From a virus: a DNA stretch of 50,545 bases. The position numbers and the translations under genes are program-made. How positions within the stretch are numbered: the first letter of the stretch is position 1; each line of letters opens with the position of its first letter. The stretch covers positions 1 to 50,545 of the IMG/VR virus record IMGVR_UViG_3300036770_005941; one strand, 5' to 3'. This document shows positions 1 through 50,545 of this stretch, piece after piece. A model generated the notes under the pieces. That model searched no databases and was not told the origin of the DNA. It saw nothing but the letters and a program-made list of their open reading frames with translations.

Positions 1-87
1 CGGAAGCGGTGAGATTCGAACTCACGGTGCCTTTCGACACGTCTGTTTTCAAGACAGGTGCAATAAACCGGACTCTGCCACACTTCC
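1..87 (-). tRNA. tRNA-Ser (anticodon UGA)
   Basis: On the minus strand the acceptor arm pairs bases 81-87 with bases 2-8, and base 1 is the discriminator, so the CCA end, if encoded, lies outside the window. The anticodon loop reads CTTGAAA, giving UGA. The T arm is GAGTTCGAATCTC-like, and the long variable arm expected of a class II serine tRNA is present. It is the last gene, in transcription direction, of a minus-strand tRNA cluster. Confidence 0.93.
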
Positions 88-91
88 AGAC

Positions 92-169
92 TGGAGCAAC
101 GGGTGAGATTCGAACTCACGGTTTTAGGGATTTGCAGTCCCTTGCGTTGGGCCTCTCCGCCACCGTTGC
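92..169 (-). tRNA. tRNA-Cys (anticodon GCA)
   Basis: Minus-strand cloverleaf: acceptor GCAACGG pairs with CCGTTGC, the anticodon loop CTGCAAA sits on a GGGA/TCCC stem, and the T loop is TTCGAAT. CCA is encoded at 92-94. It lies a few bases from tRNA-Ser and belongs to the same cluster. Confidence 0.93.
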
Positions 170-177
170 ATAAATTT

Positions 178-253
178 TGGCGTCCCGGGAGGGATTCGAA
201 CCCCCACTAGCAGTTTTGGAGACTGTCGTGCTGCCATTGAACACTACCGAGAC
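178..253 (-). tRNA. tRNA-Trp (anticodon CCA)
   Basis: Minus-strand cloverleaf with acceptor GTCTCGG pairing with CCGGGAC, anticodon loop CTCCAAA, T arm with TTCGAAT, discriminator G and encoded CCA at 178-180. The anticodon stem has one weak pair at its base. Part of the tRNA cluster. Confidence 0.9.
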
Positions 254-254
254 A

Positions 255-349
255 TGGTACTCCCACCTGGACTCGAACCAGGATCATCCCCTCATCTAGA
301 GGCATCGCCGAGGTATAAGCTCGGAGCTTTACCATTAAGCTATAGGAGC
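255..349 (-). tRNA. tRNA with anticodon UAU (Ile) and a long variable arm
   Basis: The minus strand has acceptor GCTCCTA facing TGGGAGT, a D arm, an anticodon stem CCGAG/CTCGG with loop CTTATAC (anticodon UAU, reading AUA), a T arm CCTGG-TTCGAGT-CCAGG and encoded CCA. Between anticodon stem and T arm lie about 25 bases that fold as a CCTC/GAGG hairpin. Such a class II arm is normal for Ser, Leu and bacterial Tyr tRNAs but not for Ile, so the amino acid identity is uncertain. Confidence 0.8.
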
Positions 350-354
350 AAAAC

Positions 355-429
355 TGGCTCCAGATCCTGGGATCGAACCAGGGACCAACGGATTAACAGT
401 CCGCTGCTCTACCGCTGAGCTAATCTGGA
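355..429 (-). tRNA. tRNA-Asn (anticodon GUU)
   Basis: Minus-strand cloverleaf with acceptor TCCAGAT/ATCTGGA, anticodon loop CTGTTAA, T loop TTCGATC, and CCA encoded at 355-357. It sits 11 bases beyond the stop of the next gene upstream in transcription. Confidence 0.93.
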
Positions 430-440
430 ATGAATAATAA

Positions 441-1346
441 TCAAAATTTGTAAAGAAGTTCAGACAAATTTTTTGTAGTGGTAGGAAAGATGTCTAGCTC
501 GTGGCATCTAATTTCGAATCCTTTTTCTCTTAGTTTCCATTGTATCCAGCTTTCACTTGCCAGCGGTAATGGTTCCCATTGGAACGTATCAATATTTCTT
601 TCTATCGATTCGATGATCTGATCGCATATCTGATCTTGGCCTAAATGTGTTTGTAAACTCAACATTTCATGATGATATGGAATCATTGATTCTATTTTTT
701 TCTTAGGAGTTTTATTCCAGAACAAGAATATTTTTTCGATAGTTGATTCAAAATTATACAATAAATCTGAAACGAAAATTACAAGACACCTTTCGTTAGA
801 CCAATGGTCCGGTAAAAACCACTCTAGTTGTGATCTAAAGGCATCCATCATATAAAAACTAAGATGCTCTCTTTTTATCCATCTAGGAACATTTTCCGGA
901 GTAACTTCTCTTGAAACAGGAAAATTTTTATAAATCAGATCTAAATTTATATCTTTCAATGGACCTTTGTACAAGTCTCCAGTCCAGATTTTGGTCATGT
1001 AATTATTGATACATAGTAATTCATGTTTGGCATCTGGATAAAGCAAAACAGTTTTTTCGGTACCATCTAGTAATTCATTGAGATTATCAACTAAACTTTC
1101 AGATTGGAGTGTTTTAGGATGAAATCTAGCAGTGAGAAAATCTTGATCACTATCTCGATAATCTCTCCACCCATTCATATCTAACAAATGATTGCCAAAT
1201 TTTGAATTATGACTATTTCCTTTTTTCGGACCAGTGGTCGTAAAAGGACTGTCAGCATCGTCGTCGAGTATCATAGTATTCAACGCCCATTCCAGATAGG
1301 TACCATATGCTCCGCCACTAAAGGCGATCGTGAGTGTTTTTTTCAT
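441..1346 (-). CDS. Hypothetical protein with P-loop-like N-terminus
   Basis: Protein of 301 residues that I cannot assign. Its N-terminus reads TIAFSGGAYGTYLEW; a glycine-rich turn straight after the first strand is what a nucleotide or PAPS-binding loop looks like in kinases and sulfotransferases, so a sulfotransferase-like fold is possible but unproven. The gene stands alone inside the tRNA cluster, between tRNA-Asp and tRNA-Asn. A TATACT-like box lies only a few bases before the ATG. It is more AT-rich than its surroundings, which suggests separate acquisition. Confidence 0.75.
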   Translation of the reverse strand: MKKTLTIAFSGGAYGTYLEWALNTMILDDDADSPFTTTGPKKGNSHNSKFGNHLLDMNGWRDYRDSDQDFLTARFHPKTLQSESLVDNLNELLDGTEKTVLLYPDAKHELLCINNYMTKIWTGDLYKGPLKDINLDLIYKNFPVSREVTPENVPRWIKREHLSFYMMDAFRSQLEWFLPDHWSNERCLVIFVSDLLYNFESTIEKIFLFWNKTPKKKIESMIPYHHEMLSLQTHLGQDQICDQIIESIERNIDTFQWEPLPLASESWIQWKLREKGFEIRCHELDIFPTTTKNLSELLYKF

Positions 1347-1387
1347 ATAGTATATACTGTAGATCTGATGTCTGACCGAAATATTTT

Positions 1388-1464
1388 TGGCGCACCGTAC
1401 GGGAATCGAACCCGTGATCTTCGCCGTGACAGGGCGACGTGATAGACCGCTACACTAACGGTGC
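1388..1464 (-). tRNA. tRNA-Asp (anticodon GUC)
   Basis: Minus-strand cloverleaf with acceptor GCACCGT/ACGGTGC, anticodon loop CTGTCAC, T loop TTCGATT, discriminator G and CCA encoded at 1388-1390. Confidence 0.93.
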
Positions 1465-1473
1465 ATGAAACTT

Positions 1474-1563
1474 TGGTGGGAGAGGAGGGATTCGAACCCC
1501 CTACGGTTCCTAAGTAACGGATTTACAGTCCGCCGCGACACTCACCATCTTCGCCGCTCGCCC
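1474..1563 (-). tRNA. tRNA-Tyr (anticodon GUA)
   Basis: The minus strand has anticodon arm CGGA-CTGTAAA-TCCG (GUA), a long variable arm as in bacterial tRNA-Tyr, T loop TTCGAAT and CCA at 1474-1476. The acceptor stem GGGCGAG/CTCTCCC has one internal mismatch, so the gene may be slightly decayed or tolerate it. Confidence 0.85.
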
Positions 1564-1571
1564 ACGATAAA

Positions 1572-1672
1572 CCATATTGAAACACACTACTGAGTCGGCG
1601 ACCGTGCAGCCGAACGTGATCGGTCCTCTCCGCGGATGCTCTGTGTTCTGAGAGCAATGTGTTTCAATATAG
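1572..1672 (-). ncRNA. Candidate structured RNA, long-stem element 1
   Basis: Bases 1572-1586 and 1658-1672 form a 15-bp terminal stem closing a loop of about 71 bases with inner hairpins, for example TGCTCT/AGAGCA and GACCG/CGGTC. One pair (1573/1671) is G-U only if the minus strand is transcribed; on the plus strand it would be C-A. That fixes the likely orientation as the same as the tRNAs. It resembles element 2 at 1845-1936 in both arms. No known RNA family is recognised. Confidence 0.55.
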
Positions 1673-1844
1673 TGACGGGCCACCGGGATGTTCAGTCCAC
1701 CGGCCCCCGTCTGGGTCGTGATCCACCGTCATGTCTACCATGGGTGTAGACAAATACCTGACACCTGTATGGCCTGTGTCGATCCCCATTTGTTACCACA
1801 ATGGTGTGGGCTGATGTACATCACCAGCACTGGAACTCGGTCTT

Positions 1845-1936
1845 ACCATATTGAAGCACACTGACAGGTCGCTCATCTCCTGCTGTCTGCATTGCCGCGG
1901 TTGATCATTCCGAATCTCAATGCGCTTCAATATGGT
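1845..1936 (-). ncRNA. Candidate structured RNA, long-stem element 2
   Basis: Bases 1845-1860 and 1921-1936 form a 16-bp stem, again with one pair that is G-U only on the minus strand (1858/1923). Relative to element 1, an A-U pair in the stem has become G-C by matched changes in both arms, and another A-U became G-U, so pairing is preserved while sequence changes. The inner loop of about 60 bases contains GACAG/CTGTC and TTGA/TCAA hairpins. Confidence 0.55.
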
Positions 1937-2117
1937 ACCACAGAACACAGTCTACAAGAAACTGATTTTGTGGTCAACCATATGACAGGGTTGATACCCT
2001 GCCCAGGAGTCTTACAGTCTGCGTTATCGCCACAGAGTTCATGTATCCTGTCCGCCCGTTAGTGCTTCTTGTATAGCGCCGCATCTAGCCCTCGTTGCGT
2101 GTCTGGCGCTTGGTAGA

Positions 2118-2414
2118 TCAATCCGTCTCGAACTGTCCACCTAGTTTGTCCTGGAGTTCGACCCAGCGTTGAGCCCTGGCTGTTTTTTCTGCTATCAAAC
2201 GATTGAGATCTTCGGGATCTAAAATCGTCCTAAACGGCTGGAACTCTGTTGCTACATCGCACTCACATCCAAATTCACATTCTTCTATCATCATATCCTT
2301 TATAAAACAAAAACCCTGGGTGTTTAGTCCAGGGTCCTTGTAGATTAGAAATTTACAAATCGATCTACTTGGACCCTCCACTATCACTATTCTCAATGGC
2401 ACGGGTATATCCAA
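2118..2414 (-). CDS. Hypothetical phage protein
   Basis: Protein of about 98 residues with a cysteine-containing middle (ECEFGCEC) and a charged, helical C-terminus. I do not recognise it. The listed start is TTG; no ATG is available in frame, yet plausible protein sequence continues upstream in the same frame to a stop near 2489, so the true start may be another non-ATG codon, or a frameshift may separate it from an ATG at about 2493 in another frame. A sigma70-type promoter lies upstream at 2501-2529. Confidence 0.6.
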   Translation of the reverse strand: MDIPVPLRIVIVEGPSRSICKFLIYKDPGLNTQGFCFIKDMMIEECEFGCECDVATEFQPFRTILDPEDLNRLIAEKTARAQRWVELQDKLGGQFETD

Positions 2415-2500
2415 AAGAGGGCCATAGTAGTAGGCCGCCTTGTACTGGACATGTGTGCATCTTCGATATGAGTGATAATTGTTGAGTCATCATAGTATCT

Positions 2501-2529
2501 ATTGTATGAGTTTATTTATATCTTGTCAA
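2501..2529 (-). promoter_or_regulatory. Sigma70-type promoter with embedded late-promoter box
   Basis: On the minus strand TTGACA (2524-2529) and TACAAT (2501-2506) are 17 bases apart. The spacer contains an exact TATAAATA (2513-2520), the T4 late-promoter box, so the site might serve early and late. It points at the gene ending at 2118. Confidence 0.65.
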
Positions 2530-2550
2530 CCGCGTATAGAAATAACCTTA

Positions 2551-2569
2551 CCAAAATCTGGGTTTTTGG
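2551..2569 (-). terminator. Possible weak terminator after ahpF
   Basis: A stem CCAAAA/TTTTGG with a 7-base loop directly follows the ahpF stop. There is no clear run of T after the stem on the minus strand, so termination is a guess. Confidence 0.3.
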
Positions 2570-2570
2570 A

Positions 2571-4082
2571 TCAATTGCGTATCAAATAATCAAAAGCACC
2601 CAAAGCGGCAGTAGCACCCGATCCCATTGAAATGATGATCTGCTTGTAGGGCTCATTGGTGCAATCACCGGCTGCAAACACACCTGGCATGGTAGTGGCA
2701 CCGTGACCATCCGTGATGATCTCACCGTATCTGGTACGATCCACAGCACCTTCCAACCAGTCAGTGTTGGGTACTAAACCAATCTGGATGAACACGCCTT
2801 CCAGGGCTAGATGTTGCTCTACTTCAGTGTCGCGCTCCACATACTGGATTCCAGATACTTTTTCGCTGCCTGTGATCTCTCGGACCTGCACGTTGGTGTG
2901 GACAGTAACATTGGACAGGCTCTTGAGTCGGTTCTGTAGCACTTGATCGGCCTTGAGCTTGGGCATGAACTCGAACACAGTAACATGTCCCACGATACCA
3001 GCGAGGTCAATGGCTGCTTCCACACCTGAGTTGCCACCACCTATCACAGCCACGTGTTTTCCTTTGAACAACGGTCCATCACAGTGTGGGCAGTAGGCTA
3101 CACCACGATTCTTGAACTCCGCTTCGCCGGGAACACCCAGATTACGCCAGCGAGCACCTGTGGCGATGATCACTGTCTTTGACTTGAGAGTGGCACCTGA
3201 TTCCAGTTCTACCTTGATCTGACCGTTCTTCTCGATACGCTTTGCTCGCTGTAGGTTGAACACATCCACGTCGTACTCTTTGACATGTTCTTCCAACTGT
3301 GCCACTAACCGGGGACCTTCTGTGTATCGGGTGCCGATGAGATTCTCGATGCCCATAGTGTCCATGACCTGGCCGCCAAAACGTTCAGCCACGATGGCAG
3401 TGCGGATGCCTTTGCGGGCAGCGTACACAGCCGCACTGGCACCAGCAGGGCCACCACCTACTACGAGCACATCATACTCGCGTCCATCGATGTCTGAAAC
3501 ATCTGCAGCCGATCCTAACTTGGCCAGGATCTCTTCGATGGTCATGCGTCCTGATCCAAACGATTTACCGTTGAGCCATACACTGGGCACAGCCATGATG
3601 TTGCGATTGGTGGCTTCTTCTTGGAAAGCCGCACCGTCGATCATCACATGCGAGATGCCAGGATTCAGCACAGCCATGGTGTTGAGTGCCTGTACTACGT
3701 CAGGGCAGTTGTGGCAAGTGAGACTGATGTAAGTCTCGAAACGATACTCACCACGCATGGCCTTGATCTGCTCGATCACTTTGTCGTCGATTTTAGGCTT
3801 ACGACCGCTGGCCTGCAGGAGTGCCAAGATCAGGCTGGTGAACTCATGCCCAGTGGGCACACCTGCGAACGTGATGCGGTCGCCCACACGGAAACTGGGA
3901 CTACGGGGCAGTTGTCCAGGCTCAATGGTGATCAGGTCAGTCATGCCTGCGATCTCGTGCAAGAGATCTAGCATGGCTTGGCTGGTCTCGTCTACACCGG
4001 CACGCACTGTGATGGCAACAGGACCCTCGAGCAGTTTGAGATACTGCTCGAGTTGGCTACGGATAGCGGAGTCCAAAGGCAT
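2571..4082 (-). CDS. ahpF: Alkyl hydroperoxide reductase subunit F (AhpF)
   Basis: Flavoprotein disulfide reductase that uses NAD(P)H to reduce the peroxiredoxin AhpC. At 503 residues it is close to full length (about 520 in enterobacteria). Residues 1 to about 195 are the double thioredoxin-fold domain with redox centre CHNC (123-126). Then come an FAD-binding GGGPAG motif near 209, the thioredoxin-reductase-type active site CPHC (331-334), and a second dinucleotide motif VIGGGNSG. All four redox cysteines are present, so it should be active. It starts 2 bases after ahpC stops, forming the classical ahpCF operon. Such a pair is unusual in a phage. Confidence 0.95.
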
Positions 4083-4084
4083 CG

Positions 4085-4648
4085 TTAGATCTTACCTACG
4101 AGGTCCAGGCTGGGGGTCAGGGTAGCGGCACCTTCTTTCCACTTGGCAGGGCAGACCTGACCGGGGTTGGCGGCTGTGTACTGAGCGGCCTGCAGTTTAC
4201 GCAAGGTTTCTGTGATGTCGCGAGCGATCTCGTTAGAATGTACTTCAGCAGTCTTGACGATGCCTTCAGGATTGATCACGAATGTGCCACGCAGGGCGAG
4301 TCCTTCTGAATCAATGTGTACACCAAAGCCACGGGTCATTGTGTGGGTAGGGTCGCCTACGAGAGGGAACTTGGCTTTGCCAACAGCAGGCGAAGTCTCA
4401 TGCCAGACTTTGTGGCTGAAGTGTGTGTCAGTGGTGACGATGTAGACTTCTGCGCCCATCTTTTGGAACTGGGCGTAGTTGTCGGCAGCGTCTTCGATCT
4501 CCGTGGGGCAGTTGAAAGTGAAGGCCGCGGGCATGAAAATGAACACGTTCCACTTGCCTAGGATGCTTTCGTTAGAAACTTCTACGAATTTACCGTTATG
4601 GTAAGCCTGAGTACGGAATTCAGGCACAGATGTATTGATGATGCTCAT
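4085..4648 (-). CDS. ahpC: Alkyl hydroperoxide reductase subunit C (peroxiredoxin AhpC)
   Basis: Typical 2-Cys peroxiredoxin of 187 residues, exactly the usual AhpC length. The peroxidatic cysteine is C47 in FTFNCPTE and the resolving cysteine C166 in [11 protein letters not shown]; the C-terminus SLDLVGKI matches bacterial AhpC. It reduces hydrogen peroxide and organic peroxides in the cytoplasm and is recycled by AhpF, encoded just downstream. An AAAGGA ribosome site precedes the ATG. A promoter with a hairpin in the leader and an upstream palindrome lie at 4682-4795. Confidence 0.96.
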
Positions 4649-4681
4649 TGCATTTTTCCTTTTAGTTAGTTGGGGAGAGTT

Positions 4682-4696
4682 GAGACACCCTGTCTC
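4682..4696 (-). promoter_or_regulatory. Leader hairpin or operator of ahpC
   Basis: Perfect inverted repeat GAGACA-N3-TGTCTC placed about three bases after the predicted transcription start of the ahpCF operon. It may be a repressor site or an RNA hairpin that shields the 5' end. Confidence 0.45.
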
Positions 4697-4705
4697 AGTG
4701 TTTCT

Positions 4706-4735
4706 ACTATACTACACTATATATCATAGAGTCAA
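4706..4735 (-). promoter_or_regulatory. Sigma70-type promoter of ahpCF
   Basis: TTGACT (4730-4735) and TATAGT (4706-4711) with an 18-base spacer, read on the minus strand. The predicted start near 4699 gives a leader of about 50 bases to the ahpC ATG. Confidence 0.65.
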
Positions 4736-4776
4736 GCTAATTTTTAGGTATTTTCCATATTATTTTTCTATGGCGC

Positions 4777-4795
4777 TTATTAGAAATTCTAATAA
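4777..4795. promoter_or_regulatory. Palindrome upstream of the ahpCF promoter
   Basis: A perfect 9-1-9 palindrome, TTATTAGAA-A-TTCTAATAA, lies about 40 bases upstream of the -35 box and just after the stop of the preceding gene. It resembles the layout of Fur/PerR-family operators, which often control ahpCF in bacteria. A terminator role is less likely because no T run follows. Confidence 0.4.
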
Positions 4796-4796
4796 A

Positions 4797-5111
4797 TCAA
4801 GACAATATTTCGTCAGGCCATTCCGACCAGTGCCAGCCTATCGCGGCCATATCTTCGGCTATTTCTGGATCTACACGACCTTCGTTGCCAGAACAGTACC
4901 AGTCTAGGTAGTCGCCTTCACCTCGGATGTCAGCGACTACGCCGCCGGCACTGCGCCAGCTGACGGTCCACCATCGGTCCTGCAAGATCGGCATAACTTC
5001 TTGATACTGCCATCGTATGTTGCACATGGCCGCGTAGAGTTTCCGGGCGTATTCTTCAGAAGTGCGAACCTTTTCCACGATCCAGGGAACCTGGCAGATA
5101 TCCAGGTCCAT
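4797..5111 (-). CDS. Conserved phage hypothetical protein
   Basis: Protein of 104 residues from the ATG at 5111 (a TTG start at 5150 would overlap the upstream gene). It is rich in tryptophan and tyrosine, with the stretch SWRSAGGVVADIRGEGDYLD in the middle, which I associate with small unknown proteins of marine T4-like phages. No function can be given. It lies 14 bases downstream of the next gene and ends at the ahpCF control region. Confidence 0.75.
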   Translation of the reverse strand: MDLDICQVPWIVEKVRTSEEYARKLYAAMCNIRWQYQEVMPILQDRWWTVSWRSAGGVVADIRGEGDYLDWYCSGNEGRVDPEIAEDMAAIGWHWSEWPDEILS

Positions 5112-5125
5112 CTGCCCAGTTGGTT

Positions 5126-5665
5126 CTAGTTTTCGTTGGGAAACGGCCAATCTGTGCTACCTTGTTTCTCATTGTTGTCGTAGGGTTGGACATTGGCTTC
5201 GATAATAGCACTATCACCATAGCCATTGGCATCTACTAGATCAATCTTCACAGGACCGATGATTCGCACATGGTCGTCCTCGATTTCCCAGTTATGATCA
5301 CCATCATAGATCCAAGCAGTGCCCCAGCGTCCTTCATCGTCTTCGAGTTCGCCCTGGCAACGGGCTTCGATCTCCGCTTTTTCGGCATCGGTGAATCCGT
5401 CACTGAAGTTTACATATACCCCGCAAAGGTCGTCTAGCTCACAGCCCCAACCCACTTCAGGCCTGCAATGGACTCCGTTGTTGGTTTCGGTTTCAAATCG
5501 CCAGGGAATATCATCCTCTTCGCGGAAGCCTTGCCCCCAGCGATAGATTTCGGTGACATCAAAACCACGGATGGAGCCATCGGGCATGCGTTCAAACACA
5601 TCCACGAAATATTCCACGCTTTTCTTTTCCAAGGGCGTGATGCGGTAAAAACGTTCGTCGCTCAT
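5126..5665 (-). CDS. Hypothetical acidic phage protein
   Basis: Protein of 179 residues, strongly acidic, with aromatic-rich segments and no motif I recognise. The ATG is preceded by GGAAA at a suitable distance. It overlaps the upstream gene by four bases (ATGA), so the two are translationally coupled. Confidence 0.75.
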   Translation of the reverse strand: MSDERFYRITPLEKKSVEYFVDVFERMPDGSIRGFDVTEIYRWGQGFREEDDIPWRFETETNNGVHCRPEVGWGCELDDLCGVYVNFSDGFTDAEKAEIEARCQGELEDDEGRWGTAWIYDGDHNWEIEDDHVRIIGPVKIDLVDANGYGDSAIIEANVQPYDNNEKQGSTDWPFPNEN

Positions 5666-5913
5666 TGCAGTTTCCTTTTTACACTCTGGGTCATATCAGC
5701 TAAGGCTTGCATGATTTGTTCGCGATCTTCTTCTGTAATGTTGTCTAGGATGTCGTCGCTGTCTATAGCGATGGAATTATCTTCCAACTCACCGCTTTCG
5801 GCCATGCGTTCGATTTCAGCAACCAAAGCATCTAATTCTTCTTGAGTGCCGTCAAATGAATCAAACGCACCAGGTGCGAAGGTGATGTGTACTTTTTTTG
5901 GATTTTCGCTCAT
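5662..5913 (-). CDS. Hypothetical small acidic protein
   Basis: Protein of 83 residues with two predicted amphipathic helices rich in Glu and Asp (residues 24-60) and a basic tail. Function unknown. It is first in a short run of coupled genes, with a tRNA immediately upstream. Confidence 0.75.
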   Translation of the reverse strand: MSENPKKVHITFAPGAFDSFDGTQEELDALVAEIERMAESGELEDNSIAIDSDDILDNITEEDREQIMQALADMTQSVKRKLQ

Positions 5914-5930
5914 AGCGTTCCTTTGTTATA

Positions 5931-6007
5931 TGGTGGGCCCGGAGGGACTTGAACCCCCGACCAAGCGATTATGAGTCGCCTGCTCTAACCAACTGAGCTA
6001 CAGGCCC
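5931..6007 (-). tRNA. tRNA with CAU anticodon, Ile2 type
   Basis: Minus-strand cloverleaf with acceptor GGGCCTG/CGGGCCC, T loop TTCAAGT and CCA at 5931-5933. The anticodon arm GCGACTCATAATCGC and its surroundings match, as I recall it, the E. coli minor isoleucine tRNA (ileX), whose CAU is converted to lysidine-AU by TilS and reads AUA. The G1-C72 pair excludes an initiator tRNA. An elongator Met tRNA is the alternative. Confidence 0.88.
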
Positions 6008-6027
6008 ATATGATCATTATACGATAT

Positions 6028-6306
6028 CTACAGTTCTCGAGCAAGTAATTTGATCCAGGTCATTTCCTTTGGATCAATACGTTCGTGTACGTCTCGCCCG
6101 TCCTGACGAACCAATATCATACCATTGGCATTTTCTAACCAGATCTTTTTGGCTTGGATATAGCAATGACTGTGGAGCATCTGCTGATATTGGTCGGCTT
6201 CCTCTGGATGATATCCTCGTTGGAGACCATATCTCACAGGCTGATCGAACACTGTCGCTCCGTCATTGAATTCATAATAGTAATCGATCACCAAGCCCCC
6301 GGCCAT
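6028..6306 (-). CDS. Hypothetical phage protein
   Basis: Protein of 92 residues with no recognised domain. Its start overlaps the end of the upstream gene by 19 bases. It is the last gene of the run 6028-7902 and is followed by the Ile2-type tRNA. Confidence 0.7.
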   Translation of the reverse strand: MAGGLVIDYYYEFNDGATVFDQPVRYGLQRGYHPEEADQYQQMLHSHCYIQAKKIWLENANGMILVRQDGRDVHERIDPKEMTWIKLLAREL

Positions 6307-6968
6307 GCGGCGTAACGGTTGATGCTACGATAGGCACTAGTGAGTTTTTTAGCCACTTCGCTTCGACCACGATACTGATCATTCCAGTATTGGTCAGCCA
6401 ATTTGGTGAGATGTTCCAAGTGCTCACGAGGGCCAGACCAGCGCAGTTGCGCCACTGAAGGAGGACGACCCCGCCAAGTGGCAAATCCGTAGTCCCAGAA
6501 GCGTCGGATGATCTCTTCGCGATTCTTGATGCGCTGATCTTGTTCGAGGTCGTACACTCCGTACTGCTCTTTGAGCACCAAGCCGTGATTGTAGGCCCGG
6601 ACATGTAGCACACCACCTTGAGGTGTAGTATCCGTACTCATGTCTGGTGGACGATCGTGGTGTTCATTCTTGTACTCTTCGCACCACGGATCTCGAGCGA
6701 CAGAACGATGTATCAATTCCAAATGATCATGTCCTACAAACTGGATCTTGGTTCTGGTGATCACTAGGTATCGCATGTCATGGGCACGACCTAGCACTTT
6801 GAAATGCTCGAGATTCAGCAAACTTTCTTCCTGTGCTCTGCTCTCCGTGGTAAACATCACCATGCGATCGCTGTCGCGGGTATGACTGTCACTGCGCCAG
6901 CTATAGCGTTCTCGGGTGAAACGCTCACGGGCATCGGCATAGGCCTTGACGTTTTGATATTGTATCAT
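6288..6968 (-). CDS. Hypothetical basic protein
   Basis: Protein of 226 residues starting at the ATG at 6968, which overlaps the previous stop as ATGA; a longer frame upstream is out of keeping with this packing. It is rich in Arg, His and Tyr. No family recognised. Confidence 0.72.
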   Translation of the reverse strand: MIQYQNVKAYADARERFTRERYSWRSDSHTRDSDRMVMFTTESRAQEESLLNLEHFKVLGRAHDMRYLVITRTKIQFVGHDHLELIHRSVARDPWCEEYKNEHHDRPPDMSTDTTPQGGVLHVRAYNHGLVLKEQYGVYDLEQDQRIKNREEIIRRFWDYGFATWRGRPPSVAQLRWSGPREHLEHLTKLADQYWNDQYRGRSEVAKKLTSAYRSINRYAAWPGAW

Positions 6969-7192
6969 CGATATTGCTCCAAGATGTTGCGCACAGATGC
7001 GAGGTCTTCTGCTGTGAATTCTTCTTGATCTAACAGCTCGGCCATGATCATGTATATCATAGCATGTGCCTGGATCTTCATGCGATGTGGCAATGTGTCG
7101 AACCAAACCATGATCTCTTCTTGTGTTTCCATGCTCCAGATCTTGTCGCAGAGTTCGACCTGTAGCGGAGTGAGTCCTTGCAGTTCGATCAT
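6965..7192 (-). CDS. Conserved small phage protein
   Basis: Protein of 75 residues beginning MIELQGLTPLQVELCDKIW, helical throughout. Proteins with a GLTPLQ...DKIW start are frequent in marine T4-like phages as I recall them, without known function. It overlaps both neighbours by four bases. Confidence 0.8.
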   Translation of the reverse strand: MIELQGLTPLQVELCDKIWSMETQEEIMVWFDTLPHRMKIQAHAMIYMIMAELLDQEEFTAEDLASVRNILEQYR

Positions 7193-7596
7193 GATTCGCC
7201 TTTCGTCAGTGCTGATAGAGTGAGATAGTGATCCCAGGCCTGTCGTACAGCATCAGGCTGGGCGTAGAGTTCATGACCGATGGGCCCGGTGTCTACCCAT
7301 ATGTGAGCCGTGCGTGGAGGATGGGCACCAAATTTCCTGGGCTGGTGCAGTTTACCTGCCGCGTAGAGTTCTTGGCTGACTGATCGATATCGTTCTTGGT
7401 CGCTGTCAGCGGCATGTTCCCATTCAGGATTGCTGAAACCGTTCCGGGTACGGTAACCATGCCAGATGCCGGCCCATTGCTCATCGTCGTTGGGATCAAA
7501 GCTGGTGCGGGCGACGATGACTAGCACGTCATCCATGTCCACTTTGCCGTCCACAATGTCGCGAACACACCGGCTATAACTAAATCCAATCTTCAT
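7189..7596 (-). CDS. Hypothetical phage protein
   Basis: Protein of 135 residues with no recognised motif; the N-terminal MKIGFSYSRCVRDIVDG suggests an alpha/beta start. The ATG overlaps the stop of the 43-residue gene upstream (ATGA). Confidence 0.75.
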   Translation of the reverse strand: MKIGFSYSRCVRDIVDGKVDMDDVLVIVARTSFDPNDDEQWAGIWHGYRTRNGFSNPEWEHAADSDQERYRSVSQELYAAGKLHQPRKFGAHPPRTAHIWVDTGPIGHELYAQPDAVRQAWDHYLTLSALTKGES

Positions 7597-7724
7597 GACT
7601 CTTCCTTGCTACGATGTTTGGGCTGACGCTGATAGTCGCGGACACTACGATGCCTCACCGAACGATTGCGATTGTTCTTGGCTACCCAGTTACGGGCTCG
7701 GAGTCTGTCTGTGATCTTGGTCAT
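7593..7724 (-). CDS. Small basic protein, 43 residues
   Basis: ATG at 7724 to TGA at 7593. The product starts MTKITDRLRARNWVAKNN and is about one third Arg and Lys, so nucleic-acid binding is plausible. The ATGA overlap with the next gene and the 1-base gap from the previous stop speak for a real gene. Confidence 0.65.
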   Translation of the reverse strand: MTKITDRLRARNWVAKNNRNRSVRHRSVRDYQRQPKHRSKEES

Positions 7725-7725
7725 G

Positions 7726-7902
7726 TCAATCTACCTGTATGTCTGCGATCCGCCCTTCACGGAAAATATAATAAAAGTCTAACCACATAAATCCACTGCG
7801 GACCGAAGCCCAGACACAGTCGTTGCCGGGCTGGAGTCGGTAATCGTGATACCCTTTGTCTTGCAGATCTTTCTGCACCAGCATAACTTCAAATTCATTC
7901 AT
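7726..7902 (-). CDS. Small hypothetical protein, 58 residues
   Basis: ATG at 7902 to TGA at 7726, ending FREGRIADIQVD. The protein looks like a compact alpha/beta fold (charged helix, then VWASVRSGF and LDFYYIF strands). A consensus promoter ends so close to the ATG that the message would be leaderless or nearly so; the Met at 7884 is an alternative start. First gene of the run 6028-7902. Confidence 0.65.
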   Translation of the reverse strand: MNEFEVMLVQKDLQDKGYHDYRLQPGNDCVWASVRSGFMWLDFYYIFREGRIADIQVD

Positions 7903-7904
7903 AT

Positions 7905-7933
7905 ATTATACCATTTCTGCAATTTTTGGTCAA
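7905..7933 (-). promoter_or_regulatory. Sigma70 consensus-like promoter at a start codon
   Basis: TTGACC (7928-7933) and TATAAT (7905-7910) are spaced 17 bases. The ATG at 7902 begins two bases after the -10 box, so transcription should start at or just inside the gene. The -10 context GGTATAATATATG is shared with the promoter at 8602-8630. Confidence 0.7.
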
Positions 7934-8257
7934 TCACACTGTGATCCAATCCATCTGTTCTTTGATATCAAGTTCTTCGTTGCCATCATATTCGTTCACG
8001 CGGAATTGGGTGCCTACTGGCAACCATCTCACCTGGAGTTCTTCCAAGCCGCCGAGGTATGCGTCAGGATACTTGACCAGGGCGATGGCTTGAGCCTTTT
8101 TCTCCCAGTCTGCGTCGCCCCGATCTCGGATGTCCGCGATCTGCGGATCAAACAACATCTCCTCGAAACGTTCCGGATTCCATGTCGACCATCCGGCACC
8201 ATAGCCCGGCGAATACAGCACAGCCACCTGGCCGTCCCGGATCAACTTTTCGATCAT
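7934..8257 (-). CDS. Conserved phage hypothetical protein
   Basis: Protein of 107 residues with an N-terminal AVLYSPGYGAGWSTWN segment and a C-terminal RWLPVGTQFRVNEYDG segment, a pattern I recall from many tailed-phage hypothetical proteins without assigned function. It overlaps the GIY-YIG gene upstream by four bases. Confidence 0.8.
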   Translation of the reverse strand: MIEKLIRDGQVAVLYSPGYGAGWSTWNPERFEEMLFDPQIADIRDRGDADWEKKAQAIALVKYPDAYLGGLEELQVRWLPVGTQFRVNEYDGNEELDIKEQMDWITV

Positions 8258-8595
8258 GCCGCTCTCACTCTCACGTCAGTGTTCAGGTTGGGTCGCAGTT
8301 CGCGGATCAAAGCTCTCTCCAGTTGATGGGCTTCAGTTTTGCCACGCACCACTGCCACGATGGTGTAGCAGAAGCACTCGGGTCCACGATCACGTAGAGC
8401 ATCGTAGAGTGCCCAGCTCTTGTTTTCAGAACGGCTACGATACAGATGCTTATTCATGCGGACTCGCACTGACTTCTGTACAGTGCTTTCGGTCTTGGCA
8501 GTGACGCCAATGTAGAAGTCCGTGCCCGACATGATCTTGTAGATGATGTGGGTACGATCTACTCGCTTTTTCCGGGGTGCTTTTTTACTGTCCAT
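8254..8595 (-). CDS. GIY-YIG nuclease-like protein
   Basis: Protein of 113 residues with a single GIY-YIG-like domain: IIYKI near residue 17, DFYIGVT near 28, an arginine in VRMNKH, and ERALIRELRPNLN carrying the catalytic glutamate and the usual LRPxLN ending. Such domains cut DNA in homing enzymes and repair nucleases. There is no DNA-binding extension as in homing endonucleases, so a repair or host-DNA-targeting role is as likely. A consensus promoter places the transcript start at its ATG. Confidence 0.82.
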   Translation of the reverse strand: MDSKKAPRKKRVDRTHIIYKIMSGTDFYIGVTAKTESTVQKSVRVRMNKHLYRSRSENKSWALYDALRDRGPECFCYTIVAVVRGKTEAHQLERALIRELRPNLNTDVRVRAA

Positions 8596-8601
8596 ACATA
8601 T

Positions 8602-8630
8602 ATTATACCAAAAACGGAAATATTGGTCAA
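8602..8630 (-). promoter_or_regulatory. Sigma70 consensus-like promoter, leaderless
   Basis: TTGACC (8625-8630) and TATAAT (8602-8607), spacer 17. Counting seven bases from the end of the -10 box puts +1 exactly on the A of the ATG at 8595, so the GIY-YIG mRNA should be leaderless. Confidence 0.75.
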
Positions 8631-8698
8631 CCGCCCGGATTTTGGGTAAGTTAGTGTGTACTAACCTACTGTTTTTGCGGTGTTGTTATTTTGCAACA

Positions 8699-8727
8699 AT
8701 TATAAGATAAATGCATTTATTGGTCAA
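8699..8727 (-). promoter_or_regulatory. Second tandem sigma70-type promoter
   Basis: TTGACC (8722-8727) and TATAAT (8699-8704), spacer 17, on the minus strand about 97 bases upstream of the promoter at 8602. The GCGGTTGACCAATA -35 context is repeated almost exactly at the downstream promoter. Confidence 0.65.
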
Positions 8728-8732
8728 CCGCT

Positions 8733-9716
8733 GTGCCCAACTACACTGAACCCAATTTCAACAAATCCATGCTTACCATGCTCCGTGCCCGCGGACTTGA
8801 TGTGGAATTTATGCCCTGTGCTCTGGGTAGACCCATAGTATCTAGCCGTTGGCACATCAATCTTCCGGATATACCACAAGAGCGTTGGAATCGTAAGAAC
8901 TTCCGTTTGGTGATACACGCTCAAGATTTCATACATTTTTTTGGAAATCTCTGTGTAGAGCTCCATTGGTTAGAACAGCAGTTCACACCCGAGCAACAGA
9001 GCAAGATCATCTTCGTGGCGTGGGATCATAGATTGGGAGATATCTATGAAGGCAACATCAAGATAGTAAACTTTGCTAGCCACAGTTTTGAGCTGGTACA
9101 TCAACTCCGAGCTCGTTGGGCAGAATGGAAGGATGTACACAATAAGTCTATTCAGCATAACTGGATCTGTCTCAATGGGCGTGCTCGTGAATATCGGCAG
9201 GAAGTCTATAACTTACTCCGTCATGAACCATCAGGATTCGTCAGCCACAGTATTTTCAATCCCATAGATATACATCCCTATCAGGCATACAATTTCAACA
9301 ATGTGGACAATTTTGTCAAACTTATGCCTGTGTACCAGAGTGCCCGTAGTTCGATCTTGACTGAAAGCCTATATCAAGATGTGGGTGGTATAGTCACAGA
9401 AAAGACTTTGCTGGCCATAGCCGCACGGCATCCTTTCATGTGTATCGGACATAGGTATTGCCACGAGGATGTGGCCGCCTTGGGATTTGAGAACTATGAT
9501 GAACTATTTGATCTCAGTTATGATACAGAGACCAAGGATACCAGGATGTATTCGGCCGTCGGCAAAAACATTGAAAGATTGCGCCAAGACATAGATCTTG
9601 ATGCTGTGAAAGAAAAGGTTGATCGGAATTTCGAGTGGCTCATGGGTGGATATGCCGAAAGCATACGCCAGCGTGCCGAAAGAGATCTAGCCCAACTGTT
9701 TGAGAAAACTTTCTAG
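8733..9716 (+). CDS. Putative glycosyltransferase-like protein
   Basis: The only convincing plus-strand gene; 327 residues from GTG at 8733 (ATG at 8769 is an alternative). The C-terminal half has GGIVTEKTLLAIAARHPFMC followed by aromatic and acidic residues. A TEKT-plus-small-residue motif of this sort is typical of GT-B enzymes related to fucosyltransferases. The protein at 41360-42451 has the same pattern (LTEKTFKCLVSGTAF), so they are probably distant paralogues. Its 3' end overlaps the convergent gene by 30 bases. Confidence 0.7.
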   Translation: MPNYTEPNFNKSMLTMLRARGLDVEFMPCALGRPIVSSRWHINLPDIPQERWNRKNFRLVIHAQDFIHFFGNLCVELHWLEQQFTPEQQSKIIFVAWDHRLGDIYEGNIKIVNFASHSFELVHQLRARWAEWKDVHNKSIQHNWICLNGRAREYRQEVYNLLRHEPSGFVSHSIFNPIDIHPYQAYNFNNVDNFVKLMPVYQSARSSILTESLYQDVGGIVTEKTLLAIAARHPFMCIGHRYCHEDVAALGFENYDELFDLSYDTETKDTRMYSAVGKNIERLRQDIDLDAVKEKVDRNFEWLMGGYAESIRQRAERDLAQLFEKTF

Positions 9717-10067
9717 ATCACCATACAGAGTGGCCAGCATGGCCTCTCGGCTGGAAAAAAATATCACGCGATTGTGTTTCTTTCGAGGATTGAAATCAAG
9801 ATAGTAGGGCCATTCTAATTTGCGATCCATGGCCAAAATCAGTTTTTTAGTAAGAGCAGGCCTTGGACGATCACTGAGATCCAGTTGCCAAGATTCCAGT
9901 TTCAATACATCGTGCATCATTTCATAGCCTAGATTAGTCAACCTGAGTCCACCATCACGACGGATATTGGCCCACCATGTGATCATGGCCGAATCAATGC
10001 TTTGTTGGTATTCCATAGGCACCTGAGGCATCAGGCGCTGTACAATCTCAAGTTTTCTGTTGTGCAT
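9687..10067 (-). CDS. Hypothetical phage protein
   Basis: Protein of 126 residues, mostly alpha-helical at the N-terminus, with the sequence YLDFNPRKKHNRVIFFSS near the end. Function unknown. It overlaps the upstream gene by 20 bases and the convergent plus-strand gene by 30. Confidence 0.72.
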   Translation of the reverse strand: MHNRKLEIVQRLMPQVPMEYQQSIDSAMITWWANIRRDGGLRLTNLGYEMMHDVLKLESWQLDLSDRPRPALTKKLILAMDRKLEWPYYLDFNPRKKHNRVIFFSSREAMLATLYGDLESFLKQLG

Positions 10068-10353
10068 CGGGATAGATCCTATCCCCGGAACGCAGTAATA
10101 CTACAGAAAATTTGTCGGTACGGAACTGTGTGTTGAGCTTTTTGGCTAGATTGATAGCATGCCCGGGATTGGAGAAGCTGACTTTCTTGTATTTGGGTCC
10201 AGGATACTGTACCAAATAGTTTGAGGTCTTGAGATTGATGGGCTTGTCTTCAAAGAACACAGCCCAGATACCCTCAGAGGCCAGCACCTGTTCGGTCTTA
10301 TAACTCTGTTTGTTGGTAAGTTCTACTAATACTTTGGGTTTGGGTCGGCTCAT
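10048..10353 (-). CDS. Hypothetical phage protein
   Basis: Protein of 101 residues, basic, of predicted alpha/beta type (VLLRSGDRIYP near the end). No family recognised. The ATG has a GGAGAG ribosome site that forms the foot of the hairpin at 10364-10384. Confidence 0.72.
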   Translation of the reverse strand: MSRPKPKVLVELTNKQSYKTEQVLASEGIWAVFFEDKPINLKTSNYLVQYPGPKYKKVSFSNPGHAINLAKKLNTQFRTDKFSVVLLRSGDRIYPDAQQKT

Positions 10354-10363
10354 AATTATCTCT

Positions 10364-10384
10364 CCAGTTTATTTATGATAAACT
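10364..10384 (-). promoter_or_regulatory. Intergenic hairpin before gene at 10353
   Basis: Perfect 8-bp stem CAGTTTAT/ATAAACTG with a 5-base loop (about 10364-10384), directly followed by the GGAGAG ribosome site of the next gene. It contains an ATAAATA core similar to a late-promoter box. It could be an mRNA processing or translation-control hairpin; no T run supports termination. Confidence 0.4.
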
Positions 10385-10391
10385 GAGTAGT

Positions 10392-10598
10392 TTAAAAAGA
10401 ACCGCCCTCCATCTGTACTTTGATCACTTCTTCTTGAGCTGGCTGTTGACCACGAGCTTGCTCTAAATCCAGCAACAGTTTGGTGATGTCAGCATGAAGA
10501 TTTTTGGCATCCTGTATAGGGCAAGAAAAATCTTTGGTACCTCGGCTCTCAAACGATTGTAAACGATCTATAAATCGTTTGATGTAAAGACCACTCAT
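10392..10598 (-). CDS. Small conserved phage protein
   Basis: Protein of 68 residues starting MSGLYIKRFIDRLQSFESRG, helical. The ATG at 10598 overlaps the previous stop (ATGA). Similar SGLYIKRF starts occur in unknown proteins of marine T4-like phages as I recall. Confidence 0.75.
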   Translation of the reverse strand: MSGLYIKRFIDRLQSFESRGTKDFSCPIQDAKNLHADITKLLLDLEQARGQQPAQEEVIKVQMEGGSF

Positions 10599-11041
10599 CA
10601 GGCAAAAGTGAACGAGTCGGGATTGCGAGCAGGACCTTGATACTCGTAGCGTTGTAAAAGTATTAGCTTGGGGCAGAACTCTGTGCTCCAGTGTCCGTTG
10701 ATCTTGATGCGATAATAGCCTGCGGCGAACCAAGATTTTGACTTGCGTTTCTTGGTAAACATAGGCAATCGGCGCTGTACATCATATATGGCATTGTAAG
10801 GCATGCTGTCTGTGGCAAAACCATTGACTTCATGCCCTTCTGTGGATCGTACACGCTTGGGTGGTTCTTCGAAGGTGATCTTGGTCTTGTTCTTGATAGT
10901 GCGGATGGTTTTGAATTCTTGCTGGTCATTGTACATGCGTACAGTGAAACCACCCGGCGCTGCCTCTACAGTACCGATCTTTTGATCATTTTCTTTCAGG
11001 ATCCAATATTTGTTTGCTACCACTGGTTTTGCCAAGATCAT
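10598..11041 (-). CDS. Hypothetical phage protein
   Basis: Protein of 147 residues from the ATG at 11041, which overlaps the exonuclease stop (ATGA). It begins with a YWILKENDQKIGTVEAAPGG segment that looks like a beta-hairpin domain, then a basic middle and an aromatic C-terminus. No function known. Confidence 0.75.
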   Translation of the reverse strand: MILAKPVVANKYWILKENDQKIGTVEAAPGGFTVRMYNDQQEFKTIRTIKNKTKITFEEPPKRVRSTEGHEVNGFATDSMPYNAIYDVQRRLPMFTKKRKSKSWFAAGYYRIKINGHWSTEFCPKLILLQRYEYQGPARNPDSFTFA

Positions 11042-12039
11042 GTGTTTAGTGCTCCTTGATAAGTCATATTTAACCACCGGCCGAACTGATCAGCGTTTTC
11101 ACTGATACGATTCAGCTGGTATTTACCACAGAATTTCATGAAGTGGCTACCAACTTGGCCGATGTCTTTGTGGCTGATCTGCTCGCGGATAGCGGCATCA
11201 ACCATGTCCTTGATTTCCTGCGGTTGTGCTCGCAGATCGATCAGGCTGCGATTCCTGTTGTAATCATCTAGCACACGATGCTCTTCGCCGTTGTGATCAG
11301 TCCAGCGTTGTAGCATCAAGTTGTTCCATGCATATCCTTTGGCGGCTCGGTCTGCATAAGCCTCTTGAAGACCCACTTTGTTCTTAGTACCCTTGGTTCG
11401 TACGCCCGGGTAAGCGGAAAAAACATTATCACTAGCATCACCACGCATGCATTTCTCAAAAAGCAGCCACTCCGGATCAGGAATGGTTTTAGGTTGTTTA
11501 GTTTTCTTGTCAATGACTTCTTTTCCTTTGGCGTCAAAGATACCTTTCACAGTAAGCAGTTCATCGGTGATACCATTGTACTGGCTCACGTTCTCTGACA
11601 GTAGTTGCACGAAATCAGTGTCAGAGGAAATAATGAAATGTTCATCTTCGGGATGCAAGTCGATCCAACGTGCGATGATATCATCTGCTTCGGCATTGGG
11701 ATGTCGGATCACGGAGCAGTTTGTTTTGTCTGCGAGATAGTCTTTGAACGCATCGAAGGTCTCCCAGAACATCTTGTCTTCTTCTTGTTCGCTTTCAGTG
11801 AGCGCGGCACGGGCCTCGGCACGATTGCGTTTGTAAGGAGCATAGTGATCTTTGCGCCAGCTACGTCCTTCGAGACAGAACACCACATGATCTGCTTGGA
11901 ATTTGTTGTAGACTTTGTTCACTGCTGCCAGAGTGATATGCAGAGCATAACCTACCTTCTCCCATGGATCTTCGGCCCGGAAAGCCACGTGCCGGGCACG
12001 GAAGAACATATTAGCAGTATCAATCAGTAAGTAGCGCAT
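11038..12039 (-). CDS. rnh: 5'-3' exonuclease of the T4 RNase H / FEN-1 family
   Basis: Structure-specific nuclease that removes RNA primers and 5' flaps during lagging-strand synthesis. The 333-residue product (from MRYLLIDTANMFF; T4 RNase H has 305) shows the metal-binding acidic residues of the family: DTAN at the N-terminus, AEADD, SSDTDFVQLL, and a RGDASDN helix-hairpin-helix region followed by FSAYPGVRTK. An in-frame extension to 12090 exists but the motif start at 12039 is preferred. It fits with the polymerase and clamp in the same genome. Confidence 0.92.
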   Translation of the reverse strand: MRYLLIDTANMFFRARHVAFRAEDPWEKVGYALHITLAAVNKVYNKFQADHVVFCLEGRSWRKDHYAPYKRNRAEARAALTESEQEEDKMFWETFDAFKDYLADKTNCSVIRHPNAEADDIIARWIDLHPEDEHFIISSDTDFVQLLSENVSQYNGITDELLTVKGIFDAKGKEVIDKKTKQPKTIPDPEWLLFEKCMRGDASDNVFSAYPGVRTKGTKNKVGLQEAYADRAAKGYAWNNLMLQRWTDHNGEEHRVLDDYNRNRSLIDLRAQPQEIKDMVDAAIREQISHKDIGQVGSHFMKFCGKYQLNRISENADQFGRWLNMTYQGALNT

Positions 12040-12041
12040 GT

Positions 12042-12746
12042 CTAGACCAAGTTGTGTTTGATACAGTATTGTAACACAAATTGTTTCCAAAAGCTATGGG
12101 CATCTTTACCAAAATGCCAGCTAGTTGGACTCACTGTCTGATAACCTTTTTTGGTCAATATGGCCGAATACGTGGATTCTGGGTCATAGGGACCGATGTA
12201 GCTGGATCCCCAGTCTTGACGATTTTTGATTTTAGAGAAATCATTGTTGCCATTGAAAAATACATGCGGGACATTGATGCTATTTAGATATTGATGGAAT
12301 CGCCAGATCTCGTCGTGTGCTTTTTCGGTGGCCTTTTGCCAGTCCACTGATGCCACGAATTCTTTGTATTGTTGCTGATGACTCTCAGGAACATCGTCGA
12401 TTCCAGATGCGTTGATCTGATAATATGTGCCATCGATCAACCACTCATCTCGTTCCCAAGTACTCCAAGATATGATCATCGATGTACGATGCCAATCATT
12501 TTCGTGCCGGTCGATCCAGTCTCGTGCAGTCCTTAGTATGCGTTTGTTGCTAGATGCAGATTCAGCATCACAATGGAGAGTGGCTTTGAATGTATCTGCT
12601 AACAGACGAGCCCAGCTCACTGCCATGTTGGCCGGATGTGGCGCACGACCCATGTAAAACAATGCAGGATCGTCCTCGGCAAAAGCATGAGGATTTACCG
12701 CTTCAGCTGCCGCGGCATGGCTATCACCATTCACATATAATATCAT
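12042..12746 (-). CDS. SGNH-hydrolase-like protein, paralogue A
   Basis: Protein of 234 residues. The N-terminus ILYVNGDSHAAA carries the GDS nucleophile block of SGNH/GDSL hydrolases. A central SSNKRILR and an IISWSTWERDEW block follow, and a late His in HFGKDAH may complete a catalytic set. The same blocks in the same order occur in the proteins at 13207-13911 and 14339-15067. SGNH enzymes remove or transfer acyl groups, often on polysaccharides. Substrate unknown. Confidence 0.75.
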   Translation of the reverse strand: MILYVNGDSHAAAAEAVNPHAFAEDDPALFYMGRAPHPANMAVSWARLLADTFKATLHCDAESASSNKRILRTARDWIDRHENDWHRTSMIISWSTWERDEWLIDGTYYQINASGIDDVPESHQQQYKEFVASVDWQKATEKAHDEIWRFHQYLNSINVPHVFFNGNNDFSKIKNRQDWGSSYIGPYDPESTYSAILTKKGYQTVSPTSWHFGKDAHSFWKQFVLQYCIKHNLV

Positions 12747-13210
12747 TTGTTTTTGATTTTTTCTGCTTCTGCTACTCTTTTACGTAGACTAGAGCTGGAG
12801 AAACTGTGATCTCTGCCATTGAAGATGATGTCGATATCGCGGCTTTGGCATTCTTTGCGTCCGGTAAAATCCTTTTCGGCGTATTCTACTCCCAGCACAC
12901 GCACATCAAGCGGAAGGATCAACAGCAGATCCACTAGATCCTGTTCAGTCTGGTAAACCACTACTTCATCCACATAACGGCAAGCGGCCAGTTGTATCTG
13001 GCGTTCTACGATGCTTTGTACAGGCTTGTTTTTAGTATCTGGGCGATCGATAGTGGGATCGGTCTGCAATCCAGCGATGAGATAGTCGCAGTGATTCTTA
13101 GCCTCGGCCAACATGGCGATGTGGCCAGCATGTAGCATGTCAAAGGTAGAAAATGTGATGCCAATCTTCTTACCCTCAGATTTGAGTTCTTTGATGTGGT
13201 TGAAGATCAT
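12743..13210 (-). CDS. Cytidylyltransferase-like nucleotidyltransferase
   Basis: Protein of 155 residues of the HxGH superfamily: GITFSTFDMLHAGHIAML holds the HAGH nucleotide-binding motif, and FSSSSLRKR near the C-terminus corresponds to the second phosphate-binding motif. Relatives include glycerol-3-phosphate cytidylyltransferase (TagD) and the sugar-phosphate transferase half of RfaE. It likely activates a small phosphorylated alcohol or sugar. It is coupled by four-base overlaps to two SGNH-like genes, so it may supply a substituent on the same surface polymer. Confidence 0.85.
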   Translation of the reverse strand: MIFNHIKELKSEGKKIGITFSTFDMLHAGHIAMLAEAKNHCDYLIAGLQTDPTIDRPDTKNKPVQSIVERQIQLAACRYVDEVVVYQTEQDLVDLLLILPLDVRVLGVEYAEKDFTGRKECQSRDIDIIFNGRDHSFSSSSLRKRVAEAEKIKNK

Positions 13211-13911
13211 GATATAAACCCTTTTATAATTTTGCTGAATTCATGATGTCCTTTTTCACTCAGATGAAAAGTGCTACTGCATTCACGGTCATTGTCTCTT
13301 GCCCAATGCGACAAACAAAAACCATGTAGATTTTTTATATGAGGATCATTGAGCACACTGTAGCATAAATGAAGATCAGTTGCAGGCTGATGATGATAAG
13401 GATCGCTGTCTTGGTTGTCGGCTGCGCTAAAGAAGAGATAGTCTATGTTTTTTGATCGTAGATACCGTGATAATAGGAAAACATCAGTGTAAAAATCCAC
13501 TATGATTTTTTTCCATTGTTGTTCGATGTTGAGAACAAGGCTTTTGTGGTATTGATCTTCATCCTTGGTGCCGAGTATCCAGTCCAAGGTGATAAATTTT
13601 AGTTTGGAATTTTGATCTCTGTCAGAATTATCCGGTGCCCGAGAAAGAAGTTGTTTGTCATTACCATCGTACCATATTTCTTGTCTGTTCAAAAAAGACC
13701 AACCAATGACAACAAAAGTCTTTTTCCCTAGCATTGGATCCGATTCTAAAAATTCAATAGTGCTTCTAAGAATTCTTTTATTGTTGCTTCCAACGGCAGC
13801 TAAATTGTGCAACGGTAGAGTCAGATCTTTTGCTAGATAATCTCCCCAGACTGGAAATTCGGTGGGTGCAGAATAACTATCACCATTGATGACCAAGCAA
13901 TCATACTTCAC
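13207..13911 (-). CDS. SGNH-hydrolase-like protein, paralogue B
   Basis: Protein of 234 residues with CLVINGDSYSAP at the N-terminus (GDS block), GSNNKRILRSTIEF (Asn-containing block), VVIGWSFLNRQEIW, and a C-terminal FHLSEKGHHEF with the probable catalytic His. The family pattern is better preserved than in paralogue A. Composition is more AT-rich than in the neighbours. Confidence 0.8.
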   Translation of the reverse strand: MKYDCLVINGDSYSAPTEFPVWGDYLAKDLTLPLHNLAAVGSNNKRILRSTIEFLESDPMLGKKTFVVIGWSFLNRQEIWYDGNDKQLLSRAPDNSDRDQNSKLKFITLDWILGTKDEDQYHKSLVLNIEQQWKKIIVDFYTDVFLLSRYLRSKNIDYLFFSAADNQDSDPYHHQPATDLHLCYSVLNDPHIKNLHGFCLSHWARDNDRECSSTFHLSEKGHHEFSKIIKGFIS

Positions 13912-14318
13912 GAAACTTCTCTCCTCCCATCACCGATATCACGGCTCTGCGTATAACGGCTGGAATTGTTGATCGCTTCTATCTGCTCGTAGGTTTCTAG
14001 CACTACGTTACGACACACTGATTGAAACCATTGGTCTACTAAGTCAGCATCAGTTTTACCCTGGTAACCAGCACGAGCTAGATTCGCGATAAATTTTTCA
14101 TTCCAATCAAATTCAAATGCCCCGGAGTTGATATCATTTGGGTCTACGTCCATGCTTAGGATTGCTATGTAAGGCTCGCCACGTTCGGTAGCCAACTCCT
14201 TGGGGGATTTTTTTGCTTTTTTTGCGCTCCCGTTGTCGGTCTTTGGTGCCTCTTCGGTTTTTGATTCGGGAGGCTGGGGCACCGTAGACTTTTTGCGAAA
14301 CAGATCGAATATTCCCAT
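13908..14318 (-). CDS. Conserved phage hypothetical protein
   Basis: Protein of 136 residues. Residues 1-45 are a low-complexity Lys/Pro/Glu linker after MGIFDLFRKK; the rest, starting at ATERGEPYIAILSMDVDP, is a compact domain I recall from marine T4-like phages, of unknown function. It separates two SGNH paralogues. Confidence 0.78.
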   Translation of the reverse strand: MGIFDLFRKKSTVPQPPESKTEEAPKTDNGSAKKAKKSPKELATERGEPYIAILSMDVDPNDINSGAFEFDWNEKFIANLARAGYQGKTDADLVDQWFQSVCRNVVLETYEQIEAINNSSRYTQSRDIGDGRREVS

Positions 14319-14338
14319 ATTGTTTGTTACCTTTCTTA

Positions 14339-15067
14339 CTAATTTATCAAAGCAGGTCGCTGAATCCTGGAAATCACGTAATCAGCAATGATCTTCTGGG
14401 CAGACAATGAAGGATGACCTCCTGATTCAAATTCTAGCCCTTGGCGCTGTGCCCATTGAGACAGAGTGGTCTTTGCCGGCCAGATCCATTGTTCAAAATC
14501 TATCTGCGCGATAAGACTTTTTACATGATGTAGATCTTGTAGATGCTTGTTGAAATGTTTTTGTTCGACGATGTTGAAATTGAATTCCAACGGTTGGCTA
14601 GGATATGCGATATAGTTGTGCCAGAACGCATTGAACATCCAGCATACTACACCTCTGGATCTGCAGAGATCCTGCACGATCAGGATATATCTCAAAAATT
14701 GTTCAAAACTCAACCAGTCGTTGTGATTGTCTCGGTACCATGATTCGTGGAACTGTCTACCAGCCATACTGTTCTGATCATTTTCAAAGCTGGTGCAATC
14801 ATTGCGTAATCGCATACGATCACCATTGGAGCAAGGTAGTTCTTCTCTGTCCAAGCCGGTCCAACCTACGATCACTGTGTCAGGATCATTAGTGTAGAGA
14901 TAGTCTATGGTGGTGCGGAAGATGCGTGTGTTGGATGCACCTGACGCCGCGATGTTATCATGTTCGGGTGAGACCAACGCAGGCCAATAGAGTTCCTGCC
15001 ACTGATCGCTTTCCAACTCGAGATGGCTGTTTTCCACAAAACTGCAACCATTGAACATCACTGTCAT
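14339..15067 (-). CDS. SGNH-hydrolase-like protein, paralogue C
   Basis: Protein of 242 residues. The first block is VMFNGCSFVE, where GCS replaces GDS but the serine remains. ASGASNTRIFRTTIDY and VIVGWTGLDREE match the blocks in paralogues A and B, and GGHPSLSAQKIIADY has a C-terminal His in the position typical of SGNH enzymes. Three diverged copies within 3 kb suggest different acyl substrates or a decaying expansion. Confidence 0.75.
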   Translation of the reverse strand: MTVMFNGCSFVENSHLELESDQWQELYWPALVSPEHDNIAASGASNTRIFRTTIDYLYTNDPDTVIVGWTGLDREELPCSNGDRMRLRNDCTSFENDQNSMAGRQFHESWYRDNHNDWLSFEQFLRYILIVQDLCRSRGVVCWMFNAFWHNYIAYPSQPLEFNFNIVEQKHFNKHLQDLHHVKSLIAQIDFEQWIWPAKTTLSQWAQRQGLEFESGGHPSLSAQKIIADYVISRIQRPALIN

Positions 15068-15546
15068 TCTCGTATGTTTCCTTGTTCGTCTACTTCAACC
15101 CAAGTGTAATCACCTAACCACTTTACTTTGCAGATATATTCATACCATTCTGGTGCGCTGGAACTCCAGTCCGTGGGCCCTAGCGTTGCCAATATCAAAC
15201 GTCCTTCATGCATGTGATCACGGGCTAACCAATAGCACTGACCGTGATAGGTCTGGAACTGGTAATAGGCTTGGTGCACCATGTCAGTGACGTCCATGCG
15301 ACGTTTGATCTGTGCGGCTTGTCGTTGTAGAACTTCTACTAGTTCTAAGATGCGGTTGTATTCTTGTTCCGCATGCATCCTGGCCACATTGACCATGATG
15401 TCTTTTTGTTTTTCTACAGGTATGAGGTCAAACTTAGGACCGCCGGCTTCAGTGGGATAAGGAGTTACGTTTCTGTTGAAGAACTCTACTACTACGTTGC
15501 CAGTTTTGGTATCGTAACTATTGCGTCCTTTGGCCTTGTTTGACAA
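15064..15546 (-). CDS. Hypothetical phage protein
   Basis: Protein of 160 residues from a TTG at 15546 immediately after the previous stop; no upstream ATG is in frame. The middle (residues 45-85) is a predicted coiled helix, the C-terminus (YICKVKWLGDYTWVEVDEQG) a beta structure. Function unknown. Confidence 0.7.
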   Translation of the reverse strand: MSNKAKGRNSYDTKTGNVVVEFFNRNVTPYPTEAGGPKFDLIPVEKQKDIMVNVARMHAEQEYNRILELVEVLQRQAAQIKRRMDVTDMVHQAYYQFQTYHGQCYWLARDHMHEGRLILATLGPTDWSSSAPEWYEYICKVKWLGDYTWVEVDEQGNIRE

Positions 15547-15804
15547 TCATGTCTCCAGCTTTTTCAACATCATGATCACGCCCTCGTGTCGATGCAACCA
15601 TCGTCGTTCCAGGATAGGATCCCCGGGCCCAGTCCATATGGCTTCGGCTCGCACTGCTCGACCCCAAACTCTGCGGCCAGTCCGATAACAGCGGCGCGGC
15701 CATAGACACCAACAATATTCAAATCGGGCCCGGCGTTCAAAATCATTCTGATCTGTCAAGAGCCTGAGAGCACGTTCCAGTGTGCCTTCTATAGCCCACA
15801 TCAT
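15547..15804 (-). CDS. Small conserved phage protein
   Basis: Protein of 85 residues from the ATG at 15804, which overlaps the QueE stop as ATGA; a start at 15813 is also possible. It contains WCLWPRRCYRTGRRVWG and AIWTGPGDP segments, which I recall from other phage hypothetical proteins. It is Arg- and Trp-rich. Confidence 0.72.
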   Translation of the reverse strand: MMWAIEGTLERALRLLTDQNDFERRARFEYCWCLWPRRCYRTGRRVWGRAVRAEAIWTGPGDPILERRWLHRHEGVIMMLKKLET

Positions 15805-16694
15805 GTACCCCATTCGTTGCGCCAGATGTCAACTTGCAAACGGGGACTGTACCGCCAACCACGTTCTAATGCCAATGTGGCCACTTCCTGTGTGTTGAGA
15901 TTATAGACCTGTGGCACACCACCAGCTGGCATGAGATACACAGGACCACCGAATCCAGCTTCGCGATATTCTGCCACAGCACGTTCGGCATCTTCCACGT
16001 CTTTGCGTGTGGCCACGACAAACTTGAGATAGGTATAACCTACCATCTCATAACTCTTTACTACTTTGGGCTGGATCGCATTTTCCCAACTCTCGCCTGA
16101 GCAGGGCAGTTTGGGACTCACACTGAAAGTCAAGCGATCATAGTCTCTGCCATGTCTGGTAAAGTCTTCAAAGAAATAGTCACGCACTTCTGGATAGAGA
16201 TCCTGGCTGCCATTGGTCTCGATAGTGACATCACGCAGACCCTTCTGCTGTAACAGTGTGAGCAGGGTGGGATACAGTTGCTGATATCCCAGGAACGGTT
16301 CTCCACCGGTAATGATAAAGTGTATCTGATCGCTCCAGTCTTGATCCCAAGTACCATTGGGCAACAGAGCATGGATCTCTTCTGCGATAGTATACACGTC
16401 GTTCTGTTTATTGAAACGCTTGAACTCAGGGTAGATCGATGCATAGGTATCACAGCCTGTTGTGACCAGAGGCAGATCCTTGAATTCCTTATAGCGTTCA
16501 GGATCTTGCTGGACCATCTGGATAATATCTACGACTTCTGGATTATGGCCTTCAATCACTTCATCGCGTGGACGACCAAACTTCTTGCAACGGAAGTTGC
16601 ATCCGTAAGTGCGGAAGAAGATACTGGGCACACCGGCCCACTTACCTTCACCTTGTAAACTATAAAATATTTCTGTGTATGTAATCTTTTCCAT
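15801..16694 (-). CDS. queE: QueE-like 7-carboxy-7-deazaguanine synthase, phage variant
   Basis: Radical SAM enzyme that contracts the pterin product of QueD to 7-carboxy-7-deazaguanine. The N-terminus YTEIFYSLQGEGKWAGVPSI is a clear QueE signature, and TGGEP and ETNGS motifs follow. The [4Fe-4S] cysteines are unusual: C32 and C36 are in GCNFRC, but where the third is expected there is Phe, and the matching GCDTYAS cysteine is C81, after an insertion of about 44 residues. At 297 residues it is longer than typical QueE (about 210-240). It overlaps the cupin gene by one base. Confidence 0.9.
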   Translation of the reverse strand: MEKITYTEIFYSLQGEGKWAGVPSIFFRTYGCNFRCKKFGRPRDEVIEGHNPEVVDIIQMVQQDPERYKEFKDLPLVTTGCDTYASIYPEFKRFNKQNDVYTIAEEIHALLPNGTWDQDWSDQIHFIITGGEPFLGYQQLYPTLLTLLQQKGLRDVTIETNGSQDLYPEVRDYFFEDFTRHGRDYDRLTFSVSPKLPCSGESWENAIQPKVVKSYEMVGYTYLKFVVATRKDVEDAERAVAEYREAGFGGPVYLMPAGGVPQVYNLNTQEVATLALERGWRYSPRLQVDIWRNEWGT

Positions 16695-17035
16695 CAATGA
16701 TTCCTTTTGCCTTGGAACACACAATTGAATAACATATGACCATCACCATCATTTATGACTCTATGGAATGCACCATCAGGTATGAGAACAACATCGCCAG
16801 GTCCAACAGCAAACGGTTCATCAGTTTCGTCGCCTACGATCATGTGCCCACGTCCTTGCACGAAAAAATACACTTCTTCTTGCCCCTCATGTCTGTGTCC
16901 TCTTGTCTGTTGATTCCGGTACAACCGCGTTGAACTCAGGATGAGATTATTTAGATCGTGATTATCTTTCAACAAATAAACTTCGTTGTCTTTGACTACT
17001 TCACCACCGATGTTATGTATAGAATATTTCTTCAT
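16694..17035 (-). CDS. Cupin-domain protein
   Basis: Protein of 113 residues forming one small beta barrel. Motif 1 GHRHEGQEEVYFFVQG holds the metal-binding His, His and Glu; motif 2 GDVVLIPDGAFHRVIN has the last His. It is similar in kind to the mannose-6-phosphate-isomerase cupins and to sugar or base binding cupins. The substrate is unknown; its place between a DNA glycosylase and QueE raises the possibility of a base-related role. Confidence 0.88.
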   Translation of the reverse strand: MKKYSIHNIGGEVVKDNEVYLLKDNHDLNNLILSSTRLYRNQQTRGHRHEGQEEVYFFVQGRGHMIVGDETDEPFAVGPGDVVLIPDGAFHRVINDGDGHMLFNCVFQGKRNH

Positions 17036-17456
17036 CTAAGTACCTTCGTAATTCTTTGTCAGTGGGTTCCACAGCGTAGTTGTTCTTGAAAAAGATCTCA
17101 TAACTATCTGAACCATACTTGCCGATGCCATATAACATTGTAGCATCTTCGTGGTCCCAAGTCAAGAAGTCTTCGGTCATCCGGCACAACCGTTTGTAGC
17201 GCACATTGACCATGCCCAAAGGCCAGATAATGTCTCGGATCTCCTGTTCCTGATCAAAATAGGTAAACGCACGATAGAAAGCACCCGGAGTGCGCCAGCG
17301 ATCCAAGAAAACAGGCAATACCGTTTTTACTGGTTTCCTGCCGGTCTGGTTCAGCATGATTACAGCCACCATATGCTGCCAGGCACCATTGACATTGCCT
17401 AATCCATCCGGTAATTGCTGTTGAACCATTAGGTCATCGCGCAGAGGTTGGATCAC
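17013..17456 (-). CDS. MBD4-like HhH-GPD DNA glycosylase
   Basis: Protein of 147 residues from a GTG at 17456 that overlaps the upstream stop (GTGA) and has GAGGAG at the right distance. It follows the catalytic domain of the mammalian mismatch glycosylase MBD4 (from memory): VIMLNQTGRK (33-41), a WPLGMVNVR segment (78-86), the hairpin YGIGKYGSDSY (109-119), and EPTDKELRRY with D133 at the catalytic Asp position. MBD4 excises T or U from mispairs with G. Here the target could be damaged, mismatched or modified bases. It is coupled to the phosphoribosyltransferase gene. Confidence 0.85.
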   Translation of the reverse strand: MIQPLRDDLMVQQQLPDGLGNVNGAWQHMVAVIMLNQTGRKPVKTVLPVFLDRWRTPGAFYRAFTYFDQEQEIRDIIWPLGMVNVRYKRLCRMTEDFLTWDHEDATMLYGIGKYGSDSYEIFFKNNYAVEPTDKELRRYLDEEIFYT

Positions 17457-17950
17457 TGGTGTTGCTCCTCGGGGTTCCAGCGTCTCCACCATTCTTCCCA
17501 GGGAAATACTATCCATTGTGGATCGGCTGCCTTATTGATGTCTTCGGCTGAATAGTCGGGTGTATGGATGCTGTCGCTGGCTTCGTTGTCGTAAAGAACA
17601 GCCACACGCACGTTCTGGCCCCATTCCACTTCCGGACCCCAATCGTCTCGGATCCAGTTCAGTGTAGCTCCAGAGTCATTGATGTCATCCACGATCAAAA
17701 TGTTTTTGTTGCTATTTGCATCTTCGGCCATCCAGAAGTTGCTTTCACAATCGTTACCTGAATCGCGCAGACTGACCTTGAGTGTTTCCATTGGTACATC
17801 AAGATATTGGCTGATGAGATTAGCCGGAGTCAACCCACCTCTTGTGATACCTACTACATAGTCAGGTACCCAACGGTCCTGCCACATCTGGCGCACCAGT
17901 TCCTGCACCTGGCGTTGTACATCGTTCCAACTTACATAGACTTTTTTCAT
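17453..17950 (-). CDS. Phosphoribosyltransferase-like protein
   Basis: Protein of 165 residues of the type I PRTase fold: VVGITRGGLTPANLISQYL (33-50) is the hood-side loop, and NILIVDDINDSGATL (83-97) the PRPP-binding motif with both acidic residues. Length and motifs resemble xanthine/hypoxanthine phosphoribosyltransferases, which join a free purine to PRPP. First gene of an operon with a DNA glycosylase, a cupin and QueE. The promoter at 17957-17985 places +1 on its ATG. Confidence 0.88.
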   Translation of the reverse strand: MKKVYVSWNDVQRQVQELVRQMWQDRWVPDYVVGITRGGLTPANLISQYLDVPMETLKVSLRDSGNDCESNFWMAEDANSNKNILIVDDINDSGATLNWIRDDWGPEVEWGQNVRVAVLYDNEASDSIHTPDYSAEDINKAADPQWIVFPWEEWWRRWNPEEQHQ

Positions 17951-17956
17951 TGTGTT

Positions 17957-17985
17957 ATTATATGATAGATAATGGTATTTGTCAA
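17957..17985 (-). promoter_or_regulatory. Consensus sigma70 promoter, leaderless
   Basis: Perfect TTGACA (17980-17985) and TATAAT (17957-17962) with the ideal 17-base spacer. +1 falls on the A of the ATG at 17950. It drives the phosphoribosyltransferase-glycosylase-cupin-QueE series. Confidence 0.85.
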
Positions 17986-18464
17986 ACTTGTCTTACTAAA
18001 TTTAGATAACTTGGGCGATCTGAATATAACCAATCCGACCAATCTGCGACCAGATCATTTTCGGTATCAGGCATGAATTGTTGTATGTTAGGAAAAACGT
18101 CCAATGCTCGGTTAGCGTCATCTGCCCAGTGACTAAATCCAAGATGACCATAATCTTGTCCTCTTCCTGCTCCTACTAGTTTTACCGGACATAGTTCGTG
18201 ATCGAGATAGTTACGCAGATATTCATATGGCCGAAAGATCACAAAAGGAGTGATAGAATAGCACACTGGAATCTTGCCAGAATGTGTCAAACCCACTGCG
18301 GTTCCCAGCATCAATTGCTCTGCCGCACCTACATTGCAGAATCTGTCAGGGTGTGCATGCCTGGCTGCATCGAGAACACCGAATCCAAGATCTCCACTGA
18401 TCAACCATATACGAGGATCTTGGTCCATGGCCCTTTTTATCAGTTCGCCGAATAATTTTCGCAT
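17982..18464 (-). CDS. Split transketolase, pyrimidine-binding (C-terminal) subunit
   Basis: Protein of 160 residues from the ATG at 18464. It matches the middle domain of transketolase: LISGDLGFGV, CNVGAAEQLMLGTAVGL with the conserved Glu that activates thiamine diphosphate, and a GRGQDYGHLGFSHWADD segment. It lacks the third, C-terminal transketolase domain. It should form a heterodimer with the product of the preceding gene, which it overlaps by 25 bases. Confidence 0.87.
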   Translation of the reverse strand: MRKLFGELIKRAMDQDPRIWLISGDLGFGVLDAARHAHPDRFCNVGAAEQLMLGTAVGLTHSGKIPVCYSITPFVIFRPYEYLRNYLDHELCPVKLVGAGRGQDYGHLGFSHWADDANRALDVFPNIQQFMPDTENDLVADWSDWLYSDRPSYLNLVRQV

Positions 18465-19069
18465 AGTTTTTCGTAGTCTTGAGGTTTGAGAACGTAATAG
18501 TGAGTGAGTACACCTTGGGCCCAGGGCCACGAAGGTGGATCAGTTTCTCTGATATTGATGCCGGGTAAAAATGATTTCAATCGATCGATAAGATAATCTC
18601 GGTCGATCGTGTCATAGGCTATCATGCCGTTTACATTGACATACACATGCAGATTCTTGATCTTGCGTTCATGTATAAATCGTAGAGCTTCCCAGATAGA
18701 TCCTTCACCGCATTCGCCGTCGCTAACCAAACAGTAAACATCTCGGTGCGGGTCTGCCAACGCATATCCCACGGCCACTGTCAATCCCATGCCCAAGCTA
18801 CCGGTGCTTACAGTGATATCTGTGCCAGGTTGCCGATGCGGATGAACTCCCATGTCATGGAAAAGTTTTTGTGCATCGCGTCCTTGATATTTTTCCAGAA
18901 CCACGTACCAAGCCAAGGCAGCATGTCCAGAACTCAGTATGAATACATCTTTTTCTTTTTTAGCCTGATATATCTCATCGATGATGTTTACCGCATTGAG
19001 ATTGGAACTGAGATGTCCAATGCGCTCGTGATAACTGATATCGATGATTCTTTTTTCTAACTCATTCAT
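18440..19069 (-). CDS. Split transketolase, thiamine-diphosphate-binding (N-terminal) subunit
   Basis: Protein of 209 residues from MNELEKRIID (19069). IGHLSSNLNAVNIIDEIY and VFILSSGHAALAWY resemble the transketolase start, TGSLGMGLTVAVGYALA follows, and SDGECGEGSIWEAL...NVNG is the Mg-ThDP motif (SDG in place of GDG). Two-subunit transketolases of this size occur in secondary sugar pathways as well as in central metabolism. Within a nucleotide-sugar cluster, transfer of a two-carbon unit onto a sugar is a reasonable idea, not shown. Confidence 0.88.
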   Translation of the reverse strand: MNELEKRIIDISYHERIGHLSSNLNAVNIIDEIYQAKKEKDVFILSSGHAALAWYVVLEKYQGRDAQKLFHDMGVHPHRQPGTDITVSTGSLGMGLTVAVGYALADPHRDVYCLVSDGECGEGSIWEALRFIHERKIKNLHVYVNVNGMIAYDTIDRDYLIDRLKSFLPGINIRETDPPSWPWAQGVLTHYYVLKPQDYEKLCENYSAN

Positions 19070-19883
19070 AATAGGCATTCTGTATGAATTTATAAATTCC
19101 GCTCTCGAGATCAAAATCTGGTTCCCACTGATACTTGTTCCGTATCACAGAATTATCTCCGCACCAAATCTTGGGAGTAGACATCACTGTGGAATCAAAG
19201 TCTATCGGGCCCTTGCGTCCATAGTATTTCTCGAATTCTTCTAATACCCGACTGTTGGTATGTTGCTGTCCACTGCATAGATTTATTATCTCTCCTGGCT
19301 CACGATTTTTGTGTTCGATCACGAGATTCACGGCCACTACCACATCATCTATGTGTGAAAAATCATGCACACCCTCCACTAGTTTCATCGGTCGATTTTT
19401 TTCAAAAGCCTGCCACAGTTTTGGGAAAAGACGATGCGGTTTTTCTCCTGGGCCGTAGGGACTGTACAATCGGATGATCACTATGTCAAGTTGATGCTGT
19501 CTTGCCATGCCCTGGCACAACATGGTAGCGGCCGCTTTGGTACCTGCATAGGAATTTTCCGGACGTAGTACATGATTTTCGGTAGTAGCATACCCATGGT
19601 TTCCGTATTCGCTTGAACTGCCAAACTGTATCATGCGGCTACCGTTGTACCTACACCAATCGATCAATCTCATAGTCATTCCCACGTTGACATCATACAT
19701 CAGATCGACATCATAGATCTCGGCTACGCAATTGATGATGATATCAGGTCTGACCTGTTCTAATAACAAATCGAGATCTGTGCCGCGATGATGGTTCCAG
19801 CACTGATACCGACGAGATATCAAGAAGCGCATGAGATTGCCACCGATGAAACCGTTTCCACCAGTGATCAACACACGTTTCAT
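19062..19883 (-). CDS. NAD(P)-dependent sugar epimerase/reductase (extended SDR)
   Basis: Protein of 273 residues: ITGGNGFIGGNL at the N-terminus binds NAD(P), and the catalytic pair is in NSYAGTKAAAT (YxxxK). It is short for an epimerase (about 310-340), closer to RmlD or GDP-fucose synthase-type reductases. It probably reduces or epimerises the product of the E1-like dehydrase encoded just upstream, which it overlaps by four bases. Confidence 0.87.
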   Translation of the reverse strand: MKRVLITGGNGFIGGNLMRFLISRRYQCWNHHRGTDLDLLLEQVRPDIIINCVAEIYDVDLMYDVNVGMTMRLIDWCRYNGSRMIQFGSSSEYGNHGYATTENHVLRPENSYAGTKAAATMLCQGMARQHQLDIVIIRLYSPYGPGEKPHRLFPKLWQAFEKNRPMKLVEGVHDFSHIDDVVVAVNLVIEHKNREPGEIINLCSGQQHTNSRVLEEFEKYYGRKGPIDFDSTVMSTPKIWCGDNSVIRNKYQWEPDFDLESGIYKFIQNAYYE

Positions 19884-21199
19884 AGATACAGACTCATGAA
19901 TCCATCAACTATCTGTCCGATGTATGCGATCTGCTCTTCAGAGATCACAGGACTAGTTCCATGAAAATAGGTGTGTGTCATGGCGTGTGTGGCGTTTGGA
20001 AAATCGTTCTTGGCCACTACAGGATCCATGAGATGACTGTAGGCAGGCTGGAGCATGATGTTTCCGGCAAAGTAAGGCCGGGTCTGGATCAAATTTTCTT
20101 CTAAGTAATCCACGATGTCATTCCGTGTGAATGGTGCACCGTTGCGTATCGTTATAGGAAATGCGAACCAGCTGGGATCTGATTTGGCTTGTGCTCTAGG
20201 CAAATGGAAGAACTCTTCGTACTTGGAATAGATATCAAACAGCAGACCATAGTTCCGACGACGGAGGCGATGTATCTCTGGCAGTTTCTTCAGTTGCTCG
20301 AGACCCATGGCACATTGTACTTCTATGGGTTTCATGTTGTACCCGATTTCGTCATACACATACTTGTGGTCGAAGATTTCATCGGGCAAGGTCGGAATCC
20401 AGTTGTTGAAACGCTTACCGCAGGTTCCGCATTTGAGTTTGTTGGCTTCAGGTCCTACACAGTAACAGCCACGACCCCACTCGCGAAAACTACGCAAGAT
20501 CACGTCAGTTCCAGGATCATCAGTGGCCACATACCCACCTTCGCCCATGGTCATATGATGTGCGGGATAAAAACTGCAGGATGCCATGAGACCAAAAGAA
20601 CCCAACGGGCGGCCGTCGTAGGTGGATCCCAACGCATCACAGCAGTCTTCCAAAAGGATGAGATCATACTTGCGCACCAGTTCCATGAGTCGGTACATAT
20701 TGGGAGGGTTACCCAGCACATGTGCAAAAGTGATCACCCGTATGTCAGGCTGTTCTCTCAACACTTTTTCAACTTGGTCAAGATCTAAGTTCAGTGTGTC
20801 TAGCTCAATATCTACGAATACCGGAGTGAATCCAACCTGCAGTGTGGGATTCAGCGTGGTAGGAAAACCTGCGATGGGCATCAAGACTTTGGTACCTTTG
20901 GGCAAGTTGTGGCCACGTTTAGATGTCAATGCACTCATCATCAAGAGATTGCTGGACGATCCGGAGTTGGTCAAGATACCGTGAGTCTTGCCAAACTGCC
21001 GCGGGAATTCTCGCTCAAATCTCAAGCCGGCATCTCCCATCACTAGCCAACCTTTGAGAAGACTCTCTACTCCGGCTACGAACTCATCTGAGTCGTAATA
21101 AGCTCCAGCATAGTTCACGAAGTCTTTGCCCGCTGTCCAAGTCTTAGCGGATTGTTTTTCTTTGATGTATTCTTTTACTTGTTCTAAGATCTGTTTCAT
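19880..21199 (-). CDS. E1/RfbH-like sugar 3-dehydrase of the DegT family
   Basis: Protein of 439 residues. Instead of the PLP-anchoring lysine it has histidine in CSFYPAHHMTMGEGG (214-215), the hallmark of CDP-4-keto-6-deoxyglucose 3-dehydrase (E1, RfbH/AscC). Cysteines C187, C245, C247, C257 and C260 give a C-x57-C-x-C-x9-C pattern close to the E1 [2Fe-2S] ligand set (C-x57-C-x-C-x7-C). KSDPSWFAFPITI and PYFAGNIMLQPAY also match E1. It would remove the 3-OH of a 4-keto-6-deoxy sugar with an electron donor not seen here. Confidence 0.88.
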   Translation of the reverse strand: MKQILEQVKEYIKEKQSAKTWTAGKDFVNYAGAYYDSDEFVAGVESLLKGWLVMGDAGLRFEREFPRQFGKTHGILTNSGSSSNLLMMSALTSKRGHNLPKGTKVLMPIAGFPTTLNPTLQVGFTPVFVDIELDTLNLDLDQVEKVLREQPDIRVITFAHVLGNPPNMYRLMELVRKYDLILLEDCCDALGSTYDGRPLGSFGLMASCSFYPAHHMTMGEGGYVATDDPGTDVILRSFREWGRGCYCVGPEANKLKCGTCGKRFNNWIPTLPDEIFDHKYVYDEIGYNMKPIEVQCAMGLEQLKKLPEIHRLRRRNYGLLFDIYSKYEEFFHLPRAQAKSDPSWFAFPITIRNGAPFTRNDIVDYLEENLIQTRPYFAGNIMLQPAYSHLMDPVVAKNDFPNATHAMTHTYFHGTSPVISEEQIAYIGQIVDGFMSLYL

Positions 21200-21918
21200 A
21201 CGGTTATTCCCATTCGTTTACATAAATCTTTCATCAAGGCTATCACTCGATCGCTGCCACGGCTGGCATGGAAATGCAAAATGTGTGCGTCATTTATGTC
21301 GATGCCATTCCATTTATTCAGTATCGGGATGGCGTTTGGATCGCCCCGCAAGGCAAAAGCCTGGTAGGCCATCTCAGGATAGCATCTATCTTCCTCGGGT
21401 ATATCTTGGGCCCAGAACATAGAATTATGGCGGAGTTGATCGAACCCCCATTGTTGTTCAGGATGCCCCTGGCAATATTTCCAGAGATTTTCTCCTATCT
21501 TCCATGTTCGATCATCCATGGTGTGCGGATAGTACTGTATGTCATCGTTGAAATAATGAGCAAAGTCGGGATGACTTTTTGGGTCTGTGTAATTGAACAA
21601 ACGATATTCTTTGAATCTATCAGAGAACACACTGGTAGATTTTGTCATAAAAGTGTCAGCACCAGCCCAGAATATATTGCATGGTTCGCTTTGCCAAAGA
21701 TCACGTATGGCTTGCCAGTTCATCCGATTGCACTGTTCATTATCATCAGCCGGTTCAGTCCATAAAATAGATTCAAATGGTTCTTGTGTCAAGCGACGGA
21801 ATGATGCCAAGCTCATCTCATACATAGTGAGATAGTTTTTATGGAGGTCTTGGCCTTGTTTGTCCATCCATTTGGTTTTTATAGGACGTACCGCTGATAC
21901 TAGATAGTTTTTTACCAT
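21196..21918 (-). CDS. Putative glycosyltransferase-like protein
   Basis: Protein of 240 residues of unknown family. CNIFWAGADTFMTKSTSVF in the middle resembles the donor-binding region of small GT-A glycosyltransferases (an acidic residue after a strand, then a variable loop), and ILHFHASRGSDRV near the end contains His residues of possible metal-binding type. The assignment rests mainly on position between sugar-nucleotide enzymes. Confidence 0.6.
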   Translation of the reverse strand: MVKNYLVSAVRPIKTKWMDKQGQDLHKNYLTMYEMSLASFRRLTQEPFESILWTEPADDNEQCNRMNWQAIRDLWQSEPCNIFWAGADTFMTKSTSVFSDRFKEYRLFNYTDPKSHPDFAHYFNDDIQYYPHTMDDRTWKIGENLWKYCQGHPEQQWGFDQLRHNSMFWAQDIPEEDRCYPEMAYQAFALRGDPNAIPILNKWNGIDINDAHILHFHASRGSDRVIALMKDLCKRMGITV

Positions 21919-22862
21919 ATGAAATGTGTCTTATAATGTTCCACTATCAGTGCCAGCTCTTGATCAAAATCGGCCTCTGCTTTCCAACCCAGAGTTCTTA
22001 GTTTGCTGTCATTGATACTGTATCTAATATCTTGTCCTTGTCGTTGGCTATCTATGATATAGTCTAACCAGCAGTCGTCTTTATTCTCTCCGAAATAAAG
22101 ATGTAATATTTTTTTGATAACTTCGTGATTGGCCATTTCTACATTGCCACTGATGTTATAAATTTCATTGACAGCCTCTGACTTGATGATGGTCAACACT
22201 GCCCGTGCAGTATCAGATGCATGCAACCATGTTCGGCGAGGTTCTCCGCGATCATGGAGATCGATCAATCGTCCTAGTCCTAAATATTTGATAGATTTTG
22301 GTATGAGTTTTTCTACGTACTGACCGATACCATAATTGTTAGTAGGTCTCACTATCACGTACTTCATATCATATGTTCGTGCCCAGGCGGTGATCAACAT
22401 GTCGCCAGCGGCCTTGCTGGCCGAATAAGGATTGCTAGGGCACAAAAGATCAGTTTCTCGATGGCTACCACTGGCTATATCGCCATAGACTTCGTCGGTA
22501 GAAAAGTGTAGCAAGATAGGTTGTTTATATCTTGGAATCTGTCTTATTAGTTCTAGCAATCGATATACGCCATTGATGTTGGAATGTAGGAATACACCAC
22601 TGCTCATGATGGAATTATCAACGTGTGTCTCTGCAGCCATGTTTATGATGTAATCACAGTCTACTAGACGATCTATGTCATTGATATCTTGGTGCAACCA
22701 ACGGAAATTTTCATTCTGCAGAAACTCGACTAGAGCCCAGTCGTTGCTGGCATAGGTTTTTTTGTCCACACCTAAAACTTTGAACCCGGCTGCCAGACAT
22801 GCTCGGGTCACATGTATGCCCATGAAACCAAGGCATCCTGTTATGTAAACCACTCTCTTCAT
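21912..22862 (-). CDS. RmlB-like NDP-glucose 4,6-dehydratase
   Basis: Protein of 316 residues from the ATG at 22862. The N-terminal YITGCLGFMGIHV binds NAD; AAETHVDNSI and HFSTDEVYGD are typical of dTDP-glucose 4,6-dehydratase (RmlB), with catalytic Asp-Glu in TDE and the YxxxK pair in NPYSASKAAGD. It makes the 4-keto-6-deoxy sugar that an E1-type dehydrase uses, which makes a working order with the gene at 19880-21199. It overlaps the methyltransferase gene by four bases. Confidence 0.9.
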   Translation of the reverse strand: MKRVVYITGCLGFMGIHVTRACLAAGFKVLGVDKKTYASNDWALVEFLQNENFRWLHQDINDIDRLVDCDYIINMAAETHVDNSIMSSGVFLHSNINGVYRLLELIRQIPRYKQPILLHFSTDEVYGDIASGSHRETDLLCPSNPYSASKAAGDMLITAWARTYDMKYVIVRPTNNYGIGQYVEKLIPKSIKYLGLGRLIDLHDRGEPRRTWLHASDTARAVLTIIKSEAVNEIYNISGNVEMANHEVIKKILHLYFGENKDDCWLDYIIDSQRQGQDIRYSINDSKLRTLGWKAEADFDQELALIVEHYKTHFIW

Positions 22863-23632
22863 CGTTTTTTTGCCTTCACTAATAGATGCCATCCTAGATA
22901 TTCACGCACGGCTGCTCGCATGACTTCGGGCATGGCTTCAAACCAAGGTTCGAGTTCAAACCGTCCTTGCTTGTAAGCAGAAACATTGTACATGAAACAA
23001 TGTTCTTGTCGGATGCGCTCTACATGATAAAGAGGTTCCAAGAGATCTGTGATTTCTTGTCGTGTGAAAGCTTCGGCGTATGGGCAATCTGCCTGTGCCT
23101 CGAACTGATCCAGACCTTTCTGTATCATGGCATATTTCCATGAATTCTTGGCGTAGACCATGAACCTCAGTTCACTGCCCGAGTGCATGACTGAAGAGAT
23201 ATTGGATAAGTGATTGTCCATGCCAGGAAAGTGATGTAGCACGCCATAACTGTAAACAAGATCAAACTCACCTAGAGATTTCAAGAAATCAAGATCAGTC
23301 ACGCTACCACAGCGGAAATCTCCCGGTAATCCATATACTCGGAATCTCTCTCGACTGAGATGCAGGCTCTCTTCAGATATGTCAATGCCAGTGTATTCAG
23401 CACCGTGCCGGGCGAATTGTTCCGCATCGGTGCCGATTCCGCAACCGATCTCTAACACACGTCGACCTCTCCAGAGATGGAAACCAGCGAAGTCTAGTAT
23501 GTGAGGTTCGGCACGATAACGCTTGGCTGTGACAGCATCAAAGTAGGATTCTGAACCCACGGGTTCTGTGCTATGCCCTACATTGCAAGGTTGGCGATTC
23601 CAGTATGATTCTATGCGTTCTTTGATATCCAT
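22859..23632 (-). CDS. Class I SAM-dependent methyltransferase
   Basis: Protein of 257 residues from the ATG at 23632 (ATGA overlap with the previous stop). Motif I VLEIGCGIGTDAEQFARHG, motif II acidic GIDIS, and a YSYGVLHHFPG block are those of small-molecule methyltransferases. In this cluster a sugar O-, N- or C-methyl transfer is the likely job. Confidence 0.88.
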   Translation of the reverse strand: MDIKERIESYWNRQPCNVGHSTEPVGSESYFDAVTAKRYRAEPHILDFAGFHLWRGRRVLEIGCGIGTDAEQFARHGAEYTGIDISEESLHLSRERFRVYGLPGDFRCGSVTDLDFLKSLGEFDLVYSYGVLHHFPGMDNHLSNISSVMHSGSELRFMVYAKNSWKYAMIQKGLDQFEAQADCPYAEAFTRQEITDLLEPLYHVERIRQEHCFMYNVSAYKQGRFELEPWFEAMPEVMRAAVREYLGWHLLVKAKKR

Positions 23633-24510
23633 CAGGAGTAGATCCTTACTTGCGCATTGGGATCTTGTTCCTTGCTCAACATATACTCCCAAGGATCTTG
23701 CTCTCCGGCAGCCACCCGAGAGAACCAAGAAGTATCTTGACCAGTGGCGCGGAGATACCATGCGATCTTGTTGGCATCTTCTAACCTCTGTCTACGGCTC
23801 GAGTCATGATTGAAGTCTCGAGGATCCTGTGGATTGCCTTCCAACATAGGACGCTTTTTGTAGGTCTCGTCGTTGTTGTTGCCAGTGAGATCGAATCGAT
23901 CATGTATGACTTCTACATCGATATTCTGCATGATACCTGCGACGTAAGATACTTGGCTGATGTATGCATCACTGAGTTGATGTGCGCTGAGTCGATCAAA
24001 CAGATAGTACCACTCTCTGGGCACTATAGGAAAGATAGCATAGGGATGGCAACGGTGAGTGGGCATCCTTAGACACAGGAACTTTCCATTGTGCTCTGTG
24101 ATTTTTTGATCCCAGTGTTCGCTTATCATCCTGGCGTCGTCATTCCAAAACATCAACCAACGCCCTTGTGCGTATTTGGCCAAGAGATTCACATATTCAT
24201 GCAATCGGATGTAGCCCAGTGGCTTGAATTCCAGCACCAACGCATCTACCCCCTTAGCTTCTATCTCTGGAAAGATATTGGCACGACACCATTCCTGAGT
24301 ATCTCGATCGTCGTCGTCTACTGCCAACAAGATTTCAATTTTTGAAACATCAGCGGCCCGATCAATCAAGCTCATGACACTGGATTTCAGTGCCTCACGT
24401 CGGCCTCGGGTGGGTAATAATACAGAGATCTCGTACTTGGGATCTGCAAACCAAGGACGATGCACTAGTTTTTTCGGTTCATCCTTCATAGACAGCAGAG
24501 TTTCCTTCAT
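23632..24510 (-). CDS. GT-A glycosyltransferase
   Basis: About 292 residues from the ATG at 24510 (24489 is also possible). ISVLLPTRGRREALKSSVMS opens a family 2-like fold, AVDDDD is the DxD metal and nucleotide-sugar site, and MFWNDDARM is a second acidic site. It likely transfers the sugar made by the neighbouring enzymes. It overlaps QueD upstream by up to 32 bases. Confidence 0.83.
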   Translation of the reverse strand: MKETLLSMKDEPKKLVHRPWFADPKYEISVLLPTRGRREALKSSVMSLIDRAADVSKIEILLAVDDDDRDTQEWCRANIFPEIEAKGVDALVLEFKPLGYIRLHEYVNLLAKYAQGRWLMFWNDDARMISEHWDQKITEHNGKFLCLRMPTHRCHPYAIFPIVPREWYYLFDRLSAHQLSDAYISQVSYVAGIMQNIDVEVIHDRFDLTGNNNDETYKKRPMLEGNPQDPRDFNHDSSRRQRLEDANKIAWYLRATGQDTSWFSRVAAGEQDPWEYMLSKEQDPNAQVRIYS

Positions 24511-25009
24511 GTTCGAATACTTCCACTGAGCGCAATCGCACACCTTGTCCCACTGGATATCTAGCATCATAACTCTTCTTATCGAGTCCGATGTGATGCC
24601 ATTCTTCACCGCGCTGGAATGTGCGCAGGATATCTGCCATCACATTGTAGGCCAGTTCTGCGAATTTCTCACAGCCCACTGCTTCTACCAGTCGGATGTC
24701 GCACACACCGCCTTGATCCTGCAGACCCAGTTCGGCCATTTTTAGGAACATGTCTAGATGCGGATCGTCTTTGGCGATGACTAAGGTATGATCGAACATG
24801 TATTCAGCCCAGTCTTTGAAGGCCTTTAGTCCACCGAAGTCCATAACCCAATTGCGATCATCAAGGGTAGCAGACTCAAATACAAGACGAATGCCAATGC
24901 TATAGCCATGCAATAAACTGCAATGACTGTGAGTGCTACGCCATTGACGGAAACAACATGAAAGACCTCTGTCATTGCCATAAGTTTTTGTTGATACGTA
25001 ATTTGCCAT
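24479..25009 (-). CDS. queD: QueD-like 6-carboxy-tetrahydropterin synthase
   Basis: Protein of 176 residues from the ATG at 25009, which has a perfect AGGAG site. It belongs to the 6-pyruvoyl-tetrahydropterin synthase fold: LSCCFRQW with the catalytic cysteine, THSHCSLLHGYSIG with zinc ligands (HGY where most enzymes have HGH), MDFGGLKAF, FDHTLV and a late E in SVEVFEHEG. It converts 7,8-dihydroneopterin triphosphate to 6-carboxy-tetrahydropterin, the substrate of QueE. Longer than bacterial QueD (about 120). Confidence 0.87.
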   Translation of the reverse strand: MANYVSTKTYGNDRGLSCCFRQWRSTHSHCSLLHGYSIGIRLVFESATLDDRNWVMDFGGLKAFKDWAEYMFDHTLVIAKDDPHLDMFLKMAELGLQDQGGVCDIRLVEAVGCEKFAELAYNVMADILRTFQRGEEWHHIGLDKKSYDARYPVGQGVRLRSVEVFEHEGNSAVYEG

Positions 25010-25094
25010 CTCTAGTCTCCTTTGTTGAATGAGCAAGTTTGATGGCATGCAGAATTTTTAGAGTGGGATGAATGCCTGAGTCCACTTGAGTCAT
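24972..25094 (-). CDS. Possible 40-residue peptide upstream of queD
   Basis: ATG at 25094 to TGA at 24972, starting MTQVDSGIHPTLKILHA and overlapping queD by about 38 bases. No good ribosome site; a GATAAATA late-promoter-like box is just upstream (about 25105-25112). It may simply be leader sequence. Confidence 0.25.
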   Translation of the reverse strand: MTQVDSGIHPTLKILHAIKLAHSTKETRDGKLRINKNLWQ

Positions 25095-25120
25095 AATAGA
25101 CGTATATTTATCGCTGTCGA

Positions 25121-25939
25121 TCAATCCAGGAATAAACGACGATACCAAGGTAATAATTCCAGCTGATAATCTACTTCTATGTCCTTGAGTTGATTATACA
25201 CGATTTTTCGTGTGATATCAAGTCTTTCTTGCTTGGTCCGGGCACCTAAGACCACTACTATGAACGTCCGACCTTTCTTCTCCACCATGAGTGCCACACA
25301 CCAGCCGGCAGCCGAGGTGAATCCGGTCTTAGAGATCATGATTTCATCAAATTCAAACAGCAAAGGTTGGTTGGTATTATGCAGTTCGATGGTGCGCACT
25401 CGTTGCCTGAGATTGATATCAAACAGGGCCTGTTTCTGTACCGATGTTTCAACGATGAACGGATAGAGCGCTGAGGCTTTGACCATTTCGGCCACTTCAC
25501 CGGCAGTGGCCATGTTGCCTGCGCCCAGACCTGATGGGTCAACAAATCGAGCCGCATTCATATTCATGCGTCGGGCACGTTGGTTCATAGCCCGGACAAA
25601 GGCCCGTTCTCCGCCAGGGAAATCAGCGGCCAAGGCATCGGCAGCACGATTGTCGCTACGGATCAACATGACCCGCATGATATCTCGTCGGGTATGAAAT
25701 CCGGCAGGTAATTTACCGCCAGCCTTTACGGTGATACGTCGATCCAAGTTGCGGTCATGATCTAGGGCTACTATGGCAGTCATGATCTTGGTGATGCTGG
25801 CAATACTTTTGGGTATGTTGCTGTCGCTGGCAATTACCGCTTCGTTTTTAGTGATATCATGTAGCCAAATGGCTGGACGTTGATCTTTGGCCATCACGGG
25901 CACACATATCAACGCCAGGACCAGGATGATCGATCTCAC
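25121..25939 (-). CDS. Exported S11 D-alanyl-D-alanine peptidase
   Basis: Protein of 272 residues with an N-terminal signal peptide (about residues 1-17, SIILVLALICVPVMA). The penicillin-binding catalytic motifs are intact: SITK (48-51), SDN (95-97) and KTG (204-206). The length and single-domain form resemble PBP7/PbpG endopeptidases rather than PBP5 with its C-terminal domain. It trims or cuts cross-links of host peptidoglycan in the periplasm. In a phage it could remodel the wall or aid lysis. Its ATG overlaps the stop of the HIT gene. Confidence 0.92.
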   Translation of the reverse strand: MRSIILVLALICVPVMAKDQRPAIWLHDITKNEAVIASDSNIPKSIASITKIMTAIVALDHDRNLDRRITVKAGGKLPAGFHTRRDIMRVMLIRSDNRAADALAADFPGGERAFVRAMNQRARRMNMNAARFVDPSGLGAGNMATAGEVAEMVKASALYPFIVETSVQKQALFDINLRQRVRTIELHNTNQPLLFEFDEIMISKTGFTSAAGWCVALMVEKKGRTFIVVVLGARTKQERLDITRKIVYNQLKDIEVDYQLELLPWYRRLFLD

Positions 25940-26328
25940 GGTTGCCGATAGCCTTCTTTGCGATAGTTGGCTTGTCCTGGAATCACACCTCTTACTCCTC
26001 CAACTGGATCTTCGACATCACCTTTGCGTCTGGGGATAAGATGAACATGTGGATACATTATGGTCTGTCCTGCGGCTTCACCCATGTTCATGCCAATGTT
26101 GAAGGCATCGCAATCTCCTCGATCGACCATGGTCTGTCCTTCTGACCACGCTTCATACAAAGTACTCATCATGGAAACCGGATCGATGTTTTTGGGGATA
26201 AACAATAGATGTCCCTGGGTCACAGGATAACGATCTCGGAATACGATATAAGTCATTCCTTCGCGCACCCACTCATCCCATGGTGCTCGACCCTGACTTT
26301 TGGCAACATAATAATTGTCAAAAAACAT
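25936..26328 (-). CDS. HIT-family nucleotide hydrolase/transferase
   Basis: Protein of 130 residues. The histidine-triad region reads QTIMYPHVHLIPRRKGD; the central catalytic His is kept but the first His of HxHxH is Tyr. The rest (GDVEDPVGGVRGVIP) matches bacterial HIT proteins. HIT enzymes cleave nucleoside phosphoramidates or dinucleoside polyphosphates. It lies between two exported peptidases without having a signal peptide itself; TAATG overlap with the subtilase stop. Confidence 0.88.
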   Translation of the reverse strand: MFFDNYYVAKSQGRAPWDEWVREGMTYIVFRDRYPVTQGHLLFIPKNIDPVSMMSTLYEAWSEGQTMVDRGDCDAFNIGMNMGEAAGQTIMYPHVHLIPRRKGDVEDPVGGVRGVIPGQANYRKEGYRQP

Positions 26329-28733
26329 TAGAAGCTCCTTGAATATTGCACACCAGTCTGATACACACCGGCCTGATCGACCACGGCTCGCATGCTCAGT
26401 CGATTGTTGCCTTTGTGATCAACGATCTGATATCCTGTGCCAACATAGGCCACTGGTTGGTTCTGGCTGAGATCAGCTCGAACGTTGGAATAACGCATCA
26501 CACCATCAGCATCTACTGAAGTAGGAACAGTGATATCCAAATGTCCGGCGACCACGTAAGGCTTCACTCCGCCATACAGGCTAAACCCATCCTGTGTGTA
26601 TCCAGCCACGGCATGCACAGCATAGATCGGTGCCACACGGTTGACCATGCCCGGAGAGAATTGCGTAGTGGTCTGCATCACGCCGCCCTGCGCCCACCAG
26701 GATTGATCACTGCGATAAGTGGTGTTGTATTCCATGGTAGTGGAACCACTCACCGAACCCCACGAACCTGAAAACTGTACATATGGATTCACTTCGGTTT
26801 GTGTCATAGTTATCTGATGTGTCCATGGACTCTGCAAGCCAAACGCACGGCTATCCAGGCTCACAGAAGTGTTGCGATTGACCTGGCCTACAGCAAATCC
26901 CTGGAAGTGTGTGGTGGCCACTCCGGCATATTTGGCCGACCAAGACTGCCCCGGTGCATGATCCAGCACAGCGGGATTTGATATCAAGGTATTTTTAGTG
27001 ACCAGACTGCTCATGTCCACGGTGAAGTCTCTCTGGAATTCATCCACTGCTGAGACTGAACTCAATGCACCCTTTACAGCCGAGTCCACTCCGGGCAGAC
27101 TGATTGATCCAGAGATGGGTTGTGCTGTTCCGGTACGTCCGGTGAGCGAGATGCCTAAGTTTCCTACAGGGCGTGTGGCACGATCTAGATCCAGCATACC
27201 GGCACCCATGGTCTCTGCTGAGTACCCTGGTAGGTTCTTGTTGGCTGTTTTTAGTAGCAGTTGCACAGTCTGGTCGCCCTTCATATAGGGCCACATCTGG
27301 TGTACGATAGCCACGGCCCCGGCCACCACAGGAGCGGCCTGGCTGGTTCCTGACATCACTTTGGTTCCGTCATCGATGGAGTTGGAAGTGATCCTTGTAC
27401 CTGGTGCCAAGATGTAGAAGTCCTTGGTCTGATAGCGATCATTACAAGTATTATTGGTGTAGTCTTTGCACACATGCCCAGCGGCTGCACCTTCCACTTG
27501 GTTCAAGGTAGCATTCCAATTGCCTACTACCAGCATACGTCCGCCTAGCAATAGATTGCCATTGTCATCTGTAGCAGTGGCGAATGTAGCCGGATTTTGG
27601 ACATATCCATCTTTGCTATTACCAGCACTCACTGTGAGTACCAATTCCTTTGGCAACACAGCGGCCCATTGTTCAGGCCTCTCCATGTTGTAATAGTTGG
27701 CACCACCGTAGTTCTTGTGAGTGTTGACATACACACCATTGCCTTTGTAAGTCATGGCTGATTTGTAGTCGGCGCTGTAGTTCACGTTGGCGCTGAGGCT
27801 GGCCACTACGATGTCGTTGTACTGTCCGGCCCAGGCCAGGGCCTTTTGGGCAGTGGTCATGCCCACGGTACCGTTGTCGGTGATCTTAGCGATGGCCAAG
27901 TTTGCATCAAAAGCCACACCGTGAGTGGCCACTCCGTTGCGGGCGCCAGCCGCGATACCGGCCACATGGGTACCGTGTCCATTGGTGTCTTGAAGACCTT
28001 TGCCAGTGTAATCGATTGAGTATTTGATCTTGCCTGCGAAGTCGGGATTGTTGACGTCGATACCCGAGTCCATGATCATGATCGTGGAGCCTTTACCGGT
28101 CCATCCACGTGCATAAGCATAGTTGGCATTGACACCAGCGATCACACCGTTGTTGGCTTCGGGCGTCAAGTAGAACGTGGGATCATGGCTGGGTACCGCA
28201 GTGGGTGTTCCCAAGGCTGGATTATTGCCATAATACGTCCGAGCAGAATAAGTCTTGGGATCAAAGTCTAGCGTGGGCTGACTGACCACAGGTGAGGCTA
28301 CTGGAGCAGTCTTAGCCGCTACCAGCACTTCAGTCGATGTAAGAATGCGTTCAGTACGTTGTTTGCGATCTGTGGCATTTACAGTAGCCACTGCCTGTAC
28401 AGTACGGACAACTTGTGTGCGACCATTGCTGAGTCGTTCGGTGGCCACGCGATACGTGGTCACTTGTTTTTGTACTGGAGTATCGGTGATGGTATAGATC
28501 ACACGATAGCGTTCACGGATCTGGCTACCGTCTTTGTTTTTGACGATTCGGCTGTCGGTAGTTTCTCGAATTGTTACTTTCGGTGTGCCCGAACTCAAGA
28601 TAGTTTCGGATTTTTGAGTGCTGTATCGTACAGACACTACCGTGGGTGCTGATGCCGAAAAGGCCGGGGTAACATACACACCCGAAACTGCCATGGCCAC
28701 AGCCGCGGCCACTAGATTTTGTCGGAACTGCAT
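26328..28733 (-). CDS. Exported subtilisin-like serine protease (S8)
   Basis: Protein of 801 residues. Residues 1-27 are a signal peptide ending in PAFSA. About 28-200 form a propeptide-like region rich in Thr and Val. The catalytic domain has D222 (MIMDSGID), H253 (NGHGTHVAG), N372 (SAGNS) and S464 (SGTSQAAP). Residues from about 510 are strand-rich with alternating polar and aromatic residues and end in ...YSRSF, the terminal Phe expected of outer-membrane beta barrels, so it may be an autotransporter-like protease. It has its own promoter and a GGGAGG ribosome site. Confidence 0.93.
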   Translation of the reverse strand: MQFRQNLVAAAVAMAVSGVYVTPAFSASAPTVVSVRYSTQKSETILSSGTPKVTIRETTDSRIVKNKDGSQIRERYRVIYTITDTPVQKQVTTYRVATERLSNGRTQVVRTVQAVATVNATDRKQRTERILTSTEVLVAAKTAPVASPVVSQPTLDFDPKTYSARTYYGNNPALGTPTAVPSHDPTFYLTPEANNGVIAGVNANYAYARGWTGKGSTIMIMDSGIDVNNPDFAGKIKYSIDYTGKGLQDTNGHGTHVAGIAAGARNGVATHGVAFDANLAIAKITDNGTVGMTTAQKALAWAGQYNDIVVASLSANVNYSADYKSAMTYKGNGVYVNTHKNYGGANYYNMERPEQWAAVLPKELVLTVSAGNSKDGYVQNPATFATATDDNGNLLLGGRMLVVGNWNATLNQVEGAAAGHVCKDYTNNTCNDRYQTKDFYILAPGTRITSNSIDDGTKVMSGTSQAAPVVAGAVAIVHQMWPYMKGDQTVQLLLKTANKNLPGYSAETMGAGMLDLDRATRPVGNLGISLTGRTGTAQPISGSISLPGVDSAVKGALSSVSAVDEFQRDFTVDMSSLVTKNTLISNPAVLDHAPGQSWSAKYAGVATTHFQGFAVGQVNRNTSVSLDSRAFGLQSPWTHQITMTQTEVNPYVQFSGSWGSVSGSTTMEYNTTYRSDQSWWAQGGVMQTTTQFSPGMVNRVAPIYAVHAVAGYTQDGFSLYGGVKPYVVAGHLDITVPTSVDADGVMRYSNVRADLSQNQPVAYVGTGYQIVDHKGNNRLSMRAVVDQAGVYQTGVQYSRSF

Positions 28734-28763
28734 GGGAACCTCCCAGGTTGTTAGATCAGTGTT

Positions 28764-28793
28764 ATGATACTATAAAATGGATTTTGATGTCAA
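28764..28793 (-). promoter_or_regulatory. Sigma70-type promoter of the subtilase gene
   Basis: TTGACA (28788-28793) and TATCAT (28764-28769), spacer 18, in the gap between folE and the protease gene. The start near 28757 gives a short leader with a strong ribosome site. Confidence 0.65.
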
Positions 28794-28802
28794 CCCAAAT
28801 GG

Positions 28803-29528
28803 TTATCTGGGTGCGAAATCCTGCTGTAATTTGATGTTATCTGTGAACTCTTTTTTCACAGCAGGGTCCGTCCGGAAAGCACCATGCAAAACGGTTGTCT
28901 GGGTGAGACTAGAATGGGCCATGATTCCGCGGTTCTCGCAACAGCCATGGGTGGCTTGGATGTACACGCCCACATCTTTCGAATCAGTGGCCCGCATGAT
29001 CTCACGAGCGATGTCATTACAGAGTTCTTCCTGCAGAGTTCCTCTGCGAGCACACCATTGTGCGATACGAGTATACTTGCTGAGTCCGATCAGCTTTTCT
29101 GCAGCCAAAATGCCAATATAAGCAACCCCAACAACGGGTTGGTGATGATGACTACACATACTGCGAATTTCACTGCGAACCACAAGCATGCCCTCATAGC
29201 GGTCTTCGCTGTCGTTTGGAAACGCTGTACAGTCGGGTGCTGGATCATATCTACCTGCCATTATCTCGTTGAAATACATCTTGGCCAATCTGCGGGCGGT
29301 GCCTTTGGAGTTGGGATCGGTTTCTCTGTCAATCAAGAGACTGTCCAACACCAATTCAAATGCATCAGTGGCTTCATTGATCAGCAGTTGTTTGGCGCCT
29401 TCGTTTACATAGTCGGAGATATTATCTCCTGCCCAGAATCTTTTTCCATCTGACTTCATGCGTTCACGGATGGCCTGCGCCAGTGTTTTTTCTTTTTTTA
29501 CTGCGTATTCATTGAATTTTACTGTCAT
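28803..29528 (-). CDS. folE: GTP cyclohydrolase I (FolE)
   Basis: Converts GTP to 7,8-dihydroneopterin triphosphate, the first step to 7-deazaguanines and also to folate. The 241 residues include MCSHHHQPVVG (zinc ligands Cys and His), GILAAEKLIGLSKY, and the third ligand in HGCCENRG, all family signatures. The canonical SxCEHH is SMCSHHH here. With QueD and QueE in the same genome the 7-deazaguanine branch is the likely destination. A GGAGAA ribosome site precedes the ATG. Confidence 0.94.
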   Translation of the reverse strand: MTVKFNEYAVKKEKTLAQAIRERMKSDGKRFWAGDNISDYVNEGAKQLLINEATDAFELVLDSLLIDRETDPNSKGTARRLAKMYFNEIMAGRYDPAPDCTAFPNDSEDRYEGMLVVRSEIRSMCSHHHQPVVGVAYIGILAAEKLIGLSKYTRIAQWCARRGTLQEELCNDIAREIMRATDSKDVGVYIQATHGCCENRGIMAHSSLTQTTVLHGAFRTDPAVKKEFTDNIKLQQDFAPR

Positions 29529-29558
29529 ATACTTTCTCCGAGTTAGAGCCGAGGATGG

Positions 29559-30140
29559 CTAGTCAACGATCCGGATATCTCTTAGATCCGGATATGAGAC
29601 ATATTTAGGCCGTTCATCAACTGTTGGTAGTAATTCTAAACCTTTTTCTGCTTCTTCTGTAGTGGGCTTGTAATGATAGCCCACTCTAAAAACTTTCTGA
29701 TCTTGCCAAGGCGATATAGAAAGATCTCTACCGTCATAGCGTTGTTCTAATAATACACGATACGCCCGTGGGTCGTCAAGCAATATTGCACCGCATCTTC
29801 CTATTTCCAATGGCTTTCCTCGACCGAAACTCAAACACTGCATTTGCCCTGTTCGATACATACCTCGCTCTAATCTACGTGCTGAATCCCAGATACGAGT
29901 ATTATGGAATCGATACTCTCCCACCCATTCTTCATTGACCAGATCATATGTGATTCCGAGCTTGTGCATGACCATTGGAACGGAGAGATAGGTATAGGCG
30001 GTGAACGATATCCAGTTAGGCTTTTCGTGGCGCAGACAGAGCTCGATGGCATGGGTGCAACAATCGGTCATTACGGCATACGGAGCACCGGTATATTCAG
30101 CGAGTTCCTGCTCAAATTTCAGTATGCTATCGAAACTCAT
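29559..30140 (-). CDS. Shortened DegT/DnrJ-type aminotransferase-like protein
   Basis: Protein of 193 residues, about half the usual 370-400. The N-terminal FEQELAEYTGAPYAVMTDCC is the start of the PLP-dependent sugar aminotransferase fold; WDSARRL and CLSFGRGKPLEIGRCGAILL correspond to the cofactor Asp and the region of the PLP lysine (K present in GRGKPL). The large domain is compressed and the C-terminal small domain is missing. It may be a minimal enzyme or a non-catalytic relic; the intact frame argues for use. It overlaps galE by four bases. Confidence 0.72.
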   Translation of the reverse strand: MSFDSILKFEQELAEYTGAPYAVMTDCCTHAIELCLRHEKPNWISFTAYTYLSVPMVMHKLGITYDLVNEEWVGEYRFHNTRIWDSARRLERGMYRTGQMQCLSFGRGKPLEIGRCGAILLDDPRAYRVLLEQRYDGRDLSISPWQDQKVFRVGYHYKPTTEEAEKGLELLPTVDERPKYVSYPDLRDIRIVD

Positions 30141-31090
30141 CTGTTATACCATGCCCAGGCATGACTCACCATCTCTTCAAGATTGTACTGCGGAACCCAG
30201 GTGGTAGTGTTGTTGAACAGGGCAGCCGATGCAGTGAGCACGTCGGGATCGCCTGCACGTATAGGGCCAATCCGGACGTCTACTTTCTGACCTGTGACCT
30301 TTTCGGCCATGGCAATGATCTCTCGATTGCTGGCACCGTTGCTAGTACCAAGATTATAAACACTGGAAGGTACCGTGCGATCCACTGCCATCACATGTGC
30401 TCGAGCGATGTCAGCCACGTGTACATAATCACGCACACAGGTACCGTCGGGTGTGGGATAGGTATCACCATACAGCGTAAAAGGTTTGTTATCGCGTATG
30501 CTTTCTAGCACACGGGCGATGATATGGGTGGCATTGGGTTCTTGGCCGTGCCGTGCTTGAGGATCTGCTCCGCAGGCATTGAAATAACGGAATGCCACAT
30601 AATCGATGCCATAGGCCTGTTGATAAGAACGCAACATCATCTCGATCATGAGTTTGCTTTCGCCATACGGGCTCACGGGCATGGTAGGGTCTTCTTCGCT
30701 ACAGGGAGTCATCACAGGATTGCCGTAAGTAGCAGCCGATGAAGAAAAGATCACCCGAGCCTTGACGTTGTTTTTGACTAGATAATCCAACAAGGTTTTG
30801 GTCTTGACGAAGTTGTTGCGATAGTATAGTTCAGGATTGGTCACCGAAGGACCTACCAGGCTAGTACCAGCACAATGGATGATGGCGTGTGGTCGATGCT
30901 CTACAATCGCATCTAGGGCATACTTGTTAGAAAAATCTTCTTGCAAGAACAGATCTGGTACAGACTTGAGATGCTGTGGAAATACTCTGATATCTACTGC
31001 CAGTACCTTGAATCCTTGCTGTTGTAATGCCAACATGGTCTGGCCGCCGATATATCCGGAAGCACCTGTGACCATCACGCAGTTTTTCAT
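30137..31090 (-). CDS. galE: UDP-glucose 4-epimerase-like protein
   Basis: Protein of 317 residues. MVTGASGYIGGQTML binds NAD, FSSSAATYGN and SPYGESKLMIEMML give the catalytic Ser and YxxxK, and the YFNACGADP, GTCVRDYVHVADIA and YNLGTSNG motifs are typical of GalE. It interconverts UDP-glucose and UDP-galactose (or the N-acetyl forms) in the cytoplasm, supplying a glycosyltransferase donor. Confidence 0.93.
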   Translation of the reverse strand: MKNCVMVTGASGYIGGQTMLALQQQGFKVLAVDIRVFPQHLKSVPDLFLQEDFSNKYALDAIVEHRPHAIIHCAGTSLVGPSVTNPELYYRNNFVKTKTLLDYLVKNNVKARVIFSSSAATYGNPVMTPCSEEDPTMPVSPYGESKLMIEMMLRSYQQAYGIDYVAFRYFNACGADPQARHGQEPNATHIIARVLESIRDNKPFTLYGDTYPTPDGTCVRDYVHVADIARAHVMAVDRTVPSSVYNLGTSNGASNREIIAMAEKVTGQKVDVRIGPIRAGDPDVLTASAALFNNTTTWVPQYNLEEMVSHAWAWYNR

Positions 31091-31092
31091 TG

Positions 31093-32301
31093 TTATTCCT
31101 CGATCTTTACAACTTGATATTTTTCATGAGCTACGTGATCTCGATAACGGTTGCCCGCACGATTCCATTGCTCCCCTTCGCCTGTGATGATGTCAACGAT
31201 GCGATCCACTGTGCCATTGTTCCAATCTGATATCAATCCCATGTTATGATGAGGTTCGTCAAGCAAGAGTTCTAGTTTAGTAAAGGCATCATCTATAGAC
31301 CAGGGAACGTAAAGTCGGTTAGGGTCATTAGCAAAAGTCTCAGGGAAAGACCTATAAGCAGGGTATAGAACATTACAGCCCAGAGTATCTGCTTCGCTGA
31401 CTGTGTTGGAAACCCAATCTTGAAGGGCGCAATTAAAGAGCACGCGAGTATCATTGAGCAGAGCATAGTAATCATTTTTCTTCAGTCCGTCGTAGATTTT
31501 CAACTTGCCTTGAGCTTGTAGATCCTGGGCACGTTCGAGATACTTAGGATTGTTTGAGCGTAATGGACCGCCCGAGAATACAGCAAACTCGATATCTTTA
31601 TATCGACCTTGGGCAAGATACATCTCAATCAGATCCATATAGAAGTCAGGCTGTTTCTCTTGGTCGAACCTGGCTGCAAATCCCACACGCATCCGGCGCT
31701 GGCTGAATGGACGGATGTTTTGCTCGCCGCCTACTCGCTCCAGCACTTCCCCTTTGCCAAACGCCAGCCCTGAGATGTTGTAGATAGGAGCGGTCCAGCC
31801 AGCGATGCGCATATGGGCTACCATCTCTTCGTTGGTAGCCAACACCGCTACGTTGGGGATCTGGTTTACCATCCGCTCATAGGTACTCATCCAACCCGCC
31901 ATGCCCCAGACATGAACGAAATCGTCAGGGTCAATAGCCTGTGCCAGACAGCGAACAAAAATACGAGGACGCTGATTCTCAGGTACTTGATCAAGGATGT
32001 AAGGAAGGCTTTCGATGCCTGGCTGGAACATGTCTTCAAAATAGATAACATCCTTGTCAGTGACTTCTCCGTTGCGCATCATCTGTACCAGATTCATCAT
32101 CTGGCTCATGGAGAAATAACTGCGACCATGTGCGTCCAGGACTTGTCCTACCGAGATCGATTGCGTATTGTCGATGGTATCACCGGGCACATACACCACA
32201 TTCAGTCCACGGCGGTCGAACACACGTCGGTTCCATTCTGTGAGTTGAAGGGTATAGCGGGCCTCGTATGATTCGAGGCCCATGTAGAATAACTTACGCA
32301 T
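31093..32301 (-). CDS. GT-B glycosyltransferase
   Basis: Protein of 402 residues. The C-terminal half carries RMRVGFAARFDQEKQPDFYM, then IEFAVFSGG and KIYDGLKKNDYYALLNDTRV with VSEADTLGCNVLYP, the layout of GT4-like enzymes in which the Glu of the ExxxxG motif holds the nucleotide sugar. No membrane segment. It probably uses the UDP-sugar made by the adjacent epimerase. Confidence 0.83.
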   Translation of the reverse strand: MRKLFYMGLESYEARYTLQLTEWNRRVFDRRGLNVVYVPGDTIDNTQSISVGQVLDAHGRSYFSMSQMMNLVQMMRNGEVTDKDVIYFEDMFQPGIESLPYILDQVPENQRPRIFVRCLAQAIDPDDFVHVWGMAGWMSTYERMVNQIPNVAVLATNEEMVAHMRIAGWTAPIYNISGLAFGKGEVLERVGGEQNIRPFSQRRMRVGFAARFDQEKQPDFYMDLIEMYLAQGRYKDIEFAVFSGGPLRSNNPKYLERAQDLQAQGKLKIYDGLKKNDYYALLNDTRVLFNCALQDWVSNTVSEADTLGCNVLYPAYRSFPETFANDPNRLYVPWSIDDAFTKLELLLDEPHHNMGLISDWNNGTVDRIVDIITGEGEQWNRAGNRYRDHVAHEKYQVVKIEE

Positions 32302-32516
32302 CAGCGGCTCCGGCGGTTAGCATCTTGAGCCCACATATCGCGAGGCTCTTTGCCCGCTTCCCATTTGCGGAACTGCTGGAAAGCGTAGGTGCGGTTGTTG
32401 TAGAGATCCGCTTCGTTGAATTTGTATCCAAAGTCGCGGCAGAAGTTGAGATAGCGGTCCAGATCCTCCCATACTTGACGGCTACGGGGATTGGGTTTGA
32501 ACGTGGGCTTGCCCAT
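32301..32516 (-). CDS. Small hypothetical phage protein
   Basis: Protein of 71 residues, basic at both ends, with helical content (SRQVWEDLDRYLNFCRDFG). It shares one base with the glycosyltransferase start (TGATG). Function unknown. Confidence 0.72.
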   Translation of the reverse strand: MGKPTFKPNPRSRQVWEDLDRYLNFCRDFGYKFNEADLYNNRTYAFQQFRKWEAGKEPRDMWAQDANRRSR

Positions 32517-32530
32517 GCTATTGTTCCTTT

Positions 32531-33025
32531 TTAGATGTTGACGGAAAGGTTTGGGCGGTGAGTTTCATATCGGATCAGGCAACCATTCTCGCCATCCTCG
32601 GAGACCTCTATCCATACCGCCCGGCCTGGATAACGATCTGCTATCTGTATATATAGGTCATCAGCCATCATCTCGCAACTTTTGTAGTCGAGACTCAGTA
32701 CTGGATCTTGATTATGGGAAACGGACCGATCACGCACGACATCGGATCCTGAGGAGTTGGAGTACAGCGACAGGAGCCAGCGTTTGAACTGGATGAACTC
32801 GATGTCCCGGTCATTATGGAACACATCGATCCACACCCGGAAATGGAAGATATGGCGATGAGGATAACCAAGGAACGAAACATCATATTCATCTCCGGTG
32901 GCCAGACTAGGATCTGTCAGGGCTGCAGGATATTTATGGATACCTTCTTTCTGGAAGGTGACCCAGATCTTACGATCTGCTGAATGCTTGATTCGTTCTG
33001 CTGTTTCTCTTTGTTGTTGATTCAT
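32531..33025 (-). CDS. Hypothetical phage protein
   Basis: Protein of 164 residues with a charged helical start (MNQQQRETAERIKHSADRKI), then an alpha/beta body with HRHIFHFRVWIDVFHNDRD. No family recognised. ATGA-type overlap with the upstream gene. Confidence 0.75.
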   Translation of the reverse strand: MNQQQRETAERIKHSADRKIWVTFQKEGIHKYPAALTDPSLATGDEYDVSFLGYPHRHIFHFRVWIDVFHNDRDIEFIQFKRWLLSLYSNSSGSDVVRDRSVSHNQDPVLSLDYKSCEMMADDLYIQIADRYPGRAVWIEVSEDGENGCLIRYETHRPNLSVNI

Positions 33026-33357
33026 TTCCGTAGTTCCTGTTTTACTAGTGCTTTCACGATCTGTAATCTTTCATATGCGTCTTGCAAGGCAGGATATTCT
33101 CTGCACAATGCATCAAATTCCTGATCTTCTCTCATCTTGTCTCGGGCCCAGCGCATGACTTCTTCTGCTTCACGTGTGAGACCTATCGAGGCATGGCTAC
33201 CAAACTTCATCCAGTTGGTACCATCATACACTTCCATGTGATTGTTCTGTGTGTTGTATCTCAACATGCCTGCACTCTGCTGATTGCCTACGTACATCGA
33301 GCTAGGATTGGTGTTGGCATACAACCAATCTGATTGAGAATGCAGATTAGAGATCAT
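33022..33357 (-). CDS. Putative virion-associated protein
   Basis: Protein of 111 residues. GMLRYNTQNNHMEVYDGTNWM (here residues 30-50) is a motif common in phage tail, neck or fibre proteins that reads as a beta-turn repeat. The C-terminal half is a charged helix. Exact role unknown. Confidence 0.72.
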   Translation of the reverse strand: MISNLHSQSDWLYANTNPSSMYVGNQQSAGMLRYNTQNNHMEVYDGTNWMKFGSHASIGLTREAEEVMRWARDKMREDQEFDALCREYPALQDAYERLQIVKALVKQELRK

Positions 33358-33665
33358 GATTGCCGCATAGATTCCATGGTGATCATCTTGCCCAGTTCGG
33401 CATTGAAATCCTGTTCGTCCGTGATGATGTAGTTCCGGTCATCGCTCCTGTCTTTGATCCGATCGTAATAGCGAAAACTCACTACATACCCACCGATCAT
33501 CTTTTTCACGTTGATACGGAGACCATCGTTCCAGGGTGATGTATCTTCTTCTAGCACCATAGGTTTTGCTGATAATGTTCGGGTCGATACAGCCACATCG
33601 GCGATATCTCGATTATCCCAAGCCCACCGACATTTACGCACGAACCACTGATCAAACCACTTCAT
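33354..33665 (-). CDS. Conserved phage hypothetical protein
   Basis: Protein of 103 residues with an N-terminal WFVRKCRWAWDN helix and a GGYVVSFRYYDRIKDR beta segment, a combination I recall from cyanophage-like T4 relatives. Function unknown. Coupled by four-base overlaps on both sides. Confidence 0.78.
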   Translation of the reverse strand: MKWFDQWFVRKCRWAWDNRDIADVAVSTRTLSAKPMVLEEDTSPWNDGLRINVKKMIGGYVVSFRYYDRIKDRSDDRNYIITDEQDFNAELGKMITMESMRQS

Positions 33666-34261
33666 ATGGCTCTCCAGTAACCGTCGCCATCAGGATATTG
33701 GCTGTCTAATACTTCCTTAGCACCGTCGGATTGGGTACCAACTACTTCATCCTTTTCGTAGGCGCTCCAGTCTGTGAATCGATCTCTGGGCATGAGATCT
33801 CTGAGCTCATGTACCCATACACCAGGGTTAGTGGCCGCGAAGTCTCGATCATCGATCTTTACACAGGTGTTATAGTTCCAGAGCTTGATATAAGGAATAG
33901 GCACTTTGATGATAGGAATAAACCTATCTCTCTCACACAGTCCGCCCTCGTGGAATTCTTCTACGTATTGGAAAGGAATATCCAGACTACAGAAGAATCC
34001 ACGATCCAGATATGTATAGATCATGTTTTCCCATCGAGTATAATCATCGCCAGACCGAGGACGATAACTGTCATTGGCACCAAAGAAGATATGCTTTACA
34101 GCACCACCTATACTGGCGAAAGGATCATTGAGCACAGCGTCAATTTCCTCTTGTTGATGATACCCGATCACGAACAAAGTCTTCATGCCATGGGCTGGTG
34201 TATGCTCTACTTCGTTGCCGAAGAAAAAGTCTGCGGATTCGTGTCCTGCTCTATTCATCAT
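33662..34261 (-). CDS. Conserved phage hypothetical protein
   Basis: Protein of about 199 residues (a second ATG three bases in). MKTLFVIGYHQQEEIDAVL suggests an alpha/beta start with a helix after the first strand; the rest is aromatic-rich. It overlaps the DUF465-like gene by 11 bases. No function known. Confidence 0.75.
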   Translation of the reverse strand: MMNRAGHESADFFFGNEVEHTPAHGMKTLFVIGYHQQEEIDAVLNDPFASIGGAVKHIFFGANDSYRPRSGDDYTRWENMIYTYLDRGFFCSLDIPFQYVEEFHEGGLCERDRFIPIIKVPIPYIKLWNYNTCVKIDDRDFAATNPGVWVHELRDLMPRDRFTDWSAYEKDEVVGTQSDGAKEVLDSQYPDGDGYWRAI

Positions 34262-34460
34262 CGTCGTCCTTGATAAATTCGTGATCGTGTTCCCATTGTT
34301 TTTTCTTCAGTTCTGCAATCTGATCTTTGAGTTGTAGTTTCTGTTTTTTCAATGTGGCCAAGGTTGCATCATTGAACCGGCCTGTACTTTCCAGTCCGCG
34401 GATCTGTTTGTCTAAACTGGCATGCATCTCTTCAAGATGCCGGATACGATTCTCATACAT
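34251..34460 (-). CDS. DUF465/YdcH-like coiled-coil protein
   Basis: Protein of 69 residues: IRHLEEMHASLDKQIRGLE, then TLATLKKQKLQLKDQIAEL, the two antiparallel helices of the small YdcH (DUF465) family, with an acidic tail. Family function is unknown. It is coupled to the end of dpdA. Confidence 0.8.
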   Translation of the reverse strand: MYENRIRHLEEMHASLDKQIRGLESTGRFNDATLATLKKQKLQLKDQIAELKKKQWEHDHEFIKDDDDE

Positions 34461-35982
34461 CGATATTCTCCAGGTCGTCTAGTTTGGATTGGTCAAATTC
34501 TTCTTCGGGCACATCATCTTCTTCTACATCAAACAATGCATTGAATTGGGTGTGTGCGTTGGTGGTTTTCTTTCCGGTGAATCCCCGGGTGCCGATGATC
34601 TGATCCCAGAACTTGGTGTTTTGATCGATGATAGCAAGACTCTTGCTCCTGTCACGTTGTTTGAATATAGTGTCTACTAGGTCTCTAAAGTATACTCGAT
34701 CAAAGGTTTCGCGGACAAGCATTCCGGGCACTTCTCCCAAATCATATCGCCGATTTGCCTCTTGTACTGCCCGGATATGATGCCAGACATTGTGCCCCAT
34801 CATTAGGGCGTAGCTGAAACTGTCCCAACTGGTGCGACCTTCTTTGCCTAATTTGTTGAGATCTCCGGGCGCATACCAACACACATCTGAAATCTTCATG
34901 CGACCCGAAATCGGTGAATCTTCGAACAAGGTGTGCACCTTGTCTTGTATCACAGCATCACGGAACAACCGATTGTCCGTGGCATACTTTTTGTCGTCCG
35001 CTGTGGGTTCCATCTGGTACGACCATTTGCCACGATCTTCGATGCGTAGATTGGTATAGATCTGTCCGTTAGCAGTGGCCAGGAACGGTGATGCACAGTC
35101 GAACGAGATGGTGAAGTTGGCATTGTGATACCGGCGGATGGCACGTTGCACATCTGTAAGCAAGCATGCCCACTCCAGCTTTGATGTACCAAGGAAGTGC
35201 ATCCAATCATGCACACCTTTCTCTAGCAGGCCGTCGTGGATGAGATGGATCAAGCGTTTCAGCACAAGATGCACATCGCACATGTTCTGGCCTCCCATGC
35301 CCCAGCCATTGAAATGGCGATCGGGATACTTGTTGGGATCGGAGTAGTGCTTCATGAGATCATACCAGTGATCGGCTTCGGCATGATTACCGCCCTGCAA
35401 TACGTTCAAGATTTTGGTTTCACCAAAACGACTCGAGATCCAGAAATCATTGTTGTACTTGGTAGCATTCACAGCATCATCATAACTGAAGATACCAGAT
35501 GCCGCAGCCGCTTTGGGATCGCGGAACGTCCAGGTGGGTATGTCCATGGTCATGCCATGTGTGGCTATGCCCATCTGCCATTTGAGAACTTTCTCTCGTT
35601 GCTTTTCGGCACCTTTGTCTGTGGGATCTGCCCAACGTCCGGGCCACACACCCTTGGCGATCTGGAATCCGCCCGAGTCTGCCAGCATGATGGTGTTGGG
35701 ATCTCTGTTGCGGATCATGTCCTCTTTGGCATCGAACTTAGCGAGATCCAAGTTGGCGTGTCCGGCTGAGTATAGGCTCCAGCGATAGGGAAACAGGGCT
35801 TTCTGAGGATTCAGCCAGTTCATGGCTTCCATATCGCCAATTTTTTTAGGCAACCGATCTGGTTCTAGTCCTGCACCATGTCGTTCTCTGCCGATGTATC
35901 CAGCATAGAAACTAGAAATCGCTGGCAGGAACACCGCGTAGTCATTCTGCTGGGCTGTTAGGTCGTCGCGCTCTCTGTCCAT
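34453..35982 (-). CDS. dpdA: DpdA-like DNA 7-deazaguanine transglycosylase
   Basis: Protein of 509 residues from the ATG at 35982 (good AGAGGG site; an ATG at 35997 also exists). It is a relative of tRNA-guanine transglycosylase: MLADSGGFQIAKG contains the DSGGFQ substrate-binding block with a catalytic Asp, and FTISFDCASPF corresponds to the nucleophilic Asp block (FDCxxP) of TGT. The usual zinc CxC cysteines of TGT are not evident. DpdA enzymes swap guanine in DNA for a preQ0-type base and protect phage DNA from restriction. FolE, QueD and QueE in this window can supply the precursor. Confidence 0.88.
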   Translation of the reverse strand: MDRERDDLTAQQNDYAVFLPAISSFYAGYIGRERHGAGLEPDRLPKKIGDMEAMNWLNPQKALFPYRWSLYSAGHANLDLAKFDAKEDMIRNRDPNTIMLADSGGFQIAKGVWPGRWADPTDKGAEKQREKVLKWQMGIATHGMTMDIPTWTFRDPKAAAASGIFSYDDAVNATKYNNDFWISSRFGETKILNVLQGGNHAEADHWYDLMKHYSDPNKYPDRHFNGWGMGGQNMCDVHLVLKRLIHLIHDGLLEKGVHDWMHFLGTSKLEWACLLTDVQRAIRRYHNANFTISFDCASPFLATANGQIYTNLRIEDRGKWSYQMEPTADDKKYATDNRLFRDAVIQDKVHTLFEDSPISGRMKISDVCWYAPGDLNKLGKEGRTSWDSFSYALMMGHNVWHHIRAVQEANRRYDLGEVPGMLVRETFDRVYFRDLVDTIFKQRDRSKSLAIIDQNTKFWDQIIGTRGFTGKKTTNAHTQFNALFDVEEDDVPEEEFDQSKLDDLENIDV

Positions 35983-36623
35983 TTTCCCTCTGCCCATTTA
36001 TGGTTGTTTGCTCTTGTGATCAATCTGTATCCATTGTGATCGATTGGTGCCCACACATAATAGTCATCGTGTATGTTTTGTAGCGTTGGAGGATTTCCAT
36101 CTTCATCCTGTACACTCCAATCTGCGAAGAAATGGAATCTATGTCCAGGAATATCTACCAAGGTGTTCACACCCATGGGACCAGTATGCAGGCAATATCC
36201 CCAGGCACTGCCTACCACGATCCAGTCCTTGATTTCAGGCCAATAATAATGTGCCTGATGCAAGAATGTTTCTCGGCTGGTAAGATGTACTGTGGTATCA
36301 TCGAATAGTTGATCATGCAAAACGTGATTGGTTTGCTGATGACCTGCGCATCTAGCAAGGTCTAGCAAAGCCCGGTTATTCACTTGTGTATTGATCGAAT
36401 CAGCGGCCCAGAGATAGTTCCTAAATGTATTATACACACTGCGATCTTGATAGTCAATCCTTAGATCGATAGTGGAATTCACTACCGCACCGATTGGATA
36501 TTGTCGGAGTTCTTGTATCACACGATGGTAGAACTCATCATTGGTGCCATCTGCTTCCCAACAATCGATACACAGCACCCCCCAGATGGAAGGTGGTTGG
36601 TAGCGTACTACGTCTCTGATCAA
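35958..36623 (-). CDS. Hypothetical phage protein
   Basis: Protein of 221 residues. IWGVLCIDCWEAD and IKDWIVVGSAWGYCLHTGP suggest an alpha/beta hydrolase-like sheet, reminiscent of isochorismatase folds, but no catalytic set is clear. It lies directly after the sliding clamp gene and overlaps dpdA by 25 bases. Confidence 0.72.
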   Translation of the reverse strand: MIRDVVRYQPPSIWGVLCIDCWEADGTNDEFYHRVIQELRQYPIGAVVNSTIDLRIDYQDRSVYNTFRNYLWAADSINTQVNNRALLDLARCAGHQQTNHVLHDQLFDDTTVHLTSRETFLHQAHYYWPEIKDWIVVGSAWGYCLHTGPMGVNTLVDIPGHRFHFFADWSVQDEDGNPPTLQNIHDDYYVWAPIDHNGYRLITRANNHKWAEGKWTESATT

Positions 36624-37355
36624 TTACTTGCTCTGTGCAGGAAGGATGTATTCATACACAGCGATTCCAGAATCCACCGTGATCTTGGCAGCACCTTCAT
36701 CACTGATCTGTACTTTCTTGTCGCCCACGAGATCCATGATCGAGATGAACTGCTTCACTGGCCAAGCCCATGAACGGGTGAGCTTGCCGCCTACGCTAGG
36801 ATGGAACACAAAGTCTCCGGCATGTGTGCTATGATCACCAAAATAAAACTTGAGATCCGTGCCGTCGGTGCGAGCTTGGAAGTTCACTTCTTCAGCATTG
36901 GCCTGTGCCTGCATCTTGAGACGCTGGATGGCCGCTATTGTGGGTTCAAACTCCACGTTCCAATTCACAGGTTTCATCTTGAACTGTTTGAGTTTCTCAG
37001 CCACTACCTCTGATACCATGAAGCGATAGTCGTTCTTGAAGTCTCCGGCCTTGTTTTCAAAATGCAAGCCCACGGGCGAATCTACTCCATTGCGATCCTG
37101 CCGCGATACAGTAATTTTGGCATCTTCGCGATACTCCTGGATGTTGAGCAGGATCTTGAGTTTACTCAGATTGGGCATACCAAAGGTGCCAATGAATTCT
37201 GCCACGGGTGCGGCAAATTTACCTTGTACTACCACACTCTTATCTTCGGCGAGACCATCGATAGTGGTCTGCTTGTCCGTACCTGTGATCTTGATCAGGT
37301 CGATGCAACCCAGATCGAATGTGTGTCCTACTAAATCTAACAAATGGTCTCTCAT
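36624..37355 (-). CDS. 45: Sliding clamp, T4 gp45 type
   Basis: DNA polymerase processivity clamp of 243 residues (T4 gp45 has 228). The PCNA-like two-domain pattern is seen with VGHTFDLGCIDLIKI near the N-terminus, a long strand-rich middle and VYEYILPAQ at the end. It encircles DNA, tethers the polymerase at 38310-40970 and in T4 also activates late transcription. It is separated from the polymerase by one methyltransferase-like gene. Confidence 0.88.
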   Translation of the reverse strand: MRDHLLDLVGHTFDLGCIDLIKITGTDKQTTIDGLAEDKSVVVQGKFAAPVAEFIGTFGMPNLSKLKILLNIQEYREDAKITVSRQDRNGVDSPVGLHFENKAGDFKNDYRFMVSEVVAEKLKQFKMKPVNWNVEFEPTIAAIQRLKMQAQANAEEVNFQARTDGTDLKFYFGDHSTHAGDFVFHPSVGGKLTRSWAWPVKQFISIMDLVGDKKVQISDEGAAKITVDSGIAVYEYILPAQSK

Positions 37356-37368
37356 TGATTTTCTCCGT

Positions 37369-38313
37369 TCAAATAGTTTGTATCTTGCCTAAAGTCTGGC
37401 CGCCTCGCAAAGAAGAGCGTGTTCCAGGTTTTTGTATCTCTAACCAGCTTACATTGTTTTCCAAATCAAAGCTGGCAGTGATTCGGTATCCTATCTTTTC
37501 ACAAATAGCCTTGATTTCACGGCCCGGTGTATAACAATAATAGGAATTTTCAAAATTGTCAACACCGATTGGATGATCGCAGTTGTTATATGTAAACACA
37601 GCCATGCCTCCAGGTCTTAGCACGCCAAAGATCTCTCGAAGATAGCGTTCTATCAGATTCAATGGCCTAAAGTTCATGTAATCCACAGCAACCAACAAAC
37701 CGATCTGATTCTGCGGTAGTTGATGTAAGATTTTCTTGTCTTTTTCATTTATGATATAATATCTCAATCGACGCTGATATTCAGGAGTCCACCGAGATTT
37801 TACATGTTTGAACATGTCTGGATGGGTGTCTACTAGATATAGCGGATCGCAGGCTATGAGATTGTCTGTGATTTCTCCATGTGCTGGTCGTATCTCTACC
37901 GCGGGCCATTTCCAGCTGGAATGTATCTTGATCCGACTGGCAAAAAACTCTGCGGTCTCGGGTTGATACAACAACTTTTTGAAATTATGGCGATCCAACA
38001 GATAATCAGGAGCATCATTCATCCCTTCGCTGTAGATAGTCTGGCTCTTGGCGTAATAAGGTTCTTCAACACCTGCGACGAATTCAGTGAGTTTTTGTTT
38101 GAAACTCTGTAGATCACCGTCGATATCGTCAAGGCGTTTCAGTATCTCATCTCTGTTATCGCTGATATGTTGCTTGAGATTGTCGAAGTCGATATTCTGT
38201 ACATCAAGATCTGTGCTGACATGTTTCAGCAGAGTGAAGATCTCGTCGTACACATGTTTGACTGACAGGCCATCGACCATGTGTTTGTAAGTGATAAGTC
38301 TGCTGAGTTTCAT
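37369..38313 (-). CDS. Coiled-coil protein with methyltransferase-like domain
   Basis: Protein of 314 residues. Residues 15-85 are predicted coiled coil (KRLDDIDGDLQSFKQKL). The C-terminal part has PLYLVDTHPDMF, then IGLLVAVDYMNFRP and FGVLRPGGMAVFTYNNCD, the later motifs of class I methyltransferases, although a standard GxGxG motif I is not evident. It is coupled to the DNA polymerase gene by a four-base overlap. Role unknown. Confidence 0.72.
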   Translation of the reverse strand: MKLSRLITYKHMVDGLSVKHVYDEIFTLLKHVSTDLDVQNIDFDNLKQHISDNRDEILKRLDDIDGDLQSFKQKLTEFVAGVEEPYYAKSQTIYSEGMNDAPDYLLDRHNFKKLLYQPETAEFFASRIKIHSSWKWPAVEIRPAHGEITDNLIACDPLYLVDTHPDMFKHVKSRWTPEYQRRLRYYIINEKDKKILHQLPQNQIGLLVAVDYMNFRPLNLIERYLREIFGVLRPGGMAVFTYNNCDHPIGVDNFENSYYCYTPGREIKAICEKIGYRITASFDLENNVSWLEIQKPGTRSSLRGGQTLGKIQTI

Positions 38314-40970
38314 TCGAATGAGAACAATGATTGGAAAGTGTTGGTAGTGTTCGTAGCTGAGCCAAGATCCCAGTCCAGCACTCCTAACAGGTTATCAACC
38401 TTGCCGTCGATCACAGTGGCTTCCATCTCAGCATCATCAAATGGTAGCTCACGGAACCACACTGGTAAGTGCAGTTCATCTGTGGGGTATGCGATCGAAG
38501 TCCAGCCCAGAGCATTTGACTTGAGTTTGCACACGATCACTTTCATGCCATCTACCACTTGCATGCTGTAGTTGTCCGAGTTCATCCGGCGCAAAGTATT
38601 CCAGTTGAGACTGGCTCGCACATGGCCGGGCATGTTGGCTTTGCCTTCACGCTCTTCCTTTTTGGCATACATGGTGATGTTGTTGGCTCGCTTGGGCGAA
38701 CCTTTCTCCCAGCCCGGGCGCTCTTTGAACTCATATTTGAATTCGCGGATCTTCTCTACGATCTGTTCTTTGTTGCTTCCAGTCAGTACATCTAACAATA
38801 TGTCGCTGAGAAAGTCCTGGATGATCTTAGGAGTGTCTGATCTTTTGAGATCCAAACCCATGGCCTTGACTTTGCCAGGCTTGCCTTCTACGTCCACCCG
38901 CTTGCCTTCTTTGTCGATGATCATCACAGCATACCGCTTCTTGGTAATGAACAGGCCTTTGGATGCCACCACTTCACGACCGCCCCGGATCACACTACCC
39001 ATCTCGCGCGGCACATGGAAAGCACGTTCCATGAAGCCCGGAAAACTCTGGTTCACTTGTTCAGCGATACCATCATAGAGTTGGATACAGATCTCTTTGG
39101 TCCATTCCATGCGACCTTCTTCTACTTCCTTCTTCAGCACAGGCCAAGCAGAGAAGTAGCAAGAGTCTGTGTCGCCATAGATGATACATTCGCCCACGTG
39201 ATCGTATTTTCCAGTGATGCATTCATTCACATAAGCATCCATATGATGCGCGATGGCACGTCCAGTCAAGGTAGTACTCTGACCAATGCGTTTGTCAAAA
39301 AAGCGGCAACCAGGATTCAAGATAGCTCCATATAGGCTATTTAGATTGATCTTCTTGACTAACTGTCTTTTATCCCAGTATTCTTCGTCTTCTTTGGTGG
39401 TGCATTCCTTGAGCTTCTTCTGCATCTCTTTTCGTTCTGCATACCAGCGTTTGAGCAGACCCGGGATCACTGCTTCGGTCTCGAACGTGAAGATGGTGCC
39501 GTTGGCACTCAACATCCAGGGCTGGTTGCTGTCAAATATCATGCGCCACACTTCGGCGGCCGAGTGTACAGTCTCATCTCCATCCTGCCAGTCGATAGTG
39601 ATCTCTGTGCCACGTTGCTGTTCCATCACTGCTGTGTACTCTAGTGTTCCAAATAACCCTTCCCATGCCGCAGCGAATGAATTGCCTTGATTCATCTTGT
39701 CTCGGATGTACCGATCAGTCATGATGGGTCGTAGTTGTCCTACGATAGTTTCTGGTCCCATGTTCAGCGCACGGATCGCAGATGGATACAGTGAGTTGAT
39801 GTCGATTGAACCGACCCAGTCGTGCATGCCCTTTTTAGGATATGCAACATAGGCACCGGCTGCTTGTGTGTCTTCATCTGTGAGCCGCTCTTTGCGCACA
39901 GGTACCACCATTCCACGTTCGTGGGCCTCGTTGATGATAGCCTGCTCGGTCACTGCCACAGCGCCCATGGTAGTAGGCAACAACACTGTATTCTCATGTG
40001 CCAGAGTGTTGGCTAGATCCAGGAATCTGAGCTTCTTGTCGATGTTGGCCAGTAGGTTGACGTCTTGACGGTTGTACTCGATGAACGTGCGCCAGTTTTG
40101 GTTATAGAGCTGATCCAAGGTACCTTCGAAAGCTGTTTTTGATCCCAGCTCTTCATATTCCCCGATGGCATCCAGACTATAGGAGTGTCGTTCTTCATAG
40201 GTATATTTCCTGTAGAGTTGCATGTAGTCGAGATGTACACGCCCAATTAGATCAAATGTGATGTTTTCAGCACCAAAGCGTTCAAAGGTCCTTTGCTTGG
40301 GTAGTTGATCCCACAAGCAGAATCTGCGTGTGTCATCTTTGCTGAGTACTCGAGTGGTTCTCATCACTGTGTAAGGGATATCATAGCCTTCTGAGTTCCA
40401 TCCACTCAAGACATCGGCATCTTGTATGAGATTGAGGAACGTGTCCAACAAGTCTCGTTCTTCAGTGAACACGAAGCAGTTTTCGAACTCGGCAGCAATC
40501 TCCTGTGCTGTCTCCATGCTCATCGACTTGGGCGGAATCACCATAGTCACAAGTTGATCCAGCCAGTCCATATATACACTGATAGCAGTGATGGGGTTGA
40601 AAGGATCTTCTGGTCTTGAGAATCCACGCTCAGGATCGAAGTCTACTTCGATGTCGAAGAATGCTGTGTGTAGTCGCGGAGCATCGATGCCTTTGTAGTT
40701 CTCTTCCAGGCAACGGAACACAGGATTGATATCAGCTTCGTAGAGCTTCTTACCTTTCTGTATGGCCATCTCCTTTCGAAACTCTTTGGAGTTGCGACTG
40801 GAAAATCTTGCCACAGGAGTGTTGAAGATCGAACGGAACTTACCACGAGGATCATCGTAGTAAAAGATGTAGTTTGCTGGATGTTCTTCGTAGTAGCGTT
40901 CACCGTCTCGGCGTCCTACGATATGGATGCGATCACGTTCGCGATCGAAAAGTGCGTCGATATAACTCAT
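38310..40970 (-). CDS. 43: Family B DNA polymerase, T4 gp43 type
   Basis: Replicative polymerase of 886 residues (T4 gp43 has 898). The 3'-5' exonuclease motifs are visible: FFDIEVDFD, SGWNSEGYDIPY and YNRQDVNLL. The polymerase motifs are A (DINSLYPSAIRAL), B (KINLNSLYGAILN) and C (IYGDTDSCYF). All catalytic acids are present, so it should be active and proofreading. A strong AGGAG site and a hairpin in the leader precede the ATG. It is a single uninterrupted frame with no intron or split. Confidence 0.97.
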   Translation of the reverse strand: MSYIDALFDRERDRIHIVGRRDGERYYEEHPANYIFYYDDPRGKFRSIFNTPVARFSSRNSKEFRKEMAIQKGKKLYEADINPVFRCLEENYKGIDAPRLHTAFFDIEVDFDPERGFSRPEDPFNPITAISVYMDWLDQLVTMVIPPKSMSMETAQEIAAEFENCFVFTEERDLLDTFLNLIQDADVLSGWNSEGYDIPYTVMRTTRVLSKDDTRRFCLWDQLPKQRTFERFGAENITFDLIGRVHLDYMQLYRKYTYEERHSYSLDAIGEYEELGSKTAFEGTLDQLYNQNWRTFIEYNRQDVNLLANIDKKLRFLDLANTLAHENTVLLPTTMGAVAVTEQAIINEAHERGMVVPVRKERLTDEDTQAAGAYVAYPKKGMHDWVGSIDINSLYPSAIRALNMGPETIVGQLRPIMTDRYIRDKMNQGNSFAAAWEGLFGTLEYTAVMEQQRGTEITIDWQDGDETVHSAAEVWRMIFDSNQPWMLSANGTIFTFETEAVIPGLLKRWYAERKEMQKKLKECTTKEDEEYWDKRQLVKKINLNSLYGAILNPGCRFFDKRIGQSTTLTGRAIAHHMDAYVNECITGKYDHVGECIIYGDTDSCYFSAWPVLKKEVEEGRMEWTKEICIQLYDGIAEQVNQSFPGFMERAFHVPREMGSVIRGGREVVASKGLFITKKRYAVMIIDKEGKRVDVEGKPGKVKAMGLDLKRSDTPKIIQDFLSDILLDVLTGSNKEQIVEKIREFKYEFKERPGWEKGSPKRANNITMYAKKEEREGKANMPGHVRASLNWNTLRRMNSDNYSMQVVDGMKVIVCKLKSNALGWTSIAYPTDELHLPVWFRELPFDDAEMEATVIDGKVDNLLGVLDWDLGSATNTTNTFQSLFSFE

Positions 40971-40980
40971 TGTTCTCCTG

Positions 40981-40996
40981 GCGGCTTATGGCCCGC
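40981..40996 (-). promoter_or_regulatory. Possible translational operator of gene 43
   Basis: The minus strand has GCGG-GCCATAAG-CCGC, a 4-bp GC stem with an 8-base loop, ending one base before the ribosome site (40975-40979). T4 and RB69 polymerases repress their own translation by binding a hairpin with an 8-base loop at the same place, though with another loop sequence. Confidence 0.45.
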
Positions 40997-41052
40997 TGAT
41001 ACCGTTCTACATGCCCGTGTCGTGGGCGACTCGCTGTTGATAACAACAGTAA

Positions 41053-41313
41053 TTATAGAGTCTTGCCGACGGTGGTAAGAATTGTTTCCAGCAAAGCATG
41101 ATCCTGCTGTTCCTTGCCAAATTCGGCTTTGTGTGCCAAGCGGATAGCTTTTTTTAGAACATTGGGTTTGATCTCAAGTTCTTCGGCTACTGCCTTGATG
41201 GTATCGCTCAATCCTCCGTTGAGAGTTTCAACTTCGTGCATGACCTGCATGCCTTCATTGATGATCTGGGTGAGTTTGGCTTTTTGTTCGGCGTTGAAAG
41301 TTTTGGTGTCCAT
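41053..41313 (-). CDS. DsbA-like late-transcription dsDNA-binding protein
   Basis: Helical protein of 86 residues, LNGGLSDTIKAVAEELEIKP then VLKKAIRLAHKAEF. Size and pattern match the T4 DsbA family of double-strand DNA-binding proteins that enhance late transcription. It has a strong sigma70 promoter and an AAGGAG site, and sits upstream of the polymerase gene. Confidence 0.75.
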   Translation of the reverse strand: MDTKTFNAEQKAKLTQIINEGMQVMHEVETLNGGLSDTIKAVAEELEIKPNVLKKAIRLAHKAEFGKEQQDHALLETILTTVGKTL

Positions 41314-41333
41314 AAGATTCTCCTTGTTGATAG

Positions 41334-41363
41334 ATTATAGCGCAGTGAAATGTGGATAGTCAA
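41334..41363 (-). promoter_or_regulatory. Sigma70-type promoter of the dsbA-like gene
   Basis: TTGACT (41358-41363) and TATAAT (41334-41339), spacer 18, on the minus strand. The -35 box overlaps the stop of the upstream gene. It probably also serves the downstream polymerase gene. Confidence 0.75.
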
Positions 41364-42451
41364 CCAGTGAAATCTGATAATACTGCCTGTTTGGTAAAAT
41401 CATTAGATGATTGGCAATTTTTTTGGAACTCTCCGAACATCATCGATTGGTTATGTTGAGTGCTTTCTAAAGTTGATAGGTAAATGTCTTGTGCATCCAT
41501 AGTTTTGAAAATTCCAATGAGCTCTACGATAGATGTCATGCGAGACAAGTTTCCAGAATCTAGGTCCCAGGAAGTATCAAATCCGTAATCAAATTTCAAT
41601 CCTAGAGATCTAAGTGTGTGATAGGTCTCAAATTGACCAGTGGGAATGAACGCAGTGCCCGATACCAAACATTTGAAAGTTTTTTCGGTAAGGAAGGGCC
41701 CTGGATGTATGTATTTTTTGCCATCTGTGTGCATTAGGCTATAAATGAAACTTTCATTGGTAAAATTTATCGCACATTCTTGATACGCAGGTATGCGATA
41801 ATCGGATGCGATGTCTTGGAAATAAGTGTCTGTTGAATTCAATTGTTTTTCTTGCGGTAAGTCCAGATCTAATTTTTTGCCAATGAGATTTTTACGATAG
41901 TAATCTACGGCAGCATCAATCTTGGGCCATCCAGTTTTTTGATAATTTACTAGATCTTCTCCGATCCAATCACCAAATGACACCACAGAATCGTCGAGCC
42001 CAAGTTCTGTCAACAATGCCACGGTGATTATGGCTTTGTTGAGATTCATCCTATAACAAATGCCACTGGCCTTTTTAGTTATGTTTTTCAACGAAGTGGA
42101 CGGAGACGGATACCAATCTAGTAATTTTTCGATCTGTCGATGCCAATAATAATATGTATAAAAACTTACATTTTCAATCTTGTGATCATACCATTTTCCA
42201 TCTGCGAGGACTATGATAGGAGATTTTAGGATTTCAGATTGACGTTTTAGCCAGTTGACATTGATCGCTTCAAGGTGGAAAGACACGATGTATAAATCAG
42301 ATCCAATGGGAAGATCTCGTCGAGTGCTCGTCCAATCTTGATACAATGAAGCATAGGCAGAGTCGCCAAATTCTTTCAACCAATGATATTCTTTATCGGG
42401 TATTTGAGCACAGGTTCCTTGCCAAGGAAGTGGTACTAATGAACGATCCAT
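41360..42451 (-). CDS. Putative glycosyltransferase-like protein
   Basis: Protein of 363 residues, AT-rich compared with its neighbours. Its C-terminal half has PFLTEKTFKCLVSGTAFIPT, which resembles the donor-sugar region of fucosyltransferase-like GT-B enzymes and the protein at 8733-9716. The N-terminal half has IVSFHLEAINV and IIVLADGKWYD strands. It is followed by the dsbA promoter and preceded by a hairpin-rich gap. Confidence 0.65.
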   Translation of the reverse strand: MDRSLVPLPWQGTCAQIPDKEYHWLKEFGDSAYASLYQDWTSTRRDLPIGSDLYIVSFHLEAINVNWLKRQSEILKSPIIVLADGKWYDHKIENVSFYTYYYWHRQIEKLLDWYPSPSTSLKNITKKASGICYRMNLNKAIITVALLTELGLDDSVVSFGDWIGEDLVNYQKTGWPKIDAAVDYYRKNLIGKKLDLDLPQEKQLNSTDTYFQDIASDYRIPAYQECAINFTNESFIYSLMHTDGKKYIHPGPFLTEKTFKCLVSGTAFIPTGQFETYHTLRSLGLKFDYGFDTSWDLDSGNLSRMTSIVELIGIFKTMDAQDIYLSTLESTQHNQSMMFGEFQKNCQSSNDFTKQAVLSDFTG

Positions 42452-42534
42452 GGAGTATGTATGCTCACTCTAGGCCCTGGGGTAGCGAATCCAAGGGCCA
42501 GGCCAGCAGCCGGCCACACATAACCTTAGCGGTC
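42452..42534 (-). other. Intergenic hairpins, possible structured RNA
   Basis: An 83-base gap with GGCCCT/AGGGCC, GGCC/GGCC, and CCTTAG-N5-CTAAGG nested in CACA/TGTG; the last overlaps the stop of the GIY-YIG fusion gene. No T run follows any of them. It could be a 3'-end processing or termination structure, or a small RNA. Confidence 0.45.
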
Positions 42535-43614
42535 CTAAGGTGTGTTGGGTTTGATGCCTATCACCATAAATCTTTTGTATTTGGTTTCCGGATCTTCGAG
42601 ATCTAATTCGCCTTGGTATAAAACATCAAGAGGAAACTTCTTGAGGATGTCATCTGTGCTGTGGAACTGGTGCCCAGGGTCGTGATCACGAGCTTGTAGT
42701 GCCACCAATGTGCCCGGCGGAATGTTATCATACCATTCACGTCCATCCATGTCAGTGAGACTGGTATTGATTACTACTCCATCTTTGTCGAGTCGTCTGT
42801 AGTCAATGTCGTTAGCGTCTGCTCGCATATGATCCACGCAGGCAGCACCGATGTGATCCAACATCCTTTTACTCTGTTTGAGAAATTCAGGATCAGTTTC
42901 TACGTTGATGATACGTTCGGTTTTCACAGCAGGATGCAGTTTCATGTACAAGCTGAGATTGCCAAACCATGCACCCAAGATATACACAGTGCTCACACGA
43001 TCTCGGATCTTAGAAAGTTCTTGTATCAACCATAGTTTGCTCTTGGTCAGATCCGGAGTGAAACTGCCTTGTAGGCTGTAGCCACTGCTTTCTTTCAATG
43101 GTTTCTGCGTAGGGAATCTCGTAGCTGAGCGTCGTGCAGGATCGTATTCTCTGTTGCAGGCTGGATTGATCAGACTGACTATGCGTGTCTCTAGAGCCTT
43201 GAGCTCTGTCTTGAGCTGTTCTTTGTCGCCGCCAAAGTCTGCCACAGTGGTGATAGGAAAGAATCGCAAAGTGATATCTCGGAGATCATCTATGCCATAA
43301 CCAGCGGTGCGGAACTTGGTAGCGAACTCACGCCAGTTATGCATCTGCTTGGCTGACGTGCATTGATCCAGGAGTTTTTGTATGTGTTTATTCCAGCGCT
43401 CAGTGAAGTTGTCGGCGGCTGCGATACCCACGTAGAAGTAGCCCCAATCAGGATGGTGCCACACATAGATACCTGACTTGCGTGTTTCGGCTGGACGGTC
43501 TCTGCGTAGTTTGATAGTCAAGCCAGGTTGATTGGGTCGTTGTTGTACCAGAGAAAAGATATCGTAGAATGGATATCTAACACTGCGACCTAGTTGCACT
43601 TCTGATATCTTCAT
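42535..43614 (-). CDS. GIY-YIG nuclease fused to methyltransferase-like domain
   Basis: Protein of 359 residues. N-terminal domain: GIYVW (48-52), YFYVGIAA (59-66), R73 in ERWNKH and E142 in ALETRIVSLINP are the full GIY-YIG catalytic set. C-terminal domain (about 195-359): VYILGAWFGNLSLYM in place of motif I, ETDPEFLKQSK, and INTSLTDMDGREWYDNIPPG, a phage methyltransferase-like pattern. A nuclease joined to a modification-type domain suggests restriction-like or homing activity. The start MKISEV loosely resembles the N-terminal tags of downstream genes. Confidence 0.82.
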   Translation of the reverse strand: MKISEVQLGRSVRYPFYDIFSLVQQRPNQPGLTIKLRRDRPAETRKSGIYVWHHPDWGYFYVGIAAADNFTERWNKHIQKLLDQCTSAKQMHNWREFATKFRTAGYGIDDLRDITLRFFPITTVADFGGDKEQLKTELKALETRIVSLINPACNREYDPARRSATRFPTQKPLKESSGYSLQGSFTPDLTKSKLWLIQELSKIRDRVSTVYILGAWFGNLSLYMKLHPAVKTERIINVETDPEFLKQSKRMLDHIGAACVDHMRADANDIDYRRLDKDGVVINTSLTDMDGREWYDNIPPGTLVALQARDHDPGHQFHSTDDILKKFPLDVLYQGELDLEDPETKYKRFMVIGIKPNTP

Positions 43615-43679
43615 ACCGGGCTATAGGGATTCTTAGGACGGTCGGTGCCGTCATCTTGGGGCCACACAGGATAGTCCAT
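43611..43679 (-). CDS. 22-residue micro-gene
   Basis: ATG at 43679 to TGA at 43611, product MDYPVWPQDDGTDRPKN plus five more residues. It fits exactly between two genes: its ATG shares a base with the upstream stop (TGATG) and its stop overlaps the next ATG (ATGA). Such packing argues that it is translated, if only as a coupling link. Confidence 0.5.
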   Translation of the reverse strand: MDYPVWPQDDGTDRPKNPYSPV

Positions 43680-43966
43680 CACTTACCTGCCGCTGCCAAG
43701 GCAGCACCGTTGTTGAAACTCTGGCTCCAGGAATTAGGAGTGCGTCCTTTGCGGAACCACCATTCATAACCAGCTCGGTGCCCTGAACAGTCTTTGGTGC
43801 ACGGACTGCCCTTGAACGTGAGTTCGTCGATCTGTTCGTCTTCATTGGCTTTCTTTTTGCGGCCAGCACAATGCGCCCGCTGACTAAATCCCTTGGGGTG
43901 AGCACAATTGATAGAGCGTTTGTACTTCTCGCTCCACTTTTCAGAAACGAACTCGCTGGCTCTCAT
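43679..43966 (-). CDS. Tagged basic Cys-rich phage protein
   Basis: Protein of 95 residues from the ATG at 43966 (ATGA overlap). It begins MRASEFVSE, a capsid-targeting-like tag. Two cysteine modules follow: NCAHPKGFSQRAHCAGRKKK and SPCTKDCSGHRAGYEWWF, both of which I recall from other T4-like phages. Probably DNA- or capsid-associated. Confidence 0.75.
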   Translation of the reverse strand: MRASEFVSEKWSEKYKRSINCAHPKGFSQRAHCAGRKKKANEDEQIDELTFKGSPCTKDCSGHRAGYEWWFRKGRTPNSWSQSFNNGAALAAAGK

Positions 43967-44370
43967 TTTGTTATTGGCCCACCTTCTACCCAGGCACTGC
44001 AAGTACGCTTGGCAGCGCACTTAAATTTCAAGAATTTGCAGTATCCTAGTGTGCCGGCATCTATGGTGTCCATGGGGTCTGACCCAGGTTCTGCGCCAAT
44101 GCCTTTGGCTATGCAATCCAGCATGTCATCGGATATGTCAAAGGCCGCGCAGTTGCCACAGCGTGCTGATTTGGCCTGCTCGATATCATCCATGTTCCAC
44201 TCTGCGGCGATCTTGGACCAGTATTCTTCGTTGGGCTCGTTGGGATCCATGGGACCATACATGTATTCATCTATGGCTTTCTTGCGATTGCGGAGATTGA
44301 GATCGATGCTCTGTGTGGCCGGAGGGCAACCTCGTTCTATGGCTTCCCATAGATTGATTAGGTCTCTCAT
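43963..44370 (-). CDS. Cys-rich hypothetical phage protein with tag
   Basis: Protein of 135 residues starting MRDLINLWE, compatible with the tag consensus. The C-terminal half has RCGNCAAFD, a single C, LGYCKFLKFKC and RTCSAW, six or seven cysteines probably binding zinc or an Fe-S cluster. Function unknown. Confidence 0.75.
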   Translation of the reverse strand: MRDLINLWEAIERGCPPATQSIDLNLRNRKKAIDEYMYGPMDPNEPNEEYWSKIAAEWNMDDIEQAKSARCGNCAAFDISDDMLDCIAKGIGAEPGSDPMDTIDAGTLGYCKFLKFKCAAKRTCSAWVEGGPITK

Positions 44371-44471
44371 GCCAATCCTAGTCTTCTCTTGAGTTCGTTG
44401 CGTGCGGCACTGAAACTTTCCGCTACGATATTGTGGACCGTTTCACCAATCCTAAACATGTATGTTTTCAT
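44367..44471 (-). CDS. 34-residue small protein
   Basis: ATG at 44471 to TGA at 44367, beginning MKTYMFRIGETVHNIVAESF and ending in a basic helix. ATGA overlaps with both neighbours support its being a real gene. Confidence 0.6.
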   Translation of the reverse strand: MKTYMFRIGETVHNIVAESFSAARNELKRRLGLA

Positions 44472-44821
44472 TTCTTTTTGGTGGCCACGTTCTTAGCGGG
44501 ACCTTTCCTTTCTGGGTTGGGATCTTCTCTACGCTTCCTTGCTGCCGCGGAAGCACGTCCTTTTTTGCCAAGTGCATGTGCCTTGGACTGTGGCAAGCAT
44601 TTGGGCTTGCCTTCCTTGCTGGAACCCCTAGCACATGGTCCCATGATCTTGCCTTGTGGATTGAATCTCACCCACTTTTCTTTGAACCACTTGCGGAGAT
44701 CTTCTTCCATCTGCTGTTCGCTCACGGGCACGCAGTTGGGCACCTGGCGGTCGCCCTTTTTCTTCATGCCCTGTTGACGATATCCTTTCCAGCAGGATTC
44801 TAAGATCTCACGATATCTCAT
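44468..44821 (-). CDS. Tagged basic phage protein
   Basis: Protein of 117 residues from the ATG at 44821 (ATGA overlap). It starts MRYREILES, fitting the tag. The C-terminal half (WVRFNPQGKIMGPCARG, KPKCLPQSKAHALGKKG) is very basic with paired cysteines, of a type seen in many T4-like phages and suited to binding DNA. Confidence 0.78.
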   Translation of the reverse strand: MRYREILESCWKGYRQQGMKKKGDRQVPNCVPVSEQQMEEDLRKWFKEKWVRFNPQGKIMGPCARGSSKEGKPKCLPQSKAHALGKKGRASAAARKRREDPNPERKGPAKNVATKKK

Positions 44822-46710
44822 TTTTTCTTCTTGCCGCCTTCGCCCCAGTTGGCAGCACCTTTCTTGCGGCATTGTACCAAGGCACCCGATGCATAGGCAG
44901 ATGGCCATACTTTATAACGGCTTTTGACTTTGTTATAGCAGGCATCTTTCTTTTCACCAAGATCACTTCGCACACTCCAGTCAACATCTATGTCTGTGAC
45001 TTTCTTACCTTTGCGCTCGAAATGCCGGGTGATCATTTCGCGGAAGCCTTCGTCGAATGGTATCTTGACTTGGTGTTTGCTACCATCATCCAGCGTGACT
45101 GTGGCCACATGATATTCTCCAGGACGCAGGCTTTCGATCAGCCCTTGTTTCTTTGCCGCGAAATCTAGATCTAGCAATCGCTGTTTGATGATTTCTTTAT
45201 CACCAGATGTCATCATTGGTTGGCTCAGCAATTTATACAGATATTCGCGTTTGTCAAGATAGTCACGTTTGTCGATCAAAGGATTGTTTCCACCTCGATT
45301 GATGTTGAAACGATTGATATCTACTTGTGTTTCCGATACACGGCTTTCGTGTAATACATGTTGACCAAACCCTTCGATGTCTACAGTGACAAAGTTGCGT
45401 CGGCTTTCGATTATGGTAGCATGACGACCTTTGAATTCACCTGCAGTGATCTCTACAGATTCAGCTGCTTTGCGACGTCGACGTTTTTCAATTTGATTGA
45501 TATCAGTACCTGGTAGTTCTAGACTGGGGAATGGTATAATATCTGCACCTTTGGGTTGAGCTTTGGGCGCAGGACCTTGTACTTTCGTGTCAGGCTCAGC
45601 CTGTGGTGCAGGCACAGGTTCTGCTGTCTGCCTGGGCTGTCGTTGCGGCACGGGCTGTGGCACAGGTTCGGGTTTGACTTCTGGCTCGGCGGGTGCTTGC
45701 TTGGGCTCTGCTGCCACAGGTTCTGCGGGAGTTGGTGTAGCGGCAGGTGCTGGCGGTGCGATCTTAGGCGCCACGGCTACGGGTTCGGCTTTGGCTGCTT
45801 TGGCCACTGCCGCAGACAGTTTGTTTATCTGTTGTGCTTGTTCTTGATTGTCTGCTTTGACCTGCTGGAGTTCTTGCTCTATCTCTGCTGATCGTTGTAT
45901 TTCGTCCTTGACAAACGCTTCGAAATCGCTACCGGCTGCTGCCTGTCGGCCACGTGCCAGTTGGAAGGCACGCTGTACCTTGGGATCGATCGCCGTGGTG
46001 CGATCTAGCTCGTCAGACTCTTTTTTTTTAGCTTCGAACGGCAGATCCATCTGACTGGGGTCAGTCTCGGGCTTGTTGTAAGCTGGCTTGCTGGGGATCA
46101 TGCCTTTACGACGCAGTTGATCTATATACTCGATAGTTTCGACTCGATCTGCTAGTTTTTGTATGAGATCTCGTTGTTGCTGGCTGGTCATTTTCTTGGC
46201 CCGGAGAAACAAGGCCTGCATCTGAGGACGGTACAATGTGAGAGGTTGACCTTGACCGTCGAACTCTAGATCCACAGTGGGACGATTGTCATCGAACGCC
46301 CGAAGCATGCGTGTCCAGTTCAACATGCCGATGTTGATAGGGTCTCGTTTAGAGGAGGTTGGTTGCGTGATTTCTTCTAGCTGTCCTGGAAAAGTATCTC
46401 CTGAGACACCACGTTTGCCAGGAACGGAACCACGGAATTGTTTTTGTTTCTGGATGAGATCTCTCAGTTGTTTCATGTGTAGATCAAACTGCACCGGATC
46501 TCCAAGATCACGCAGGAACTCTTCCTGGCGTCCCACTTTGTTGTAGGCTTTGTACTTGCCCATCATGAAACGTGCTTCGGGATACTCCAATGTCACTGTT
46601 TCTCCGCCGAGGTTTAGCACGGCCTTGGAACTGGTATCCACGGCCCGCATCAAGGCACGCAAGTTGTCGTAGCCCGTGGTCTGATCTTCGATGAGGTTCA
46701 GTAGGTTCAT
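44818..46710 (-). CDS. Large modular phage protein with Pro/Ala linker
   Basis: Protein of 630 residues starting MNLLNLIEDQ, tag-like. Residues about 1-270 are charged and helical; about 290-385 are a Pro/Ala/Glu-rich flexible linker; residues 420-600 are mixed alpha/beta. It ends with a basic Cys module (ACYNKVKSRYKVWPSAYAS, then CRKKGAANWG) found in many T4-like phage proteins. Virion or core location is inferred from the tag and neighbours. Confidence 0.75.
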   Translation of the reverse strand: MNLLNLIEDQTTGYDNLRALMRAVDTSSKAVLNLGGETVTLEYPEARFMMGKYKAYNKVGRQEEFLRDLGDPVQFDLHMKQLRDLIQKQKQFRGSVPGKRGVSGDTFPGQLEEITQPTSSKRDPINIGMLNWTRMLRAFDDNRPTVDLEFDGQGQPLTLYRPQMQALFLRAKKMTSQQQRDLIQKLADRVETIEYIDQLRRKGMIPSKPAYNKPETDPSQMDLPFEAKKKESDELDRTTAIDPKVQRAFQLARGRQAAAGSDFEAFVKDEIQRSAEIEQELQQVKADNQEQAQQINKLSAAVAKAAKAEPVAVAPKIAPPAPAATPTPAEPVAAEPKQAPAEPEVKPEPVPQPVPQRQPRQTAEPVPAPQAEPDTKVQGPAPKAQPKGADIIPFPSLELPGTDINQIEKRRRRKAAESVEITAGEFKGRHATIIESRRNFVTVDIEGFGQHVLHESRVSETQVDINRFNINRGGNNPLIDKRDYLDKREYLYKLLSQPMMTSGDKEIIKQRLLDLDFAAKKQGLIESLRPGEYHVATVTLDDGSKHQVKIPFDEGFREMITRHFERKGKKVTDIDVDWSVRSDLGEKKDACYNKVKSRYKVWPSAYASGALVQCRKKGAANWGEGGKKKK

Positions 46711-47756
46711 TATCTTTCTTCCAGGTAATCTTTTTTCATATCGGCACCACGACGACGTGAGCAGTACATCTCACAGGCCATCACAGCTTCGTCAAGGTCG
46801 CTGAATCTTGTTTTAGCTTCTCGGTTCTTGATAGTGATACGGAAGCCATCGTCTTCGTTGCCGTGGATCTTGATCTCGTGTCCGTCATCGGTCTTGATAG
46901 TTTTCACAGCAGGACCGATCTGATCGATGTCTTTTTCTAGCTTGTCTTTGAGATCGGGATCTTTCTTGATCTCTTTGGTGAGATCTGAAAGATAATCGCC
47001 TAGCTTTTTCTTTACTGTAGATATCACATCTTCTGTAGTAGCGGATTCTGTGATTGGCCCACGCAAGGTATCTATGAGTTCGCCTGCGAAGTCGGGGTCT
47101 CTCATGATGGAACGCACCCGGATGTCACTCATGCCCATGCGACTCAATTCCCGAGCAGCATCACGCAGGATGTCATCTTCTGAAGCCTTCAAATAACTTT
47201 TACCGGGATTGTTGTCCAGCATGGCACGGCTCACCTGATATATGGTGTTGTCTTGACCTTCGGCAAATGGCTTCCTATCATCCATCTCTTCTCTGCTACC
47301 CATGCGGTCATCTAGATAATCTTTCACACGATGTACATAAGCTGATACATCACTTGACCCAATCTCTTCCCAATCATCTTCACCTTCAGTGACATCATCG
47401 ATGGCCTGCATCAGGGCTTCTACGCCGTAACGGGTGATCCATTCTGGATGCTGATTCACGATACGACGGGTGACAGCTTGTGCCATGGGGTTAGATTCTT
47501 GTTCTTCGTCTAGGAAGCTCTGTGTGTCAGGACTCACACCATCGGGTGTTTCGTCTGCACCGGAATCTCCAGTTTCGCTGCCCCAACCTTGTTCGTCTCC
47601 CTCGCCCACTAGATAACCCAGTGTGGCATTTTTGCCAGGATAGGCGCCAGCGATCTGTGGGCTTGTATCTTTGGGCTTGAACAGAGCAGGAAGTTGCTTG
47701 ACACTTTTCTGTGCGGCATCAAGACTTTCTAGGATCTGATAGATGTCCTTGCTCAT
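46710..47756 (-). CDS. Hypothetical acidic protein, tag-like start
   Basis: Protein of 348 residues, strongly acidic (many Asp and Glu at 50-170), helical, starting MSKDIYQILES, compatible with the tag. The C-terminus RFSDLDEAVMACEMYCSRR resembles a small alpha/beta module. It shares one base with the next gene. Confidence 0.72.
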   Translation of the reverse strand: MSKDIYQILESLDAAQKSVKQLPALFKPKDTSPQIAGAYPGKNATLGYLVGEGDEQGWGSETGDSGADETPDGVSPDTQSFLDEEQESNPMAQAVTRRIVNQHPEWITRYGVEALMQAIDDVTEGEDDWEEIGSSDVSAYVHRVKDYLDDRMGSREEMDDRKPFAEGQDNTIYQVSRAMLDNNPGKSYLKASEDDILRDAARELSRMGMSDIRVRSIMRDPDFAGELIDTLRGPITESATTEDVISTVKKKLGDYLSDLTKEIKKDPDLKDKLEKDIDQIGPAVKTIKTDDGHEIKIHGNEDDGFRITIKNREAKTRFSDLDEAVMACEMYCSRRRGADMKKDYLEER

Positions 47757-48196
47757 GCTCGATCTTCTTTCAGGAACGATTTCAGCATCCAGCCGTGTTT
47801 GCCGTGTGCGTCGATGCGCCCAGCTATAAAGTCGGCGATGCCTTGTTGATCTTCTGCCTCTGCTGAGTCAAAGCATTGATTCAGCAGATCGATCATGGTC
47901 TGATTATCCGCTAGGAGTTCTGTGATCATCAACCGAGCACGAGGAATCTTGGTCTGCCCTTGTATCAGGCTCATTTCCGAGAAACGTTCAAAACTACCAG
48001 GTGCGTACTCTTCTAGCACACGTAGATATTCGGCGGTTTGATCGATGGTGTTTTCGTAGACTTCTTCGTAGATCTTGCCAAAGAATTTATGATATTGGCC
48101 GAAATCTGGGCCTTCAACATTCCAGTGGAAGAACTGGGCCTTGATCACGAAGGCGTAAGCGGTGGCTAGCAGTGTTTTTAGATCTTCTCTTAGCAT
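47753..48196 (-). CDS. dps: Dps-family ferritin-like protein
   Basis: Protein of 147 residues, single four-helix domain. KAQFFHWNVEGPDFGQYHKF holds H24 and H36, and IDQTAEYLR holds D52 and E56, matching the inter-subunit ferroxidase ligands of Dps; the extra Asp of E. coli Dps (D67) is Gly here. Dps oxidises iron with peroxide and shields DNA. It lacks the Lys-rich N-terminal tail used for DNA binding. Its first 83 bases overlap the upstream small gene. Confidence 0.9.
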   Translation of the reverse strand: MLREDLKTLLATAYAFVIKAQFFHWNVEGPDFGQYHKFFGKIYEEVYENTIDQTAEYLRVLEEYAPGSFERFSEMSLIQGQTKIPRARLMITELLADNQTMIDLLNQCFDSAEAEDQQGIADFIAGRIDAHGKHGWMLKSFLKEDRA

Positions 48197-48341
48197 CTGG
48201 GTTTCTCTTTGTAAAATCTATGTCGTATTTAGCCGCTGTTGCACTCTCACCGGCTCTTGTGATCATGCCGCCCATGGGCATGGCCACAGTGGCTATGGCA
48301 CCGCTTGACGTGGTTTCCATGACGAATTCATGCGCTCTCAT
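48114..48341 (-). CDS. Small tagged phage protein overlapping dps
   Basis: Protein of 75 residues from the ATG at 48341. MRAHEFVMETTSSGAIATVA and MPMGGMITRAG form a short conserved pattern I recall from related phages, usually ended soon after by a stop. Here the frame runs on as a basic tail that overlaps dps by 83 bases, so a lost stop is possible. Confidence 0.6.
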   Translation of the reverse strand: MRAHEFVMETTSSGAIATVAMPMGGMITRAGESATAAKYDIDFTKRNPDAKRRSKNTASHRLRLRDQGPVLPLEC

Positions 48342-48627
48342 CAGTGATCTCAAAGGTTTTTGAATCTATCACACGCACTGGACCAGTTTCCGCTTTGAGT
48401 CCACGCATCTTGAACACACACGCTGGATCACCAAGGTTGTCTACTCTGATAGTATATCGTCCAGGTGGTGCTGAAAGTTGCAGGATCTCCTGCAGATACT
48501 GTGTGCCACCCCAGATGTAAGTGCGTTCCGTGAACATCTCGTGATTTACATAGAGCCTATAGGTAGGAGGAGTCTTTTTCCAATCGCAGTGCAGGTCTAG
48601 GTTGAGTTTGACGAATCTATTGCGCAT
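48328..48627 (-). CDS. Hypothetical phage protein
   Basis: Protein of 99 residues, beta-rich: FVKLNLDLHCDWKK, TYRLYVNHEMFTER and GRYTIRVDNLGDPA suggest a small jelly-roll or Ig-like sheet. First gene after a late-type promoter box. Function unknown. Confidence 0.78.
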   Translation of the reverse strand: MRNRFVKLNLDLHCDWKKTPPTYRLYVNHEMFTERTYIWGGTQYLQEILQLSAPPGRYTIRVDNLGDPACVFKMRGLKAETGPVRVIDSKTFEITDESA

Positions 48628-48631
48628 GAGA

Positions 48632-48639
48632 TATTTATA
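48632..48639 (-). promoter_or_regulatory. T4-type late promoter box TATAAATA
   Basis: Exact TATAAATA on the minus strand four bases before the ATG at 48627, in the only gap of the cluster (48628-48654). It would start transcription at or beside that ATG and so drive the small protein, Dps and the tagged genes. Confidence 0.6.
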
Positions 48640-48654
48640 GCAGTAGATTATGGC

Positions 48655-48837
48655 CTAGCGAGAACGCCGGATGCTACCTATGTGATGATGCTCTACTCCA
48701 TACTGGGCTTTTATCAGCTGGCGTGCTTCAGCCTGGTTGTGCGCATAAACACTCACATCGATCCTGCCCGTGTAGTTGGGATTCTGTATGGTGACTGCGG
48801 CTGTCCATTTGTGTCCTGTGACGTCTTTGACTTTCAT
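48655..48837 (-). CDS. Small hypothetical protein
   Basis: Protein of 60 residues with a strand (WTAAVTIQNPNYTGRIDVSV) followed by a helix (NQAEARQLIKAQY), like a small alpha/beta domain. ATG at 48837, four bases after the upstream stop. Function unknown. Confidence 0.7.
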   Translation of the reverse strand: MKVKDVTGHKWTAAVTIQNPNYTGRIDVSVYAHNQAEARQLIKAQYGVEHHHIGSIRRSR

Positions 48838-48841
48838 ACTA

Positions 48842-49621
48842 TTACTTATTCTTCCGTCCCGACTTCATGTTGGCACACCAGTGGTACATCTTGCCACGCT
48901 CACCACCGTATTTCTTAGCACGGGCTCGTAGATCTGTGACACTGCCTTTGCAACTGGCACCACTGCGTTTCACACGTCCAGGCCTGCTTTTGCCTTTGAC
49001 CTTGCCATCCGCGAAGTTTTCTTTTACACTGGCACCCGATCTATGATATTCTGTAGCACCACCCGCCCTATCCACATGCCAAGCGTAGAACCGTGACCAA
49101 GGGTAGTCTTGTGCTAAACTCAAGAAAGCGTCGAGGTTGGGCACAGCATCATCATACATGATGACTTTGTCGTAGTGCTTTTGACCCAGCAAGTGCTTGA
49201 GTATGATCTTTTTCTTCTCTTCAGTGGCCACTTTCATCTGTATGTTGCCGGCACGATACACATGTACTTTGCTCATGTCTATGTCCCACTTGCGGAAAGT
49301 GTCCAAGAACAATTCTCTATCGTTGAAGTCGGCCCTGGCAGTGACCATTATCACCCGATTACCCGTGGCGATGTCGTTTTTCAGTTGCTGGATCATGGGT
49401 GCTATGGGACGGGCATTGGCGAAGAACTCTCGGGCATCACGGAAAGCACCAAAGTCAAACTCTTCACCGGGCTGTAGTTTATAATGGGTGAAATCGTGGC
49501 TGTCTAACCGCTTGATGGTTTTGCCATCTTTCACGACTCCGACCTTAGTGTCGGTGTTGACTAGGGTGTCGTCGATATCGAAGATCACCAGTTTTGAGTT
49601 GGTAAATTCGCTGGCTCTCAT
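48842..49621 (-). CDS. HAD-family phosphatase with basic Cys tail and N-terminal tag
   Basis: Protein of 259 residues. It starts MRASEF. VIFDIDDTLVNTD carries the HAD nucleophile D15 and D17, VIMVTARAD is motif II, and IMYDDAVPN motif IV. This resembles phosphatase domains of polynucleotide-kinase type. Residues from about 205 on are basic (GRVKRSGASCKGSVTDLRAR, then YHWCANMKSGRK), like the tails of neighbouring proteins. 3'-end phosphate removal on DNA or RNA is plausible. Confidence 0.82.
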   Translation of the reverse strand: MRASEFTNSKLVIFDIDDTLVNTDTKVGVVKDGKTIKRLDSHDFTHYKLQPGEEFDFGAFRDAREFFANARPIAPMIQQLKNDIATGNRVIMVTARADFNDRELFLDTFRKWDIDMSKVHVYRAGNIQMKVATEEKKKIILKHLLGQKHYDKVIMYDDAVPNLDAFLSLAQDYPWSRFYAWHVDRAGGATEYHRSGASVKENFADGKVKGKSRPGRVKRSGASCKGSVTDLRARAKKYGGERGKMYHWCANMKSGRKNK

Positions 49622-50103
49622 TCTGTATATCCTATCCAGGCACGGCCACGATAGCCATTGGGAAATGCTTTGATGTTCTGAATGGTGCGGTGCCAGCCCT
49701 CCACTAACTCAAGACCCCGGACTCCGGGTCGTTGCACTACTATGATGGGCTCTTGGCTGGGGGCACCGGTCTGTTGTATCTGTTGTGCTTGTGTGGCGTG
49801 ACGCTCGGCGTCTCTGCGCACGTTCATGGGATTGCTGCTGCCACCTTGGCGTTCCAGGATCTTGGCCTGTGTGTTCTCATCAAAGGAATCCAATCGGAGA
49901 TTGAGAGTCTGGAGTTCCCAACGATACACAGGATACTCGTCGGCGATGTCAAGGAAATAGGCTTCCATCTCGCTGGGCTCCAGTCCCTTGGCACCGGAAT
50001 ACAACCAGTCGCGTATCACATAGTCGGGCCAGTCAGGGAACCAGCTCTGTATATATTTCAAGTAGCCTTGGCGTGTTTCTGTGATTATATCCTGAACTCG
50101 CAT
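49618..50103 (-). CDS. Tagged hypothetical phage protein
   Basis: Protein of 161 residues. MRVQDIITE is an exact fit to the tag with a T4-type (I-x-E) cleavage site. A helical middle follows, then GLELVEGWHRTIQNIKAFPN and RAWIGY at the end, a module I recall from other T4-like phages. Function unknown. Confidence 0.76.
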   Translation of the reverse strand: MRVQDIITETRQGYLKYIQSWFPDWPDYVIRDWLYSGAKGLEPSEMEAYFLDIADEYPVYRWELQTLNLRLDSFDENTQAKILERQGGSSNPMNVRRDAERHATQAQQIQQTGAPSQEPIIVVQRPGVRGLELVEGWHRTIQNIKAFPNGYRGRAWIGYTE

Positions 50104-50104
50104 G

Positions 50105-50230
50105 TTATTCCCAGTCCTGATCTCTGCGGCCTCGTGTGACCAAGGAAGCCACCATCCAGACCACCACTATGATCAGCAGGCCCGCCAGGCCTGTGCCCAA
50201 CCATTCTATCAGCGTGGCCAGTTCGTTCAT
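50105..50230 (-). CDS. 41-residue single-span membrane protein
   Basis: ATG at 50230 to TAA at 50105. Residues 11-31 (LGTGLAGLLIIVVVWMVASL) are one clear membrane span, then a basic TRGRRDQDWE tail, so N-out/C-in is likely. It sits tightly between two genes (1-base gaps). A role in the host membrane, for example in lysis timing or exclusion, is only a guess. Confidence 0.7.
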   Translation of the reverse strand: MNELATLIEWLGTGLAGLLIIVVVWMVASLVTRGRRDQDWE

Positions 50231-50231
50231 T

Positions 50232-50531
50232 TCAGTCTTTTTTCACCCGTCGACTGCCAGTTCTGACGTCCATGCCCTGCTCTCGACGGAACTTGGCCAC
50301 CTGTCCATCTCGACCATAGTTGATGTCATAGTCGTCGTCTGTGGGCGGCATGTTGGTCTTGACACCGCTGGGGCTGATGTGCCACGGGCCTTCGCCCTGG
50401 CCTTCTGCCATACCTTGCTTTTTGAGTTCGGCCTCTAACTGGCGTATCTCGGTCTTGACATCGGCTATATTCAGTCGGCCACTGTCTAACGCACGCTTGA
50501 TGCTATTTTTAGTGTTGACCATATCGGTCAC
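50232..50531 (-). CDS. Hypothetical phage protein, N-terminus possibly beyond the window
   Basis: About 99 residues from a GTG at 50531 (ATG at 50522); the frame stays open to the window edge, so the gene may be longer. Helical start (VKTEIRQLEAELKKQGMAEG), then a Gly/Pro-rich acidic segment. Function unknown. Confidence 0.65.
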   Translation of the reverse strand: MTDMVNTKNSIKRALDSGRLNIADVKTEIRQLEAELKKQGMAEGQGEGPWHISPSGVKTNMPPTDDDYDINYGRDGQVAKFRREQGMDVRTGSRRVKKD

Positions 50532-50545
50532 TGAGTGGTTGCTCA

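Follow-up and report, generated by a model that had tools for sequence, protein, structure and literature searches.

The locus described here raises the question of why neighboring phage genes that encode unrelated proteins should begin with nearly the same short peptide, and whether this peptide directs the proteins into the phage head. The window (the whole stretch of DNA analyzed, 50,545 bases) is a complete IMG/VR record that covers a fragment of a larger virus, an uncultured, huge, T4-related phage. Based on the family-B DNA polymerase of the window, the closest isolates are Sinorhizobium phage Phosso (50%) and Agrobacterium phage Atu_ph07 (46%), followed by the Rak2-like jumbo phages, and many IMG/VR relatives share 81-90% polymerase identity. 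A scan of the whole genome for the shared N-terminus had been proposed in a first-pass annotation; as the window is a 50.5-kb fragment, the scan was run instead on four large relatives (G001, 342 kb; G002, 344 kb; G003, 316 kb; and G005, 209 kb). A nucleotide search of half of the window against the phage collection gave no match. Synteny was of no help either, as the genes upstream of polB in Phosso and Atu_ph07 are untagged and look like those for fiber proteins. Elsewhere in the window, and by eye only, neighboring genes at 2571-4648 resemble those for an AhpF-type reductase and a peroxiredoxin, and an 801-aa protein (26328-28733) looks like a protease of the subtilisin type whose end is autotransporter-like.

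A shared N-terminus in a cluster of minus-strand genes

The first-pass annotation claimed that many products encoded between 43679 and 50103 start alike and listed seven N-termini. This was confirmed, with evidence stronger than had been claimed, and all seven are real open reading frame starts on the minus strand. They are of unequal quality, however: MSKDIYQILE, MNLLNLIE, and MRDLINLWE are weak when judged on the tag alone. One tag-bearing start was overlooked (MRASEFTNS at 48842, a tag without the Glu), and the span needs to be extended to 42535 to include a further member of the cluster (42535-43614, starting MKISEVQLG).

All cluster genes named below lie on the minus strand. The gene at 49618-50103 encodes an acidic protein (161 aa, pI 5.5) with the tag MRVQDIITE (matrix score, 9.1; see below) and a predicted mature start at T10; its orthologs carry MRSKEFITE (L267), MRAREFLTE (L004), and MRAQEFITE (L251). 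The next gene (48842-49621) encodes a 259-aa protein assigned to the HAD superfamily by HAD-like matches, in which the tag prefix MRASEF is not followed by a Glu site; orthologs retain MRASEF, MRAQEF, or MKAREF. A small basic protein of 60 aa (48655-48837) starts with MKVKDVTG, which is a weak tag in the window (p 0.03), and its orthologs start with MRAQELTG, MRSKEFITE, or MRLREFVTE. In the 75-aa protein at 48114-48341, the tag MRAHEFVME, supported by the matrix, is followed by a mimic of the capsid protein N-arm (TTSSGAIATVAMPMGG). An acidic 348-aa protein (46710-47756) has the weak tag MSKDIYQILE and an internal junction at 47258, FAE followed by GQDNTIYQ. Several of its orthologs keep ILE, and in L251 its domain sits behind MRINEILVE...VAE. 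The 630-aa protein at 44818-46710 (PHROG 727, 4.8e-20) consists of MNLLNLIE, a Pro/Ala-rich middle, and a C-terminal two-Cys module, and MNLLNLIE or MNLFNLIE is retained in its orthologs. The protein at 44468-44821 (117 aa, pI 10.4) bears the tag MRYREILE, and that at 43679-43966 (95 aa) bears MRASEFVSE, the top-scoring tag of the window. Between these two, at 43963-44370, lies the gene for a 135-aa Cys-rich protein, MRDLINLWE, resembling high-potential iron-sulfur proteins, as its relatives are annotated. Although its tag is weak on its own, E9 is invariant in 27 sequences of the family. A profile search with this protein found no PDB relative, and its predicted structure was unusable (pLDDT 46). 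Inside the cluster, a ferritin/Dps-like gene (47753-48196; Pfam, 3e-19) carries no tag in the window, nor do those of its orthologs whose starts were inspected.

For a quantitative measure, a position matrix for starts was built from 130 tags of relatives, with the window excluded, and compared with a null of 6698 internal Met windows. The starts at 43679, 48114, 49618, and 48842 score above every null window, followed by 44468 (p=0.002), 44818 (p=0.06), and 43963 (p=0.10), and 46710 falls outside the top 20. The 99% null level is passed by 6/12 cluster genes versus 0/63 genes elsewhere in the window. One of the six, 48328 (MRNRFVKLN), has orthologs without a tag and was treated as a chance match.

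In the relatives, the tag consensus is MRAxEF[IV]xE. Across all loci, 271 distinct proteins match the tag pattern, and after removal of their first 11 residues they fall into 37 BLAST-unrelated cargo groups, so the claim that unrelated cargo stands behind one tag held. Upstream open frames are short in 83% of the 271; pattern matches in L207, L247, L255, and L266, which have long open frames upstream, are probably due to chance. At loci not picked by a Glu-containing pattern, the residue at position 9 after MRAxEF[ILVM]x is Glu in 59/65 cases, and the following (P1') residue is unconstrained. The synonymous codons of the tag are free to vary, and the upstream 20 nt carry no more than 0.27 bit per position, indicating that selection acts on the tag peptide. 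The tag, its conservation at the amino acid level, and the diversity of the cargo are thus direct results. A near-constant Glu ahead of a free residue is what a cut site in front of varied cargo would be expected to look like, an inference from sequence alone. The P3 residue of the tags is I, V, L, or M, with V going beyond the published L/I rule, and the predicted propeptides of the window proteins are 8-10 residues long; peptides such as MRASEFVSEKWSEK and EQIDELTFKG span predicted cut sites in tags or junctions.

Shared modules and the junctions between them

The cluster proteins share with those of the relatives a set of modules whose order differs. We counted seven, A to F and the methyltransferase-like J. 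Modules A to F comprise 25-77 residues, have pI values of 9.9-10.9, and contain two Cys each. The 95-aa protein at 43679-43966 combines module A (KWSEKYKRSINC...) with module F (LTFKGSPCTKDC..., from 43822), which is preceded by IDE. The cyanophage gene that carries module A has terminase, tail, and head genes as neighbors. The protein at 44468-44821 consists of its tag, module B (SCWKGYRQQGMKKKG), and module C (DLRKWFKEKW, from 44701), which is preceded by MEE and is found behind tags in L022, L052, and L073. Module D (KKDACYNKVKSRYKVWPSAY..., 44818-44952) follows LGE at the C terminus of the 630-aa protein, and the basic two-Cys module E (NFADGKVKGKSRPGR..., 48842-49018) follows SVKE at the C terminus of the HAD protein; module E stands alone behind tags in L028, L041, and L202. 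In the protein at 42535-43614, a GIY-YIG domain (Pfam, 4.8e-5), LKE, and a domain with a SAM-methyltransferase fold (SSGYSL..., from 43089) follow one another. The latter domain was modeled mostly at pLDDT 80-95 and matches methyltransferases (Foldseek, 3e-8). In many relatives it is a separate tagged gene, with MKIRDLTE, MNIRDLAE, MRIQDLINE, or MRARELVKE preceding SSGYSL, SSGSTL, or SSGYTL.

Stand-alone modules follow tags directly, and fused copies follow QLDE, QIDE, VKE, LKE, LAE, and similar sequences. A hydrophobic-x-Glu junction is present in 48/67 independent fused upstream contexts versus a background of 2.1%, and these independent junctions are mostly L/I/V/M-x-E. Some modules have an almost invariant Glu in front of them (module E, 13/13; module A, 5/5). 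Because the boundaries of modules D and F were set at the Glu, their choice is partly circular, but conservation across contexts is not. While the junction motif itself is a direct result, its meaning is inferred only from sequence: it suggests that the modular cargo are polyproteins punctuated by protease sites.

Head machinery of the relatives and cyanophage virions

The first-pass annotation called for the prohead protease to be identified. A protease of the T4 gp21 family (Peptidase_S77, 6e-25 to 5e-28) is present in all four large relatives, together with an orthologous gp22-like scaffold and capsid protein; the protease, core, and capsid genes are absent from the 50-kb window fragment. 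In G002, the gene order (portal-like, two small core-like genes, protease, scaffold-like, capsid) matches T4 20-67-68-21-22-23. Here the head maturation protease and the major head protein were identified by PHROG, and the portal, core, and scaffold genes were named by position and look. The T4-like head machinery of the relatives is thus directly observed.

All four relatives have ...KYLKE-NASAGSTVSGNIATLNRV in their capsid proteins. Members of the 48114 family read MRAQEFIKE-NASVGSTSSGSVATVAMP and MRANEFIRE-DSGSTVSGNVATVAQP, with the Glu in or beside the register of the capsid KYLKE, and the likeness of the arms reaches a best score of 51, versus a maximum of 40 among 200 shuffled arms. The MRAHEFVME family thus mimics the capsid N-arm, with the tag Glu aligned to a capsid cut site that is predicted by analogy with T4. 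Likewise, S-SM2 gp108 copies its own gp23 (MKTLKQFLKE-TPTNSVGNGGYTSAGGQTVAGYD versus MIAE-QPTNAVGNGGYTSSGGQTVAGFD), and similar arms exist on S-CREM2 gp160 (Table 3 of PMC10665884) and S-SCSM1 gp97 (an annotated virion protein). It is likely, by inference that includes the cutting itself, that this subset, with its arm mimic exposed after the cut, would line the inner shell.

Independent evidence comes from cyanophage particles. The published virion list of S-CREM2 (Table 3 of PMC10665884) was compared with the 219 annotated proteins of this phage. All T4-like-tagged proteins are on the list (5/5; Fisher p 0.0006 versus all proteins): gp6 (SAM hydrolase), gp13, gp14 (kinase), gp136, and gp154 (cytidylyltransferase). 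With only K or R allowed at position 2, the count is 4/4 (p 0.003). The pattern was settled after S-CREM2 had been viewed and is partly post hoc; it is stricter than the first, loose pattern, which gave a Fisher p of 0.02 with three non-virion matches; furthermore, the S-CREM2 authors acknowledge possible copurification. In S-SCSM1, 1/2 tagged proteins is marked as virion (p 0.31, not significant): the virion NMNAT starts with MKSFLQFLKE, and gp30 (MKTFKQFMSE) has no virion annotation. S-SCSM1 gp29 is annotated as a virion protein and has modules B, C, and D but no N-terminal tag, showing that the tag is not the sole route into the head. A PHROG family annotated as virion structural protein (14802) aligns from residue 1, tag included, with Atu_ph07 and G002 proteins starting MKTLQDYLTE and MKTFAEYLTE, respectively. 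The presence of tag-bearing proteins in cyanophage virions thus rests on published mass spectrometry, without an N-terminome.

Interpretation and comparison with known systems

The shared N-terminus is likely a T4-type capsid-targeting sequence that is later cut off. This claim of the first-pass annotation is supported by several independent tests, because (i) the tag is conserved with a Glu at the predicted cut position, (ii) relatives have a gp21-type protease and T4-like head genes, (iii) the tag Glu lines up with the site at which the capsid protein itself is predicted to be matured, and (iv) all five T4-like-tagged proteins of S-CREM2 were detected in the particle. In the proposed mechanism, the tag would dock unrelated proteins onto the prohead's gp22 scaffold core, a prohead protease of the gp21 type would cleave after the Glu of [ILVM]-x-E, and the mature protein would stay inside the head with the DNA until delivery at infection. 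With cut sites between modules, several of the long cargo would probably be polyproteins from which enzymes (GIY-YIG, methyltransferase, HAD) and small basic modules with two Cys are released. For this phage, docking, packing into the head, maturation by the protease, and injection remain inferred, and the further claim that the proteins are effectors was not established; that role is likewise an inference.

An alternative for several of the tagged proteins is that they are internal proteins that condense the DNA or line the capsid. If this held generally, the tags would mark core- or scaffold-associated proteins for head assembly or DNA condensation, which are cut and stay with the DNA and do not act on the host. 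In its favor, modules A to F resemble DNA-binding internal proteins in their small size and basic character (pI 9.9-10.9), a lining role is suggested by the mimicry of the capsid arm, and homologs exist among cyanophage head genes. However, enzyme-like cargo (GIY-YIG plus methyltransferase fold, HAD) and the SAM hydrolase, kinase, and cytidylyltransferase among the tagged S-CREM2 virion proteins speak against it, and we are inclined, if not by a wide margin, to doubt this explanation.

It is also conceivable that hydrophobic-x-Glu belongs to the module fold or to an inherited linker and is no protease site. The near-constant Glu before modules E and A and the drawing of the D and F boundaries at the Glu would be compatible with this. 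We consider it unlikely, since the motif is common to seven modules without evident similarity, both fused and stand-alone and behind unrelated upstream sequence, and fits the published gp21 rule L/I-x-E. Least plausible of all is that the shared starts reflect a signal for translation initiation or another signal in the nucleotides, or that the genes descend from a common ancestor: the tagged genes are clustered, often overlap head to tail, and have similar starts, but the free synonymous positions and weakly conserved upstream DNA argue against a nucleotide signal, and the 37 unrelated cargo groups argue against common descent.

The capsid-targeting reading places these proteins beside T4 IPI, IPII, IPIII, and Alt, which likewise have unrelated cargo behind one N-terminal tag of about 10 residues with a hydrophobic-x-Glu end; a gp21-type protease and a T4-like prohead core are also common to T4 and the relatives. 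In T4, the capsid-targeting sequence comprises IPIII residues 1-10, gp21 cleaves after L/I-x-E, and Asp at position 10 abolishes cutting but not targeting (PMC9026906). In our control, T4 ipII and ipIII carry MKTYQEFIAE and match the pattern, whereas ipI has MKTFKEF and a later site, a delay that parallels the MRASEF without Glu at 48842. The clade differs from T4 in its tag (MRAxEF[IV]xE versus MKTYQEFIAE), in its dozens of cargo families, in the repetition of the cut-site motif between modules, and in the capsid-arm mimic.

Homologous modules A to D, with the same junction motif where checked, exist in the Kyanoviridae T4-GC119 protein (encoded between gp16 and gp17) and in S-SCSM1 gp29 (PHROG 727 and 3477), which are annotated as hypothetical or only as virion protein; no targeting or cleavage role is assigned to them in the literature sections examined. 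Among the proteins that mass spectrometry detected in S-CREM2 virions, the SAM hydrolase starts with the T4-like tag MKDFDSFLEE, the APH/ChoK-like kinase with MKRFDAFLTE, and the cytidylyltransferase with MKNFSSFLTE. The terms "N-terminal," "targeting," "internal protein," and "cleav" are absent from that report (PMC10665884), and the open-access literature searched yielded no mention of cyanophage virion cargo bearing a targeting tag. Polyvalent proteins (PMC5512222) of phages likewise have several domains, and their packaging and processing for delivery have been proposed. They are freed by embedded peptidase domains, however, and neither a tag nor gp21-type punctuation is described in the relevant sections; Pfam scans of our cluster proteins listed no confident peptidase domain, which is not proof of absence. 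The ejection proteins of phiKZ and SPN3US are internal head proteins as well, and a prohead protease cleaves them on the C-terminal side of a Glu, but their propeptides often exceed 100 residues and the motif is S/A-x-E (PMC5694885, PMC9026906). Propeptides of such length are not predicted in the window, where the P3 residue of the tags is V, I, or L; the pattern used on the relatives itself demands I, L, V, or M, so S/A was not independently sought.

Proteins carried in the head and delivered at infection are usually identified only through virion mass spectrometry. A sequence rule for head cargo, already consistent with the published cyanophage virion data, would provide candidate first-strike proteins of uncultured phages, which could include anti-restriction and host takeover factors like T4 IPI and IPIII. 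A bolder reading, for and against which we see comparable grounds, is that capsid-cargo polyproteins, in which gp21-type sites lie between interchangeable two-Cys basic modules and enzymes, are encoded by T4-superfamily phages, the uncultured huge phages and the marine cyanophages among them. A single prohead protease would then let a few genes yield many head-resident, delivered proteins, some of which would show a capsid N-arm mimic after the cut. If true, the polyprotein reading implies a new use for prohead proteases.

Further tagged proteins were observed at other loci. Two tagged singletons (L183:2376-3161 and L248:1217-1648) look like ADP-ribosyltransferases by eye (YLYHG, RVYHVT), with no Pfam or PHROG match. 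In G003 (L150:2570-2968), a Tat signal (Pfam TAT_signal, 1.1e-6) comes immediately after the tag MRAQELLVE and would be exposed by the cut. S-CREM2 gp12 (L301:7704-10313), a Cas9-like virion protein, has the tag-like sequence RFASFMAE about 18-25 residues into its N-terminus. A second tagged cluster (MKTFAEYLTE, MKTLREYITE, MRAREFVTE, and MRAREFITE) exists in G001, G002, G003, and G005; in G002 (L140:444-4464) it adjoins tail sheath- and tube-like genes.
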